Below are positions 1 through 58,833 of a stretch of DNA of 58,833 nucleotides, piece after piece. Origin of the DNA: Candidatus Gastranaerophilales bacterium (lineage in GTDB: Bacteria > Cyanobacteriota > Vampirovibrionia > Gastranaerophilales > Gastranaerophilaceae); the NCBI GenBank assembly GCA_944324285.1, contig CALUVR010000013.1:1-58833 (forward strand). Reading direction: 5' to 3'. The notes under the pieces are model-generated. The model did not search any database and was not told the origin of the DNA. It worked only from the letters and a program-made list of their open reading frames with translations. Both the position numbers and the translations under genes were made by a program. Numbering within the stretch: position 1 is the stretch's first letter; every line of letters starts with the position of its first letter.

Positions 1-117
1 CTTGAATTGAGATTGAAACAGCTTGATACAGAACAGGATGCAATCTCAACTGAAATGGATGCAGTATCTAAGGTTATTGAAAAGAACACTGAAAGTACAT
101 TCAAAACTTTCGGATAA
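1..117 (+). CDS. C-terminal end of an unidentified protein (5' truncated by window edge)
   Basis: The frame is open from the first base and ends at a TAA at 115-117, giving 38 residues. The fragment is polar and looks helical or coiled-coil (pattern LKQLDTEQDAISTEMDAV), ending in STFKTFG. No domain can be named from this piece. It does not look like a random frame because a hairpin region and a terminator follow it. Function unknown; my impression that similar tails occur on lineage-specific proteins of gut Melainabacteria is from memory and unchecked. Confidence 0.55.
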   Translation, partial: LELRLKQLDTEQDAISTEMDAVSKVIEKNTESTFKTFG

Positions 118-138
118 TATTAACTGTGCCAATTAACC

Positions 139-154
139 GACCGAAAAAACGGTC
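139..154. other. Small hairpin downstream of the truncated gene
   Basis: GACCG, a six-A loop, then CGGTC form a perfect 5-bp stem. It is not followed by a T-run, so it is not a classical terminator. It may stabilise the 3' end of the upstream mRNA. The rest of 118-300 is A-rich, with a pyrimidine-rich tract near 258-301 and no convincing gene. Confidence 0.35.
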
Positions 155-301
155 AAGGAGTAATAAAAAAAGATAAAGAATAATCTAATAAATTTAATAA
201 AAGAAAACAGGCTTATCTAAAGAAGAGAGAACGATAGGCTTAAGAAAAGATATACAAATAAAAATTTCCTTTCCCTTTTTCCTTTTTCCTATTAATTTTC
301 C

Positions 302-334
302 AACGACGAACTACCAAGTGAGTCGTTTTTTTTT
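302..334 (+). terminator. Rho-independent terminator of the upstream gene
   Basis: AACGAC (302-307) pairs with GTCGTT (322-327) across a 14-base loop and runs straight into nine Ts. It ends only a few bases before the -10 box of the next gene, so termination and initiation are nearly back to back. Confidence 0.7.
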
Positions 335-335
335 A

Positions 336-344
336 TGTTAAAAT
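336..344 (+). promoter_or_regulatory. Extended -10 promoter giving a leaderless mRNA
   Basis: TGTTAAAAT is an extended -10 box (TGn-TAAAAT). Exactly six bases separate it from the ATG at 351, so the expected transcription start is the A of the start codon. No Shine-Dalgarno sequence is present. The same geometry recurs before gmk, hemW and, with seven bases, larB. Confidence 0.55.
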
Positions 345-350
345 AACCTT

Positions 351-1214
351 ATGGCATTTAATGAAATATACGGAGAGATTTTTAATACAGTCAGGTCAGA
401 TATTGAAAAAGTTAATGCAAAATTGGATGAGGCTTTTGATGTTGACAATTCTGTTCTTGAAAAACTGCAATTTTTTTTGCATTCTCCATCAAAAAGAATT
501 CGCTCTGTAATGACTTTTTTGTACTTAAGAGCGTTTGGAATAGAAATTACTGAAGAACAAATAGAACTGCAGGCAATTGTAGAACTTATTCATAATGCCT
601 CTTTAATCCATGATGATGTTATTGACGAAGAATTCAAAAGGCGCGGCGAAAGTTCTCTGAATTCGGAATTGGGCAACAGGCTTGCTGTAATTTCCGGAGA
701 TTATTTGTTGGCAGTTGTTATGAAAAAGCTTTGTTCCTTTAATTCCTTAGAGCTTTTTAATATTTTTTCAAGAACTTTAGAAAACATGTGCAGCGGCGAA
801 ATTCAGCAGCATTTGAATTTGTATAAAATTCCGACAATAGAAGATTATCTTGAAAAGTCTTACCTGAAAACGGGTTCTCTTTTTGAAGCTTCTATTACAG
901 GAGCAATGCGCCTTGCAGGTGATACAAAAATTATTCGTGCAGTTGAGTTTGGGCGAAATTTCGGGATTTCATTTCAAATAAGAGATGATTTGCTGAATGT
1001 TCTACAGCCTGAGTCGAAAGATTTACAATCAGGGGTGTATAATGCTCCTGTAATATTTTCCGGCAGTACGGACATTACGTCGGCGGGTATTGAAAAAACA
1101 AAGGATTTGTTGAATAATTATTTGGTTAAAGCAGATGAATGTCTTTCCGATTTAGAGGAAAATGTATACACTTCAGCTTTAGAAAATTTATTGGAGTTAT
1201 TGCAAGATGTCTAA
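351..1214 (+). CDS. Polyprenyl synthetase family protein (trans-isoprenyl diphosphate synthase)
   Basis: Expected to condense isopentenyl diphosphate onto an allylic diphosphate to make the polyprenyl chain for quinones or cell-wall lipid carriers; cytosolic. The first aspartate-rich motif is intact (DDVID, residues 88-92, in LIHDDVIDE). The second, in FQIRDDLLN (residues 208-216), has Asn where the family usually has the last Asp. A C-terminal SGVYNAPVIF replaces the more common KRTLPLI-type block. At 287 residues it is somewhat shorter than the roughly 320 of bacterial long-chain synthases. It overlaps lepB by 8 bp, so the two are probably co-transcribed. The start has no ribosome-binding site but sits six bases after an extended -10 box. 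Chain length cannot be told from sequence. Confidence 0.88.
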   Translation: MAFNEIYGEIFNTVRSDIEKVNAKLDEAFDVDNSVLEKLQFFLHSPSKRIRSVMTFLYLRAFGIEITEEQIELQAIVELIHNASLIHDDVIDEEFKRRGESSLNSELGNRLAVISGDYLLAVVMKKLCSFNSLELFNIFSRTLENMCSGEIQQHLNLYKIPTIEDYLEKSYLKTGSLFEASITGAMRLAGDTKIIRAVEFGRNFGISFQIRDDLLNVLQPESKDLQSGVYNAPVIFSGSTDITSAGIEKTKDLLNNYLVKADECLSDLEENVYTSALENLLELLQDV

Positions 1215-2130
1215 ATTTATTGGTGAAATGTCTTATGAAGAATTTAAAGACGCTTTAAAAATTATAATATCAAAGGATGGAGATATTGATTCTGACGAAA
1301 AGGACATGCGTACAGTTTCCGAAAAAGTAAAAGACGGTTTTAATCAGACTGGCAAAAATATAAAATATGTTTTTTCTTTAGAAATGCTAAAAGACATAAA
1401 GAAAGATTTTCTTGTGTTTTTGGATTATTTGAAAGATATAATTACTTTTAGATGGCTAAAAGAGCAGCTGAAACCTCAGGAAAAAGAACCTCTGACAAAG
1501 GAAGTATTTATCCGTGAGGGAAAAAAGTTCAAAGCCACTCTTGCTGATATTGTGGAAACAGTTGTCTTTGTTCTTGTAATGGTTATCATAATAAGGTTTT
1601 TTGCGGGAGAAATCCGCTGGATTCCGTCAGGTTCAATGAAGCCAACCCTTCTTGAGGGTGACAGAATTGTTGTTGAAAGGTATTCAAGATTTTATTCAAC
1701 TCCAAAACGCGGTGATATAATGGTTTTTTACCCTCCGTTTGAAGAGTTAAAAAATACTCCTGTTGAGCTTTTTGCCCGTCTTACTGGATTTTTCTGCAAA
1801 GATATAGCATATATTAAGCGGGTTGTTGGTATGCCGGGTGATAAATATGAGATAAAATCAGACGAATACGGGAAATACACGGTTTATATAAATGATAAAC
1901 CTCTTGATGAACCGTATATCAGAAGTCCCTATGATTACACTCCTTGTACGGAGGCGATGTTTTGCGGACCCGCTGTCATTCCGCCGAAGCACTACTTAAT
2001 GCTCGGGGATAACCGCGGGAATTCTCAAGACGGAAGATACTGGGGACTGCTTCCTGAGGATAGATTTATCGGTCGAGCAGTGTTCTTATTCTGGCCATTT
2101 AACAGAATTAAATCTTTGACCAAGTATTAA
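1207..2130 (+). CDS. lepB: Signal peptidase I with a long N-terminal extension
   Basis: Cleaves signal peptides from secreted proteins at the outer face of the cytoplasmic membrane. A membrane helix at about residues 111-133 precedes the catalytic Ser143 (PSGSMKPT). The general base Lys204 lies in YIKRVVGMPGD, and the conserved GDNR box is at 267-270 before SQDGRYWG. All S26A signature boxes are present. Unusual is a charged, probably cytoplasmic region of about 110 residues before the membrane helix; typical enzymes have far less. It contains a short acidic DGDIDSDEKD stretch of unknown meaning. The gene starts inside the last codons of the polyprenyl synthetase gene, suggesting translational coupling. 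Confidence 0.95.
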   Translation: MSKFIGEMSYEEFKDALKIIISKDGDIDSDEKDMRTVSEKVKDGFNQTGKNIKYVFSLEMLKDIKKDFLVFLDYLKDIITFRWLKEQLKPQEKEPLTKEVFIREGKKFKATLADIVETVVFVLVMVIIIRFFAGEIRWIPSGSMKPTLLEGDRIVVERYSRFYSTPKRGDIMVFYPPFEELKNTPVELFARLTGFFCKDIAYIKRVVGMPGDKYEIKSDEYGKYTVYINDKPLDEPYIRSPYDYTPCTEAMFCGPAVIPPKHYLMLGDNRGNSQDGRYWGLLPEDRFIGRAVFLFWPFNRIKSLTKY

Positions 2131-2214
2131 GTTTTGTAAATATACGTAAAGCCTGTTATATTGTGCGTCTTAATGGGAATAATATTCCTAGATAGCAATT
2201 TTATATACTTTATT

Positions 2215-2231
2215 GTTTTTATATATATACA
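2215..2231 (+). promoter_or_regulatory. Shared 17-bp AT-rich motif, copy 1
   Basis: GTTTTTATATATATACA lies 26 bases upstream of the ATG at 2258. Close copies occur at 2794-2810, 11375-11391 and 38741-38757, each upstream of a lineage-specific unknown gene. It is possibly a promoter element or activator site. Support is positional only. Confidence 0.35.
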
Positions 2232-2257
2232 AAGTATATAAATATAAGGAAAAGATT

Positions 2258-2776
2258 ATGAGCGTACAGGGCGGCGGCTATTATCAAGCCGTGAAAGACA
2301 ATTTGAATAATAAATTATATGGCGGCAGTAGGTCGGATTTTTCAAATGCAGGTCGAGCCAGCGTCGGAGCACGTATTCAATACCAGAATCAGGTTAATAC
2401 GATGAATAATATATCCAAGATACAGAATGCTGCGCAAATGTATGGACTTAATCTTGATGCAAACAGTATTTTTAATATGGCTGATTTAAACGGTAACGGA
2501 ACTATTACAGAGAAAGAAACAACATCGTTTATGTCAAAACTTCCGCAGCTTGCATCAATGAGCGGGGCTGCAGGCAGTGCAGCAGCAGGAGGTGCATCCG
2601 GCGGAGATAGCGGCGGAGGTTTACTTGGTAAAGTCGGAGATTTACTCGGCGGTTCTGCCGGCAGTATAATTGGCGGGCTGCTTGGCGGCGGTGACGGCGG
2701 CAGCAGCGGAGGCAGCAGCAGCGGAGGAGGGCTGATAGATAAAGCAGGTGACTTTCTGGGCGGCTTATTCGGCTAA
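2258..2776 (+). CDS. Gly/Ser-rich protein with a single EF-hand-like loop
   Basis: A 172-residue protein of unknown function. I start it at the ATG at 2258, preceded by AAGGAAAAG, rather than at an upstream in-frame TTG (2213) that would lie inside the AT-rich promoter region. Residues 76-87 (DLNGNGTITEKE) fit the 12-residue EF-hand calcium loop, with Asp1, Asn3, Asn5, Gly6, Ile8 and Glu12. From about residue 104 to the end the chain is almost all Gly, Ser and Ala with two similar blocks, GGGLLGKVGDLLGG and GGGLIDKAGDFLGG. There is no signal peptide. The Gly-rich helical repeats resemble exported or surface-assembled proteins, but that is a guess. Confidence 0.75.
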   Translation: MSVQGGGYYQAVKDNLNNKLYGGSRSDFSNAGRASVGARIQYQNQVNTMNNISKIQNAAQMYGLNLDANSIFNMADLNGNGTITEKETTSFMSKLPQLASMSGAAGSAAAGGASGGDSGGGLLGKVGDLLGGSAGSIIGGLLGGGDGGSSGGSSSGGGLIDKAGDFLGGLFG

Positions 2777-2793
2777 TTGTAAAATTTAGTTAA

Positions 2794-2810
2794 GTTTTTA
2801 TATACTTACA
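2794..2810 (+). promoter_or_regulatory. Shared 17-bp AT-rich motif, copy 2
   Basis: GTTTTTATATACTTACA, 57 bases upstream of the ATG at 2868. It matches the copy before the EF-hand gene at all but two of 17 positions. Confidence 0.35.
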
Positions 2811-2867
2811 CTTGTCAAATTTTCCTATCTGGTTCACAATACATGACGGGAAGGACAAAAGTGTATT

Positions 2868-5216
2868 ATGCTCGTAGGAAAAGCACAACAATTTAACATA
2901 CGACCGATTAAAAAAGAAAAGGTCATGTTATCTCCAAATCAGGTGCCTTTATCTTCTCCGGAGCACATGTCACAATTTAATATTTCGGATATTGAGAGAC
3001 CTTTAAATCATAATTCACAGCAGTTATCATTTAAAGGTCTTTCTGTATCCAGAGCTTTAAACAAAGTTCTGTATAAACCGGGTACTAAAACTTATCAGTT
3101 ATCTAATCTTACATCAATTACTGATGAGCACCTCGGTGAGATGGTTAACAATCTTGTTGCCCACCTTAAAAAATCAAAACATGCTGAAAAACTTATTAAT
3201 TTTAACGGTGATGATGTTATCGTTAATATTAAAACCATCCCTCATCATATCTGGGATGGTTTAATTTATCCTTTTAAAATATTGCCTTTTGATATTTTGA
3301 ACGGCACTGTTGAAATGCTCGGTAAAATTAAACCGCTGGAAAAATGGTCAAAGAATGTTCTTTCAAAACCGTTCTTTAAAAATATCAGACAGCGTTCGAA
3401 AATAGATTCCGAAGTTAGTGCTTTAAAAGGACTTCTTGAAACAGCAGATTCTCTTAAAGGAAAGTCAAAAGATGAAATTTCATCAACCTTATTCCAGAAA
3501 TCCGTTAAAATGTTTGACCCTAAAACAGGTAACTATGATACAAAACACGAAAGAGCACTTTGCCGTATAGTATCAGGTTTGCCGCCTGCTGTACTTCTTG
3601 CAACAGATGCTTATAACTTGTCAAGAATGATGGATGACGATCCGGCTGCGGCAAAACAGGAGAAAAAAGCAAGGTTCCGTCAAGAAATGAGTCGTCTTGT
3701 TATGAACGCATATTTAATGCTTGTAACATTCGGAGCATTGAATAAATATATTAACCAGTCTGCGTTCGGTACAATGTTAATGACCGGTGCAACGACACTA
3801 ATTACAGAAACTTACTCTCGTCTTAGAAACGGTAAACACATTACAAGATTGACTCCTGAAGAAGCACGGGCAGAAAATGAAAAAAATCAAGCGCCGGAAA
3901 GATTAATTAAACCTACAACGTCATTCGGTTCTGCAGAAAAAACTGCTCCTCAGCATAAAGAAACCCAGAAACCTCTGCTTTCGTTTGACACAATTATGAA
4001 GGCTTCAGCCGCAGTTATTGCTGCCGGATTTGCTGTGAAGGGCGCAAGAAAGGTTATCCCGAATTTAGACCATACCATAAAAGTTATAACTGCTCCTTTT
4101 AAAAACCAATATAATAAAATGACAACAATTGCAGACTTTAGAATTAAGGGCGAAACTTTTGACAATATTGTAAGAGTTCTTGAAGATAACAATTACACGG
4201 AACTTGCTCAGAAATATAAAGATATTGCTGCAATGACAAGAAATGCAGACGGAACTATCAGTCTTGGTTTGCGTGATAAAAAAGCAAAACCGGCAGTAGA
4301 TTTCTTTATTGCCCCGATAAGATTTGCATGGAATGCGGTAACCCTTCCATACAGACTTGTGGATAAGGCAATCAGCGGGATTATGAATAAGAAAGATCCG
4401 CTTAAAGGTGTTAAGGGGCTTGAAAGTTTTGCTAAAAATATTCAGACTCTGAAATCTGATGCATTGAAAAAAGGTTATACGGGAGATAAATTCCTTGATT
4501 ATGTAAAAGATAATGCGACGAAAATTAAAGATATCAAGGCTCTTTCTATGAGTATTGAAAAAATCGGGCATGAGGCAACCAAAAAAGGTTACACACCTGA
4601 GAAATTCCAAAAATTCGTAGAAGATAATATTATGAAATCTTTCAATACGGATACAATGTCATCCGTATCAAACGCAGATCTTGCAAACCTTGCAAAAACA
4701 GCATCAACCGCTGCAACAATATGGTTCCTGATGACAGATAACTACAATATGGTTATGCTCAAATCAAACGGTAATGATAAAGAAGGTGCTGAAACCAAAT
4801 TTAAAGAGAGATTTGTACAGGAATGTTCAAGACAATTCTACTCAATGCTGTTGATTGACTTGTTTAACAACACATTCAGCAAACAGTACCACGCATCGCT
4901 TCTCGGAATGAGCTGGATTACCTTAACGGATACAACAATCAGTGAAATTTTAACAAGAAAATCCGTAGGTATGACTGTTAAAGAACATACACGTGATGAA
5001 CTTCTTGCGATAGAAGATAGGCAGAATAAAGCAACCGGTGCATTGAAGAAATACTATAACTTTATGCAGAGATTAACGGGCAAGCGTTCTATAAAATCTT
5101 ATGAAGTCAAGGCAAAGAATGCAAATTCTGCTGCTGCAGCGGATGAACAGGTGAAGGTTCAGAAGGAACCTTCTATGCAGGGCAGCAGTGTTTTGAATAA
5201 GATGATTAAAGGGTAG
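2868..5216 (+). CDS. Large lineage-specific protein with an internal duplication
   Basis: A 782-residue protein I cannot assign. The N-terminus is polar and carries LSFKG at 53-57, a short motif also seen near the start of other proteins here. A domain is repeated: residues about 242-337 (TDAYN at 246-250, then an ArgPheArgGlnGlu segment, then a hydrophobic helix and TETYSRL) align with about 619-713 (TDNYN at 623-627, KFKERFVQECSRQF, a hydrophobic helix, DTTISEIL). A smaller repeat, KKGYTxxKFxxxVxDN, occurs at 534-549 and 572-587. Moderately hydrophobic helices near 242, 280-310, 380-392, 610-625 and 657-690 suggest membrane association. GGGAAGG at 2849-2855 could serve as a distant ribosome-binding site. 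Possibly exported or membrane-remodelling; unknown. Confidence 0.75.
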   Translation: MLVGKAQQFNIRPIKKEKVMLSPNQVPLSSPEHMSQFNISDIERPLNHNSQQLSFKGLSVSRALNKVLYKPGTKTYQLSNLTSITDEHLGEMVNNLVAHLKKSKHAEKLINFNGDDVIVNIKTIPHHIWDGLIYPFKILPFDILNGTVEMLGKIKPLEKWSKNVLSKPFFKNIRQRSKIDSEVSALKGLLETADSLKGKSKDEISSTLFQKSVKMFDPKTGNYDTKHERALCRIVSGLPPAVLLATDAYNLSRMMDDDPAAAKQEKKARFRQEMSRLVMNAYLMLVTFGALNKYINQSAFGTMLMTGATTLITETYSRLRNGKHITRLTPEEARAENEKNQAPERLIKPTTSFGSAEKTAPQHKETQKPLLSFDTIMKASAAVIAAGFAVKGARKVIPNLDHTIKVITAPFKNQYNKMTTIADFRIKGETFDNIVRVLEDNNYTELAQKYKDIAAMTRNADGTISLGLRDKKAKPAVDFFIAPIRFAWNAVTLPYRLVDKAISGIMNKKDPLKGVKGLESFAKNIQTLKSDALKKGYTGDKFLDYVKDNATKIKDIKALSMSIEKIGHEATKKGYTPEKFQKFVEDNIMKSFNTDTMSSVSNADLANLAKTASTAATIWFLMTDNYNMVMLKSNGNDKEGAETKFKERFVQECSRQFYSMLLIDLFNNTFSKQYHASLLGMSWITLTDTTISEILTRKSVGMTVKEHTRDELLAIEDRQNKATGALKKYYNFMQRLTGKRSIKSYEVKAKNANSAAAADEQVKVQKEPSMQGSSVLNKMIKG

Positions 5217-5598
5217 GTTGGGAAGAGAAGTTAATAAGATACGAAGGCACTAAGTAGGAATGACGTTAGGATGATAAGTGCAATAATGTCGGTTGGGCAT
5301 ACCAGCCCAACTAAGATGCTAAGTTCAATAAAAAGACGTTAGGACGATAGGACGTCAAGTGCAATCACGTGAAGAGGGGTGAGAGGTTCTTCAATCCCCA
5401 CACTTTCCAAAAAGGCTGGATTGCTTCGGCTAACGTCTTGCAATAACGTCACATCCCCTCTCCCCTTGAGGGAGAGGGGTAGGGAGAGTGGAAAAAGAGA
5501 AAACCCTCCGGCGCATTCGCGCCACCTCCCTTACAAGGGAGGCAAATTACACACCCTCGCCCCTTGTGAGAGAGGGAATAATGTCTAATTTTTAAAAG
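5217..5598. repeat. Cluster of REP-like intergenic inverted repeats
   Basis: No gene. It holds a GTTGGGC/GCCCAAC hairpin (5291-5311) and a block CCAAAAAGGCTGGATTGC...GCAATAACGTC at 5407-5450, which recurs at 46292-46333. A hairpin CCCTCTCCCCTTGAGGGAGAGGG lies near 5456-5478. A block of about 42 bp at 5502-5552 pairs CGGCGC with GCGCC and CTCCCTT with AAGGGAG, and recurs inverted at 46527-46566. The region is GC-richer than neighbouring genes, and any short reading frame in it follows the repeats. Confidence 0.75.
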
Positions 5599-6204
5599 TT
5601 ATCTTACTTTATTTTCTTCGCCCTTAATCAGTCTTTTAATGTTGCTTCTGTGGAGCCAGATGATATAGATTGCACCAAGAATACAGTACCCGATATATGC
5701 CAAAGGAGCTTTGCACCACCACATTAAAAACGGAGAAACCGCAAGCGCAATAATTGAACCCACTGAAACGTATTTTGTTGAATAAGTTATAACCGCCCAG
5801 ATTAAGGCTATCATCAATCCCACCTGCCAGTTGAGAGCAAGGATTGTTCCAACCCCTGATGCAACGGATTTTCCGCCCGTGAATTTAAGGAAAATAGATT
5901 TGCTGTGACCGAGGATTACTGCAACGGCTGCAACTACAGGCAAAAGTCCTATTCCTGTAAAGGTTGATGTAAACAATTGCGCAAGAATAACCGGCAGTGC
6001 ACCTTTAAATGCGTCAAGCAAAAGCGTTATGAAGAACCATTTTTTCCCCATAACTCTTTTTACGTTTGTTGCGCCGGTGGAGCCTGAACCTATTGTTCTT
6101 ATGTCCTGTCCTGTAAAAGCCTTAACAATAATATAACCGGTCGGGATAGAACCTATTAAATACGCTGTTATAAATACAATCAGTAATTCAAATATTTTTT
6201 CCAT
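5599..6204 (-). CDS. plsY: Glycerol-3-phosphate acyltransferase PlsY
   Basis: Transfers the acyl group from acyl-phosphate to glycerol-3-phosphate, the first acylation in phospholipid synthesis; an integral membrane enzyme. The family's conserved loops are present: GSIPTGY near residue 18, GSGSTGATNVKRV near 40-52, and GHSKSIFLKFTGGKSVASG near 98-116. About five hydrophobic helices and a basic tail (HRSNIKRLIKGEENK) complete the 201 residues, a normal length. The start at 6204 has a strong AAGGAGAG ribosome-binding site. It is convergent with the repeat cluster and divergent from the VWA gene. Confidence 0.95.
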   Translation of the reverse strand: MEKIFELLIVFITAYLIGSIPTGYIIVKAFTGQDIRTIGSGSTGATNVKRVMGKKWFFITLLLDAFKGALPVILAQLFTSTFTGIGLLPVVAAVAVILGHSKSIFLKFTGGKSVASGVGTILALNWQVGLMIALIWAVITYSTKYVSVGSIIALAVSPFLMWWCKAPLAYIGYCILGAIYIIWLHRSNIKRLIKGEENKVR

Positions 6205-6308
6205 ACTCTCTCCTTATCCTGTAAAAATTATACCATAACCCCCGAAATTATCGCAATATTGATTTTGTCAAGCAGATATGGTACTATAAAATAAAAAAGA
6301 GTTGATGT

Positions 6309-6977
6309 ATGAATAAAAGACTGATAATTATAGGACTGCTTATTCTTGCTATTTCCATTATAGGAAAGCTTATCTTTAGTGCAGCAAAGCATATAAAAGT
6401 AGATGATTTTAAACCGGCAGCCGTAATTTTTGTGGTGGATTCTTCGGCTTCAAATCAGAAAGGACTTGCCGCTCAAAAGAAAACAGTTCGCCAGATTTGT
6501 AATATTCTTGATCCGGAAGATACAGTAAAAATTTTAAGAGTGTCTGAAGATGCTTATTTAATCTATGAAGGTGCACCTTTTAACGGTTCCGGTATTGATA
6601 AGGCTATGAATGCTTTCACCAAATATGATGAATCGGATTACGGGACTGCTTACGGTGTTGGACTTAAGAAAGCTTTTTCTCACGCGCTTACAATGAAGAA
6701 AAACGGCTATATGCCAGCAATTGTTGTCCTTGGGGATCTGGAAAATGAGGGTGCTGTTGAAAAGCAGATTAACTGGGATACCTTGCCGCAAAATGTTAAA
6801 AATGTTCAAAAGTATGCACCCGACCTTGCCATGATGTTTTTATATGCACATCCGGAAAAACTAGATATGGTGAAGGAAAAACTCGGACCAATTCTCGGTG
6901 AAAAAAAACTTTTGATTTCTCCAGAACAGAATGTTGATAAAACTGTTAAAAATTTCGTCCACGCACTCGACAGATAG
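6309..6977 (+). CDS. Membrane-anchored von Willebrand factor A (VWA) domain protein
   Basis: One N-terminal membrane helix (residues 5-23) tethers a VWA domain facing the periplasm. The metal-ion-dependent adhesion site looks intact: Asp44-x-Ser46-x-Ser48 in FVVDSSAS, Thr113 in DYGTAYG, and Asp143 in VVLGDLEN. VWA domains bind protein partners through a divalent cation. It begins an operon with an FHA-like membrane protein (12-bp gap) and TonB-C-like proteins, so it may be part of an envelope assembly. Length 222 residues. A -10-like TATAAA lies near 6285. The partner is unknown. Confidence 0.8.
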   Translation: MNKRLIIIGLLILAISIIGKLIFSAAKHIKVDDFKPAAVIFVVDSSASNQKGLAAQKKTVRQICNILDPEDTVKILRVSEDAYLIYEGAPFNGSGIDKAMNAFTKYDESDYGTAYGVGLKKAFSHALTMKKNGYMPAIVVLGDLENEGAVEKQINWDTLPQNVKNVQKYAPDLAMMFLYAHPEKLDMVKEKLGPILGEKKLLISPEQNVDKTVKNFVHALDR

Positions 6978-6989
6978 AAAGGCTAAATT

Positions 6990-8591
6990 ATGTCAATTGT
7001 TATTATATCTTCAAATCAGGAAAAAACTTTTGAGGATAAAGACCTTATAAATATAGGTTCGGATAAGAATTGTGATTTTGTTGTTGATACAGGTTATGAT
7101 GTCCTTTTGACGGTTCAGACTGATAAAATTACAGGAAAATGTTATGTAATAAACAATTTCCGTAATGAAAAAATCCTTTTCAAAGGGAAACCTTTACAAA
7201 AAATTGAGGTGACAAATGTGTGCAAAATCGTCTTTGCAGATACGACGGAATACCTTGGTATAAGACTTGTACAGCAGCCAAAGACTGTTTCTTCAATCGG
7301 CGGAGAAGATTTAAATGAAGATGATTTAAAAAATATTTACGGAAACGATTCCGGAACCATTACCAGAGTGAAGATTGAAAAGCAGCGTGAACCTATAGAA
7401 AATGCACGTGTAAGTATAATTAAACAGGTTGCGTATTCTATAAATGAACTGCGGCAAAAATTATCGGCAAATGCTAAAACAAGTATATTCCTGCATATTG
7501 CACTTCTCGGTTGTGCGATTATTAATGCCTTTGCAGTGTCAAATTATCTGATGGGATTGACTGTCAAAGAGGCTGAAAAATATTTGTATCTTCCGACTAA
7601 TATTAAGGTTTGGGTTATTTATACTCTAATAATTTTTGCGATATGTTTAATGTTAAAGCAGGGCGTGTGCTTATATTTGCAGAATAATGTCGTAAAAGAG
7701 AATATTAAAACATCACGAATTGCGCAGAATTTTATGTTATGGCTTTCTACAATATTTTTGCTTGGAATTTATGCGGTAAACCTTGTATATTTTATGAACG
7801 TGAATAATTTTATGTCTTTTGCTGTATTTATATCGCTTTTCTTTACCGGAATTATGACAACGGTCGCAATTGCCTGCGGGTATTTCACCTGCAACAGTTC
7901 GGAATGGCAGGCGGCTTTGAATAAACTTGAATTCAGAGAAGATTTTGAGGCTGTTATAAAAGCATACAGAGTATGGATAGATAGATACATTAACAGTTTA
8001 AGTTCAACTAAAATCCGTAACATTAAAGACAGACAGTTTACGCTGCAGTTGAAATCAATAGGAGAAGTCGTTCTGGGTATTTTAACCGCACCGTTCCTTG
8101 CCTACGGGGTATCAAATACTCTTGCGATGTGCTTTCCGGAAGCCGCAGGATGGGTAAGAATTTCAGGACTTCGATTTAGCCCGATATTTCTTGTTCTTGC
8201 AACATTTTTAATTATATTTGCATTTTTTTCTTTTGTTGCGGCATTTACTGCGTCAAAGAAAATTCAGGGGTCTGAAGTTATAAAGCAGGATGGATTTAGT
8301 GACTACAGACAACACGGCGTGAATATTTTCGGGCTTGAAGGGGTTAAAAAACTCAGAGCCGATAACAGAAGATATTTGTGGATTGCACTTTGTATAATCT
8401 TTATTGAATTTACAATGAATGTTTCATATTTCATGACAGAAATCGGCGGAGATTTCAAGGGGCTTGCTTTGAGTTTTATAGCTGCGCTTGTTCCGACTGC
8501 ATTGTTACTTGCGGAAACCGTGTTGCTTAGTCAGACAAACTTTGACATTTATGCATGCGATGAATTGATTGCTAAAATTGATAAAGATTAA
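6990..8591 (+). CDS. FHA-like domain protein with about eight membrane helices
   Basis: Residues 3-93 look like a small beta-sandwich with an FHA-style strand and loop (NIGSDKNCDFVV, 21-32); FHA domains read phosphothreonine, but the rest of the signature is weak. A linker to residue 160 is followed by hydrophobic helices at about 168-188, 207-227, 248-268, 275-298, 358-382, 395-425, 465-483 and 495-520. It sits between the VWA gene and a TonB-C-like gene with gaps of 12 and 2 bp, so it is almost certainly in the same operon. No transporter or enzyme signature was recognised in the membrane part. Function unknown. Confidence 0.75.
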   Translation: MSIVIISSNQEKTFEDKDLINIGSDKNCDFVVDTGYDVLLTVQTDKITGKCYVINNFRNEKILFKGKPLQKIEVTNVCKIVFADTTEYLGIRLVQQPKTVSSIGGEDLNEDDLKNIYGNDSGTITRVKIEKQREPIENARVSIIKQVAYSINELRQKLSANAKTSIFLHIALLGCAIINAFAVSNYLMGLTVKEAEKYLYLPTNIKVWVIYTLIIFAICLMLKQGVCLYLQNNVVKENIKTSRIAQNFMLWLSTIFLLGIYAVNLVYFMNVNNFMSFAVFISLFFTGIMTTVAIACGYFTCNSSEWQAALNKLEFREDFEAVIKAYRVWIDRYINSLSSTKIRNIKDRQFTLQLKSIGEVVLGILTAPFLAYGVSNTLAMCFPEAAGWVRISGLRFSPIFLVLATFLIIFAFFSFVAAFTASKKIQGSEVIKQDGFSDYRQHGVNIFGLEGVKKLRADNRRYLWIALCIIFIEFTMNVSYFMTEIGGDFKGLALSFIAALVPTALLLAETVLLSQTNFDIYACDELIAKIDKD

Positions 8592-8593
8592 TT

Positions 8594-9385
8594 ATGAAAT
8601 TTTTAAAAATATTTTTGACAATTTCAATAATTCTTTTGACTGTAGTAATAGGTTTATCTTCTCCTAAGCTGCATAAAACTTTTGTTATAAAAGGTTCTGA
8701 TTTCAGACTAGAAAGATACAGTGAAAAACTTTCTCAAAAAGAGTTAAAACTGCTTTCGCAAAAACCGAAGAGAGTGCCGCGTCCTGTCAAGATTGATCCG
8801 TCAGCATTTTTAACAGACAAAAAGATGCTTGTAAATCAGGCAGGTTTTTCGTCGGAAGAAAAAATAACAGTTAATCCGGTAAACAATTCATCTCAGGAAA
8901 AATATATAGTTAACAAAACGACTCCGCAGGAAACTGTAGTTTCGGAAATTCCAAAGGCAATTCAGGAGCCAATGGAAGAGTTTATTAGCGAAGTGCAAGA
9001 AGAAAAAGCTGCAGATAGAAAGTTGACGCGTCGTGAAGAACTTATTGCGTGGAATAAATGGCGTAGCGATATCATGAACGAGGTTATGATGACGTCTGGA
9101 GTTGACGCTCCGCTTGGGACAGCATTTTATTTTTCATTTAAAGTTGACAAATATACGAATATTTCAAAAATAAAAACATTTTGCACAAATCCGGTTTACA
9201 AAGACGAAAATCAAAAAATTGTTTCAGCAATAAAACGCCTTGGCAAAACAGAACTTTTGGATTTCCCGAAAGGATCAGTCAGAAATAGTACCACAATGCG
9301 CGGATTGTTTCTCATAGGTCTTGAAACAAATCTTGCGGAGCCGGGCGATTATAATGATTTAGAGAGGGTAAATGTTTATGAGTAG
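8594..9385 (+). CDS. Envelope protein with N-terminal anchor and TonB-C-like domain
   Basis: An uncleaved or cleaved hydrophobic N-terminus (residues 3-21) is followed by a Lys/Glu/Pro-rich linker to about residue 150. A C-terminal domain (about 150-250) follows, with the pattern FYFSFKVDKYTNISKIK, then NQKIVSAIKRLGKTELLDFPKG, resembling the TonB C-terminal fold (a strand pair, then a helix with a conserved pre-proline stretch). Such domains usually contact outer-membrane partners. Two more proteins in this window (9581 and 48582) end in similar domains, yet no ExbB, ExbD or receptor gene is present. It starts 2 bp after the FHA-like gene. Confidence 0.65.
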   Translation: MKFLKIFLTISIILLTVVIGLSSPKLHKTFVIKGSDFRLERYSEKLSQKELKLLSQKPKRVPRPVKIDPSAFLTDKKMLVNQAGFSSEEKITVNPVNNSSQEKYIVNKTTPQETVVSEIPKAIQEPMEEFISEVQEEKAADRKLTRREELIAWNKWRSDIMNEVMMTSGVDAPLGTAFYFSFKVDKYTNISKIKTFCTNPVYKDENQKIVSAIKRLGKTELLDFPKGSVRNSTTMRGLFLIGLETNLAEPGDYNDLERVNVYE

Positions 9386-9515
9386 AAATTCTTTAACAAT
9401 TTACGTATGTATAATAATAGCGGCGTTGTGTCTGGTGACCGTTGCCGCGGGTTTTACAAAACCGTCAATAAATAAGACTGTGGTTCTTCAAATCCAAAAG
9501 TTCGTTAAACAGTAA
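9378..9515 (+). CDS. Small single-pass membrane protein (45 residues)
   Basis: A short frame overlapping the end of the preceding gene by 8 bp. The ATG at 9378 lies nine bases after GAGAGGG (9362-9368); an in-frame ATG at 9372 is too close to that site. Residues 7-26 form a hydrophobic helix (TIYVCIIIAALCLVTVAAGF), followed by a basic tail ending in QIQKFVKQ. Overlap, good ribosome-binding site and clear helix support a real gene in the VWA/FHA/TonB-C operon. Function unknown, perhaps a small subunit of that complex. Confidence 0.6.
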   Translation: MSRNSLTIYVCIIIAALCLVTVAAGFTKPSINKTVVLQIQKFVKQ

Positions 9516-9580
9516 TACAAGAAATATAATTCATTTGAAAGAAGGATTACACCAAAATTGGTGGATTATACAATATTTCT

Positions 9581-10189
9581 ATGTTTAAGTGTACAGTTTG
9601 TCAAAAATTGCATAAAACAAAGGTAGATTACTGTGATTGCGGGAACGATGAATTTGTGGCAGTTGGTTCCGTCGCGGGCAGCGGGTTGTCTGTCACCCCT
9701 GAACAGGTGCTGTCGTGGGGGATTTTTGCAGTATGCATAGCGTTATCGGGCTGGATATGGTGTGGAGTTAACCCGCCGCAAAAAAATGTACAACAGAAAC
9801 CTCTTGAACCGAAAGCCACTGCTGTAGTGAGTAATATTCCGTCCATAGATGCTATCTGGGATGATTCTTTGCCTGATAGTGCAGTTGAGGTGCAAAGTCC
9901 TTTATCCGCGTATAAATCAAAGCTTGAAAATTCTCTGTATTCTAATCTTGAAACCCCTGATGTGATAGATGCCGGACGCTGCAGAATAGAATTTAAGGTA
10001 AATAAAAGCGGAAAATTAACGAACCGCCGTTTGATAAAGGAAGAGGGCGGAAATCTTTTTAATAACGAAGTTATAAGAATGATGAAAAATACGGCAAGGG
10101 TAGATGTGCCGCCAAATGGTTATGCCGGTGTAAAATTTACGGCGGATGTATTTACAGAAAACGGGGTTATAAAAGTAAAACTACGATAA
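9581..10189 (+). CDS. Zinc-ribbon, membrane helix and TonB-C-like domain protein
   Basis: The first 25 residues carry CTVC...CDCG, likely a small zinc-binding ribbon on the cytoplasmic side. A hydrophobic helix (about residues 43-62) is followed by a linker and a C-terminal TonB-like domain (about 125-202). The domain has the typical strand CRIEFKVNKSGKLTNRRL, the helix NNEVIRMMKNTARV, then VPPNGYAGVKFTADVF. This is a better match to energy-transducer TonB C-termini than the upstream protein. It is the last gene of the operon and is closed by a clear terminator. It may transmit a signal or force from the cytoplasm to the periplasm; that is inference. Confidence 0.75.
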   Translation: MFKCTVCQKLHKTKVDYCDCGNDEFVAVGSVAGSGLSVTPEQVLSWGIFAVCIALSGWIWCGVNPPQKNVQQKPLEPKATAVVSNIPSIDAIWDDSLPDSAVEVQSPLSAYKSKLENSLYSNLETPDVIDAGRCRIEFKVNKSGKLTNRRLIKEEGGNLFNNEVIRMMKNTARVDVPPNGYAGVKFTADVFTENGVIKVKLR

Positions 10190-10190
10190 A

Positions 10191-10217
10191 AAAGACGGGA
10201 GATAAGACCCGTCTTTT
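10191..10217. terminator. Bidirectional rho-independent terminator
   Basis: AAAGACGGG (10191-10199) pairs with CCCGTCTTT (10208-10216), with T-rich flank on one side and A-rich flank on the other. It serves the TonB-C-like gene on the plus strand and the small minus-strand gene ending at 10224. Confidence 0.85.
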
Positions 10218-10223
10218 AAATAT

Positions 10224-10397
10224 TTATAGTGAGGTTACGTTAAAGTCCCGCTCGGATTTTGCGGCAGAACTTTCAAAAAATACTTTGAAACACTTTTCGA
10301 AAAAGCTTTCCAGACCGTTAATTTCTGCTTTCAAAGCTTTAAAATCTTCTTCTCTTTTACTGTCTATAGACTGTTTTAATTCTTCATATTCGTACAT
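10224..10397 (-). CDS. Small coiled-coil protein (57 residues)
   Basis: Read on the minus strand from an ATG at 10397, with GGAG ten bases upstream, to a TAA at 10224-10226. The product is charged and helical (MYEYEELKQSIDSKREEDF at the start, then KALKAEINGLE with a heptad-like pattern), with a Phe-rich middle. It ends right at the shared terminator, as a real gene would. The overlapping plus-strand frame (10285-10533) has no ribosome-binding site and odd composition. No family recognised. Confidence 0.5.
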   Translation of the reverse strand: MYEYEELKQSIDSKREEDFKALKAEINGLESFFEKCFKVFFESSAAKSERDFNVTSL

Positions 10398-10559
10398 AAC
10401 TTTAATACTCCATATTACCTTCTCATTTTTCTATACGGAATATTTGATTGAAACTTTAGGGGGAAATGGAAAAGAATTTACAAAACTTTACGGCGTTGGA
10501 ATTTTATTCATTCCTTATTTAATGAAGGTGTGACAAAGTGACGGAGGGTTTAATCAAAT

Positions 10560-10757
10560 AAGTTGCCGGGTTGGATTTATTTTCTCAACACGCTCCCGCC
10601 CTGCTCCTGCTATCGTTTCGAAAACAAACCCAACCCCTTCTCTCCTATTCTGCTATCGGATTAACATACGTAAAATTCCCTCTCCCCTTGAGGGAGAGGG
10701 TGGCACGTAGTGCCGGGTGAGGGGTAAACGTTTCTGTAAAAATACGTCATTCCGGAA
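10560..10757. repeat. REP-like intergenic repeat
   Basis: No gene. The core at 10679-10702 is CCCTCTCCCCTTGAGGGAGAGG, an inverted repeat also found at 5456. It is followed by GGCACGTAGTGCCGGGTGAGGGG. Runs of CCCAACCC and CCCGCCC flank it. Confidence 0.6.
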
Positions 10758-10805
10758 GCTTAGAAAAACTGATTTAGGCGTCAGCTGAAATCAGTTTTTT
10801 CAAGC
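10758..10805. repeat. 48-bp inverted-repeat element, copy A
   Basis: GCTTAGAAAAACTGATTT and AAATCAGTTTTTTCAAGC form a near-perfect 18-bp inverted repeat around a 12-base centre. A diverged copy lies at 46681-46727. It is palindromic enough to fold as a hairpin; possibly a small non-autonomous element. Confidence 0.6.
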
Positions 10806-10880
10806 TATGCACAATCGCAGAAGCATGGAATGCCGCGGCAATACAAACCATGGTCGCAGCGCAGGTTGACGTAAGATGCA

Positions 10881-11324
10881 TTAAAAATTAGGCAGATATT
10901 TTTCGTCAACCTGAAACCCTTTTGAGTAATATTCCGAGCGGACGAATTTGCAAATCTCCGGGTTATGCATGTGTTTGCGCCAAATTATTTCAGTAGGATT
11001 ATCTTTTCCATATTTTTCAGGTTTAAGAAGGAGTGCATTATAAAGAGTGTTAACCTGTTCCCTTGAAAAATTACATGTTACGACAAGTTGTCCGTTTGCG
11101 GTTCCTGTGACCTGCTTATAGCCGCAGTAATTTCCGTTCCAGCCTTCAATTTGTTTGAAATCGTGAAAAACTGTTCCGTACATATTGAAGGTGAAGGGTT
11201 CTGAATAAACTTCGCAATTTTTGAATTTTTTTACAAATTTTCCGCTAAAACCGTTTTCCTGTGGTGCAGCAAGACAGCAGGAAGTGTGAAATATTAAAAT
11301 GCAGGATAGAATATATTTTAGCAT
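10881..11324 (-). CDS. Secreted protein of unknown function
   Basis: A 147-residue protein with a classical signal peptide (hydrophobic 5-18, likely cut after CLAA near residue 20). The mature part of about 125 residues is beta-rich, with four cysteines (including NCEVYSEP, GNYCGYKQV and EICKFVRSEYY) that could form disulfides in the periplasm. No catalytic pattern was recognised. Its neighbours on either side are unrelated, and it has no close partner. It lies divergent to the LysM-like gene. Confidence 0.7.
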   Translation of the reverse strand: MLKYILSCILIFHTSCCLAAPQENGFSGKFVKKFKNCEVYSEPFTFNMYGTVFHDFKQIEGWNGNYCGYKQVTGTANGQLVVTCNFSREQVNTLYNALLLKPEKYGKDNPTEIIWRKHMHNPEICKFVRSEYYSKGFQVDEKYLPNF

Positions 11325-11374
11325 AATATTATTATACTTTTTATATTTAATCTGGCAATTCTTTTAATCAATAT

Positions 11375-11391
11375 GTTTTTATATAGATACG
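11375..11391 (+). promoter_or_regulatory. Shared 17-bp AT-rich motif, copy 3
   Basis: GTTTTTATATAGATACG, 24 bases upstream of the LysM-like gene. It has almost the same spacing to the start codon as the copy before the EF-hand gene at 2258. Confidence 0.35.
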
Positions 11392-11415
11392 GGGAAAATT
11401 TTTAAAGGGGATAAA

Positions 11416-12117
11416 ATGGTTGAAAAAGTTTCATCGGAACAGGCTTATATTAATTACGTAATGAAGAAGCTTCCGGATGTCGCACGCGGTGAAGTTCATA
11501 CAATGCAGAGAGGCGACAATTTATGGAATCTTGCCAAGAAGGCTTTGAATAAAAAAGATGCAACAAATCAGGAGATAAGCAATTATATGCTGTTGATAGC
11601 AAAGCTTAATAATCTTGAAACGGTAGAAAAAATGAATAGTCTAAAAATTTCGGATAAAATTTATCTGCCGGAGGTGTCTGCCGCAAAGGCAATTGATAGC
11701 GCTCAGAAACAGTCTGTAGAAAAAGAACGGACAACAGCGGAAATCAGTATCCAAAAATTAAAAGATACCATTCTTAATGATAAAACAGTGTTTACTGAAC
11801 AGGCATATCCGCATTTTTTGAATTTATATCATGTATACCATGAATATAAAGACGAAAAGACAGGTTACCATACGTTTAAAGGTCATGTATTGTCCTTTTC
11901 TCTTGACCGTAACGGTAATCTAAAAGAAGTGTCCTTTGACGATACTGAAAAACGTCTGAATCCTATAAAGCTGGATTATGATATGGATGCAAAGGGAAAT
12001 ATAGTTATTGATAATCTGGGACGTAAAACTCCTGTAGGCAAAATAGACAAAAAAGAACTTGCCGAACTGAAAACTATTTTAGAAAATCAGGCAAAAAATT
12101 CAAAGTTGTCGTATTAG
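11416..12117 (+). CDS. LysM-like domain protein without signal peptide
   Basis: The start at 11416 has AAAGGGG upstream. Residues about 24-90 (HTMQRGDNLWNLAKKALN...ISDKIYLPE) match the LysM fold: a strand with RGDNLW, two helices and a closing strand. LysM usually binds peptidoglycan or chitin-like glycans. The C-terminal half is a beta-rich region with DRNGNLKEVSFDD and DAKGNIVIDN repeats. No signal peptide is present, so either it is exported by another route (the window has flagellar-type export genes) or it acts as a capping or assembly factor inside. 233 residues; unknown role. Confidence 0.75.
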   Translation: MVEKVSSEQAYINYVMKKLPDVARGEVHTMQRGDNLWNLAKKALNKKDATNQEISNYMLLIAKLNNLETVEKMNSLKISDKIYLPEVSAAKAIDSAQKQSVEKERTTAEISIQKLKDTILNDKTVFTEQAYPHFLNLYHVYHEYKDEKTGYHTFKGHVLSFSLDRNGNLKEVSFDDTEKRLNPIKLDYDMDAKGNIVIDNLGRKTPVGKIDKKELAELKTILENQAKNSKLSY

Positions 12118-12184
12118 GGTTAAGCTGCCGCGCAGCACATGAAGGCGGGTTTACTAATCTTCACTCAGCCGGTGCAGGTTTGGA

Positions 12185-12835
12185 TTATTTTGCAAATATA
12201 CTGTTTTTAACTTTTATTTTCAAAATAGGAAAAAGGTCATCTCTGCTTCCGAAGTGTGAATAGATTAGAGTCTGCGGCTTGTCGACTGTGAATAATCCTT
12301 TTATTAATTCAGGTCTGCCGCTGTAATCTTCAAACGAGTATTTGTAAAAATCTCTGTCTGTATCGTTTACAAGAAGATATGTTTGAGATTTTCTCCATGG
12401 TTTTTTGAGAACGATTTTGTTATTTTTAAATTTTGAAATATAAACTATTTTGACATCAGGAAACAGAATTTTTAATTCTTCTGCACTGAGTGATTTATGT
12501 GTAATTTTATTATCTTCAAATCCGAGTTCAAAGAATTTTAAAAGGTGCATATTGTGTCCGATGAGTTTACCGTTGTCAAGAAATTCATAAGTTGTGTTTG
12601 TATCATAGTAATGGCTGTCCGATACGTATTCAGAAAAGCTGCCGCTTCCGATTGTTATTTGTTTTATAAAGTTTATGTTTTCAGGATTAACGTTGCGTTT
12701 CCATTTTGAGGTTGTCGGGTTGTAGTTAACCCTCTGGTTAACGTTTACTGAATTCAGTACGGTTGTTGAATATTCATACGCAAAAGCACTATTTGAAACC
12801 ATTAGTAGCGCAAGTAAAATTATAAAATGTTTCAT
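12185..12835 (-). CDS. Secreted protein of unknown function
   Basis: A 216-residue protein with a clear signal peptide (hydrophobic 4-14, cut likely after AFA near residue 19). It starts at 12835 with AAAAGGAGA right upstream. The mature part is polar and beta-rich, with no cysteines or catalytic pattern I recognise; it contains YSHFGSRDDLFPILKIKVK near the end. It lies 42 bp downstream of the membrane protein at 12878 on the same strand, so the two may be co-transcribed. Confidence 0.7.
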   Translation of the reverse strand: MKHFIILLALLMVSNSAFAYEYSTTVLNSVNVNQRVNYNPTTSKWKRNVNPENINFIKQITIGSGSFSEYVSDSHYYDTNTTYEFLDNGKLIGHNMHLLKFFELGFEDNKITHKSLSAEELKILFPDVKIVYISKFKNNKIVLKKPWRKSQTYLLVNDTDRDFYKYSFEDYSGRPELIKGLFTVDKPQTLIYSHFGSRDDLFPILKIKVKNSIFAK

Positions 12836-12877
12836 ACATTCTCCTTTTGTTTTGCGGCTGGTGTTTGCCGCCGTAGG

Positions 12878-13549
12878 TTATTTTTTTAATTGAAAGTTTT
12901 TATTGTATGCGTAAAGGTAGATAATACCCGTGAGAGATACATAGAACAGAAGTTCGGTTATTTCTTCCATAACCATATTGTGATAAACTTCTTCGCCTAA
13001 AGTTCCGCCAATCATGCCGACAATCATTAAAAGTACGTTCCATACAGGGAATTTAACGTTTTTCACGATGTTCCAGAGTGTAATGAACAATTTATTGAAG
13101 AAGAAGTAGAAAGCAACGTATGCCATATAAAGCCCGTACAGAGGGTGAGCAAGCCAGCCGTATTTAATATCTTTCCAGCCGTAGAAAGTGTTTACTTCAC
13201 CCGGAACAGGGAAGAAAATAGTTCTTCCGCAATTTATTTCTCTCAGGAATAAAATTATTATAACGAGCGCTGCAAAACGGAAAAATTTTACCATAGAGGT
13301 ATGCTGTTTTTTCCCGTCCTCTGTTTCATCGGGCTTGTTGAATTTCGGGTATGCAAGGCAAAATATAAAACCCGCAAGGAGTGCAACAAGCTGGATATTT
13401 TCCAGTAACCCGTTTTCATATCCGTATTTTTGCGGCAGATATAAAATGCAAGGTGCTATGAGTAATGCGTTAATTATTGCAATCCACGTTACGGGATAAA
13501 TTTTAAAATCCAGATGCGCTGATGTAAAATTTTTAATCTTTTCTAACAT
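12878..13549 (-). CDS. Polytopic membrane protein of unknown function
   Basis: 223 residues with about six membrane helices (near 20-38, 52-70, 88-105, 133-153, 165-185 and 195-214). Conserved-looking polar spots are LREINCGR after the third helix and GEEVYHNMVMEEITELLFY before the last. Acidic residues flanking the helices in this way recall small integral-membrane families of unknown function. No transporter signature. Possibly in an operon with the secreted protein downstream. Confidence 0.7.
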   Translation of the reverse strand: MLEKIKNFTSAHLDFKIYPVTWIAIINALLIAPCILYLPQKYGYENGLLENIQLVALLAGFIFCLAYPKFNKPDETEDGKKQHTSMVKFFRFAALVIIILFLREINCGRTIFFPVPGEVNTFYGWKDIKYGWLAHPLYGLYMAYVAFYFFFNKLFITLWNIVKNVKFPVWNVLLMIVGMIGGTLGEEVYHNMVMEEITELLFYVSLTGIIYLYAYNKNFQLKK

Positions 13550-13688
13550 ACTTTCCCCCTGTTTCTTAAATTTTTAATAGAAATATATTACTACAAAAAT
13601 ATATTTTTAGATATAAAATATTGATGGCGGAGAAATTTTGCTTATGGCAATAATTTGATAACATAGAAGCGGTCGGAGTAATTATATT

Positions 13689-14042
13689 ATGGAAGATATT
13701 TTTGAAAGACTTGCAAAATCCGAATTCAGGAGTAAATTTAAACTTTCTAAAAAAGACAAAGCATATATAGAAGAAAAAGGGTTTGATACCATAAGACGCC
13801 ACGCACATGATTTTATTGCCAGAAGGATAGCGCCTGCTTTTATAAAAAATGACGGGAAGCAGACCCCTATGCGAAACCATCCGGTTTTTACAGCCCAGCA
13901 TGCAACTGCCTGCTGCTGCCGCGGGTGTATAAGCAAGTGGCACGGGTTTTCGAAAGGGAGAGAACTTACAGCCGCCGAGCAAAATTATCTGGTTGATATA
14001 ATTATGGAATGGATAAACCGGCAGTTATCTAAACAGGGGTAG
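13689..14042 (+). CDS. DUF4186 family protein
   Basis: A 117-residue cytosolic protein matching the DUF4186 family as I remember it. The signatures are FERLAKSEFRSKFKLS at the start, RIAPAFIKNDGKQTPMRNHP in the middle, and QHATACCCRGCISKWHG with four cysteines and two histidines that could bind metal, then KGRELTAAEQ. The family is widespread and uncharacterised. GGAG lies ten bases upstream of the ATG. It is followed after 2 bp by a SulP transporter, suggesting co-expression. Enzymatic role unknown. Confidence 0.88.
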   Translation: MEDIFERLAKSEFRSKFKLSKKDKAYIEEKGFDTIRRHAHDFIARRIAPAFIKNDGKQTPMRNHPVFTAQHATACCCRGCISKWHGFSKGRELTAAEQNYLVDIIMEWINRQLSKQG

Positions 14043-14044
14043 TA

Positions 14045-15649
14045 TTGCCAAAAATTTTCTGTTCTGGTATAAAAGAACTTATGAAAGCATTTGCGGCAAA
14101 CCTTAAAGGGGATATTTTAGGCGGTATAACCGCCGGTATAATAGCGCTGCCTCTTGCGATTGCACTGGGTGTTGCAAGCGGACTGGGCGCAACAGCAGGT
14201 ATTTATGGCGCCATAATCGTCGGATTTTTTGCCTCGGTATTTGGCGGAACTCCAACACAGATAACGGGACCTACAGGACCTATGGCGGTTGTTGTTGCAT
14301 CTATTGCCGCGCTCCACGGGGATAACCTCCATATCGTTTTTAGTTCAATTTTTCTTGCAGGAATTTTTCAGATACTTTTCGGATTAGCAAAAGTCGGCAA
14401 GTTTGTGAATTTCATTCCGTATCCTGTTATTTCTGGGTTTATGAGCGGTATCGGGGCAATTATTATTCTTCTGCAATTAAATCCTTTACTTGGGATTGAC
14501 TTTAACGGAACTCCGGTTCAAGGGTTTTTACACCTGCTGAAATCCACAGGAGATGTAAATCCGGCAGCGGCGCTTTTAGGGCTGTTTACTTTGTTGATAG
14601 TTTTTTTTACTCCTTCAAAGATTACAAAGACAGTCCCTGCTCCTTTAATTGCTTTAATTTTTGGTACAGCAGCGGCTGTTATTCTTAATCTTGATGTAAA
14701 AACAATCGGAGAAATTCCGACATCTTTTCCTGAATTTATCGCACCGATATTCAGCCTGAAAGATGCTGAAACGATTATGACGCTTGCTCTCACTCTTGCA
14801 GTTCTCGGCTCTATTGATTCTCTTTTAACATCACTTGTTGCGGATTCTCTTACCAAAACAAAACATAATCCTAATAAAGAATTAATCGGGCAAGGTCTGG
14901 GAAACCTTTTTGCGGGATTGTTCGGAGGGGTTGCAAGCGCCGGCGCCACTATGCGTACTGTTGTGAATATTAAATCCGGCGGTACAACAAGGCTTTCCGG
15001 TGTTGTTCATTCACTTTTTCTTATCGGTGTTGTGCTTTTCCTTGCTCCTGTAGCTTCTAAAATTCCCCTCACTGTTCTTGCCGCAATTCTTATAAAAGTC
15101 GGCGTCAGTATAATTGATTATAAATTTATTAAAGTTATAAAGGCTGCCCCTAAGCACGATTTGATTGTTATGTGTCTTGTATTTCTAATTACCGTATTTG
15201 ACGATTTAATACTTGCTGTCGGGATAGGCGTTGTGTTATCTTCAATTCTTTTTGCGGTGAATATCGCAAAACAGTTTGAAGTTAATATGAAAGAAAGCAC
15301 ACTTGATGAAGATATTCAGAATAAAATTATGACAATTCGTATTAACGGGGTTTTCTTTTTCGGGTCTGCATCAAGGCTTATGAGTAATATTGACGAAGTC
15401 ATGGAAACAAGATGTGTGATTATAGATTGCCAAAATATTAAAACAATGGATATTTCGGCGGTATTTGCGCTGGAAGATCTTCTCCTGACTTTGCAGAGCC
15501 GAAAAATTAAACCGATTATAATATTTAATAACAGAGAACTTGCTGCATCCGTTTTGAAGCTAGGGGTCAGAAAACTTATTCAAAGTGAAGCCGTTACCTT
15601 TAATGAGGCTGAGGCACGCGAAAATGCCCTGAATTTAATATCAGCCTGA
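14045..15649 (+). CDS. SulP family inorganic anion transporter with STAS domain
   Basis: Membrane transporter for sulfate, bicarbonate or a similar anion. The SulP core opens with GDILGGITAGIIALPLAIALG and contains TGPTGPMAVVV and GLGNLFAGLFGGV, spread over ten or more helices. A cytoplasmic STAS domain (about residues 415-525) has IIDCQNIKTMDISAVFALEDL. At 534 residues it has a typical length. I keep the TTG at 14045 because AGGGG lies a few bases upstream; an ATG at 14081 is the alternative. It follows the DUF4186 gene by 2 bp. The substrate cannot be told from sequence; bicarbonate or sulfate are both possible. Confidence 0.9.
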   Translation: MPKIFCSGIKELMKAFAANLKGDILGGITAGIIALPLAIALGVASGLGATAGIYGAIIVGFFASVFGGTPTQITGPTGPMAVVVASIAALHGDNLHIVFSSIFLAGIFQILFGLAKVGKFVNFIPYPVISGFMSGIGAIIILLQLNPLLGIDFNGTPVQGFLHLLKSTGDVNPAAALLGLFTLLIVFFTPSKITKTVPAPLIALIFGTAAAVILNLDVKTIGEIPTSFPEFIAPIFSLKDAETIMTLALTLAVLGSIDSLLTSLVADSLTKTKHNPNKELIGQGLGNLFAGLFGGVASAGATMRTVVNIKSGGTTRLSGVVHSLFLIGVVLFLAPVASKIPLTVLAAILIKVGVSIIDYKFIKVIKAAPKHDLIVMCLVFLITVFDDLILAVGIGVVLSSILFAVNIAKQFEVNMKESTLDEDIQNKIMTIRINGVFFFGSASRLMSNIDEVMETRCVIIDCQNIKTMDISAVFALEDLLLTLQSRKIKPIIIFNNRELAASVLKLGVRKLIQSEAVTFNEAEARENALNLISA

Positions 15650-15675
15650 ATGAACTTGTATATAAGTATATGAAA

Positions 15676-15705
15676 TTGACAATTGAATAGCTATTCAATT
15701 ATAAT
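15676..15705 (+). promoter_or_regulatory. Metal-ATPase promoter with ArsR/SmtB-type operator
   Basis: -35 TTGACA (15676-15681) and -10 TATAAT (15700-15705) are 18 bp apart. The perfect 20-bp palindrome AATTGAATAGCTATTCAATT (15681-15700) fills the spacer. Palindromes of the form TGAA...TTCA between promoter boxes are the usual operators of ArsR/SmtB metal sensors. Repressor binding would block polymerase and metal binding would release it. The repressor gene is not in this window. Confidence 0.75.
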
Positions 15706-15741
15706 AAATAGGTGATAGATTATTTAGTGAAAGGCTCATTT

Positions 15742-17661
15742 ATGTGCGACTGTCACGAACATAAACATACGCAGGGTACGAGAATTCCGGTTTTATTGAG
15801 GATTTTTGTTTCAATATTATTATTGATTTGCGCAATTGTTTTTCAGATAACCGGTCTTTGGGATTTTGTGATGTTTATGGCAGCATATTTGATTGCAGGC
15901 GGGGATATTCTTCTGCGAGCCTGGAAGAATATTTGGCGCGGGGCTGTGTTTGATGAAAACTTTTTAATGAGTCTTGCAACTATCGGTGCGATTATAATCG
16001 GTGAGTATCCGGAAGCTGTTATGGTAATGGTGCTTTATCAGATTGGAGAATATCTTCAGCATAAGGCAGTTGAAAAATCACGCCGTTCAATTACCGAATT
16101 AATGGATATTCGTCCGGATTATGCAAATATTGAGATTGACGGTACTCTGGAGAAGAAATCTCCGGAAGAAATAAATATAGATGATATAATTATCGTGAGT
16201 GCCGGAGAAAAGGTTCCGCTCGATGGCGTCATTGTGGAAGGAGAAGCTGTTTTTGATACTTCAGCTCTCACAGGTGAATCAGTTCCGCGCAGACTGTCTG
16301 TTGGGGATAATGCTGTAAGCGGTTTTATCAATACTAACGGCGTTATAAAAATTAAGGTAACTAAAAAATTCGGAGAATCTACCGTTGCAAAAATTCTTGA
16401 ACTGGTTGAACATGCAGGGGAAAAGAAAGCAAAAGCAGAGAATTTTATTACGAAATTTGCGAGAATATATACGCCTGTTGTTGTTGTGTGTGCCTTAATT
16501 CTTGCGCTCATTCCTCCTGTATTTCATGACGGACAGTTCGGAGTGTGGTTCTCCAGAGCATTGACTTTCCTTGTAATATCATGTCCTTGTGCACTTGTAA
16601 TTTCTGTGCCGCTCGGATTTTTTGCAGGTATCGGCGGAGCTTCAAGAAAAGGAATTTTAATCAAAGGAAGCTCTTATCTGGAGGCTCTTTCTAAGCCGGA
16701 AACTGTAGTATTTGATAAAACCGGAACATTGACAAAAGGAACTTTTGCGGTTACTGAACTTGTTCCCGCTGAACATATTTCTTCTGATGAACTTTTGATT
16801 ACTGCGGCAAAAGCTGAAAATTATTCTAATCATCCTATAGCTTTATCTTTGAAAAGGGCTTATGATGAACATATACAACAACAGGAGAACACTTTTGATG
16901 ATATCCCTATTGCGGGTTTGGAAGAGGAAGGTCCTTCCGGTATAACTGATGTTGAAGAAATTGCAGGCTGTGGTGTGAAGGCTAATGTTGACGGAGAAAC
17001 TGTTCTTGTCGGAAACGATAAATTGATGCTGCAGTTTGGTGTCAGAATAGGCAAAGTCCATGATTCCGGAACGGTTGTTTATGTTGCAAAAAATAGTGAA
17101 TATATAGGTTATATTGTTATTTCTGATGAAATAAAAGATGATGCAGTATCAACAATACGAGATTTGAAGGAGATGAAAGTAAAATCAGTTATGCTGACCG
17201 GTGATTCTGTTGCGGCAGCGGAGTATCCGACTATGATGCTCGGATTGGATAAATATTATTCACAACTTCTTCCAGAGGACAAAGTTTATAGAATTGAAAA
17301 ACTTATAGAGGCTAAAAAGAAAAATAGAACAATCCTATTTGCAGGGGACGGTATTAATGATGCACCGGTTCTAATGCGTGCAGATGTCGGAATTGCCATG
17401 GGGGGACTCGGATCTGATGCTGCAATTGAGGCTGCCGATGTTGTTATTATGGATGATAAACCTTCAAAGATAGTGACGGCAATTAATATTGCAAGAAAGA
17501 CCATGCGTATTGTAAAACAGAATATAATTTTTGCTGTCGGGATAAAAATATTGTTTCTTATTCTCGGTGCATTAGGTTTGATGACAATGTGGGGAGCTGT
17601 TTTTGCTGATGTTGGTGTCGCACTTCTTGCGGTTTTAAATTCACTCAGAGCATTAAGGTAA
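15742..17661 (+). CDS. zntA: Zn/Cd/Pb-exporting P1B-type ATPase
   Basis: Pumps soft divalent metals out of the cytoplasm. The start is taken at ATG 15742 with AAAGG upstream; an in-frame GTG at 15712 lies at the expected transcription start. The N-terminus MCDCHEHKH is a short Cys/His metal-binding tail instead of a full HMA domain. Motifs in order: SALTGES, the membrane CPC (ISCPCALVIS), DKTGTLTKG phosphorylation site, NHPIA, and GDGINDAPVL. The last helices contain ADVGVALLAVLNSLRAL, whose Asp is characteristic of the zinc/cadmium/lead subgroup. The promoter palindrome points to metal-induced expression. About 639 residues. Confidence 0.9.
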   Translation: MCDCHEHKHTQGTRIPVLLRIFVSILLLICAIVFQITGLWDFVMFMAAYLIAGGDILLRAWKNIWRGAVFDENFLMSLATIGAIIIGEYPEAVMVMVLYQIGEYLQHKAVEKSRRSITELMDIRPDYANIEIDGTLEKKSPEEINIDDIIIVSAGEKVPLDGVIVEGEAVFDTSALTGESVPRRLSVGDNAVSGFINTNGVIKIKVTKKFGESTVAKILELVEHAGEKKAKAENFITKFARIYTPVVVVCALILALIPPVFHDGQFGVWFSRALTFLVISCPCALVISVPLGFFAGIGGASRKGILIKGSSYLEALSKPETVVFDKTGTLTKGTFAVTELVPAEHISSDELLITAAKAENYSNHPIALSLKRAYDEHIQQQENTFDDIPIAGLEEEGPSGITDVEEIAGCGVKANVDGETVLVGNDKLMLQFGVRIGKVHDSGTVVYVAKNSEYIGYIVISDEIKDDAVSTIRDLKEMKVKSVMLTGDSVAAAEYPTMMLGLDKYYSQLLPEDKVYRIEKLIEAKKKNRTILFAGDGINDAPVLMRADVGIAMGGLGSDAAIEAADVVIMDDKPSKIVTAINIARKTMRIVKQNIIFAVGIKILFLILGALGLMTMWGAVFADVGVALLAVLNSLRALR

Positions 17662-17669
17662 ATTCTCAA

Positions 17670-17697
17670 AAAGCGGACATTTAATTGTCCGTTTTTT
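17670..17697 (+). terminator. Rho-independent terminator of the metal ATPase
   Basis: CGGACA (17674-17679) and TGTCCG (17686-17691) form a stem with a six-base loop, followed by TTTTTT. Confidence 0.85.
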
Positions 17698-17732
17698 ATA
17701 TACTCTAAATGGTGTATTCAGAGTGTTTTTTA

Positions 17733-17779
17733 TTGACAGCAGCTTAATAATATTTTACATTAATTGTAGAAAATTCTAC
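17733..17779 (+). promoter_or_regulatory. Efflux operon promoter with palindrome at the start site
   Basis: -35 TTGACA (17733-17738) and -10 TACATT (17756-17761) have a 17-bp spacer. GTAGAAAATTCTAC (17766-17779), a 6-2-6 palindrome, covers the expected start of transcription and could bind a repressor of the efflux operon. The palindrome is short, so this is tentative. Confidence 0.45.
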
Positions 17780-17814
17780 TGTTAAATGACTACTAATATT
17801 AATTGGAGAGAAGC

Positions 17815-18993
17815 ATGAAGATTAGTTTGACCAGAAAACAATGGGCTATCGTTGTATTATTAATCATTATAGTGCCGATTATATATAACAAAACATCGGT
17901 GTTTATCACGGGGATGATACAGCAGCAGGCGATGAGAATGCCGAAAGAAGTTGAGGTTGCTAATCCTCATCTGGAATCCGTGAATGTCTCAGCAGAAGCA
18001 ACCGGCAGGGTTGAGGCACAGTATTCCGTAGACCTTGTAGCAAGGGTTCCGGGGTTTTTGATAAAAAAATATTTTAAGGAAGGCGATTTCGTCAAAAAGG
18101 GTCAGCTTCTTTTCCAGATAGATCCGAGGGAATATCAGATTGATGTAAATAATGCCGCTGCAAACGTAAATCAATATCAGGCATTATTGAAAAATGCCCA
18201 GCAAGAATTAAACAGAGCAAACGCTCTTATAAAAGAAGATTTGATAAGCAGATCTGATGTAGACCAGAGTCTTGCAACAAGAAACCAGAATAAAGCGCTT
18301 CTTGATGCAGCAAGACAGCAGCTTGAACTTGCTAAAGTAAATCTTGGTTATACCTCCATAAAATCTCCGATAGACGGAAGAATTGGTAAAGTTAATATTA
18401 CGGAAGGCAACTACGTAACTGCAACCTCCGGCGGGCTTGTTAATATTTCAAGCGTTAATCCTGTTTATGTCACTTTCAGTTTAAAAAACGATGATTTTGT
18501 AAAACTTCTCAAGGCAAGCGACAGATATAAAGATGTTGAAGTAAAAGTACAGTTTAGCCGCGGTGACTGGTATGACAAAATCGGCAAGGTTAACTTTGTA
18601 GATAACAAAATTGATAAAGATTCAGGTTCTGTATATATGAGAGCAACATTTGACAATTCAAAAATGTGGCTTGTCCCTGGTGCTTATATGAAGGTTCAAC
18701 TAACAGCACCGGAAAAAGTTAATTATATAACAATACCGCAGTCCTGCACAAAGGGGGATGCAATGAGCGGATATTACGTATGGGCTGTTGAGGATAATAA
18801 GGCGGTAAGAAAAAATATTAAAGTAAGTGAAAATATAAATAACAACTGGGTTGTAGATAGCGGGCTTACACTTTCTGATGTAATTGTGGTTTCAGGTATT
18901 CAGAATATTTCGGCAGAAGGCCAGAAACTGAAAATAGTTAACAATACAGAAAAAACTGCGGCTCAATCAGCCGGAACAAAAGCAGAAAAATAG
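17815..18993 (+). CDS. RND efflux periplasmic adaptor (membrane fusion protein)
   Basis: Bridges the inner-membrane pump and the outer-membrane channel. The ATG at 17815 follows GGAGAG; an in-frame TTG at 17803 precedes that site. Residues about 12-30 anchor the protein in the inner membrane. The barrel-sandwich half-motif VDLVARVPGFLIKKYFKEGD is followed by KKGQLLFQIDP, a helical hairpin rich in Ala/Gln, and GYTSIKSPIDGRIG, as in AcrA/MexA. About 392 residues. It is followed by the RND pump (15-bp gap) and TolC, so all parts of a tripartite pump are encoded. Substrates unknown. Confidence 0.93.
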   Translation: MKISLTRKQWAIVVLLIIIVPIIYNKTSVFITGMIQQQAMRMPKEVEVANPHLESVNVSAEATGRVEAQYSVDLVARVPGFLIKKYFKEGDFVKKGQLLFQIDPREYQIDVNNAAANVNQYQALLKNAQQELNRANALIKEDLISRSDVDQSLATRNQNKALLDAARQQLELAKVNLGYTSIKSPIDGRIGKVNITEGNYVTATSGGLVNISSVNPVYVTFSLKNDDFVKLLKASDRYKDVEVKVQFSRGDWYDKIGKVNFVDNKIDKDSGSVYMRATFDNSKMWLVPGAYMKVQLTAPEKVNYITIPQSCTKGDAMSGYYVWAVEDNKAVRKNIKVSENINNNWVVDSGLTLSDVIVVSGIQNISAEGQKLKIVNNTEKTAAQSAGTKAEK

Positions 18994-19008
18994 TACAGGT
19001 AAAGGTTA

Positions 19009-22000
19009 ATGAAACAAATATTTGATAAAGATAAACTGTTCTTTTTTATAAGAAAACCGAGATTTGCACTCGTAATATCATTGTGTATAGTGATTTTAGG
19101 GTTGATTTCTCTGTTGAGTTTGAAGCAGGAAAGTTATCCTGAAGTAACCCCTCCGCAGGTCAGGGTATCTGCTAACTATCAGGGTGCGAGTGCCGAGGTT
19201 ATTGAATCCACCGTTGCGACAGTTCTTGAAAACAAGCTCAACGGTGTTGAAAATATGACCTATATGACCTCAACTTCAACAGATGGCAGTTATACTTTAA
19301 CCCTTTATTTTAAGGTTGGTACAGATAAAAACATTAACCTTATGAATGTCCAGAACCTTATCCAGCGTGTTCAGTCACAGTTGCCTGAAGATGTTCAAAG
19401 AACGGGTGTTACTGCGATAAGCCGTTCATCAGGCTCAGGTGCTATTATTTTGACACTTTATCCTGAATCCGGCGACTGGACTCAATTGGATTTGACAAAC
19501 TACGGTTCAATATATATTAAAGATGAATTAAAACGTGTTGAGGGTGTTGCTGATGTAATGGTATTCGGCGGCGGTAATTATTCTATGAGAATTTGGCTTG
19601 ACCCTGAAAAGATGGCAGGTTTGAATATTTCAACAAGCGAAGTTCAGGCGGCTATTAAAAACCAGAACACACAGGTTGCAACAGGTGCCCTGGGGCAATT
19701 ACCGACGGATGAAAAGCAGGCACTCCAGATGACTTTAAAAACTCCGGGTAGACTTTCAGACGTTAAAGAATTTGAAAATATAATTATCCGTTCAAATATG
19801 GACGGAACTAACGTCAAGATAAAAGATATTGCAAGAGTTGAACTCGGTGCGGAATCGTATTCAAACTTAGGTCTTGTTAACGGCAAACCTTCCGCGGTTG
19901 TTGTGATTTCGCAATTGCCTGACGCGAACATTATTAACCTTTCAAAAGCTGTTAAAGCAAAGGTTAACGAATTAAACGACCGTATGACAAACGGTATTAA
20001 AATTTTATACGTAAAAGATGATGCGGACTTTATCCACGAGTCTATGAAGGAAGTTGAATTCACAATCCTTTTGACCGCATTAATCGTTGTTATAATTATC
20101 TATCTTTTCTTAGGCGACGGAATGGCAACACTTGTTCCTTGTGTCACAATTCCGGTGTCGTTGATAGGCACGTTCTTTGCGCTTAAGGCAATGGGAATGA
20201 CGATTAACCTGTTGTCACTTTTTGCGTTGGTACTTGCAGTCGGGGTTGTAGTTGATGACGCTATCGTTGTAATCGAAAACGTAAACAGGCACATTGAAGA
20301 AGGTAAATCTCCGATTATTGCAACTCAATTGACAATGCAGGAAGTCGGGTTTGCCCTTGTTGCAATGGCACTTGTTTTGATGGCGGTATTTGTTCCGATT
20401 ATCTTTATGACAGGCATGACGGGTGTTATGTATAAGCAGTTTGCCGTATGTATTGCGGTTTCAATCGCAATTTCAGCAATCTGTGCGCTCACGCTTTCCC
20501 CTGCTATGTGTTCGCATTTCTTCGGGCATAAAGGAGAGCAAAAGCACCATGATTATTCAAAATATCCGTGGCTTGAATTAGTAGACAGAATAAAAGCAAG
20601 AATAGGCAAACGTACTGCAGTCTGGGTTCATAAATTCAATGATATGTTTGCGAAACTTGAAGATTTTTATATTGAATATGTAACTAAATTTGTTTATAAC
20701 AAAAAGCTTGTTGCAATATTTTATGTTGCAGTTCTTGCGCTGACACTTTTGTCATTTAAAACAATTTCAACAGGGTTTATTCCGGATGAAGATCAGGGTG
20801 TTCTGCTAGCGACAATAACTCTTCCTGACGGTGCATCATTATCCAGAACAGAAGAAGTTTCAAGAAGATTCACCGAACAGATAAAAGATATCCCTGGGGT
20901 TAACCCTGAAAAATTGACTGTATTCGGCGGTGACGGTGCAACAAACCAATCTACCGTAATCATACAGCTTGATGATTATGCGGACAGAAAAATGAATCCT
21001 GTAAAATGGATTAAATATAAATTACAGGGTAAAGAAACGAATTTGTCGCACGTTGCGATATTGAATAAAGTAAGGGCAGTTGCCGCAAATACAAAAGAAG
21101 CATCTATTATGTCATTTTCACCGCCGGCAATTAACGGTATGAGTATGATGGGCGGGTTTGAATTCCAGATGCTTTCGCAGGGCGAATACACAGCACAGGA
21201 TCTGGAAAGCTGGGCAAACAAACTCGTTGCCGCCGCAAACCAGAATCCGTCATTATCGAGCGTGTATACATCATTTCAGGCAAATGTTCCTCAGTATATA
21301 GTTGATATTGATTATGATAAAGCGCTTGCGCAGAATGTTGATTTGCAGGAGTTATACTCAACCCTCACCTCAATGCTCGGTACTTATTACGTAAACGACT
21401 TTAATAAATATGACCGTGTATTTAAGGTTCAAATGCAGGCTGAAAGTAATTTCAGAAATAAAGCGAGTGATTTATCAGGAATATATGTAAAAAATAAAAA
21501 CGGTGTAATGGTTCCGATATTATCAATCGTAAAACTGAAACAGACTGTAGGTACGGCGTCAATTTCACGATACAACCAGTATAAATCAGTACAAATTCAA
21601 GGTCAGCAGGCACCGGGGAAAAGTTCCGGCGATGCTATGGCCGCAATGGAAGAAGTTGCAAAGAGCGTACTTCCGTCTGATATTACCTTCGACTGGTCAG
21701 GTACATCCGCTCAGGAAAGAGAAGCCTCGGGGCAGACCGCAATGATTGTAGGTATGGCGCTTGTGTTTGTATACCTCTTCCTTGTCGCATTGTATGAAAG
21801 TTACACAATCCCGATTGCAGTATTGTTAATTTCCCCGATTGCGGCATTGGGTGCCTTGATATTCCAGATGATGATTAACCAGTCATTTGATATTTATTCG
21901 CAGGTCGGTATGATTACGCTTGTCGGTCTTGCGGCTAAACAGTCAATTCTTATTGTTGAATTTGCGAAGGAAGAGCACGAAAAACATGGGCTTTCCGTTA

Positions 22001-22275
22001 AAGATGCAGCAATTAAAGCTGCAAAACTAAGATTCAGAGCGATTATGATGACGGAAATGGCATTTATCTTAGGTGTAATGCCGATGCTATTCGCAACAGG
22101 CGCCGGCGCAAATTCAAGAATTTCCGTAGGGTCTACGGTATTCGGCGGTATGATTGCGGCTGCAACTTTAGGTGCGGTTCTGACACCTGCCTTCTATGTT
22201 ATCGTTCAGGAATTTGTTGACCTGTTCCCTAAAAAAGAAATTACGGAAAAAGATTTGGAGATTTCGGTAAAATGA
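19009..22275 (+). CDS. RND efflux pump, AcrB/HAE1 family
   Basis: Proton-driven inner-membrane exporter of hydrophobic or toxic compounds. At 1088 residues with twelve membrane helices and two large periplasmic loops it matches AcrB-type pumps. The N-terminus has the typical [20 protein letters not shown]. The proton-relay acidic pair is in [15 protein letters not shown] (fourth helix), and the second half contains [14 protein letters not shown] and [14 protein letters not shown], with the conserved Lys. It is the second gene of the operon and overlaps tolC by 4 bp. Specificity cannot be predicted. Confidence 0.95.
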
Positions 22276-23801
22276 AAAAGGTTCTCAATGTATTATTAAT
22301 ATGTTCGGTTTTGACGTTAACAGGAAACTTGGCGTTCGCAAAGAATACTGAGACAAAAGCTGTTGATACCACAAATATTGCCAAAAAGCCGGAAAAGATT
22401 GAAATTGTTAAGCCGGAAAAGAAAAAGAAAGTTAACCTGAAGCGAGAAAAACGTAAAAACGCCGAAAATGCCAAAAGCAAAAAAGCGACTTCCAAAGAAG
22501 CGGAAGGCATGTATGAAACTAAATTCCCAGTAATTAACAGTAAGATTGAATACGCTGATATGAACGGCGAAGTTACCCTGAGTGACTGCATAAAACTTGC
22601 GATCACCCATAACCCGACAATTATGTCAGCGATTAGTAATTCCGAAATTTTTAAATCCCGTATAGGTCAGGCGTGGTCAAATTATTTCCCGACTCTGAGT
22701 GCAGGTGTTAACTATTCCAGAAACGATATGTTTATGACAATGAACAGTTCGTATATGCGGGCAATGAACCAGCGTTATAATATGTATTATATGCCGACGA
22801 TTTCGGCGGATATGCTTCTGTTTGATTTCGGTAAAACAAAAGCAGCCGCAGATATGGCAAAAAGAAATTTTGAATCATCAAGATATGATGCGGAAACAAG
22901 TATTGAACTTGTAATTTATAACGTAAAAGTCGCATACTATAATCTTCTTTTTGCAGAAATCCAAAAGACTGTGTATGAAGATACCGTAAAGGATTTTGAA
23001 TTGCAGTTGAAGCAGGCATCAGCGCATTACCATATCGGGAAAAAAGCGAAAATTGATGTCACGACAGCGGAATACAACCTCGGGAATGCAAAGGTTAACT
23101 TAATCAAAGCGAAAAATACGCTGGAACTTGCGGCTGCAGAACTTGCTAATGCTGTTGGTATTCCGGAACTTGAGGGTGTAATTTTAAAAGATAAATTAAA
23201 CACAAAAGCTTATGACGTAAACTTCCAAAATTTACTTGAAACCGCGGAAGCTTCGCGACCTGCGCTTCTTTCGGCAAAAAAACAGGTTAGCGCTGCTGAA
23301 ATGAATGTAAGGAGTTCAAAACGTGCATTTGCACCTGATATCAGCGCATTTGGCTCCTATAATCAGGGCGGACGACAGATTGACAGCGATTACGGCTATC
23401 AGTTCGGGGTTCAGCTGAATTATACAGCCTTGAACCTGATGTTACTGAAAAAACAGGTTGATGAGGCGACTGCGACTTACAGAAAAGCTGTAGCGGATTA
23501 CGAACAGCAGCGTCAGAATGTTTATTTGGAAGTAAAAAGCGCCTATATAAATCTAATGAATTCGCACGATAGTATCGGGGTTTCAAAACTTGCGCTCCAG
23601 CAGGCAAAGGAACGTCAATATCAGGCATTCAGAAGATATCAGGTCGGATTAGGCGATGCTATTGAATTTAAAGACGCTGAAAACACATACCTAAATGCTC
23701 AGCTGGATTATTATTCAAATGTGCTGAACTACAATATAAACGCAGCGGAATTGGAACGTGTAATCGGCGCTCCTATAAAAGAAACCGACATAGAACTGTA
23801 A
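22272..23801 (+). CDS. TolC family outer membrane efflux protein
   Basis: Outer-membrane exit duct for the RND pump. A signal peptide (hydrophobic 6-20, cut after AFA near 23) is followed by an unusual Lys-rich region (about 24-80, with [20 protein letters not shown]) that is longer than in most homologues. Two OEP repeats follow: from [21 protein letters not shown], and from [20 protein letters not shown], with [13 protein letters not shown] and [20 protein letters not shown] near the end. 509 residues. The ATG overlaps the stop of the pump gene (ATGA), implying translational coupling. Confidence 0.93.
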
Positions 23802-24221
23802 TACGCAATTGGGTATTATTAAGTGAAGTGTGAGGAGTGAATAGTGAGTAGTTCAATATAAAGTAGTTGAAAGGTTAAACGGTTGAAAGGTGGAAGGAGT
23901 GTCTTTTAAATCCCTCTCCCCAAGGCGGGAGAGGGGGATAAGCGTGATGAGTAAATGTTAATGCCGAGAGGTCAAGGTATATGTGTTTACCACCTTTTAC
24001 AAGACGGAAAGTATTTTCATCCCCTCCCTCAAGGGAAGAGGGTGTCCGTAGGGCGGGTGATGGTAGTTAAATGACGAGTGAAGGGTTCAGCATAAGAAAT
24101 TGAAACGGTGAAGAGTTTTCTTCATCCCTCTCCCTACGGGAGAGGGGAAGGGTGAGGGGGAGATGTTGCGAGTATTCGGAATCGCATAACCGTGCAACGA
24201 CAATGTGATTTCGGAATTATT

Positions 24222-24241
24222 GTTGGGCAGGTATGCCCAAC
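24222..24241. repeat. GTTGGGC hairpin, second copy
   Basis: GTTGGGC-AGGTAT-GCCCAAC. It is the reverse complement, with nearly the same loop, of the hairpin at 5291-5311, and both are flanked by a CGACA/TGTCG. Confidence 0.6.
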
Positions 24242-24248
24242 CGACAAT

Positions 24249-24292
24249 CCGAAATCTTTGATTTCGAGGAGGTGAGCAATGAAAAGTTAACA
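24249..24292. mobile_element. Partial copy of the 100-bp MITE-like element
   Basis: Matches the right-hand 45 bp of the elements at 33914 and 46392, from CCGAAATC to the terminal GTTAACA, with a small difference around GGAGG(GG)T(A)GC. The left half is missing. Confidence 0.65.
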
Positions 24293-24419
24293 GACACCTC
24301 CTTTTGGGAAAGTGGGTCTGCAGGGCGGGTGAGTGTAATTAAGTGAGGAGAGAAGTGACTGCTTATTTTAATTGAACTATTCACTACTCACGCTTCACTA
24401 TTCTCTATTATTTACCCTC

Positions 24420-24450
24420 TTGACTGATAGCAGCTATCAGGTTGTAATAT
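24420..24450 (+). promoter_or_regulatory. MerR-type promoter of the Tat/reductase operon
   Basis: -35 TTGACT (24420-24425) and TAATAT (24445-24450) are 19 bp apart, longer than the usual 17. A dyad CTGATAG-CAG-CTATCAG (24424-24440) fills the spacer. Over-long spacers with a centred dyad are the hallmark of MerR-family activators. The block TCTTGACTGATAG is identical in the promoter at 27983. A TATAAT at 24448 is an alternative -10 with a 22-bp spacer. Confidence 0.6.
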
Positions 24451-24482
24451 AATATTGTCAGGATAAATTTGGAGAGTTAACA

Positions 24483-25709
24483 ATGAAACGACGTGAATTT
24501 ATTATAAATTCCGCTATTGCAATCGGCGGTACAGCATTACTTTCGGGTTGCGGTGAGAAAAAACTTATTAAATCGGAAAATCAGGTTGCGAAAAGAAAAT
24601 ACAGAGATATAGATGTCCCGCTTTTAGCCCTTGGGTGTATGAGGCTGCCGATGAGAAATGACGAGATTGACCAGCAGGAACTCGACAGAATGGTCGATTA
24701 TTGTATGGAGCACGGCGCGAATTATTTTGATACAGCTTATATGTATGTTGATTCAAAATCAGAACTTGCTATCGGTAAATCTTTGAAAAGATATAAAAGG
24801 GAAGATTTTATTCTTGCTGACAAAAGCCCTATTTACAAGATGAAAACCCGCGAAGATGTAAGGGAAATTTTTGAGGAACAGCTTAAAAAATGTCAGGTTG
24901 AATATTTTGATTTTTATATGTGCCACAATATTAATAAAAATACGGTTGATACATACAGAAATGTTGCTATGTATGACGAACTTGTAAAATTGAAAAAAGA
25001 AGGCAAGATAAAATATCTTGGATTTTCTTTTCACGGAACCCCTGATATTTTGCGTGAAGTTGTAAAAGAACACAAGTGGGATTTTGCGCAGTTACAGATA
25101 AATTATCTTGACTGGGATGTTGTGAAGGCAAAAGAGCAGTATGATATAGTTCAGGCGGAAGGAATTCCTGTAATTGTAATGGAACCTTTGCGTGGCGGCG
25201 GTCTTGTTAATTTAAGCGATAAGGCGCTTGCTAAACTCAAAGAACATTATCCTGAAACAACTCCTGCTTCATTCGGGCTTAGGTGGGCGGCGAGCAGAAA
25301 AAATGTTGTAACCGTTTTGAGCGGTATGAGTAATTTACAGCAGGTTAAAGAAAATATTCAGACATTTATTGATTATAAAGAAATGACGGAAGATGAAATA
25401 AAGGTTGCTGATGAGATTTCAAAAATTATACAATCTCAGGGAGAAATCAATTGTACTGCCTGCAAATACTGTATGGAGGTTTGCCCGCGCGGGATAAATA
25501 TTCCTGCTGCTTTTGCTCTTTATAATCAGTATAAAGTTTCGAAAAGCAAAATGTCTTTTACAATGTATTATGACACATTATCAGAGTCGGAGCAGCCTGA
25601 TGCGTGTATAAAATGCGGATTGTGCAATAAAAACTGTCCGCAAAATCTGGATATACCTGCGCTGCTTACAAAAATCGCAGATGAATATAAGAAAATTAAG
25701 GCAAGTTAA
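24483..25709 (+). CDS. Tat-exported aldo/keto reductase with C-terminal iron-sulfur domain
   Basis: Predicted NAD(P)H-type oxidoreductase acting outside the cytoplasm. KRREFI at the N-terminus plus a hydrophobic stretch is a twin-arginine signal, and LLSGC (Cys23) looks like a lipobox, so it may be a Tat lipoprotein. The AKR barrel keeps the catalytic tetrad: Asp83 and Tyr88 (FDTAYMY), Lys114 (LADKSP) and His148 (MCHN). The C-terminus has two CxxCxxCxxxCP ferredoxin sites (CTACKYCMEVCP, CIKCGLCNKNCP). GGAG precedes the ATG. It is followed directly by a polyferredoxin and tatAC, so electrons probably pass between the two. Natural substrate unknown. Confidence 0.9.
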   Translation: MKRREFIINSAIAIGGTALLSGCGEKKLIKSENQVAKRKYRDIDVPLLALGCMRLPMRNDEIDQQELDRMVDYCMEHGANYFDTAYMYVDSKSELAIGKSLKRYKREDFILADKSPIYKMKTREDVREIFEEQLKKCQVEYFDFYMCHNINKNTVDTYRNVAMYDELVKLKKEGKIKYLGFSFHGTPDILREVVKEHKWDFAQLQINYLDWDVVKAKEQYDIVQAEGIPVIVMEPLRGGGLVNLSDKALAKLKEHYPETTPASFGLRWAASRKNVVTVLSGMSNLQQVKENIQTFIDYKEMTEDEIKVADEISKIIQSQGEINCTACKYCMEVCPRGINIPAAFALYNQYKVSKSKMSFTMYYDTLSESEQPDACIKCGLCNKNCPQNLDIPALLTKIADEYKKIKAS

Positions 25710-25712
25710 AAA

Positions 25713-26993
25713 ATGAAAAAATATTCTTACACTATAAGGCTAATAATTGCAGGGATTGTCGGCGTGCTGACAATTCTTGCTATTAGCGGCATATTTTATC
25801 CCGTAAAATTTTTAGATTTGCAATTCTCGGCGTTGCTGCAGAGGGTGATTTTTGATTACTCGATAATTGCGCTCGGGCTTTTACTTGGAGTTGTTCTTTT
25901 AACGTTTTTGTTCGGAAGATTTTACTGTTCCATAATTTGTCCTTTTGGAATTTTGCAGGAATTTGCGGCTCTGCTGTTCAGACGCAAAAGCCTTCCGCAG
26001 AAAAATTTTAAATTTAAATATATAATTGCGGCACTGACATTTGGCGGTCTAGTTGGCGGGAGCGCGCTTTTAATCCGCTATATTGACCCTTATACAGTGT
26101 TCGGGTCTGCAATAAGCATTTCAATTTTCGGGATAATTTTTACACTCGCTGTGCTTGCGCTTGTGTTTTTCAAAAACAGATTTTTCTGTACGAATATTTG
26201 TCCTGTGGGTGCTGTTCTCGGATTAATTTCAAAATTTTCGCTGTGTAAAATTTATATTGATAAAAATAAATGTGTTTCGTGTGGTTTGTGTGCAAATTCA
26301 TGTCCTTCGGGTTGTATCGACCACAAAGAAAAAACTGTTGACAACGAAACCTGTGTCAAATGCCTCAAGTGTATTTCAGTATGCCGCGGCGGTGCCGTTG
26401 AATTCGGGATTAAGCCGAAAAAAGAGGTAAAATTCAATATAAAAAGACGAGAATTTATCTGGGCGGCGGCAGCGCTTGCTGTTCTCGGCGGGGCTGTGAA
26501 AGCGGGGATTGAGATAGGAGATAAATTCGCAAAAAAAATCAGAGATATAATTCTTCCGCCCGGTGCAGAGAATACACAGAGAATGACAAATAAATGCCTG
26601 AATTGTAACCTCTGTATTGAAAATTGTCCGAACAAAATTTTAGTAAAATCGAATGAAAATTTTTCTGCCGTACATATTGATTATTCAAAAGGCGAGGGCT
26701 TTTGCAAGTACGATTGTAATGAATGTTCAAAGGTCTGCCCTTCGGGTGCAATAAAGAAAATTTCGATTGAAGAAAAACAAAAAACACGTATTGCAATGGC
26801 TATGGTTAAACAAGAGAAATGCAACAGCTGCGACGTTTGCACCTTTGAATGTCCGACAGGTGCCATAAGTAAAAAAGACGGTGAACCTGCTGTTGTCGAC
26901 GGGTCTAAATGTATTGGCTGCGGAAAATGTAAACACGCTTGTAAATTTGATGCAATAGAAATTTTTGCCGTAAATGAACAAGTGGTGATATAA
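25713..26993 (+). CDS. Membrane polyferredoxin, NapH-NapG-like fusion with internal Tat signal
   Basis: A likely membrane electron carrier. Residues 1-175 have about four to five helices with two CxxxCP sites (CSIICP at 72-77, CTNICP at 159-164), as in NapH/YccM. Ferredoxin sites follow at 187-198 and 214-224. A twin-arginine segment at residues 244-262 (IKRREFIWAAAALAVLGGA) lies mid-chain, after which four more sites follow (295-305, 331-342, 370-380, 400-410). The second half resembles NapG. The mid-chain signal suggests that the C-terminal clusters are carried across by Tat. The gene is 3 bp after the reductase and 26 bp before tatA. Confidence 0.85.
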   Translation: MKKYSYTIRLIIAGIVGVLTILAISGIFYPVKFLDLQFSALLQRVIFDYSIIALGLLLGVVLLTFLFGRFYCSIICPFGILQEFAALLFRRKSLPQKNFKFKYIIAALTFGGLVGGSALLIRYIDPYTVFGSAISISIFGIIFTLAVLALVFFKNRFFCTNICPVGAVLGLISKFSLCKIYIDKNKCVSCGLCANSCPSGCIDHKEKTVDNETCVKCLKCISVCRGGAVEFGIKPKKEVKFNIKRREFIWAAAALAVLGGAVKAGIEIGDKFAKKIRDIILPPGAENTQRMTNKCLNCNLCIENCPNKILVKSNENFSAVHIDYSKGEGFCKYDCNECSKVCPSGAIKKISIEEKQKTRIAMAMVKQEKCNSCDVCTFECPTGAISKKDGEPAVVDGSKCIGCGKCKHACKFDAIEIFAVNEQVVI

Positions 26994-27019
26994 TAAAATA
27001 AAAAAAAAGGAGAAATTTA

Positions 27020-27253
27020 ATGTCATTAGGAATAACAGAAATCACTTTAATCTTAGTTGTAATCCTGCTTTTATTCGGCGGAAAAAGAATTCCGGAACTT
27101 GCAAGGTCTTTAGGCAGAGCGTCTTACGAATTTAAAAAAGCAAAAGATGCTATAAAAAAAGAAACTGAAGAATTAAAAAATTCCATAGCGGAATCGGAAG
27201 AAAAACCGGAAGAATACAAGTTGAAAGATGACGTAAACACCCCGCAAGTATAA
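27020..27253 (+). CDS. tatA: Twin-arginine translocase subunit TatA
   Basis: Pore-forming component of the Tat pathway. 77 residues: one N-terminal helix, the [14 protein letters not shown] hinge, then an amphipathic helix and an acidic tail, all as expected. An AAAAGGAG site precedes the ATG. It is followed after 2 bp by tatC. No tatB is seen, so this is a minimal TatA-TatC system. Its position right after two genes with twin-arginine signals points to a dedicated translocase-cargo operon. Confidence 0.95.
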
Positions 27254-27255
27254 AA

Positions 27256-27990
27256 ATGCCAGAGACACAGGATAATGAAAGTTTAATTTCGCATCTGGAG
27301 GCGCTCAGAGAAACTTTATTAAAGTGTTTTATTTCTCTCGGTGTTGTATTGCCGTTTGCACTTTTTGCGGCGCCTAAGGCTTTGAATTTTTTGATAAAAA
27401 TTTTAGTCGGAAATCATGATGTAAAGTTCAATTATTTTTCGCCTGCTGAGGTTTTTCTTTTGCAGATAAAGGTGGCGCTTGTTCTTGATATTCTCATTTG
27501 TTTTCCTTATATGGCAAAGAAAATATGGGACTTTATTCTTCCCGCACTATATGAACATGAAAAAAAATTTATAAAATCAATGGTTCTGATGTCGAGTTCT
27601 TTATTTATCCTCGGGGTGTTATTCTGTCTTTTTGTAATGCTTCCTCTTGTGATAAATTTCGGGCTTAGTTTTGCAACATCTGATATTCAGGCGGTATTTG
27701 GAATTTCAAATGTTGTGAATTTGTCGTTATGGCTTGCGGTTGTATTCGGGCTAATGTTTCAAATGCCTTTGATTACGCATTCACTGATAAAGTGGGAAAT
27801 ATTGGATTACGAGACTATTGCGGATAAAAGACCTTACGTCATTGTCGGACTGCTTATTATTGCTGCGATTTTGACGCCTCCTGATGTATTGAGCCAGATT
27901 ATACTTTTTATTCCGACTTATGCATTGTTTGAGGTCGGACTTCTGTTTTCAAAAGGCTCTAAAAAAAATAAACAAAAAGGTCTTGACTGA
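27256..27990 (+). CDS. tatC: Twin-arginine translocase subunit TatC
   Basis: Receptor for twin-arginine signals. 244 residues and six predicted helices. It has the N-terminal SHLEALRETL with its conserved Glu, the FILPALYEHEKKF loop with the second functional Glu, and the ITPPD-like LTPPDVLSQ near the end. No separate ribosome-binding site stands out; it is coupled to tatA by a 2-bp gap. Its last codons, TTGACTGA, double as the -35 region of the lar promoter. Confidence 0.95.
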   Translation: MPETQDNESLISHLEALRETLLKCFISLGVVLPFALFAAPKALNFLIKILVGNHDVKFNYFSPAEVFLLQIKVALVLDILICFPYMAKKIWDFILPALYEHEKKFIKSMVLMSSSLFILGVLFCLFVMLPLVINFGLSFATSDIQAVFGISNVVNLSLWLAVVFGLMFQMPLITHSLIKWEILDYETIADKRPYVIVGLLIIAAILTPPDVLSQIILFIPTYALFEVGLLFSKGSKKNKQKGLD

Positions 27991-28013
27991 TAGTTACTCT
28001 AAGGGGTTAAAAT
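27983..28013 (+). promoter_or_regulatory. MerR-type promoter of the lar operon, leaderless
   Basis: -35 TTGACT (27983-27988) and -10 TAAAAT (28008-28013) have a 19-bp spacer containing GATAGTTACTCTAAGG, similar to known MerR/NmlR operators of the TAGAGTTAACTCTA type. The ATG of larB is seven bases after the -10 box, so the mRNA should be leaderless. TCTTGACTGATAG matches the promoter at 24420. Confidence 0.55.
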
Positions 28014-28020
28014 AAAAACT

Positions 28021-28695
28021 ATGGAAAAGAAATACACGGATTTAGGTTTTGCAAAATTGGATAAGGACAGAGTAAGGCGACGCGGTAATTCCGAGGCTGT
28101 TTTTTGTGAGTGCAAAACTTCTGAACAACTGGTTGAAATTTTTAAATCTTTTAATGCTGACGGGCAGAACGTTATCGGTACGAGAGCTTCTAAAGAGCAA
28201 TATGAAGATTTAAAAAAAGTTTTTGAAAATATAAAATATAATGAAAAAGGGAGAACTTTGCAACTAATCGTATCTCCTGTTGAAAAGGTCGGAGAAGTTG
28301 CAATCTGTACTGGCGGCACCGGCGATATTCCGGTTGCTGAGGAGGCTGCGGAGGTCGCAGAATTCTATGGCAGTAACGTGAAAAAATATTATGATATAGG
28401 CGTTGCCGGAATTCACAGGCTCTTTGATAATATAGAAGAGATTAAAAAAGCAAACGTGATTATTGCGGTTGCGGGAATGGAAGGGGCGCTCGGCTCAATC
28501 ATTACAGGAATGGTTGATGTTCCTGTTATTGCGGTTCCGACCTCAGTCGGGTATGGTTCATCATTTAAAGGGCTTTCGGCACTTTTAACTATGCTGAATT
28601 CCTGTGCTGAGGGTATGACGGTTGTGAATATTGATAACGGATTTAATGCAGGCTACAGTGCCTGTCAGATTAATAAAAAAATATGCGGGTGCTAA
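28021..28695 (+). CDS. larB: Nickel-pincer cofactor biosynthesis protein LarB
   Basis: Carboxylates and hydrolyses nicotinate adenine dinucleotide, the first step towards the nickel-pincer nucleotide used by lactate racemase-type enzymes. The PurE-like C-terminal half is clear: CTGGTGDIPVAEEAAEVAEF, GVAGIHRLFDN, AVAGMEGALGSIITGMVDVP and VIAVPTSVGYGSSFKGLSAL. 224 residues, somewhat short at the N-terminus but with RRGNSEAVFCECK intact. First gene of a larB-larC-permease-larE operon. The larA-type enzyme itself is not in the window. Confidence 0.95.
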   Translation: MEKKYTDLGFAKLDKDRVRRRGNSEAVFCECKTSEQLVEIFKSFNADGQNVIGTRASKEQYEDLKKVFENIKYNEKGRTLQLIVSPVEKVGEVAICTGGTGDIPVAEEAAEVAEFYGSNVKKYYDIGVAGIHRLFDNIEEIKKANVIIAVAGMEGALGSIITGMVDVPVIAVPTSVGYGSSFKGLSALLTMLNSCAEGMTVVNIDNGFNAGYSACQINKKICGC

Positions 28696-28739
28696 GCGGA
28701 AATATCTTTCCCCGCAGCATATAGGAGGAAATAACTAAA

Positions 28740-29507
28740 ATGGATTTATATTTTGAATGCAGGTCGGGAATTTCAGGCGACATGTCGGTTGCGGCATTGC
28801 TGGATTTGGGTGCAAGCCGCGAAAAACTCGACAAGGCTTTGAAATCTATGAATTTGGAAAACGAATTTACTTATAAAATCTCTGATGTTCAGATAAATTC
28901 AATTAAGGCAACAGACTTTGATGTAATTCTGCCTCACAACGAACATCATCACGAACACGACCATAATGAAGAACCTCACCATCACCACCATGAACACAGA
29001 AACCTTGATGATGTAAATGCGATTATTGATAAGGCAGATACGACAGAGCGCGCGAAAAATCTTGCAAAGAAAATTTTCAAAATTGTTGCGGAAGCCGAAT
29101 CAAAAGTTCACGGAAAAGATATTAAAGATGTGCATTTCCACGAAGTCGGCGCAATTGATTCAATCGCGGATATCGTAAGTTTTTCGGTTCTTTTTGACGA
29201 TTTAAACCCGGAAAAAGTTTATTTTTCGCCTCTGACGGAAGGCGCCGGAACTGTCGAATGCCAGCACGGGACTTTACCAGTGCCTGTTCCTGCGGTTTGT
29301 GAAATCGCATCAAAATATCATCTTCCGCTAAGATTTACGGATAACGACGGCGAGATGGTAACCCCGACAGGTGCTGCTATTGCCGCGGCGCTTTATACGG
29401 GAGAACCTCTTCCGGAAACTTTCACGATTGAATCTGTCGGCTACGGCGCCGGTAAAAGAAAGTACAAAAACCCTGTTTTAAGGGTTATGAAAATAAAAGG
29501 AGAGTAA
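28740..29507 (+). CDS. larC: LarC N-terminal domain only (LarC1), His-rich
   Basis: LarC inserts nickel into the pincer nucleotide in a CTP-dependent reaction. The N-terminal signatures are present: FECRSGISGDMSVAALLDLG, FHEVGAIDSIADIVSF, and VTPTGAAIAAAL near the end. Residues 66-86 are a His-rich loop (about a dozen His), probably for nickel. The protein stops at 255 residues, just after GYGAGKRKYKNPVLRVMKI, where full-length LarC continues into a second domain that in known LarC binds CTP. No such domain follows in any frame before the permease gene at 29510. A good AGGAGG site precedes the start. Confidence 0.9.
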   Translation: MDLYFECRSGISGDMSVAALLDLGASREKLDKALKSMNLENEFTYKISDVQINSIKATDFDVILPHNEHHHEHDHNEEPHHHHHEHRNLDDVNAIIDKADTTERAKNLAKKIFKIVAEAESKVHGKDIKDVHFHEVGAIDSIADIVSFSVLFDDLNPEKVYFSPLTEGAGTVECQHGTLPVPVPAVCEIASKYHLPLRFTDNDGEMVTPTGAAIAAALYTGEPLPETFTIESVGYGAGKRKYKNPVLRVMKIKGE

Positions 29508-29509
29508 TT

Positions 29510-30415
29510 ATGCATTTAGGAAATTCTATTATTTGTCCGGTTACGGGAATTCCAATGCTTGCACTGATGGGCGGTGCGGCATATCTGGCTTTTAAAAAAG
29601 GAAAAAAAGATTTTAAAAAAGAAAATATTCTTCCGGCAGTTATGCTGACATCTCTGGTTTTCGGCTTGCAGATGATTAATTTTTCAATTCCCTCAACAGG
29701 TTCAAGCGGTCATATTGTGGGCGGGCTTTTGCTTGCCGTTTTACTCGGACCTTATGCGGGATTTCTTGCAATGTGTTCAATTATCCTTGTTCAGGCTTTG
29801 TTTTTTGCAGACGGCGGTTTGACTGCACTCGGATGTAATATCTTTAATATGGGATTTCTGGCATGTTTTGCAGCTTATCCGCTTGTATATAAACCTCTTG
29901 AGAAAAATAAATTTGCAGCTGCTGTATTGGCGTCAATCGTTGCACTGCAGCTTGGCTCAATCGCTGTTGTCGCAGAATCTTTTGCATCAGGTTCAATCAC
30001 AACAAATGTCGGATTTTTTGCAGGCTTAATGCAGAGTATCCACCTTCCTATAGGTTTGGTTGAAGGAGTTGTTTCTGCTGCCATTATTTTTGCGGCTCAA
30101 AAAACCGATTTTTCAAAAGCGTTTTCATATACAACAGGCGGAATTGCCCTTATTCTGGCAGGTGTAATTTCGAATTACGCATCATCAAAACCTGACGGGC
30201 TTGAATGGTCGCTTTTGAATATATCAAATTCATTTGTTGCGCAGACTCAGGGGCAGATTTATGCGCTGTCTGAAGCTTTGCAGGCGAAAACTGCAGTTCT
30301 TTCTTCAATCCCGTCTGTTGCCGCAAATATTATAGGGCTTCTTGCAATTGTTATTTTGATGAGCTGTGTTGCAAAATTATTGACGGTTAAAAAAGCGGAA
30401 GTCTATGAAAAATAA
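29510..30415 (+). CDS. Nickel/cobalt ECF permease, NikM-NikN (CbiM-PDGLE) fusion
   Basis: Substrate-binding membrane component of a nickel or cobalt importer. Met1-His2 at the mature N-terminus is metal-binding in this family and is kept (MHLGN). Other CbiM/NikM blocks are GSSGHIVGGLLLAVLLGPYAG and ALFFADGGLTALGCNIFNMG. The C-terminal part has the PDGLE block of NikN (SSKPDGLEWSLL), so M and N are fused. It lies between larC (2-bp gap) and larE (11-bp overlap), arguing for nickel as the substrate. The ATPase and T components expected for an ECF transporter are not in the window. Confidence 0.88.
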   Translation: MHLGNSIICPVTGIPMLALMGGAAYLAFKKGKKDFKKENILPAVMLTSLVFGLQMINFSIPSTGSSGHIVGGLLLAVLLGPYAGFLAMCSIILVQALFFADGGLTALGCNIFNMGFLACFAAYPLVYKPLEKNKFAAAVLASIVALQLGSIAVVAESFASGSITTNVGFFAGLMQSIHLPIGLVEGVVSAAIIFAAQKTDFSKAFSYTTGGIALILAGVISNYASSKPDGLEWSLLNISNSFVAQTQGQIYALSEALQAKTAVLSSIPSVAANIIGLLAIVILMSCVAKLLTVKKAEVYEK

Positions 30416-31187
30416 ATTCGAAAATTTAAAAAATTATTTATCCGAATTGGGAAAGCAGGGCATCTGTCTTGCTTTCTCAGGCGGAATAGACAGTACGCTT
30501 TTACTTTATCTCTGCAAAGATTTTAATCCCGCTGCCGTGACGTTCAGTTCTGTTTTTCAAACAGAGGAGGAACTGGAACTTTCGGAAAATTTATGCAAAA
30601 AGTATGGAGTAAGTCATAAAGTAATAGAATTTTTCCCGCTGGAGGATAAAATTTTGGTGAATAATCCGAAAGACAGATGCTATCATTGTAAAAAACTTTT
30701 TTTCGGAAAACTGAAAGATTTTGCAAAAGAAAGTAATCTTAACTTCATAATCGACGGGACGAATGCGGATGATATTCATACCTATCGTCCGGGTTTGAGG
30801 GCGCTTGAAGAGATGGAAATTATCTCTCCGCTTGCAAAATTTCAAATTACAAAGCAGGAAATAAGAGATTATGCAAAAGACCTCGGGATAGAAATTTTTA
30901 ATAAACCATCGACCCCGTGCCTTGCAACACGGTTCCCTTACGGTACGGAATTAAACGAGAGAATTTTAAATATAGTCAGGTGCGGTGAAAGATTTTTAAA
31001 AGAAATCGGTTTTGAAAATAACAGATTCCGTCTGCATAATGATATTGCGCGGATTGAAATTCCAAAAGAACAGTTTGAAGATTTTCTTGTAAAGAAAGAT
31101 GAAATAACAAACTATATAATGAATTTCGGAGTAAAATATGTTACTCTTGATATGGAAGGAATAAGAAGCGGCAGTATGGATTTATAA
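30405..31187 (+). CDS. larE: ATP-dependent sulfur transferase LarE
   Basis: Adds sulfur to the pyridinium carboxylate precursor of the nickel-pincer cofactor. The PP-loop SGGIDST (25-31) binds ATP. The functional Cys is Cys172 in NKPSTPCLATRFPYG. Two further cysteines, Cys92 and Cys95 (DRCYHCK), occur. From memory, some LarE enzymes use three such cysteines to hold a [4Fe-4S] cluster that carries the sulfur, instead of sacrificing one Cys; this protein fits that type. 260 residues. The gene overlaps the permease by 11 bp. Confidence 0.93.
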   Translation: MKNKFENLKNYLSELGKQGICLAFSGGIDSTLLLYLCKDFNPAAVTFSSVFQTEEELELSENLCKKYGVSHKVIEFFPLEDKILVNNPKDRCYHCKKLFFGKLKDFAKESNLNFIIDGTNADDIHTYRPGLRALEEMEIISPLAKFQITKQEIRDYAKDLGIEIFNKPSTPCLATRFPYGTELNERILNIVRCGERFLKEIGFENNRFRLHNDIARIEIPKEQFEDFLVKKDEITNYIMNFGVKYVTLDMEGIRSGSMDL

Positions 31188-31218
31188 CCGTAAGCCGCAA
31201 ATAAGAAAAGGAGGATAG

Positions 31219-31785
31219 ATGAAGAAATTACTTGCAACAATGTTTTTAGGTACTGCATTAATTACCGGAGGGATGATAGCTATGGCAGAAACACCGAATA
31301 ATATTAATGATTCAGCAGAGCAAGCCATAGAGCTGCAAAGCGCAGATATTGATGAAACTCAATCTTCAGATGAATCTTCTTCGAAAGAATTGGAACAGCC
31401 GTTTAAAAAAGGTGAGATTAACCCGTACGGCAACTTTTTTACTGGTATGACATATCTTGAACGTCTAGTTGCAAACGATAATGTCTGGAATTCTTCAATT
31501 GCTAACGTAACTTTTGAGCCAAAAGCTAGAACAAACTGGCATAAACACTCAGGCGGACAAATTCTCCTTGTAACTGCAGGCGAGGGAAGATATCAGGAAC
31601 GCGGTAAGAACATCCAGATTTTGAAAAAAGGCGATGTCGTAAAAATCAGACCAGGTGTGGAACACTGGCATGGCGCTGCTCCGGATAGTATGTTTGCTCA
31701 TATTTCAATTGAACCTAATCTCCCGAAAAATCAGACAACCTGGCTTAAACCTGTAAAAGATGATGAATATAATCCGGAAGATTAG
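31219..31785 (+). CDS. Secreted cupin domain protein
   Basis: A signal peptide (hydrophobic 4-20, cut after MAMA near 23) is followed by an acidic spacer and a single cupin barrel at about 75-170. The metal-binding pattern is seen in NWHKHSGGQILLVTAGEGRYQ (two His, Gln) and RPGVEHWHGAAPD (His). This subgroup resembles the cupins that accompany carboxymuconolactone decarboxylase-like proteins. The start at 31219 has AAAAGGAGG upstream. 188 residues. It is placed after the lar operon but separated by 31 bp with its own ribosome-binding site and a strong terminator. Substrate unknown. Confidence 0.88.
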   Translation: MKKLLATMFLGTALITGGMIAMAETPNNINDSAEQAIELQSADIDETQSSDESSSKELEQPFKKGEINPYGNFFTGMTYLERLVANDNVWNSSIANVTFEPKARTNWHKHSGGQILLVTAGEGRYQERGKNIQILKKGDVVKIRPGVEHWHGAAPDSMFAHISIEPNLPKNQTTWLKPVKDDEYNPED

Positions 31786-31793
31786 TTAATTAT

Positions 31794-31825
31794 AAAAGCC
31801 GGAAAAAACTTTTTCCGGCTTTTTA
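31794..31825 (+). terminator. Rho-independent terminator after the cupin gene
   Basis: AAAAGCCGGAAAAA and TTTTTCCGGCTTTTT form a long stem with a tiny loop and a T-tail. Both arms also read as a terminator on the opposite strand. Confidence 0.93.
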
Positions 31826-31852
31826 TGCTTAAAATATAGAGATTTTTAAATT

Positions 31853-32437
31853 ATGTTTGAAACTTATGTAAAATACCTTGCATTTTTGAACGGAAAATTG
31901 GCAAAATTTTTCGAATCCCAAAAACCATACATCTTTTGTAAAAAAGGATGTGCGATGTGCTGCAAGCATACCCAGTTGCCGTATTCGCTGCTGGAAATAA
32001 AGTATCTTTTGACAGGATTTCTACAGCTGGATAAGGAAACTCAGGGAAAAATAGAAATGAATTTTAATCGTATTGCAGAGGAAAAGAAAAATTTTAAAGG
32101 CGATAATTTTTTATATGATTGTCCGTTTTTGATTGATGATGTTTGCTCAGTTTACGAATACAGAGGGATTATCTGCCGTACTTTCGGGCTTATGACAAAG
32201 AAAATCGACGGGCGGACAACAGTTCCTTTTTGTTGTTTTCAAGGATACAATTATTCAAATGTAATTGATTTGGAAGAAAAAAAGATTTCACAAAAAAAAG
32301 TAAAAGAGCGAGGTTTCCCTGAAGAGCCTTACGGTTTTAATATAGATTATGAGTATTTGACGGATGCAGAGATTGAACACGCTTTTCAAGTGTCGTTCGG
32401 GGAGAAAAAACCGCTCATTGACTGGTTTATTGATTAG
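31853..32437 (+). CDS. YkgJ family cysteine-cluster protein
   Basis: A 194-residue cytosolic protein with the YkgJ pattern: FCKKGCAMCCKH (CxxxCxxCC) near residue 25, then CPFLIDDVCSVYEYRGIICRTFG with three more cysteines, and PFCCFQGYN. The cysteines are expected to bind zinc or an iron-sulfur cluster. The family has no settled function. No clear ribosome-binding site is seen; a TAAAAT box lies 17 bases before the ATG, which would give a very short leader. Stand-alone gene between the cupin terminator and creD. Confidence 0.85.
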   Translation: MFETYVKYLAFLNGKLAKFFESQKPYIFCKKGCAMCCKHTQLPYSLLEIKYLLTGFLQLDKETQGKIEMNFNRIAEEKKNFKGDNFLYDCPFLIDDVCSVYEYRGIICRTFGLMTKKIDGRTTVPFCCFQGYNYSNVIDLEEKKISQKKVKERGFPEEPYGFNIDYEYLTDAEIEHAFQVSFGEKKPLIDWFID

Positions 32438-32470
32438 CTTTTTAATCTCGTTATATTTTGAAATTTTATC

Positions 32471-32499
32471 TTGACTTCTTATAAAAACGGAGTTATTAT
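32471..32499 (+). promoter_or_regulatory. Sigma-70-like promoter of creD
   Basis: TTGACT (32471-32476), a 17-bp spacer and TATTAT (32494-32499), then AGGAG (32521-32525) before the ATG at 32532. Confidence 0.6.
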
Positions 32500-32531
32500 T
32501 AAAACTGTAAATTTAATTTAAGGAGTTAAGA

Positions 32532-33806
32532 ATGGAAAATTCAACAAATTTTAACGGGGTTAAAAAGGGTGAAAATTCTAAAATGAAAAAGTTCGGCATA
32601 CTGCTTTTAATGCTGATTTTACTCTTAATCCCGATAGGTTTTTGGTTTGGAATTATAAAGGATAGAGAATCTTATCGCGATGAAGCTGTAAAAAGTGTTG
32701 CATCAGCCTGGGGTGATGTTCAGATTTTCGGAAGTCCTGTTATGTCTTTTGAAAAGAAAAAAGATAAAAACGTAACAGAAACTGTCAACTTTCAGTTAAA
32801 TAATTATTCGGTTGATGTTAAAATTTCAACCGAAATCCGTAAAAAAGGAATTTTTAAAGTTCCGGTTTATGTAGCAGATGTTCTTTTGAAAGGCGATTTT
32901 ATAAATAATGACGGAGATATTTCTGATAAAGATATTACAACATCTTTTACAGTAGAAGATTCCACCGGATTTATTGAGGAGCCGAAATTCAAAATTAATG
33001 GCGGAAAACAAATAGTTTCGCAGGATACGAAATATCTTACAAAAATTCCGAAAACCCCGAAGGTTATCCCTTTTGAAATAAGCTACAGAATAAGAGGGCT
33101 TAACGAGTTATATGCAGACCTTGGCGGTCAGTCGAATAAAGTAAAAATAGAAGGCAACTGGGCAGACCCGAGTTTTACAGGTAATTTCCTCCCGTCCTCA
33201 AGAGTGGTTACAAAAGATAAATTCTCGGCAGAATGGAGTATTCCAAAAGTTGCGACAACTAATGTTTCGCAAGTTAATCCAAATTCTGTCACAAAATACT
33301 CGTATAATGACGGCAATAACCGTGCAAGAGTTGGGGTATCTCTGCTTGTGCCGGTTGATAACTACCGTATGGCTACAAGAGCGTTAAAATATTCGTTCCT
33401 GTTTATTACACTTACCTTCCTGAGTTATTTTATTTTTGAAATAACCCGTCCGTCGCAAAGACGTATTCACCCGCTTCAATATTTACTTTTAGGCGGTGCA
33501 ATGTTGATATTTTATCTGCTTCTTGTGTCAATTTCGGAATTCCTTCCGTTCCTTGCAGCGTACGTAATATCTTCTTTTATGACGATTTCACTTATCGGTA
33601 CGTATACATATTACGTAATAACAAAACGTCAGGATGTCAGATTTACTGCTATAATTTCAGCCCTGCTTGTGATTTTGTATACCTTCCTTTATATATTGTT
33701 AAACCTTCAGGATCTGGCGTTATTAATCGGAAGTTTAGGGCTATTTCTCATAATCGCCCTGATAATGTATGCGACAAGAAATGTCGATTGGTACAACGAG
33801 GGTTAA
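32532..33806 (+). CDS. creD: Inner membrane protein of the CreD family
   Basis: CreD-like inner-membrane protein linked in other bacteria to envelope stress and colicin or beta-lactam response. One helix near residues 20-40 is followed by a periplasmic domain (about 45-270) with ESYRDEAVKSVASAWGDVQ, GLNELYADLGGQS and GSFLP-like TGNFLPSSR. Five or so helices in the C-terminal third include RPSQRRIHPLQYLLLG and YVISSFMTISLIGTYT. 424 residues, a normal length. The ribosome-binding site supports the first ATG, so the first 17 residues, with TNFNGVKK, are translated. No CreBC genes in the window. Confidence 0.92.
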   Translation: MENSTNFNGVKKGENSKMKKFGILLLMLILLLIPIGFWFGIIKDRESYRDEAVKSVASAWGDVQIFGSPVMSFEKKKDKNVTETVNFQLNNYSVDVKISTEIRKKGIFKVPVYVADVLLKGDFINNDGDISDKDITTSFTVEDSTGFIEEPKFKINGGKQIVSQDTKYLTKIPKTPKVIPFEISYRIRGLNELYADLGGQSNKVKIEGNWADPSFTGNFLPSSRVVTKDKFSAEWSIPKVATTNVSQVNPNSVTKYSYNDGNNRARVGVSLLVPVDNYRMATRALKYSFLFITLTFLSYFIFEITRPSQRRIHPLQYLLLGGAMLIFYLLLVSISEFLPFLAAYVISSFMTISLIGTYTYYVITKRQDVRFTAIISALLVILYTFLYILLNLQDLALLIGSLGLFLIIALIMYATRNVDWYNEG

Positions 33807-34180
33807 GGTGTAAAACCGCGTAAGATAAAGTATGCAATGTATGTAAATAAATATGTCAAAGTTAATATGGTGAAAATTTTGAGGGGGGGATTATCCTCCC
33901 TTTACAAAGGCATTGTTAACTTTCTATTGCAATGGATTTTAAGATTTTGTCCTCCCCTTGAGGGAGGACCGAAATCTTTGATTTCGAGGAGGGGTAGCAA
34001 TGAAAAGTTAACAGACTCCTTTACAAAGGAATGAACACGCCCTACAGGATACAAAGAGCGCAGACGAGGTAACGAGTCTTGCAACTCTGTGAGGGATATG
34101 GTGAGTGGGGGATTCCATTTAATGTCATTGTGGGCATTGATTTGCAATCGTGCAGGCGTTGGAATTTCTCTAACTCTCTG
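33807..34180. repeat. Repeat-rich intergenic region with an inserted 100-bp element
   Basis: No gene. A CTCCCTTTACAAAGG-type hairpin is interrupted by the MITE-like element at 33914-34013. TTTACAAAGG stands on both sides (33901-33910 and 34020-34029), which may be a target duplication or the two arms of the older repeat. Beyond 34040 I see only AT-rich, non-coding sequence with GAGGTAACGAG and GTGAGGG fragments of repeats. Confidence 0.65.
33914..34013. mobile_element. 100-bp MITE-like element, complete copy 1
   Basis: Begins TGTTAACTTTCTATTGC and ends GCAATGAAAAGTTAACA, imperfect terminal inverted repeats of about 17 bp. Inside are two hairpins, TCCTCCCC/GGGAGGA and CGAAATC-TTT-GATTTCG. It is the same length as the copy at 46392-46491 and differs from it at three positions only. 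No coding capacity, so it would need a transposase elsewhere. Confidence 0.7.
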
Positions 34181-34753
34181 TTAAACGATTGTAAAATCAT
34201 CATTTGAAAATATATGAGTGCTGATTTCTTTTAATTCCGCTTCCGCTGTTTTCATATTCATAACATCAAATTCAATACTTGAAAGTTTGGAAGCTGGATT
34301 TTCTGCAATAATTTTTTTTGCAGTGGATAAAGTTTCAATAAATTTAGGGTTAATATTTACGCTTTGCACAATTGTATCTATCTTATCGAAATTTTTATCT
34401 TTTAAAAAGAGTTTTGATATAATATGCCGGAATAGTGCAACTTCGCCCCTTGCCATTGTTTTCGGACATTCATTCAGCATACTTTGTGCAAGAGATTTAT
34501 TAGAACTCAGCGCTGTTTTATAACAGTATTTTATGTCAGGAAAGAGGTTGTTGGAAAAAATAAGGTTTTTATTTTTATTAATGTCAATTACCGTATTTTT
34601 GTCAGTGTTGTTTGTGAAAGTATCCTCAAATAATCCTGCAAATTTTCGGGTTCTTTCTATATCTTCATGGAATTCTTTTTTGACGGATTTTAACAATTTT
34701 AAACCAGGTTTTGCCTGAAATGTTATATTGTAAATATTGTAATTTGTTTTCAT
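34181..34753 (-). CDS. Hypothetical protein with N-terminal ITFQAK motif
   Basis: 190 residues, mostly helical and charged, without signal peptide or membrane helix. The start (MKTNYNIYNITFQAKPG) carries the F-x-G/A motif seen near the start of several proteins here. It contains KNLIFSNNLFPDIKYCYK and ALSSNKSLAQSMLNECPKTMARGE. It begins 3 bp after the stop of the acyltransferase-like gene upstream, so the pair is an operon. No family recognised. Confidence 0.7.
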   Translation of the reverse strand: MKTNYNIYNITFQAKPGLKLLKSVKKEFHEDIERTRKFAGLFEDTFTNNTDKNTVIDINKNKNLIFSNNLFPDIKYCYKTALSSNKSLAQSMLNECPKTMARGEVALFRHIISKLFLKDKNFDKIDTIVQSVNINPKFIETLSTAKKIIAENPASKLSSIEFDVMNMKTAEAELKEISTHIFSNDDFTIV

Positions 34754-34756
34754 AAG

Positions 34757-35875
34757 TTATTCAATTTTACTCAGAGTAACACAGTTGGAAAGGTTTGAAC
34801 AGAGAAGTTTTGTAATATTATCTGTGGTCTTTTTTAAGCCTGATTTCCCTAATGATACAACATCTTCCGCAGCGTCTTTGACGTACAAAATTTCGTCGTT
34901 TGATTTGGTGAAAGTTATTGTATCTCCGATATAAATCGACGCCATTGTGTTGTTGGTGCTGTTGTATGAAATTCCGAGAGGAACAACTTTTACAGAGTCC
35001 TTTGAGTCAAGAATATTTTTGATAATTTTTGACACCCCCGGCTGGAATTTTTCTTCCAGAGTTTTATCTTTGTAAATGGAATTGTTGCCTTCAGGGAATA
35101 TAAATAAATTGCATTTTTTGTGCAGAAATTTAGCGATTAAATATTTCATCGGAACTACATTGTCTTCGATTTTTTTATCAGTCATATAGGCGTCCACAGG
35201 TATTAATCCCATTTTTCTATAAATATTCCGCAATTTTTTATTAACTAATTTTATAAAATTCTGGCTTACAAGAATATTCGGACGCGGGCAGTCGTTTTGT
35301 TTGCCGTAGGCGGTGTATGCATAATTCAAAAATGAATTAAAAATCGGATAAATAAATTTATCTTTTTCAGGGTTGTCGTGGTTTAGTATAAAGATGTGAG
35401 AATCATTTGATTGTGCAATCTTTTCAATTTTTCCATCCTCAATATTCATATCAATAAATCTGTTATGGATGGAATTTCCCATCTTAGCCCATTCTTCGAT
35501 ATACTGTGGGGAATCAGGCGTCATTTTTTTTATAAGACTGAAAGAATTATAAAAAGATTTGAAATGTTCCAATACGAGAATTTTACTGGCAAATGAGCGG
35601 AGTTTATTTGCGGCATTAAAACTTTTTCTCAATAGTTTATTTTTAATTTCGGAATTATCGGGGTTACTCTGTGCTTTTCTTATGCGATTTTTAATTTTTA
35701 TAGAAAGTTCATCCAGCTTCTTTTTACTTTTGGGTTCTTTGTAAAAAAAATCCATGGGGCTTGCCGAATAAAGAATATCTGTTTTTTGCGGGAGGTTAAG
35801 GAGTCCTTTATCGGAGAGTTTGAGCCGCAGTCCGAAACTTATTGGTTGTTTTTTTTGATGAATATTCTGGAGCAT
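34757..35875 (-). CDS. PlsC-like acyltransferase domain protein
   Basis: 372 residues. The C-terminal two thirds resemble lysophosphatidate acyltransferases: NHDNPEKD in the place of the catalytic NHxxxxD box, RKMGLIPVDAYM near the second block, and LFIFPEGNNSIYKDKTLEEKFQPGVSKI matching FPEGTRS with its following Gly. The His-to-Asp spacing is five instead of four residues, so activity is uncertain. The N-terminal third is helical and basic, and QPISFGLRL at residues 11-19 fits the shared N-terminal motif. No membrane helix. First gene of a two-gene operon. Confidence 0.72.
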   Translation of the reverse strand: MLQNIHQKKQPISFGLRLKLSDKGLLNLPQKTDILYSASPMDFFYKEPKSKKKLDELSIKIKNRIRKAQSNPDNSEIKNKLLRKSFNAANKLRSFASKILVLEHFKSFYNSFSLIKKMTPDSPQYIEEWAKMGNSIHNRFIDMNIEDGKIEKIAQSNDSHIFILNHDNPEKDKFIYPIFNSFLNYAYTAYGKQNDCPRPNILVSQNFIKLVNKKLRNIYRKMGLIPVDAYMTDKKIEDNVVPMKYLIAKFLHKKCNLFIFPEGNNSIYKDKTLEEKFQPGVSKIIKNILDSKDSVKVVPLGISYNSTNNTMASIYIGDTITFTKSNDEILYVKDAAEDVVSLGKSGLKKTTDNITKLLCSNLSNCVTLSKIE

Positions 35876-36022
35876 ATAGCGGATAAACCGTATGAAAATT
35901 TTTTTTTGCTATAGCAGCTCTACCTTTGATGTCATTCAAACTTGACTTTGTAATTTTAGCAGTATTTGATTAATTATCCTTAAATTTAGTTTATTGGAAT
36001 TAGAATTTTAAGTAAAGACGGA

Positions 36023-36757
36023 GTGTCAACAATAACTAATGCTAATATCCACGGTATGTGGGGCGTTTACGCAGGATATAACGGTTCCCATCAGGCTTAT
36101 GACGGGATTAGTATCTACCAGAACGGCGGAACTTTAGGCGTTGTCGGCATGGCGTATAAAGGTAACTTCTTTACCGGATTAACAGCAAACTCAGGAGCGA
36201 GCGTCGGCGAAGCTCAGGCATCTTTCGGACAGGACAACTTTACCATGTTGATGGCAGGTATCGCTTCTAAATCAGGTTATAACTTTGAAATGGCTGACGG
36301 CAGATTGATTATCCAGCCGAACTTCATGATGTCGTATTCCTTTGTAAATACCTTTGATTATTACAACGCAGCAGGTATTTCCATAAGTTCGGATCCTCTG
36401 CATGCCATTCATTTGGAACCTGGGCTTAAAATTATCGGTAACCTTAAAAATGGCTGGCAGCCGTATGCAAGTGTCAGTATGATTTGGAATATTATGGACA
36501 ACACACAGTTTATGGCAAATCAGGTTGCACTCCCGGAACTAAGCGTAAAGCCGTACGTTAAATACGGCGTCGGTGTCAGAAAATCCTGGGGTGAAAGATT
36601 TACAGGTTTCTTCCAGACATATATAACTAATGGCGGCAGAAATGGTGTCGGTTTACAACTGGGATTAAGAATGATGCTTGGCAGAGGTAATTCAGGTATA
36701 ACTAATTCCGCTGGTTCAAAACCGGCTGTAAAAAAAGTTATTAAATCAATGAAATAG
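36023..36757 (+). CDS. Autotransporter-like outer membrane beta-barrel, probably a fragment
   Basis: About 244 residues of alternating strands typical of an outer-membrane barrel: GMWGVYAGYNGS, TGLTANSGASVGEA, LEPGLKIIGNLKNGWQPYASVSM and RFTGFFQTYITNGGRNGVGLQLGLRM. There is no signal peptide and no passenger. The GTG start at 36023 overlaps its own GGAG, and the next ATG (36056) also lacks a ribosome-binding site. A -35 TTGACT (35941) and TTTGAT suggest a promoter, but the gene reads like the C-terminal translocator domain of a larger protein that lost its 5' part. A basic tail KPAVKKVIKSMK follows the last strand, unusual for a barrel. Confidence 0.6.
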   Translation: MSTITNANIHGMWGVYAGYNGSHQAYDGISIYQNGGTLGVVGMAYKGNFFTGLTANSGASVGEAQASFGQDNFTMLMAGIASKSGYNFEMADGRLIIQPNFMMSYSFVNTFDYYNAAGISISSDPLHAIHLEPGLKIIGNLKNGWQPYASVSMIWNIMDNTQFMANQVALPELSVKPYVKYGVGVRKSWGERFTGFFQTYITNGGRNGVGLQLGLRMMLGRGNSGITNSAGSKPAVKKVIKSMK

Positions 36758-36967
36758 ATTTAAAGCTGTCACCTCTGAATTTGTTTCTGCGGCTGATGTC
36801 TTAAGAAGTTCCGGTCTTTCCTATTGATAATTTTTCGAATATTTTTTATAATTCAATGTACGATTGTGCAGCTTGTTAAACAAAAGTAAACAAGTTGAAG
36901 AGCCTCTTTCCGGTTGCGCTGAGGCGGCAGAAATCGGTAGTTGCAGATTAAAAAGGAGATTATATTG

Positions 36968-38059
36968 ATGCCGGATTTAATCTATAATTCAATGCATTTA
37001 GAAACAATAAAAAAACAGCTTTCAGAAACGGATGAATTTACTATAATGTCCCCTTTTCTAGCTACGCTAAGTGGATTAAACCTTGAAGATTATAAGTTAA
37101 ATTTAAAATTGATTACGCAGATAGCGGAAGATTATAGTGAACCTATTAATGCCCAGAGATTTTTATTTATAAAATATTTAGCGGATAAGTTTTCACAACA
37201 GAATAGAAGGTTCAATTTGTATAATGTATCAAACCTGCATTCAAAAATATATTTATTTAAAAAAAACGGAATACCTGAGTCTGCGATTGTAACGTCCGCG
37301 AACTTTACGGACGCGGGTATTGGAGGTGTAAACGAAGAATGCGGCGTGTTTATAACGGATGATGAAACCTTACGTAATCTTGATATTTATATAAATGGTT
37401 TCTCAGAAAAAGAAGTTAATCTTGATGATTTGCGGCAAAAGATTGCTAAAGCGGAAACTGCACTTAAAGAAATTACAAGGGGGGCAGGAACGGCAAAAAG
37501 AAATTCTAAAACAATAAAGCCGGAATTTGTTAAAAATAATTTACTACAAGATTTAATTTCAAATATTGCAAATAAAACAAATAAGGTATGGTTGAAACCT
37601 CTTTATACAACAGATATGATTACACAAAAAAACGAACAGGAATTGATTAATCTGAAAGAATCGCGAAAGTGTGATACGGTATGCCATTTCAGAAATGAGC
37701 CTTATGAAATACAAGTAGGAGATATTTTAATATGTTATATAGTAAGAGTAAGGCAAGTCCTTTTTGTGAGAAGGGTTACGAGTAATCCGTCTAAAACAGC
37801 TCCAGACTGGCAGTGGCCGTGGAGTGTTAATATTGAACCTATTGACGCTATAAAAGATTTGGAAGCAACAGATAAATACAAAATAGATGATTTTTTGCCA
37901 GATTTTTTTAGTAAATATCCAAACGGGTATGTAGATTTTTATAAGAATAGAAATTTTAAACAGCTAAGACGTCAGGATAAGTTAAAATTAACCACAGAAT
38001 TCGGAATTTCCGCGTTGGAAAGTTATATAAATCATACAAATTCTCAAGCCTACCTGTAA
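36968..38059 (+). CDS. PLD-type nuclease domain fused to an EVE/PUA-like domain
   Basis: 363 residues, starting at ATG 36968 with AAAAAGGAG nine bases upstream (upstream in-frame TTGs precede that site). Residues 88-118 hold one phospholipase-D-like site: His91-Ser-Lys93 (LHSKIYLFKK) and TSANFTDAG (109-117), then EECGVF. Residues about 206-293 (VWLKPLYTT, VGDILICYIVRVRQVLFVRRV, WPWSVNIEPI) resemble EVE/PUA-like domains, which bind modified bases. Nucleases with such readers act in modification-dependent restriction. There is no methylase beside it. The PLD part is clear; the EVE part is moderate; the defence role is inference. Confidence 0.7.
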   Translation: MPDLIYNSMHLETIKKQLSETDEFTIMSPFLATLSGLNLEDYKLNLKLITQIAEDYSEPINAQRFLFIKYLADKFSQQNRRFNLYNVSNLHSKIYLFKKNGIPESAIVTSANFTDAGIGGVNEECGVFITDDETLRNLDIYINGFSEKEVNLDDLRQKIAKAETALKEITRGAGTAKRNSKTIKPEFVKNNLLQDLISNIANKTNKVWLKPLYTTDMITQKNEQELINLKESRKCDTVCHFRNEPYEIQVGDILICYIVRVRQVLFVRRVTSNPSKTAPDWQWPWSVNIEPIDAIKDLEATDKYKIDDFLPDFFSKYPNGYVDFYKNRNFKQLRRQDKLKLTTEFGISALESYINHTNSQAYL

Positions 38060-38176
38060 AGCGTTTAGTTGGTACGGAATTTATGTGTTTGTAAATATAT
38101 GTAAAGATAAAAAATAAATTAAGCAATAATTTAGAATAAAAATTCTTTTAATATACAAGGGAAACGGAGGATTTTT

Positions 38177-38593
38177 ATGGGGAATTTAACAGTTGCAAAC
38201 AAGGCTCAAGGTTACACTTTTAATGTAAAAATTGAAGGTAATGTTACTATTCGAAACTTCAAAGGTAATCGTGAGATGCAGAGTAATGAGATGAAAACAG
38301 TGGTTGAGGACGGAAGAATTACAAATTATTATAAATGGGGAAATGCCAAAAATCCTCGAAAAGAAAGAGCACTAAACCTTAACTCTTCAAACTATGATAT
38401 ATTCAATGCCTTAAGAAAAGCAGATAAAAAGGATAAAAATGGCGAATATTTGACAATTTCGGATTTGGAAGCCCTGAGGACGAACAAGGCGCTTCAAAAG
38501 CAATTAGGAGTTACTGTGAAATACGATCCGGATGAAAAAGTATACGGTTTGTACGGTGAAACAGGCTCAAAATTGTACTTTGATTTTGACTAA
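38177..38593 (+). CDS. Hypothetical protein with EF-hand-like acidic loop
   Basis: 138 residues. The start has ACGGAGG upstream. A beta-rich N-terminal half (TFNVKIEGNVTIRNFKG) is followed by a helix and KADKKDKNGEYLTISDLEAL, which resembles a calcium-loop helix-loop-helix but has an irregular loop. The end is VYGLYGETGSKLYFDFD. No signal peptide or membrane helix. Similar in style to the protein at 2258 and to the neighbour at 38817. Function unknown. Confidence 0.65.
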   Translation: MGNLTVANKAQGYTFNVKIEGNVTIRNFKGNREMQSNEMKTVVEDGRITNYYKWGNAKNPRKERALNLNSSNYDIFNALRKADKKDKNGEYLTISDLEALRTNKALQKQLGVTVKYDPDEKVYGLYGETGSKLYFDFD

Positions 38594-38740
38594 TATAAAT
38601 AGTAAATTTAGCTGGATTTTATGTGGCGGCGGTTTATTCTGTGGATATTTGTAACTAAATGTTAAATTGTATTATAATACCATGGATGTCAGATATAATC
38701 CTGCATAGCATAGTCATATAGCAATCTTTTTAAAAATTTA

Positions 38741-38757
38741 GTTTTTAAGTATATACA
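38741..38757 (+). promoter_or_regulatory. Shared 17-bp AT-rich motif, copy 4
   Basis: GTTTTTAAGTATATACA, 59 bases upstream of the ATG at 38817, a distance like that of copy 2. Confidence 0.3.
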
Positions 38758-38816
38758 GAGATAATTTTAAAAACGAGGTACAAACTTATTATAAATTTAT
38801 CAAGAAAGGAGTTGTT

Positions 38817-39641
38817 ATGACAACAGTCAACGGTATCTCAGGCGGCAATGTATTTAATAATAGCAGGTCTGAGCGAACTGGTGCTAGTGGGACAAAAAAA
38901 ATCAATGTATTTGAAGAAGCTCAAAAAGTGAAAGCCGATACAATAACAAAGCAGACAGGACTTCCTGCAGATTCAATTCCTCATTTAGAAACTGATAAAA
39001 ACGGCAACAAAGTAAATAATTACTATGATGAAAACGGAAAATTGATAAGAAGTGTACCTGTTAAAAATACGGAAGCCGAACTCAATGGTATAAATCAAAA
39101 TAATGAAATAGTTGGTGAAAGTACCGTAAAAGTTCAGCAGCAAACTGTAGACGTTGATGAATATTTAAAGCGTGATGAAAATTATCAAATGCATAAAGAA
39201 ATTTATAATACCCTTAAATCCGAATTTGTGCAAATAGGACGCAAGTATGATGTGGCTCCTGGAGATATTGACGACGCAAAGAAAAAAATCACAAACCCTG
39301 AAGATTTACAAAATTATATCAGTGCAATGAATACAATTTATAATGAAAGGAACAGTCTTGCAGCATACAGAAACGAAATGGAGAACTGGCAGGATGGTCC
39401 GTTAGACAGGCGTAATTTAGTCAGACGAAACGGTGAAGCAACAGGAACAGGCGGCAACTATAATGAAATCTTCAGAGATAATCAAATTATAGTCTATAAT
39501 AATTCAAAGCAATACACAAATGTGGAAAGAATGACATTATCAAATGGACAACATGTATGGAAGTCTGATCAGGGCGTATTTTATCCGGGGGCGAACGGCA
39601 AAATCGGGTTGGATGAAGTCCCTGCAGAATTGCTTCAATAA
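38817..39641 (+). CDS. Hypothetical soluble protein
   Basis: 274 residues, no signal peptide, no membrane helix. AAGGAG lies just before the start. The N-terminus is rich in Asn, Gly and Ser (GISGGNVFNNSRSERTGASG), as in export signals of flagellar-type substrates, which have no cleaved peptide. The middle is a charged helical region (KREENYQMHKEIYN-like, 130-190), and the end is beta-rich with WKSDQGVFYPGANGKIGLDEVPAEL. It may be a secreted substrate of the type III export apparatus encoded at 43740-46093; that is only a suggestion. A terminator follows. Confidence 0.6.
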   Translation: MTTVNGISGGNVFNNSRSERTGASGTKKINVFEEAQKVKADTITKQTGLPADSIPHLETDKNGNKVNNYYDENGKLIRSVPVKNTEAELNGINQNNEIVGESTVKVQQQTVDVDEYLKRDENYQMHKEIYNTLKSEFVQIGRKYDVAPGDIDDAKKKITNPEDLQNYISAMNTIYNERNSLAAYRNEMENWQDGPLDRRNLVRRNGEATGTGGNYNEIFRDNQIIVYNNSKQYTNVERMTLSNGQHVWKSDQGVFYPGANGKIGLDEVPAELLQ

Positions 39642-39654
39642 ATAAAATCAAAAT

Positions 39655-39687
39655 AAAAAAGACCGAATTTATTTCGGTCTTTTTTTA
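39655..39687. terminator. Bidirectional rho-independent terminator
   Basis: AAAAAAGACCGAA...TTCGGTCTTTTTTT: GACCGAA (39661-39667) and TTCGGTC (39673-39679) form a stem with A- and T-runs on both sides. It ends the gene at 38817 and, on the minus strand, the tRNA. Confidence 0.92.
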
Positions 39688-39688
39688 T

Positions 39689-39763
39689 TGGCTGGGGCGG
39701 AAGGATTCGAACCTCCGAATGGCTGGACCAAAACCAGCTGCCTTACCGCTTGGCGACGCCCCA
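39689..39763 (-). tRNA. tRNA-Gln (anticodon UUG)
   Basis: The minus strand reads TGGGGCGTCGCCAAGCGG at the 5' end. The acceptor stem TGGGGCG/CGCCCCA, D-arm, anticodon stem GCTGG/CCAGC with loop TTTTGGT (anticodon TTG), and T-arm with GGTTCGAATCC all fold. CCA is encoded. Start TGGGGYRTCGCCAAGYGG is typical of bacterial tRNA-Gln. A promoter of TTGACA (39806-39811) and TAAAAT (39784-39789), minus strand with 16-bp spacing, lies upstream. Confidence 0.97.
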
Positions 39764-39783
39764 TTACTTTTTTCACATTAATT

Positions 39784-39811
39784 ATTTTATCCGATAAAAC
39801 TTCATTGTCAA
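39784..39811 (-). promoter_or_regulatory. Promoter of tRNA-Gln
   Basis: On the minus strand TTGACA (39811-39806) is 16 bp before TAAAAT (39789-39784). The -10 box lies about 20 bases before the tRNA 5' end. Confidence 0.6.
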
Positions 39812-39839
39812 TAATAAGTTAGCCTTATTAACAGTCTGT

Positions 39840-40559
39840 TTAGTCATAGATAAAAGGGCTTTTTTCATCGGCTCTGATTGTTTCCACATCCGGCAAAAGT
39901 TTTTCAAACACTTGTAAAACAAGAATTTCGCTTTCAAAATGTCCCATATCAAAGAGTACAATCGGGCTTTCGAGTGCTGTGTGAAATTTTATATCTCCTG
40001 TAACAAGTGCATCTGCGCCTTTTTCAAAAGCTTCTTCTAGAAAATCGGAGCCGCTTCCTGCGCAGAAGGCAAGTTTATTTAATGCTTTAATTCCATGATT
40101 ATTTACGTAGCGCAGATTGGGTGAAATTTTTAGAAGTCTGTTGCGCAGTTCGTCTATGGAAATTTTTACATCTGCAAATCTTAAAAAATCATCGGTTTCA
40201 CTCACTTCAAATCCCAGTTTTGAAATAAGGGTGTCCGTGGTGCCGCCTTGCGCGCGGTCAAGGTTTGTGTGGGCTGTGTAAATATCAAGAAACCCCTCAT
40301 CTGTCCTTCGGACATCCTCTTCCGCAAGGGGCGAGGAAATGCTAAACGGAATATAGAACATCGGGTGGTGGGAAATTATCATATCGCAATTTTGTTGACG
40401 CGCCTGTTTTATTATGTCGTCCGTAACCGTCAGACATAACATAATTTTGTGTACTTCTTCCCGATTTGTTTCTACAGCCCAGCCGGAACAGTCCCAGCTT
40501 TCCGCAAATTCTGGCGGTGCAAAATTTTCAATCCTTTTTACAATTTCGTATTTATTCAT
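39840..40559 (-). CDS. Nif3-like dinuclear metal-centre protein
   Basis: 239 residues of the NIF3/YbgI family, hexameric rings with two metal ions per subunit and no settled reaction. The metal-binding histidines are seen in MIISHHPMFY (HH), in YTAHTNLDRAQGG (His plus Asp), and near the end in LFDMGHFESE (His, Glu). The start is in GLU/Pro-rich PPEFAESWDCSGW, as usual. The start codon overlaps the end of coaBC by 8 bp. It is the last gene of the gmk-coaBC operon. Confidence 0.92.
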   Translation of the reverse strand: MNKYEIVKRIENFAPPEFAESWDCSGWAVETNREEVHKIMLCLTVTDDIIKQARQQNCDMIISHHPMFYIPFSISSPLAEEDVRRTDEGFLDIYTAHTNLDRAQGGTTDTLISKLGFEVSETDDFLRFADVKISIDELRNRLLKISPNLRYVNNHGIKALNKLAFCAGSGSDFLEEAFEKGADALVTGDIKFHTALESPIVLFDMGHFESEILVLQVFEKLLPDVETIRADEKSPFIYD

Positions 40560-41748
40560 TTATAACCTTTAAAATTCCGCGGGCAATTTCAGATTTCGAT
40601 GCGCGTTCAAGTTTTATCATTCCACCGTTTTTATCAAAGATTGTGACTTCATTATAGTCGCTTGAAAATCCGATGTCTTTTCTTGAAATATCATTTGCGA
40701 TTAAGTAGTCGCAGCCTTTTTTTTGAATTTTTTCTTTTGCGTTAGTGAGAAGATTTTCACTCTCCGCACAGAAGCCGACGATTATTCTGTCATGCTGAAC
40801 TCGTTTCAGCATCTCTTCTTTTTTTCTTTCACATAAGCCTTTTAAGATGTCTGGATTTTTTACAAGTTCCAGTGTCAAAGTGTCATCGTTTGTTTTTTTT
40901 ATTTTTTGGTCTGATTTATTTTTGACCCTGTAATCAGCTACAGCTGCAGCCATTATTATAAAATCAGCAGTTTCAAATTCACCGTTAACAGCCTCCTGCA
41001 TTTCAATTGCAGATTTTACTTTTATAATTTTGTAAGGTTTTGTGACATCGACTGTGGTGATTAACGTGACATCATTGCCGCAGTGATAAGCTTCATCAGC
41101 GAGTGCAATCCCCATTTTGCCAGAGGAATAATTTGAAATATATCTTACAGGGTCAATATCCTCAATTGTGCCGCCTGCCGTGATTACGTATTTTTTGCCT
41201 TTGGTTTTTGTTGTAAGTATTGCAACCGCTTCATCGTAAATTTTTTCTAAACTGCAGAGCCGTCCTTTTCCTTCATATCCGCAGGCAAGAAACCCGTTTT
41301 CAGGTTCAAGAATTTTATAGCCGCGGGCGGCAAGCTTTTGTAAATTCTCCTGAATTACAGGATTTTCCCACATATTACAATTCATTGCAGGAGCAATTAT
41401 AACAGGCTTTTTAAAAGCACAGGCAATTGATGTTAAAAGGTTATCACAAATTCCGGAGGCGATTTTTGAAATTGTATTTGCGGTTGCTGGCGCGATTATC
41501 ATAATTTCCGCTTCATCTGCATAAGAGATGTGTTCCGGTTTGAAATCAGGAATATCAAATTCCTCAACGCCTACTTCGTTTTGGCTGAGGTTTCGGAGGG
41601 TTAATTTTGTGACAAAATTCAGGGCGTTCGGTGTGCATACAACACGAACATTTGCCCCCTGCCGTTTGAACATTCTTATAAGTTCACAGATCTTGTAAGC
41701 GGCAATTCCTCCTGTAATCCCGATTAAAATGTTTTTACCGCTCAGCAT
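40552..41748 (-). CDS. coaBC: Bifunctional CoaBC (phosphopantothenoylcysteine ligase/decarboxylase)
   Basis: Two consecutive steps of coenzyme A synthesis. The CoaC flavoprotein half (1-180) begins NILIGITGGIAAYK and carries PAMNCNMWENP, the substrate clamp, with the Cys-bearing GFLACGYEGKGRL. The CoaB half starts at KKYVITAGGTIEDIDPVRYISNYSSGKMG, the nucleotide-binding signature, and includes KNPDIL. 398 residues, normal. Overlaps gmk by 14 bp and the Nif3-like gene by 8 bp, so the three genes are translated from one message. Confidence 0.97.
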   Translation of the reverse strand: MLSGKNILIGITGGIAAYKICELIRMFKRQGANVRVVCTPNALNFVTKLTLRNLSQNEVGVEEFDIPDFKPEHISYADEAEIMIIAPATANTISKIASGICDNLLTSIACAFKKPVIIAPAMNCNMWENPVIQENLQKLAARGYKILEPENGFLACGYEGKGRLCSLEKIYDEAVAILTTKTKGKKYVITAGGTIEDIDPVRYISNYSSGKMGIALADEAYHCGNDVTLITTVDVTKPYKIIKVKSAIEMQEAVNGEFETADFIIMAAAVADYRVKNKSDQKIKKTNDDTLTLELVKNPDILKGLCERKKEEMLKRVQHDRIIVGFCAESENLLTNAKEKIQKKGCDYLIANDISRKDIGFSSDYNEVTIFDKNGGMIKLERASKSEIARGILKVINE

Positions 41749-42316
41749 TTTGTTCTCCAGAGATGATTTTTTCTAAATCCGCGATTGCTTTATCAAGGTC
41801 GTCATTTATAACTTTATAGTCAAAATTTTCGGCGCGTTCAAGTTCGGTTTTAACTTCCTGAAGCCGTTTTTGAATAGTTGCTTCATCTTCGGTGTGGCGT
41901 CCTCTAAGACGGTTTTCAAGTGCTTCAATAGACGGCGGGCAGATAAATATTAATACGGCTTCCGGCATTTTCTTTTTTACCTGCAGGGCGCCTTGAGTAT
42001 CAATTTCAAGAATAATGTCTTTACCTTCTGCAAGACATTGCTGAATATATTTTTTCTTGGTTCCGTAGCGGTTGCCTGCAAATTCCGCCCATTCCAAAAA
42101 TTTGTCATTATCTATACAGTTTTGAAATTCTTCTTTAGTGAGAAAAAAATAATTTACTCCGTCAACTTCCCCTTTTCTCGGTGCTCTGGTAGTACAGGAA
42201 ATTGAAAGCATAAAATTAGGGTTTTTCTCCAAAAAACCTTTTAAAACAGTACCTTTTCCGACTCCTGAGGAGCCGGAAATTACAAATAATTTTTTAGTGT
42301 CTGAATTTTTGTTCAT
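41735..42316 (-). CDS. gmk: Guanylate kinase
   Basis: Phosphorylates GMP to GDP. P-loop SGSSGVGKGTV near the N-terminus, the GMP-binding SCTTRAPRKGEVDGVNYFFL, and EIDTQGALQVKK are all standard. I start it at the ATG at 42316. A longer frame from 42331 would include a perfect -10 TATAAT within its first codons, six bases before this ATG, so the shorter form and a leaderless message are far more likely. 193 residues. First gene of gmk-coaBC-Nif3. Confidence 0.95.
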   Translation of the reverse strand: MNKNSDTKKLFVISGSSGVGKGTVLKGFLEKNPNFMLSISCTTRAPRKGEVDGVNYFFLTKEEFQNCIDNDKFLEWAEFAGNRYGTKKKYIQQCLAEGKDIILEIDTQGALQVKKKMPEAVLIFICPPSIEALENRLRGRHTEDEATIQKRLQEVKTELERAENFDYKVINDDLDKAIADLEKIISGEQNAER

Positions 42317-42322
42317 AGTTAA

Positions 42323-42328
42323 ATTATA
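42323..42328 (-). promoter_or_regulatory. -10 box of gmk, leaderless
   Basis: TATAAT on the minus strand, with exactly six bases before the ATG at 42316. It is followed by no ribosome-binding site. Confidence 0.6.
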
Positions 42329-42472
42329 CAATGAATATTTTTAATAAAAGATATATTTGATTATTTTTGAAAAAACTTAATACATAAAAATAATCATTCA
42401 AACGAAGTTGATTTTTTCAAAAAATCCATTAAAAGGTTGATGTGAAGATGTGCGGAATATAATATTGTAGTT

Positions 42473-43714
42473 TTGGGGAAAACTCAATTTACCGGACTAA
42501 ATAAGGGGATAATAAAAACCGTAATGGAAAAATGTAAATCTACATCAGATAATCTATATGCTGAATACGATTGGTTTCAGAAACTATTCCCGCTTGCCAT
42601 GCAAAAATCAAGCGACGGATTTTTTATGCCCGGTTTAAAGTGCGAGTTGATGGGTGTTAGCAGAAATATTAACCTCCTGCAGACCAAGGAATCTTATTTT
42701 GTTACAAAAGTCAGAATTGATAAGTTTTACGATATGTTTTTAAGGGTTTCTGAGCAGGCGGTTGCACTGCTTTTGAATAGAGCACTCGGCAGACCGAACA
42801 GAGCTTTCAATATCAACAAATTGACAGACCTGGAAGGCGAGATAATGACTGCGTTTAACGATTACGTTTACCAGATTATTTTGCAATTTTTGGAACCGCC
42901 GCCTGTAGTTAATTTTAAACGTACAAACTTTGATATGACTCATGTAACTTTTCTTATTAAAGATGATGAAGAAAAAGCGATGGGAAAATTTATTATATCC
43001 GTTCCGGACGGCAGGTTAAAGCCTAATAAGATTGTATGTAAAGAATTGAAGTTTGAAAATAAAGATTTTTATAAATGTCCTGTTCCGGTAAAAATAGAAA
43101 TCGGGGCGACTAGGTTTACTGTAAAAGATTTAAAAGAGCTTGAGCCTGAGGACATAATTGTTCTTGAAAGAAGTAATCTGCAGGTATGGAAAGTATTTTT
43201 GCAGGATTATACAAACAAAATGTTTATTGAACCTAATATGGAATTAGTTCATCCGCTGGATGATAACGGAGGAGAAGAGATGACAGAAGAACCAAATAAC
43301 TTATGGGACAGCATAGAAGTTGATATGTACGCAGAACTTGATCCCGTAAAGATTACGCTCGGTGATTTAAAGAAAATCGAGGAAGGGCTTGTTGTTGATG
43401 TAGCGGCTTTATACGGTAATAAAGTTACTCTCCGTGTAGAAAATAAAGTTATCGGACACGGAGAACTTGTTATAATTAACGACAGGTATGGAGTTAAAGT
43501 AAGCGATATAGTACAAAAAAGTACGGATGAAATAGAAGAACAGGCTCAAGCACCTCAGCCAGCCGCAGGCGCTCCTGCTGCAGCCGCAGCACCTGCTGAA
43601 TATGACAACAGCCCTGCACCTGAAGGTCCGCCTCCTGTGGACAATAACGCAAGCAAGGATGAAGATGATGAATTTGATTACAGTGATTTTGAGCTGGAAG
43701 ATGAAGATATTTAG
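42473..43714 (+). CDS. FliM/FliN-type switch protein with two SpoA domains
   Basis: 413 residues. The middle (about 45-190) matches the FliM core loosely, and two SpoA domains follow at about 203-262 (VPVKIEIGATRFTVKDLKELEPED) and 281-348 (DPVKITLGDLKKIEEGLVVDVAALYG). Two SpoA domains in one chain recall type III secretion SctQ or a FliM-FliN fusion; the next gene, fliO, favours a flagellar-type system. The N-terminus lacks the LSQ-EIDALL box of FliM that binds CheY and instead reads TQFTGLNKG. The end is Ala/Pro-rich and acidic. The TTG at 42473 has no ribosome-binding site; a later ATG (42524) is the alternative. Confidence 0.82.
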   Translation: MGKTQFTGLNKGIIKTVMEKCKSTSDNLYAEYDWFQKLFPLAMQKSSDGFFMPGLKCELMGVSRNINLLQTKESYFVTKVRIDKFYDMFLRVSEQAVALLLNRALGRPNRAFNINKLTDLEGEIMTAFNDYVYQIILQFLEPPPVVNFKRTNFDMTHVTFLIKDDEEKAMGKFIISVPDGRLKPNKIVCKELKFENKDFYKCPVPVKIEIGATRFTVKDLKELEPEDIIVLERSNLQVWKVFLQDYTNKMFIEPNMELVHPLDDNGGEEMTEEPNNLWDSIEVDMYAELDPVKITLGDLKKIEEGLVVDVAALYGNKVTLRVENKVIGHGELVIINDRYGVKVSDIVQKSTDEIEEQAQAPQPAAGAPAAAAAPAEYDNSPAPEGPPPVDNNASKDEDDEFDYSDFELEDEDI

Positions 43715-43739
43715 TTGAAAATAAAAGAATCGAGGGATT

Positions 43740-44150
43740 ATGGGAGGATACTTAGTTAATTTCGCAATTTATACAATGGCAATGATAGGGCTGATATTCT
43801 TTGCCCTGATGCTTTATAAAAAATTCGCACTCGGCGGAGATTTCGGAAAAAAATCCGGGTTTTTAAGCATTGAGGAAACTCTTTCTATTGCTCCGCGCAA
43901 AAATCTTTATGTGATAAGAGCAGGTAACGAAAAATTTCTCATAGCAGGTGATGCTGATAAAACAACATTGATTTCAAAACTTGATAATTATACAGAGGAA
44001 GAAAATATTCCTGAAATATCCGAATCGCATCACGAAACACGCCGAGCCTTAAGACGGTCAGCAAGCGTTGAGGATCTGCCTGTAATTTCGGCTTTCCCGA
44101 AAAAGGAAAATAATGTTCTTCACAGTATGGTAAGAAAAATTAACAGCTAA
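43740..44150 (+). CDS. fliO: Flagellar biosynthetic protein FliO
   Basis: FliO helps assemble FliP in the flagellar export gate. 136 residues: one N-terminal membrane helix (about 5-26), then the conserved LSIEETLSIAPRKNLYVIRAGNEKFLIAG, whose APR/LYVI pattern is the family signature, and a charged tail. FliO is found in flagella but not in injectisomes, which argues for a flagellum. It is 25 bp after the two-SpoA gene and 11 bp before fliP. Confidence 0.88.
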   Translation: MGGYLVNFAIYTMAMIGLIFFALMLYKKFALGGDFGKKSGFLSIEETLSIAPRKNLYVIRAGNEKFLIAGDADKTTLISKLDNYTEEENIPEISESHHETRRALRRSASVEDLPVISAFPKKENNVLHSMVRKINS

Positions 44151-44161
44151 GGAAGTATACA

Positions 44162-44803
44162 ATGCAGAATGTTTTAGGTGATTTAAATCCGGTTATACAG
44201 ATATTATTGGTAATGACGTTATTCTCGTTATTGCCTCTGGTGTTCTGTTGCATGACAAGTTTTTTAAGGTTCGTCATAGTGTTTTCCATGCTGAAAACAG
44301 CCATGGGAACCCAGCAGGTGCCGCCTTCCATTGTTATTATAGGACTTTCAATGATTTTAACATTCTTTACGATGGGTGGAACTTTCCAGAAAATGTATGA
44401 AATGGGGAGTGTTCCGTATCAGCAAAATCAAAATATAATTGCGGCAATTGATCAGGGGTCAAAACCGTTGAAAGAATTTATGATGAAACAGACAAGAGAA
44501 TCTGATTTGTCATTTTTCATCGAACTTTCCAAAAAAAGACCGCCTGCATCTCCTGATGAGATTACCATCTGGGAGGTTGCGCCCGCTTACATTATAAGTG
44601 AGCTTAAAACTGCATTTGAAATAGGATTTGTAATATTTGTACCGTTTATTGTATTAGATTTAGTTGTTGCAAACATTCTTCTGGCACTCGGTATGTTTAT
44701 GTTATCCCCTACAATTATTTCTCTGCCGTTTAAGCTGTTGATATTTATTGCTGTTGACGGCTGGGCGCTTATAGTTCAGGGGCTTGTCACAAGTTACAAT
44801 TAA
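44162..44803 (+). CDS. fliP: Export gate protein FliP
   Basis: Core of the flagellar type III export gate, inner membrane. 213 residues with four helices. Family blocks: MTSFLRFVIVFSMLKTAMGTQQVPPS, FFTMGGTFQKMYE, the periplasmic loop with TRESDLSFF, and VVANILLALGMFMLSPTIISLPFKLLIFIAVDGW. The signal peptide found on many FliP proteins is absent; the chain starts directly with MQNVLGDLNPVIQILLVMT. Followed by fliQ after 17 bp with GGAGAGG before its start. Confidence 0.95.
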   Translation: MQNVLGDLNPVIQILLVMTLFSLLPLVFCCMTSFLRFVIVFSMLKTAMGTQQVPPSIVIIGLSMILTFFTMGGTFQKMYEMGSVPYQQNQNIIAAIDQGSKPLKEFMMKQTRESDLSFFIELSKKRPPASPDEITIWEVAPAYIISELKTAFEIGFVIFVPFIVLDLVVANILLALGMFMLSPTIISLPFKLLIFIAVDGWALIVQGLVTSYN

Positions 44804-44820
44804 AAATCGGAGAGGTAGAT

Positions 44821-45312
44821 ATGATAGAAGTTTTAGCTGAATATTTGGCAAGAGGATTTCTGGTAATGCTTGCAATTTCAATGCCTTGTGTACTTGTTGC
44901 AGCGGGTATCGGGCTTGTTGTAGGTATATTGCAGGCTGTTACGCAGGTTCAGGAGCAGACTATTGCTGCTGCCCCGAAAATTCTTGCGGTATTTCTTGTA
45001 ATTGTAATAGGCGGCTACGGGTTTATCAGAATTTTGACAAATCTTTTTACAGACGGAATGAATCTTGCCTTTCACGTTGTGCCGAAAAATGATAATTACG
45101 TACTTGCTGCGGATTATTATCGGTATACATCCCCATATGGCAGCCTTGCGCCTGACAAATTCCGTAATCAGCAGAATATTGATTACATTATGAAAAATCC
45201 CGGAAAAATTCCTTTCATCAGAAACGAAGAAAGAATTCGTGACATTCCGTCAAACAGGATGCCTAATCCGCGCCCTGATTTAGTTGAAACAAGAACAATT
45301 TTAGGAAATTAA
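44821..45312 (+). CDS. fliQ: Export gate protein FliQ with a C-terminal extension
   Basis: Residues 1-90 are a normal FliQ: two helices with GIGLVVGILQAVTQVQEQTIAAAPK and LTNLFTDGMNLAFHVV. Family members end there, at about 88 residues. This one continues for another 72 residues that are polar, Pro/Arg/Asn-rich and contain IRNEERIRDIPSNRMPNPRPD, with no membrane helix. The extension would sit in the cytoplasm or be a linker to another export protein. It shares the reading frame with the core, so it is not a frameshift. 1-bp gap to fliR. Confidence 0.92.
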   Translation: MIEVLAEYLARGFLVMLAISMPCVLVAAGIGLVVGILQAVTQVQEQTIAAAPKILAVFLVIVIGGYGFIRILTNLFTDGMNLAFHVVPKNDNYVLAADYYRYTSPYGSLAPDKFRNQQNIDYIMKNPGKIPFIRNEERIRDIPSNRMPNPRPDLVETRTILGN

Positions 45313-45313
45313 T

Positions 45314-46093
45314 ATGGAGCAGATTCTTGCAGAAATAGTTAAATTATTCCCGCAGATAAATACCGCACTTTTGTCCGGTATTTATGTGTTTGCAAGAATG
45401 CTCGGATTTTTTAGATTTGCGCCTGTCTTTAACCGAAAAGAAGTTCCCGGAATGGTGAAGATTGCGCTGGCGCTGTTGATGACGGTTTGTCTGACTGCTT
45501 TAATAAAGCCTGACAAAATGGGGATGGAGGATTCCATGCTGCTTTCCATAATCCTTAATTTTGCGGTTGGTGCAATGATAGGATATATGGCGCAGTTAAT
45601 TCTGCTTGCGATAGATGCCGGTGCTGATATGATTAACATGCAAATGGGGCTGTCGTCCGCTATGGTTCTTGACCCTACAACATCAAGCCAGGTTTCTATT
45701 CTGACTAAAATTGTTTCGCTGCTGGGGGTTCTTGTCTTTATAAACCTCGGCGGAATTTACTGGCTTATAAAAGCATTTATGAGAAGTTTTGAAATATTTC
45801 CGCTCTTTGCGACAACCCTTCCCCTGACAAAACTTATAAATATGGATTATTTGATTGAAATGACCTCAAATGTTTTGTATATGGGGCTGCAAATTGCCTC
45901 GCCGATTTTGCTTGCAACTCTCGGGCAGGATATTATCCTCGGGGTAATCTCAAAAACTGCACCGCAAGTTAACGTTTTCCAGTTAAGCTTCCTTTTTAAA
46001 CCCGTATTCGGAGCGGCAATTATGGTATGGATTTTGCCGATGCTTCTTGATGTTATCTCGGATTACTTTTTATCCTACGCGAATATATTTTGA
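45314..46093 (+). CDS. fliR: Export gate protein FliR
   Basis: 259 residues, about six helices. Family blocks: YVFARMLGFFRFAPVFNRKEVPGMVKIALALLM, GADMINMQMGLSSAMVLDP, and the C-terminal helix pair with LGVISKTAPQVNVFQLSFLFK. It is the last gene of the two-SpoA/fliO/fliP/fliQ/fliR operon; flhB, flhA, fliF or fliI do not follow. The sequence after it is intergenic repeats without a clear terminator. Confidence 0.95.
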   Translation: MEQILAEIVKLFPQINTALLSGIYVFARMLGFFRFAPVFNRKEVPGMVKIALALLMTVCLTALIKPDKMGMEDSMLLSIILNFAVGAMIGYMAQLILLAIDAGADMINMQMGLSSAMVLDPTTSSQVSILTKIVSLLGVLVFINLGGIYWLIKAFMRSFEIFPLFATTLPLTKLINMDYLIEMTSNVLYMGLQIASPILLATLGQDIILGVISKTAPQVNVFQLSFLFKPVFGAAIMVWILPMLLDVISDYFLSYANIF

Positions 46094-46680
46094 CGGGAAA
46101 ATTGGCAGCGGAGTAATGTGCTTTTTTGAAACGTGAAGGGTGAGGAGTGAATGGTGAGGCATAAGAGATTGGAATGGTGAATGGAATTTTTAGCTGAAAA
46201 GACGAAGAGCTGAAATTTTACCTCCCTCTCCCTATGGGAGAGGGGTTTGTGTGAGGGGGCGGTTAAAAGTTAACCTCTTCACTCTTCACCTACCAAAAGG
46301 CTGGATTGCTTCGGCTACGCCTCGCAATGACGAAAATTCCTCCAGCCCCCGTTCACATGGGAGGAAGTTATATCCCCTCTCCCTCTGGTATTGTTAACTT
46401 TCTATTGCAATGAATTTTAAGATTTTGTCCTCCCCTTGCGGGAGGACCGAAATCTTTGATTTCGAGGAGGGGTAGCAATGAAAGGTTAACAGACCATCTC
46501 CCTATGGGAGAGAGGGATGAGTATTACTTCCCTTGTAAGGGAGGTGGCGCGTAAGCGCCGGAGGGTTTTTTCTTTTTAACCCCTCACCCGCCCTTTGGGC
46601 TTCCTCAGCAAAAGGCATACTGGGTCACTCGCTTCGCACAGCTCAGCGGTTTCCTTTGTGTCCCTTGCGACATTTCGGAT
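46094..46680. repeat. Repeat-rich intergenic region after fliR
   Basis: No gene. It contains CCCTCTCCCTATGGGAGAGGG hairpins (near 46215-46240 and at 46497-46515), the block with GGCTGGATTGCTTCGGCTACG (46292-46333, like 5407-5450), and a complete 100-bp element (46392-46491) inserted in a third hairpin. A block of about 40 bp at 46527-46566 is the inverted match of 5511-5552. The end has CCCTCACCCGCCC. Confidence 0.75.
46392..46491. mobile_element. 100-bp MITE-like element, complete copy 2
   Basis: Same terminal inverted repeats (TGTTAAC...GTTAACA) and length as copy 1 at 33914. It differs at three positions (A for G, C for A, G for A). It lies within a CCCTCTCCC...GGGAGAGGG hairpin that it interrupts, suggesting insertion into the REP-like element. 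Confidence 0.7.
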
Positions 46681-46727
46681 GCTTAGAAAAACAGATTGAA
46701 GCGTTATCTGAAATCAAGTTTTCAAGC
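46681..46727. repeat. 48-bp inverted-repeat element, copy B
   Basis: GCTTAGAAAAACAGATTG...AAATCAAGTTTTCAAGC, the diverged copy of the element at 10758. Confidence 0.5.
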
Positions 46728-46812
46728 TGTGCGGAATAGCATTATTATTGAGTCCGATGATTATGCGATTCAGTAAGGACAAGTCCCAAAAGTTAATAGT
46801 TTATTTTTATAC

Positions 46813-46818
46813 TAAAAT
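46813..46818 (+). promoter_or_regulatory. -10 box of hemW, leaderless
   Basis: TAAAAT, exactly six bases before the ATG at 46825, with no ribosome-binding site. Confidence 0.5.
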
Positions 46819-46824
46819 AAAAAC

Positions 46825-47910
46825 ATGGTTAAAAATGCATACGTACATATCCCTTTTTGTAAATCGAAATGCAAATATTGTTCATTTGTTTCTTATCCGC
46901 AATTGGAATTAACAAAACAGTATCTGGAAGCCTTACAAGAAGAGATAAAGTATTTCTACAAAAATGAACCCCTTAAAACTCTATATATTGGAGGCGGAAC
47001 CCCTTCGGTTTTAGAAGTTTCTGAATTAGCCGATATAATCGAAAATTTTAGATTTGATAAAGCTGCCGAGATTACGGTTGAACTCAATCCTGAAACTTTG
47101 ACAAAGGATTATTTTAAGGGACTTAAAAGCATCGGAGTAAACCGCATTAGCCTCGGATGCCAGACTTTTGATGATGAAATTTTGAAATCAATAGGGCGGC
47201 GGCATAATTCAGAGCAGGTAAAAAATTCCGTAGAACTTGCCTTCTCTGCAGGTTTTGAAAATATAAACCTTGATTTTATATACGGACTTCCGTCGCAGAC
47301 GATTGAAGGCTTTGCGGAGGATTTAAAAACCGCAGCTTATCTCGATGTAAAACATATTTCCCTTTACGGCTTAAAAATTGAAGATGGATGTTTCTTTTAT
47401 AAAAATCCTCCAGAAAAACTTCCCGATAGCGACACTCAGGCTGATATGTATTTGAAGGCAATAGAAATTTTGACAGGGAAAGGTTTTGAACATTACGAAG
47501 TCAGTAATTTTGCAAAGCCAGGATTTGAGTCCCGTCACAATTTGAATTACTGGGATAATAATTCATACTATGGTTTTGGAATTGCAGCACACGGATACGT
47601 TGATGGTGTAAGGTATTCAAATTACCAAGATTTTGACACCTATTTTAAATTTCCGCATGTGCATTTTCTCACTCACCGCGTAACTTTAAAAGAACAACTT
47701 GAAGAAGAAATTTTTTTAGGTTTTAGAGAATGCAAAGGGATTAATGTTCAAAAAATTAATGAAAAATTTTCTATTGATTTTGAGAAAAAATATTCACAAA
47801 TTCTCGCAAAATATACAGCATCAAATCATATACAAAAAACTCCTCAAGGCTATAAATTATCTGATGAAGGGATACTTGTGAGCAACGTAATTCTTGCGGA
47901 TTTTTTGTAA
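46825..47910 (+). CDS. hemW: HemW-type radical SAM protein
   Basis: Radical SAM protein thought to deliver haem, formerly called oxygen-independent coproporphyrinogen oxidase-like. The [4Fe-4S] site is Cys12-x3-Cys16-x2-Cys19 (HIPFCKSKCKYCSF); HemN has a further Cys after this and HemW does not, supporting HemW. The SAM-binding IGGGTPS follows, then VELNPETLTKDY, GVNRISLGCQTFDDE, LDFIYGLPSQT and ISLYGLKIEDG. The HemN C-terminal domain has NYWDNNSYYGFGIAAHGY. 361 residues, normal. It is followed by its own terminator. Confidence 0.94.
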   Translation: MVKNAYVHIPFCKSKCKYCSFVSYPQLELTKQYLEALQEEIKYFYKNEPLKTLYIGGGTPSVLEVSELADIIENFRFDKAAEITVELNPETLTKDYFKGLKSIGVNRISLGCQTFDDEILKSIGRRHNSEQVKNSVELAFSAGFENINLDFIYGLPSQTIEGFAEDLKTAAYLDVKHISLYGLKIEDGCFFYKNPPEKLPDSDTQADMYLKAIEILTGKGFEHYEVSNFAKPGFESRHNLNYWDNNSYYGFGIAAHGYVDGVRYSNYQDFDTYFKFPHVHFLTHRVTLKEQLEEEIFLGFRECKGINVQKINEKFSIDFEKKYSQILAKYTASNHIQKTPQGYKLSDEGILVSNVILADFL

Positions 47911-47911
47911 T

Positions 47912-47942
47912 AAAAAAGCTCCCGTTTAATAGAGAGCTTTTT
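47912..47942 (+). terminator. Rho-independent terminator after hemW
   Basis: AAAAAAGCTC and GAGCTTTTT pair around a loop of about 12 bases. It also faces the minus-strand gene at 47971. Confidence 0.85.
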
Positions 47943-47970
47943 ATGTATTATAGTGTGCTTTACTTATGAA

Positions 47971-48411
47971 TTATGAAGCCGCCTGAGCTGTAGCGTCAGC
48001 TGCATTATCTGCTGCGTTAGCGGCTGCTTTTGCGCCTCTGCCTTTGAAAAGACCTAAGAACGGGTCAATAATTTTTGTTCCAATCCATTCTCCTACTTCT
48101 GCAAGTTTGCTTCCTATTTTTGCTGCGCCTGTTGCTTCTTTATTAACTTTTAAAATGTTCCCCCTGTGTAAGCCGAACAGTGCTAATCCTGCAACAATAA
48201 TGCCGAGAATTGTTCCGCCGATAATTTTTCCAGCCTTGCCGCCTTTCTTTTCTTTTGCAGCTTCTTCTGGTTTATTAGAAATTTCAACGGTATCAGGTTT
48301 TGAATTTCCGGCCGGCTTCTGAGTGTATTGCCCTTCACTTTCGATTAATTTCTGCCAATCGGAATTGGAGACATCCCCTCTAAAACTCACATTTGACACT
48401 GCGCTTATCAT
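47971..48411 (-). CDS. Small single-pass membrane protein with N-terminal SFRGD motif
   Basis: 146 residues. NVSFRGDVS near residues 7-15, a Lys/Glu-rich region (EKKGGKAGK), one hydrophobic helix GTILGIIVAGLALFGLHRG (about 67-85), then an Ala-rich tail of small helices (AAKAAANAADNAADATAQAA). AAAGGAGG precedes the start. No signal peptide before the motif. The tail could form a coiled coil. Function unknown; it shares the hemW terminator on the other strand. Confidence 0.75.
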   Translation of the reverse strand: MISAVSNVSFRGDVSNSDWQKLIESEGQYTQKPAGNSKPDTVEISNKPEEAAKEKKGGKAGKIIGGTILGIIVAGLALFGLHRGNILKVNKEATGAAKIGSKLAEVGEWIGTKIIDPFLGLFKGRGAKAAANAADNAADATAQAAS

Positions 48412-48581
48412 AAGTAAAACCTCCTTTATAAATTCACACTTTAAGACACTTTTATTAAAACGACTGATGAATTAATTTTGACGCAAATTTGTTTTTTTTA
48501 CAATAATCTTTACAAATCTTTACGTTATTTTTGGAATATTTTTTTCTGATGTGTAATCTTTTTTATCAGGAGGAATAATAA

Positions 48582-51500
48582 ATGAGCATGGAGCAAGACA
48601 CTTTAATTTATGTAGAAGAAAATGATAAGAAGGAAGCTGAACTTTTAACGAAAGGTTTATTGAATGATGCGGTCAGAAACAGAGCATATTTTAACGCACT
48701 CGGTGCGGAGCTGGGGCTTAAGTATCTGGCGCTCGAAAATATAAGTAACGCTAAAACATATAACTTGCATAATGTGCATAAAATTTTAGAAGAATTCGAT
48801 ATGTCGGATATTATGCTAACGAATATTCATATTGACGTGAGAGTTGTGTTTGATGAAAATCAAATTTTTATTCCGAAGTCCCATTTTGAGTATGATATTC
48901 TTCCTGATATTTATTTTGTTTTTCTTCTTGCGAAAGATTGTTCCCATGTAAAATTCCTCGGTTTCTTTGAGCCTAAATTGATTAATAAAAATAACGAAAA
49001 TAAAGATTATTATTTTATTGAAAAAGAGAAATTGACTTCTCCGCAGAATTTGAAAGAATACATTTCATCTTTTAAAGGAAACCGAACACAGACATTATCC
49101 GCAGAGATTAATGATGCGGCAGAAACTTTAATGGTGTCGCTTGTTGATCAAAATGCTTCTAAAGAGGAAATAAAGGAACTTTTGCAATATTTATCAAAAA
49201 GTTCGGAACTTCGCGACAGATTCATTGAGTTTGAGAATTTTGAAATTTTATCTTATAAAGCTGAGCGTTCTCCTGATGTGACTGTTCCTGAAGAAATTTC
49301 AAGAGAAAATATAATAGACGCAACAATAGATGATTTGCAGGCACCAGTGGAAGATGAACAGGCACAGGTATCTGCAGAAGCAGTAGAAGAAGAAAATCCT
49401 CCGCAGGGTGAACAAGGTTTGGAAACGGCGGTTGATGAAGGGGTAGCTGCAGGGGGTGATAATGCAGATCCTCAACTTGGAACTGAAGCTGAGTCTGAAA
49501 CCTCAGCTACGGTTGAGGCGGATGTTGAGGCTGCAGAATCTGCAACTGAAGCTATGTCTGAAGATAATCAGGCTGCGGCTGTCGATGAATTGTCAAATGT
49601 TGATTTAGGTGTTGATAATCTTTCGATAGAAGAACTTCCTGGATTGGATATGTCAGGCGGCGAACTGCTTGGTGAGTCTGCGTTATCAGGAGATATTCCT
49701 TCAATATCTGAGGCTCCGGCAGAATTAAACTCTTCAGAAAAAGAAAAAAATTCTGCATCTTTAGCTGCTGATATTGCAGCCGGTGCAGCTGCCGCAGCGG
49801 GCGGAGCCGTTGCAGAAGGCGTTGCTGCTGCTGAAACTACAGCGGAAATTGCTGTAGACACCTCTCAGGATGTAACGGAAATGTTTACAAATACTCCGAT
49901 GAGTCAGTTGCAGGAAACTCTTGAAAGTCAAAATTTAGAAACTAAACCTTCAGAAAATGATACGTCTGCTGAAGCTTCTGTAGAAAAGTCGCCGCAGACG
50001 GAGGGTGTGTCGGCACAGAATGCGGCAACGGTTGAAACTCCGGAGGACGTTTCCGGGCAACCTGCCGGAGAAGAAGCTTCACATGATTTTGTTGAAGGCA
50101 ATATGGATGACTTTTTCTCAGATATGAACTTTGACGATGCTTCCTCGGAAACTCCTCAGGAACCATCTCCTATGGATTCCTTAAAGCAGAGTTTGGATCT
50201 TCTTAATTCTGCAGGTGACGAATCCTCCGAAACAACTGGTTTCGGCTCAGTTGACGAAGCGCCTCAAGCTGAACCCGAATACGCTTCCGGAGATGATGAG
50301 ATGGAAGTTCTGGATATTTCAAATGTTAATGCTGTTCCTAATAATTTAGACAGAAATATCAGTGAAACAGTTGAATTTAACAATATAGAGCTTTCACATG
50401 AAACCCCTTGCTTTAATGAGGTAAACGGGGAAGAAACGGTTCCTATGCTTAATATGAATGATTTTACGCCGCTTGAGCCTTTACCTGCGGATAATTTCAG
50501 TACGGAATCTTATGATATGGATAATTTATCCATTACTGATAACATGACCATGCCTAAAATGGAGTCAAAACCAGAAGCTGCTGATGTTAATTCCGGTAAA
50601 GCCGCGCCTGCAGTGGAAAACGCTCCTAAAGCTTTGCAATCGCTTGAACCTCTTGAACCGTTAGAAACCGTGGATATGGAATCCTTAAGTATAAATACGG
50701 GTATGGCTCAGGCAGCACAAAAGCAGCAGCAGCGGAGTCAGGAGGAAGAGGAGGCTCTGAATGCTTTATCATCCGAGTTAGACTCAATTCCTGATTTTGG
50801 AGAAGAAGGTCTAAGCGGAGATGATGGCGGGGATTTAGGCGCAAACGATAATGCACCAATGGCTGAGGAACAATCTGATACTATAGATAATCCTGCGGAA
50901 CCAATCCAAGCCGCGGCAGCCGATACTCAAGGTCAAACATCTGATGAAATCCCTCCGCTTGAAGATATTGCAAATCTTACAGTCGCTGATATTGTTGAGC
51001 AGCCTGCTGAAAACGGAGTTCCACAAGAACCGGTAACAGATATGGATTCTCTTGTACCTGTTGATGAACTTGCCAATGCAGAAGAACAGAGTCAGGAAAT
51101 TCCAACAATTGTCGACGCTATAGAAAATCCTGAACTTATAGAACCGCAGGAGGACGCTGCTGTTCAGGATGAAAATATTCATGTTAATGCGGACGAATCC
51201 AAAACCCCGGAAGAAGCTCAAGGTCAGCAAAATGAAGAAAGCGGAAAAAATTCTGATTTAAACGTACTATATAGTGAAGATGATTCGGAAAACATGGAAG
51301 CTTCAGATGATGAAACTATACAGCAAGAGGAAGATATTGATCTTTCAGGTTTGGATGAAATAGAAAACTTTGATGCCGGAATGGAACAAATACCTTCTAT
51401 TTATAAGAATAACCAAAAATTACCTGTAAAAATGATTGCTGTCGCCGCGTTTACTGCAGTGCTTATTGTTGCAGGGTTTGGTGTATTCTCAATGAAAGGT

Positions 51501-52148
51501 AAAAACTCTGTCACAGAACCAGAACCTCTTGCTCAGGCGCTTCCGGAAGCTCTTCCGTCAAATGATGCGGAGGCAAATGGAACTTCGTCAGCCGGTGCTG
51601 AAACTCCTGATGATATTGCTCAGACTCCTGATGTTTCCGGTGAACAATTGCCGCTTGCGGATAATGCAGATGTTCTCTCCGATAACACTCCGGAGGTTCA
51701 GACAATTCCAGCTCCGCAAAAAGAGCCTGTCAATGTTAAAAAAGACGATGCAGGAAATGCTAAAAAGGCGGATGCTGCTGCAAAACCAGCCCCTACTCCT
51801 GTTTCATATACAGGTGTAAATAAATTGTCATGGGAAGTTCCGGATTACCTTTCATATAGTGAAAATATTAAAAAATATCTGCAAACGGCAGGTAAAAGCA
51901 TAAAATTGACTCTTTCGAGTGATTTGCTTCTTGTAGATGAGTATGCTTACTCAAATCAAATGAAGATTGATTTGAAATTAAGTAATGAAGGTAATTTGAA
52001 GGCATCAAATATCGTAAAATCGAGCGGTTCAAACCAAATCGACAAAATTGTGTTACAAACTGTTAAAGATACGTTAAATGTCATCAAACCCGCTACTGGA
52101 GAGGTTCCTACGCCAGATTTTCGTTTGGCTCTTATAATAAATTTCTAA
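48582..52148 (+). CDS. Giant DUF1822-like / acidic linker / TonB-C-like membrane protein
   Basis: 1188 residues. Residues 1-170 resemble the DUF1822 family of cyanobacteria and relatives (LTNIHIDVRVVFDENQIFIPKSHFEYDILPDIYFVFLLAK). A very acidic, low-complexity region of about 650 residues follows, with Glu/Asp/Ala/Ser/Gln and short repeats such as PLEPLET and NMDDF. A membrane helix lies at about 951-970 (AVAAFTAVLIVAGFGVF). Then a Pro/Ala linker and a TonB-C-like domain (about 1085-1188: SIKLTLSSDLLL, KLSNEGNLKASNIVKSSG, DKIVLQTVKDTL). The N-terminal domain is thus cytoplasmic and the end periplasmic. AGGAGG precedes the start. It is followed by a sigma factor and an ATPase. Confidence 0.75.
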   Translation: MSMEQDTLIYVEENDKKEAELLTKGLLNDAVRNRAYFNALGAELGLKYLALENISNAKTYNLHNVHKILEEFDMSDIMLTNIHIDVRVVFDENQIFIPKSHFEYDILPDIYFVFLLAKDCSHVKFLGFFEPKLINKNNENKDYYFIEKEKLTSPQNLKEYISSFKGNRTQTLSAEINDAAETLMVSLVDQNASKEEIKELLQYLSKSSELRDRFIEFENFEILSYKAERSPDVTVPEEISRENIIDATIDDLQAPVEDEQAQVSAEAVEEENPPQGEQGLETAVDEGVAAGGDNADPQLGTEAESETSATVEADVEAAESATEAMSEDNQAAAVDELSNVDLGVDNLSIEELPGLDMSGGELLGESALSGDIPSISEAPAELNSSEKEKNSASLAADIAAGAAAAAGGAVAEGVAAAETTAEIAVDTSQDVTEMFTNTPMSQLQETLESQNLETKPSENDTSAEASVEKSPQTEGVSAQNAATVETPEDVSGQPAGEEASHDFVEGNMDDFFSDMNFDDASSETPQEPSPMDSLKQSLDLLNSAGDESSETTGFGSVDEAPQAEPEYASGDDEMEVLDISNVNAVPNNLDRNISETVEFNNIELSHETPCFNEVNGEETVPMLNMNDFTPLEPLPADNFSTESYDMDNLSITDNMTMPKMESKPEAADVNSGKAAPAVENAPKALQSLEPLEPLETVDMESLSINTGMAQAAQKQQQRSQEEEEALNALSSELDSIPDFGEEGLSGDDGGDLGANDNAPMAEEQSDTIDNPAEPIQAAAADTQGQTSDEIPPLEDIANLTVADIVEQPAENGVPQEPVTDMDSLVPVDELANAEEQSQEIPTIVDAIENPELIEPQEDAAVQDENIHVNADESKTPEEAQGQQNEESGKNSDLNVLYSEDDSENMEASDDETIQQEEDIDLSGLDEIENFDAGMEQIPSIYKNNQKLPVKMIAVAAFTAVLIVAGFGVFSMKGKNSVTEPEPLAQALPEALPSNDAEANGTSSAGAETPDDIAQTPDVSGEQLPLADNADVLSDNTPEVQTIPAPQKEPVNVKKDDAGNAKKADAAAKPAPTPVSYTGVNKLSWEVPDYLSYSENIKKYLQTAGKSIKLTLSSDLLLVDEYAYSNQMKIDLKLSNEGNLKASNIVKSSGSNQIDKIVLQTVKDTLNVIKPATGEVPTPDFRLALIINF

Positions 52149-52151
52149 TTA

Positions 52152-52160
52152 TGCTATAAT
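52152..52160 (+). promoter_or_regulatory. Extended -10 promoter for the sigma factor
   Basis: TGCTATAAT lies just after the stop codon of the giant gene. The expected start of transcription, near 52167, gives a short leader with AAGGAA (52171-52176) seven bases before the GTG at 52184. It lets the sigma factor and ATPase be expressed apart from the giant gene. Confidence 0.6.
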
Positions 52161-52183
52161 TTTATAAGATAAGGAATTTTTAA

Positions 52184-52756
52184 GTGGAATTAACTCAGGA
52201 AAAGTTAAATTTAATAGAGAGAATAATAAAAAACGACAGAAAATTCGCCAACAACGAAGATCTGTATGAAGACTTTTTTAACGAAATGTGCAAACGGTCA
52301 ATGCCGATTGTTAATACCATAACATCGGATGCAACGCTGGAAGCATATTTGCGGAAAATAGCCACAACAAGTATATTAAATGTTTTAAAGGATTCGGGCA
52401 GGTTAAGACGTACAAGGGAAGGCTTTTCCAGTGTGCGGGAAGTTCCGCTTGAAACAACATCGGAGCCTTCTTCTGTTGAAAATTATTCTCATGTTACAAT
52501 TTCTTATCCGCAGGCGGATTTCGACAGCAATCCTGAAGATATCGCAATTCAAAAAGAAATTTTGCAAAAAATTGTTGACGCGATATACTTAATTAATGAA
52601 GCCGAACCTGATAAACAATATTTGAGAATTTATAAATTACGTTACGATGAAGGGATGACACAGAAGGAAATTGCTTCAGAATTAAATCTCTCTCAATCGG
52701 AAATTTCTAAAAGATTGTTTAAATTGATGGAAAAGGTTAAAGAGGCGTTTAATTAA
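52184..52756 (+). CDS. RNA polymerase sigma factor, sigma-70 family
   Basis: 190 residues starting with GTG, AAGGAA in front. Region-2-like part: EDFFNEMCKRSMPIVNTITSDATLEAYLRKIATTSILNVLKDSGRLRR, with a weak match to the DNA-melting helix. Region 4: RIYKLRYDEGMTQKEIASELNLSQSEISKRLFKLMEKV, a clear helix-turn-helix, as in ECF-type factors. It lies between a transmembrane protein and an ATPase with TPR-like tail, so those could be its sensor and controller. No anti-sigma motif was recognised in the neighbours. Targets unknown. Confidence 0.82.
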   Translation: MELTQEKLNLIERIIKNDRKFANNEDLYEDFFNEMCKRSMPIVNTITSDATLEAYLRKIATTSILNVLKDSGRLRRTREGFSSVREVPLETTSEPSSVENYSHVTISYPQADFDSNPEDIAIQKEILQKIVDAIYLINEAEPDKQYLRIYKLRYDEGMTQKEIASELNLSQSEISKRLFKLMEKVKEAFN

Positions 52757-52772
52757 AAACGGGAATTTAACT

Positions 52773-55754
52773 ATGAAATGTCCAATCTGCAAAAAAACAA
52801 TACCGGATAACACGTTAAAATGTCCGTATTGCAAAACAAGAACAGGCTTGATTTGCAAAAATTGTCATACTGTAAATTCAATATATGATATTGTCTGCCG
52901 TAAATGCGGTGAAGAAATTCTGAAACTTTGTCCGGAATGTAACAGTGTTAATCAATTAAATGCAAAAAAATGCCGTAAATGCGGCTATCCTTTTTATGAG
53001 GCTGTTAAAGCACAAGAAGTTATTCCGGAAGATTTTAGCAGTTTTGAATACCCTGCTAAATTCATGAGTCAGGAGGCTGCTAAAAATACTCTTGTAAAGG
53101 GAATATTAAACCATTCAAAAAAGATTTTATCCCTGAGCGGAGATAGAGGTATCGGAAAAAGTGTGGTCTTATCGCATGTTATGAATGCATTGAGGGACAA
53201 GCATTTTGTTTGGTTTTACGGCAAGTGTACCCCGATTACCCAGTTGACACCCGGCGGATTGCTTCAGGATATGATGCTGAATCTTTTTAATCTTCCGAAT
53301 TTTTGTCTGAATAGTTTAAAGTTTAAGAAAGACGCAACAAAGTTTTTCCAGAATGAATTCCCGTATCTTAATCATGCTGAGGTATATGATTTTTTGAATT
53401 TTCTCTATCCTTCGCAGTTCGGAACTTTCGAGGAAATGTATACAAATAAAGCAAAAACTTTTGATTTGCTGAATAAAATTTTTGACAAAATTATTTCCTA
53501 CAGCAAGTTTGTCATAGTAGTGGATAATTTTGAAAATGTTGACGGGTTTTCATTTGAATTTTTGAGTGAATTTATAAAGAAAGAAAATATTCGGGAAGAA
53601 TTAAATCTTTTGCTTTTGTATAATGAGCCTAAACCTGCAAAAAGTTATTTTAATTTATCCAAAAATGAATCTGAGGATATTTATCTTGATATAAGTATTG
53701 CGTCATTGACTCCTGCGCAGATGATAGAATTTGTCCGGCAGAAGGAGGAAACTGTTAAGGGTTTCCCGTATATGAATGATACGGAGAAGAGAAATTTATT
53801 CTTAGCAGCGCACGGAAATCCTGCATTCCTTGAACAGGCGTTGAGCTTAAGATTTGACTGCCATATATCGGATTTTACGTTTAAGCTTCCCGAAACATAT
53901 TATGATTTGATAGAGGAGCGATTAAGAGTCTTAAAAGAGGCAAATAAAACTGCTTACGTATTTTTAATTGCTTCTGCTATTCTCGGAGATAAGATAAATT
54001 TAAACTTACTAAAGCAGATATTCGGGTTTAATGATAACAGATTTAGTGAAGTCATAGCATATCTTGAACAGTCAAATTATATATCACCGTTGAGTGACAT
54101 TTTCTATCAATTCAAGGATTTGTTGTTATGGGAAACTATTCTAAAGACTGCTAAAAATGATGACGGATTTATAGATTTAAATACAAAAGTTTGTAATGCA
54201 CTCGGTAATTTTACATTGAATTCAAATGCAATTTTCGGGATAATAGCACAGAACTTGAAGCACCCGAAGCTTGCGCTCGATATATGGACGCGGAATACGC
54301 GGCTTGCGGCATACGCAGGGGACACGAATTTGTATGCTATATCGCAAAAACAGTGTCTTGCTTTGATTAATGAACTTGACGAAAGTGAAACATTAAAAAT
54401 CCGATATAATATATCTGAGCGTCTGGGGAAACTTCTTGCGGATTACAATCCTAAAGAGGCGATGGATTACCTCCCGGATGCTATTGCGAACGCTCAGGCA
54501 ATCGGTGATACTCCGAGGGAAATTGAACTCCTCGGGTATATGGCAAATTGCTGTGAAAGAGTTGGTAATTATTTCGGGAATGTTGAGTGTGTTGATGTAG
54601 TTTTATCTAAAATGGCTGCAGATATGGATTTGGAAACAGCGCTGGTTAAGTGTTCCAAATTGAATTCCCTTTTATATATCGGAAACTGCGGTCAGATTAT
54701 CAATATGATTGATAATGAGATTATGCCGGTGTTTGATGATTATCTCGGAAAAACTTACACAAAGCAGAATATTCCGTTCGATTTGGTTTATGAAACATGG
54801 CTTAAGACATATCTTATACTTGCCAATGCTCTTATATGGCAGGGAAATGACAGGTCTTTTGAAATACTGACGATTCTTTTTGACATAATTGAGCGCAACA
54901 ACATCAGCGACAATCTTTTTATCTGTAAGTGTAAACTGGGGCTTGCGTTTGCAAATACGATGAAAGGTGATTTTACATCTTCTGAAAAATTATTGGAAGA
55001 AATTTTGAAAAATTACCGCGAAAATTCAATGGATGATAAGGCTATTTTACAATGGAATTTGATTAATATAATAAACAATTTCTTGCGGAAACGTTATAGC
55101 GGCTTACAGGATGATTTGTTCCAGGTAGTTACTTTTGCGAACAACAGCGGCGATAATTTTACTAAGAATATGCTGAAATCACTCCTTGGAAAAATCTTTA
55201 AAGACAATAACCAGATAAAACATGCGATAGATATTTATAATGACCAGATTGCATATTTTTCAAAAGAAAAGATGGCGTTGGGCGCTCTTTTAACGTGGTA
55301 TTTGATTGCGGAAGCGGCACTTGTGACGGAAGGTCCTTATGCCGCTCAGGAAATTGCATCGCAGGCGCTTGAGGTTGCTCAAAATCCGAAGATTGATAAC
55401 TATTTCTTTACTATTCTTTTGAAAACGACAATTGTAAAAGCATCAATGGCGATATCTGATTATGATACGGCTAAAATGAATCTTGATAGTGCAATTATGG
55501 TTGCGAAGAAATTTAATTTGAATGATTTGTTGTCGCGGCTTTATCTTTTATACGGAAAATATTTCCAGGAGATAGGACTGATAACTTCTCCAAGGCAGCA
55601 AGAATATCTGAACGGGGCTGCAAGAATGTATTTTAAGGCTTCCGATTTGGTAAAACAAACCCGAAATAATTATGTGCATATAGATATCCAAAAAGCGAAA
55701 AATGCCCTGAAATCTTTTTGTCAGGTTAACAATATTAAGCTAGGTCAGGCATAA
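52773..55754 (+). CDS. Zinc-ribbon STAND ATPase with helical-repeat C-terminus
   Basis: 993 residues. Three zinc ribbons fill residues 3-70: C3xxC6/C17xxC20, C28xxC31/C42xxC45 and C53xxC56/C67xxC70. An AAA-type NTPase follows: Walker A GDRGIGKS (123-130), Walker B FVIVVD (246-251) with Asp251, then a winged helix-like part (about 370-480). From about 500 to the end are TPR-like helical pairs, e.g. LGYMANCCERVGNYFGNVE and NQIKHAIDIYNDQIAYF. This is the layout of STAND signal-transduction ATPases: sensor repeats, switch, effector. The effector here would be the ribbon part. It is 16 bp after the sigma factor. Confidence 0.8.
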   Translation: MKCPICKKTIPDNTLKCPYCKTRTGLICKNCHTVNSIYDIVCRKCGEEILKLCPECNSVNQLNAKKCRKCGYPFYEAVKAQEVIPEDFSSFEYPAKFMSQEAAKNTLVKGILNHSKKILSLSGDRGIGKSVVLSHVMNALRDKHFVWFYGKCTPITQLTPGGLLQDMMLNLFNLPNFCLNSLKFKKDATKFFQNEFPYLNHAEVYDFLNFLYPSQFGTFEEMYTNKAKTFDLLNKIFDKIISYSKFVIVVDNFENVDGFSFEFLSEFIKKENIREELNLLLLYNEPKPAKSYFNLSKNESEDIYLDISIASLTPAQMIEFVRQKEETVKGFPYMNDTEKRNLFLAAHGNPAFLEQALSLRFDCHISDFTFKLPETYYDLIEERLRVLKEANKTAYVFLIASAILGDKINLNLLKQIFGFNDNRFSEVIAYLEQSNYISPLSDIFYQFKDLLLWETILKTAKNDDGFIDLNTKVCNALGNFTLNSNAIFGIIAQNLKHPKLALDIWTRNTRLAAYAGDTNLYAISQKQCLALINELDESETLKIRYNISERLGKLLADYNPKEAMDYLPDAIANAQAIGDTPREIELLGYMANCCERVGNYFGNVECVDVVLSKMAADMDLETALVKCSKLNSLLYIGNCGQIINMIDNEIMPVFDDYLGKTYTKQNIPFDLVYETWLKTYLILANALIWQGNDRSFEILTILFDIIERNNISDNLFICKCKLGLAFANTMKGDFTSSEKLLEEILKNYRENSMDDKAILQWNLINIINNFLRKRYSGLQDDLFQVVTFANNSGDNFTKNMLKSLLGKIFKDNNQIKHAIDIYNDQIAYFSKEKMALGALLTWYLIAEAALVTEGPYAAQEIASQALEVAQNPKIDNYFFTILLKTTIVKASMAISDYDTAKMNLDSAIMVAKKFNLNDLLSRLYLLYGKYFQEIGLITSPRQQEYLNGAARMYFKASDLVKQTRNNYVHIDIQKAKNALKSFCQVNNIKLGQA

Positions 55755-55824
55755 ATAGCAAATTTTTTCACGTTGTATTTTTTATATAAATGTAGGACTT
55801 AAATATAAGAAAATTTTTGTGTAA

Positions 55825-57879
55825 ATGGGTCAGTTCATAAATTCAGTACGTGAAGTAAAAAATAATTACAATATCTATGACAAGTGGGAACAGCAGCAGG
55901 CTGATGAAAAAGCTCAGAAACAGTATCTTGCAAAGAATTTACAGCTTCCGAAAGATAAGGTAGAATTAACCGAAGCCAGGGCAAAAACCGTTATCCGTGC
56001 TGCGGAAATGCTTGATAACCGTTCTGAGAATAACTGCGAAGATATGGAAATGTTTTCATCGGCAATGAGTATATTCGCACTTTTGCCGCTGGCTTTTCTG
56101 CCTATTCTCGGTATCAAAATGAAATCCGTTAAATCTGTTCAGATGCTGAATATCGGGAGTATGATTGCAACATTTGCCGTGAGTATAGGTTTTATACTCT
56201 GGGGTACCGCAAAGCAAAAAGAGGCTTCTCGTATCGGACGTTTTCAGGCAAAGCAAGATGAATTGAAAGATGTCAGAAATTTCGTAATTTATACCCCTGA
56301 ACAAATTGAAGCAGCTGTTAAAAAAGCTGAAGAACTTCCGGATGAAAAAGAGAAGAAAAGTTTCCTAAAAAGTTTTTCTAATATTAAACAGATTTTTAAA
56401 GATAAAAAGGTCTATGAAGAAGCCAAATCGCAAAAAGACGACGGCGAAATTGAGAGATTAAAATCAAAAACATATACCCCTCAGCAGCTTGCAAAAGCCG
56501 ATGAGGATAAAGAATTAATAATAGATGCGGTAAAAGATATCAATATCAGGGCAGAAGAATATTCAGAAAACGCAGAGAATGCTTTTGATACACTTGGTGT
56601 ATTTTCTGCAATTCTAGCGGTACCGGTCGGTGTCGCTCTGAATAAAATCCTGAAACTTTTTGGCGGCAAAACTGCCAAATACAGCGGAATTGTATCGACT
56701 GCAGCAACGACACTGACGACCCTTACACTTTTGACAGCCGGAACCTCTGTTCAAAAAGAAGCTTCCCGTATCGGGAGATATAAAGCAAGACAGGATTTGA
56801 TGAAAGATCCAGCTGCTTTGATGGCGTTTACAGAGGAACAAAAGGAAAAGGCAAAAGATATTAAAGCAGAGGATCAGAAAAAATCTTTCTTCCAAAAAAT
56901 TGCACAAAATTTCGCCTTCCTCGGAACATATTTGAAAGATGCAAATGAGTACAAAGAATATAAAGAAAAAGAACTTAAAAAGAATGAAAAAATTATCAAA
57001 ATCCTGAAAGAAGATACAGAAATTTCGGATAAACAATTGCAGGATGCAAAACATTTGCAGCAAAAAGTCTTTATGGCGTTCGACGAAATTGATGAGATGT
57101 CCCAGCGCTATTCAGAAGATATCGAAGCAGGAACAGAAATTGCAAAACAAGCGTTCGGAGCGGTATTCGGGATTAGCTATGCCGTTGCAATGACCGCTTT
57201 ATCGCTTGCTTTTCTCAAAGGAAAACTCCCTATTGATAAAATCCTAAAAACTTTCTCAAATATTACCCTTGATAAAACATCTCCGTTCAAGGGAATTGTT
57301 GATAAAGGTTATGATCTTTTGAAAAATGATAAGGAATTGAGAAAAGAATTTAATAACGTAATGATTAACGGCGGCGGCAAACTTAAGGAACATCCTGAAT
57401 TTAAAAAAGTATACGATGCATTCAAAGAAGAATTCCAAAAAGTAATTTCGAGCGGTTCTGATAAAAAATCCCTTACTGATGCTTTAAACAAACACTTCAA
57501 AAAAGGTTTTCTCCCGACATGGGGTCGTCATTTTACGTTTGATATTTTAAAAATAAAAGCAAGAAAGAATTTACATAAGGCGGGTTTTGAAATCCCTGCG
57601 GAACTTAAAGTTAATTACGGTAATTATAAAACCTTATGGAATACAATAGCTGTTGCCGGTGCTCCGGTTCTAGCTCTGGTAATCGGGATTCCGTATGCAT
57701 TTAATGCTTGGCTTACGAATATTCAGAAAAAAGCCGGAAAAATCGGGATTATGAAAGCGATGGAGAGGATAGATGATCCGAGGGTTTTCGTAAACGAGAA
57801 TTCTGAGCCGATGTCATCCAGCCAAAATCTTGCCAATACAGAATCAGGCAATTTGTTAGATAAATTTAAGACTGCTTAA
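55825..57879 (+). CDS. Membrane protein built of three repeats
   Basis: 684 residues. Each unit has one or two hydrophobic helices followed by a basic motif: [19 protein letters not shown] at 131-149, [19 protein letters not shown] at 310-328, and the looser [18 protein letters not shown] at 634-651. Helices lie at about 80-98, 108-127, 256-275, 286-307, 442-465 and 607-628. Between units are charged coiled-coil regions (e.g. [17 protein letters not shown]). No signal peptide. The start at 55825 has only a weak ribosome-binding site. It ends 14 bp inside the convergent rfbA. Comparable in style to the 782-residue protein at 2868, which has other repeats. Confidence 0.72.
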
Positions 57880-58741
57880 TTATATTTGCAACATAATCAA
57901 AATAATCATTGTTTTTGTACTTTGAAATATGTTTTTCAAGCGTTTCTTTGTCAACAAAACCCATTCGATATGCAACTTCTTCCAGACAGGCAATTTTTAT
58001 TCCCTGGTTTTCTTCAATCGTATGGACAAATTGCGACGCCTGCAATAGCGAATGATGCGTTCCCGTGTCAAGCCATGCAAAGCCGCGACCTAAGATTTCA
58101 ACGTTCAGACTGCCTTCAGAAAGATAAACATTGTTCAAATCGGTAATTTCCAACTCTCCGCGGGCAGAAGGCTTTAATTTTTTTGCATATTCAACAACTT
58201 TATTATCATAAAAATATAAGCCGGTAACCGCATAGTCAGATTTTGGTTTGTCAGGTTTTTCTTCAAGGGATAAAACTTTGCCGTTGTTGTCAAATTCAAC
58301 GACCCCGAATCTATGTGCATCTTTAACCTTATATCCGAAAACTGTTGCTTTACCGGATTTTGTATTTTCTGCCGCATTTTTTAACTTTGCGGAAAATCCG
58401 TCGCCGTAAAAAATATTATCTCCGAGAATGAGTGCTACATTATCATCCCCGATAAATTCTTCCCCGAGAATAAACGCCTGTGCAAGCCCGTCAGGAGATG
58501 GCTGCTCTCTGTATGAAAATTTTACCCCGAAAGGTGTACCGTCGCCGAGGAGTCTTTTAAAATTCGGCAGATCCTGAGGGGTGGAAATTATCAAAATATC
58601 CTTTATTCCCGCAAGCATAAGAACGGAAATCGGATGATAAATCATCGGTTTATCATAAACAGGCATTAACTGTTTTGATACAGCTATTGTACTTGGATGT
58701 AACCTTGTTCCGGCGCCTCCGGCTAAAACGATACCTTTCAT
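57866..58741 (-). CDS. rfbA: Glucose-1-phosphate thymidylyltransferase
   Basis: Makes dTDP-glucose, the first step to dTDP-rhamnose and other surface sugars. The nucleotide-binding [43 protein letters not shown] and [20 protein letters not shown] are exact RmlA/RfbA blocks, and [17 protein letters not shown] follows. 291 residues, normal. AAGGAT precedes the start. The 3' end overlaps the convergent repeat protein by 14 bp and no terminator separates them. It is divergent from a gene starting at 58827, of which only the first codons are in view. Confidence 0.96.
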
Positions 58742-58766
58742 AAAATATCCTTATTCTTGAAATTGA

Positions 58767-58796
58767 TTGTTAAATATTATATAATAAATTTATAAT
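58767..58796 (+). promoter_or_regulatory. Promoter of the gene at the right edge
   Basis: TTGTTA (58767-58772), 18-bp spacer, TATAAT (58791-58796). A strong AAAGGAGAT (58811-58819) leads to an ATG at 58827. Confidence 0.5.
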
Positions 58797-58826
58797 AACA
58801 TGAAAATAATAAAGGAGATTGAGAGT

Positions 58827-58833
58827 ATGAAAA
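58827..58833 (+). CDS. First codons of a gene running off the right edge
   Basis: ATG AAA A, preceded by a strong ribosome-binding site and a good promoter. Only two codons are visible, so nothing can be said of its function. Confidence 0.5.

Follow-up and report, generated by a model that had tools for sequence, protein, structure and literature searches.

A solitary PLD-EVE fusion gene in a Gastranaerophilales genome is predicted to encode a modification-dependent restriction endonuclease

The window (the whole stretch of 58,833 nucleotides analyzed here) carries a gene in which a PLD-type nuclease domain is followed by a predicted EVE/YTH-type PUA domain, and we put at about 70% the probability that the product of this PLD-EVE gene is a restriction endonuclease of the modification-dependent (type IV-like) kind that works as a single-gene system. 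The observations supporting this reading are the presence of the two folds, the conservation of the catalytic residues and the EVE motifs, the absence of an adjacent methyltransferase, the rarity and patchy distribution of the gene, and the defense islands in which its relatives are found. The proposal of a modification-dependent (type IV) nuclease, made in an earlier note on this DNA, is well supported as far as the architecture is concerned, the activity itself being a prediction. Dimerization, base flipping, the use of DNA as the substrate, its cleavage, and the restriction of phages are what we infer about the mode of action. The features of the gene and its surroundings are listed in Table 1.

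Table 1. Features of the PLD-EVE gene and its flanks; positions are those of the window.
Feature	Positions	Strand	Remarks
PLD-EVE fusion gene	36968-38059	+	ATG 36968, stop 38059; 363 aa; predicted modification-dependent endonuclease
PLD (NgoFVII/BfiI-type) nuclease domain	36968-37420	+	residues 1-151 (about); H91, K93, N112, E124
Helical linker	37421-37573	+	residues 152-202; AF2 helices H152-171 and H191-201
EVE/YTH-type PUA domain (predicted)	37574-38047	+	residues 203-360; from fold matches and alignment
Shine-Dalgarno-like sequence AAAAAGGAG	36950-36958	+	~9 nt upstream of ATG 36968 (from the sequence)
Promoter-like TTGATA-N17-TATAAT	36824-36852	+	consensus match only; such matches are frequent by chance
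Flank: truncated autotransporter-like C-terminal barrel	36023-36757	+	closest relative lies within a 1228-aa frame of genome G005 (90% identity); not part of the system
Flank: tRNA-Gln	39689-39763	-	borders on the right the variable slot in which the PLD-EVE gene lies
Flank: acyltransferase-like gene	34757-35875		no Pfam match; named from reading the sequence; left end of the variable segment

The frame of the PLD-EVE gene is open and intact, with the same start and stop as in the earlier note, and the gene is present in a single copy in the 2.03-Mb host genome. No RNA structure was detected 5' of the start codon (z -0.12). The G+C content of the gene is 0.32, that of the window being 0.376; since the neighboring conserved acyltransferase-like gene is equally low (0.33), the composition provides no argument for a recent transfer.

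The N-terminal half of the protein matches the Pfam family PF09565 (RE_NgoFVII) with an E value of 1.5e-11 and 44.3 bits, the cut-off being 23.8. It contains a single HxK motif (HSK, residues 91-93) followed by TSANFT (residues 109-114), which includes N112, and by E124: H91, K93, T109-N112, and E124 are invariant in all nine of the family proteins aligned. The single HxK...N site of the PLD type previously read in this protein is therefore confirmed. Residues 1-159 of the model of the window protein resemble the PLD structures of NucT (Z 13.8), the modification-dependent enzyme SauUSI (Z 13.2), and R.NgoAVII (Z 12.1), as well as that of Nuc. When the family profile was searched by sequence against the solved structures, a weak match (E 0.12) was obtained with the restriction endonuclease 2c1l, which we take to be BfiI. 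The identification of the protein as DrmC of the DISARM system was rejected, the score being 20.6 bits as compared with an NCBIfam cut-off of 133, and no DISARM genes were recognized around the gene; the matches with DrmC, DpdK, and ZacB (PADLOC/NCBIfam) are weak and involve only the PLD domain.

In the case of the C-terminal half, Pfam gave no match with the last 160 or so residues of the window protein or with eight C-terminal domains of the family, apart from one chance hit (E 0.1). The EVE family PF01878 was found neither in the window protein, nor in these eight domains, nor in a scan of the host genome, and a sequence search of the solved structures with the EVE part yielded nothing meaningful. 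The fold was considered in two models, that of the window protein (AF2, seven aligned sequences, mean pLDDT 64) and that of the isolated C-terminal domain of a Gordonibacillus relative belonging to the Bacillota (eight sequences, pLDDT 91, pTM 0.88), which agree on the C-terminal fold. Residues 201-363 of the former match YTH and EVE structures with Z values of 9.8-10.8. The VIA-align matches of the Gordonibacillus domain are led by PH1033 (Z 12.4) and MJECL36 (Z 11.6), two archaeal proteins of the EVE type, and include YTHDC2 with m6A DNA (Z 11.3), a protein of L. major (Z 11.1), and THYN1 (Z 10.2). In Foldseek, THYN1 with 5mC DNA comes first (E 1.6e-4), and the restriction enzyme VcaM4I, an EVE-HNH protein (E 1.3e-3, probability 1.00), is among the matches, as is 2eve. 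The strands of this domain in the pLDDT 91 model occupy residues 6-11, 28-33, 46-51, 56-63, and 78-84, with a sixth strand downstream (131-133) and a final helix. VcaM4I was classed as an EVE protein on the basis of a core of five strands followed downstream by a sixth (PMC7897488), and the strand order of the Gordonibacillus domain shows this five-strand core with the extra downstream strand of the EVE/PUA fold.

Based on these models, residues 203-360 are predicted with high confidence to fold as an EVE/YTH-type PUA domain; the EVE-like domain proposed earlier thus has an EVE/YTH fold, and not an unrelated one, in both models. EVE and YTH structures are hardly separable by their Z values, so that the base read may carry either a C- or an A-modification. 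It is doubtful, although conceivable, that the C-terminal domain might form a separate, unprofiled branch intermediate between EVE and YTH, reading a base new to PLD restriction enzymes, and that the family might consist of ATP- and metal-independent PLD enzymes directed against hypermodified phage DNA.

The reader half shows its own set of invariant residues in the nine aligned proteins: KP (210-211), HF (240-241), GDI (251-253), ICY (255-257), WPW (283-285), and DK (337-338). The WPW and GDILxCY patterns on which the EVE reading was originally based are therefore present (the latter as GDILICY, 251-257) and almost invariant in the family, whereas the VLFVRRV stretch put forward with them exists but is the divergent version, in the window protein, of the strand that reads KLLGYFEV in the family. 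It counts against the EVE reading that no sequence profile recognized the domain and that a profile-profile comparison with 24 true EVE proteins was weak in terms of probability (4.8%), with a score of 22.0 as compared with a maximum of 18.3 in 40 column-shuffled controls. The weak alignment obtained is in the expected register, and Y257, an invariant residue, falls in it on the tyrosine that EVE proteins conserve in their FYH motif.

By analogy with VcaM4I (PMC7897488), the C-terminal EVE domain may flip a modified base (5mC/5hmC-like or of another kind) out of the invading DNA and hold it in a pocket, while the N-terminal PLD domain, if it resembles those of BfiI and R.NgoAVII (PMC4267653), would work as a dimer sharing one metal-independent HxK active site. 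This dimer would cut the DNA near the modified base, without any metal, and invading phage DNA carrying modified bases would be destroyed. Another reading, which we regard as unlikely, is that the nuclease has modified RNA as its target, be it tRNA or phage mRNA, and perhaps acts as an effector of abortive infection; in this case the EVE/YTH domain would read modified RNA and the PLD domain would cut RNA or nick nucleic acids. The YTH structures matched are mostly m6A-RNA readers, the PLD structures matched by the window model include Zucchini and PLD3, which act on RNA or single-stranded DNA, and several neighbors of the relatives (Thoeris, SIR2) are abortive systems; but PF09565 is a family of DNA restriction endonucleases, and the evidence available so far on fused EVE-nuclease proteins favors DNA (PMC7897488).

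The relatives of the window protein are rare, and all the full ones found belong to the Bacillota. With the window protein as the query, a single distant relative was obtained, on a plasmid of Priestia megaterium (27% identity over 77%); a two-sequence alignment of these proteins yielded seven more in Bacillota genomes, and a set of 398 genomes around one Bacillota relative contained two more, the gene being carried by 3 of the 398. The window protein alone gave no match in genome contigs, viral contigs, or phages, nor did the family alignments in viral contigs, and there is thus no sign of phage carriage. The eight other aligned proteins show 23-27% identity to the window protein, and since both halves are constrained together, the fusion is an old unit and not a chance join in the host genome. 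Among 382 genomes of the host's class, there is one full copy, and nothing else of the family was found but a C-terminal remnant of 47 aa with 55% identity in a congener, genome G011 (L005, 6816-7006, - strand). This remnant, squeezed at a locus other than that of the window between a tRNA-Ala and a DUF1848-like gene, is a case of gene decay. The PLD-EVE gene is rare, patchy, and decaying, like acquired defense genes. A weak match was also observed in genome G026 (L003), with 28% identity over the PLD part and four stops.

As in type IV systems, the locus carries no cognate methyltransferase, and none was found next to the PLD-EVE gene in the window. The only 5mC methyltransferase gene (PF00145) of the host lies on another contig (C19, from 41753 to the contig end; L104), where it is apparently cut off by the end of the contig. 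The presence of this gene makes cutting at every 5mC unlikely: an enzyme of this kind would be self-toxic in the host, and also beside the dcm-type gene that accompanies the relative on the Priestia plasmid, unless the sequence contexts differed. The protein might also be a type II-like, sequence-specific PLD enzyme of the BfiI kind, the PUA-like domain reading a sequence as the B3 domain of BfiI does and the methyltransferase being encoded elsewhere. The PLD family and the order of the domains (nuclease, then DNA-binding domain) are indeed those of BfiI and R.NgoAVII, and in addition to the host gene on the other contig, the dcm-type gene of the Priestia plasmid (L004) is located a few genes from its PLD-EVE gene. 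This reading is nevertheless very unlikely, given that the second domain matches EVE and YTH structures by its fold and that no methyltransferase adjoins either the window gene or, among the profiled neighbors, those of the relatives. The fold matches listed for the C-terminal domain are EVE and YTH structures, with no B3 domain among them, although such a listing would not by itself exclude one.

The loci of the relatives are mostly defense islands or lie beside recombinases. In Cytobacillus (L007), the Thoeris genes thsA (E 8e-189) and thsB (E 5e-68) adjoin the gene, and a GmrSD_N protein is also encoded there; the other loci carry SIR2 and several helicases (L011), an AriA/AriB-like pair (L013), or an AAA helicase, an ATPase, and an HNH protein (L102), and the helicases around the relatives include DEAD and UvrD types. 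The near-identical loci of Metabacillus and Oceanobacillus (L009 and L010, 4747-6949) carry two serine recombinases and a D5-like gene. An exception is L008, where no clear defense gene adjoins. The rlmH gene near the PLD-EVE gene in Cytobacillus (L007, 2081-2560) and the recombinases of L009 and L010 give these loci the appearance of SCC-type, defense-carrying elements outside the staphylococci. On the Priestia plasmid, an HNH protein with a weak match to a Pua-like domain, possibly a second modification-dependent nuclease, is encoded divergently beside the PLD-EVE gene (4607-5605, - strand), and an SbcD/SbcC-like pair, the ATPase of which is weakly similar to LmuB, occurs directly downstream (7054-11367).

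The helicase and ATPase neighbors at L011, L102, and L004 might mean that the protein serves as an accessory nuclease in a system of several genes, the window copy being an orphan left by decay. Both R.NgoAVII and R.CglI depend on their ATPase for cutting (PMC4267653), and the copy in G011 has decayed. We consider this distinctly improbable, however, since the neighbors differ from one locus to another and the window frame and its active site are intact although the gene is solitary. No partner occurs at a fixed position across the loci examined (apart from the near-identity of L009 and L010), which argues for a single-gene system.

Numerous EVE-PLDc nuclease fusions, with a predicted role in modification-dependent restriction, have been described previously by Bell et al. 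2020 (PMC7641849), who noted that many EVE domains of defense proteins are detectable only by sensitive methods. The two domains and the proposed role are those of the present protein, so that the architecture is not new and the window protein is a divergent example; no paper testing an EVE-PLDc fusion experimentally was found in the open-access literature. In VcaM4I (PMC7897488, PDB 6yex), an EVE-type base reader is likewise joined to a nuclease, but this nuclease is a metal-dependent HNH and the EVE domain is N-terminal; the pocket residues P24, W82, and Y130 are not all traceable in the window protein. BfiI, R.NgoAVII, and R.CglI share the PLD family, the single HxK site, and the order of nuclease and reader, whereas their second domain is a B3 domain reading a sequence and that of the window protein is of the EVE/YTH type. 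Aba4572I and CbaI (PLD-wH; PMC11037411) combine a PLD nuclease and a modified-base reader in one chain, their reader being, in contrast, a winged helix for 6mA with an unrelated fold. SauUSI (PDB 7clg, PMC7913695) is also a PLD-type restriction enzyme, but it is ATP-dependent, and the window protein has no ATPase domain. The reader-domain branch being invisible to the current Pfam profiles, routine defense annotation will miss it. Since the subfamily consists of one short gene, apparently without any ATP or metal requirements, it may provide an easy test case for the coupling between a PLD nuclease and a base reader, and possibly a tool enzyme, resistant to EDTA, with which modified DNA could be mapped.

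In the window, the PLD-EVE gene is solitary: it is preceded by the truncated autotransporter-like barrel and followed by small genes that have no Pfam match. The earlier statement on its isolated position beside a fragment of a barrel was correct, the fragment being a C-terminal barrel. As regards its being a candidate defense gene, the window provides no defense neighbors, whereas the context around the relatives is strongly defensive. The attempt to delimit a mobile element around the gene yielded only short, low-identity pairs of repeats, tandem or att-like, and no copy of the tRNA-Gln 3' end; no element ends were found, and there is no recognizable integrated element. The segment between the acyltransferase-like gene and the tRNA-Gln is nevertheless variable: genome G011 keeps both flanks (84-94% identity) and carries other genes between them, namely an acetyltransferase-like gene and small ORFs. 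The barrel family occurs in many copies across the genus, several of which have a stop inside the matched stretch, and this suggests that the turnover of adhesins in the genus is fast.
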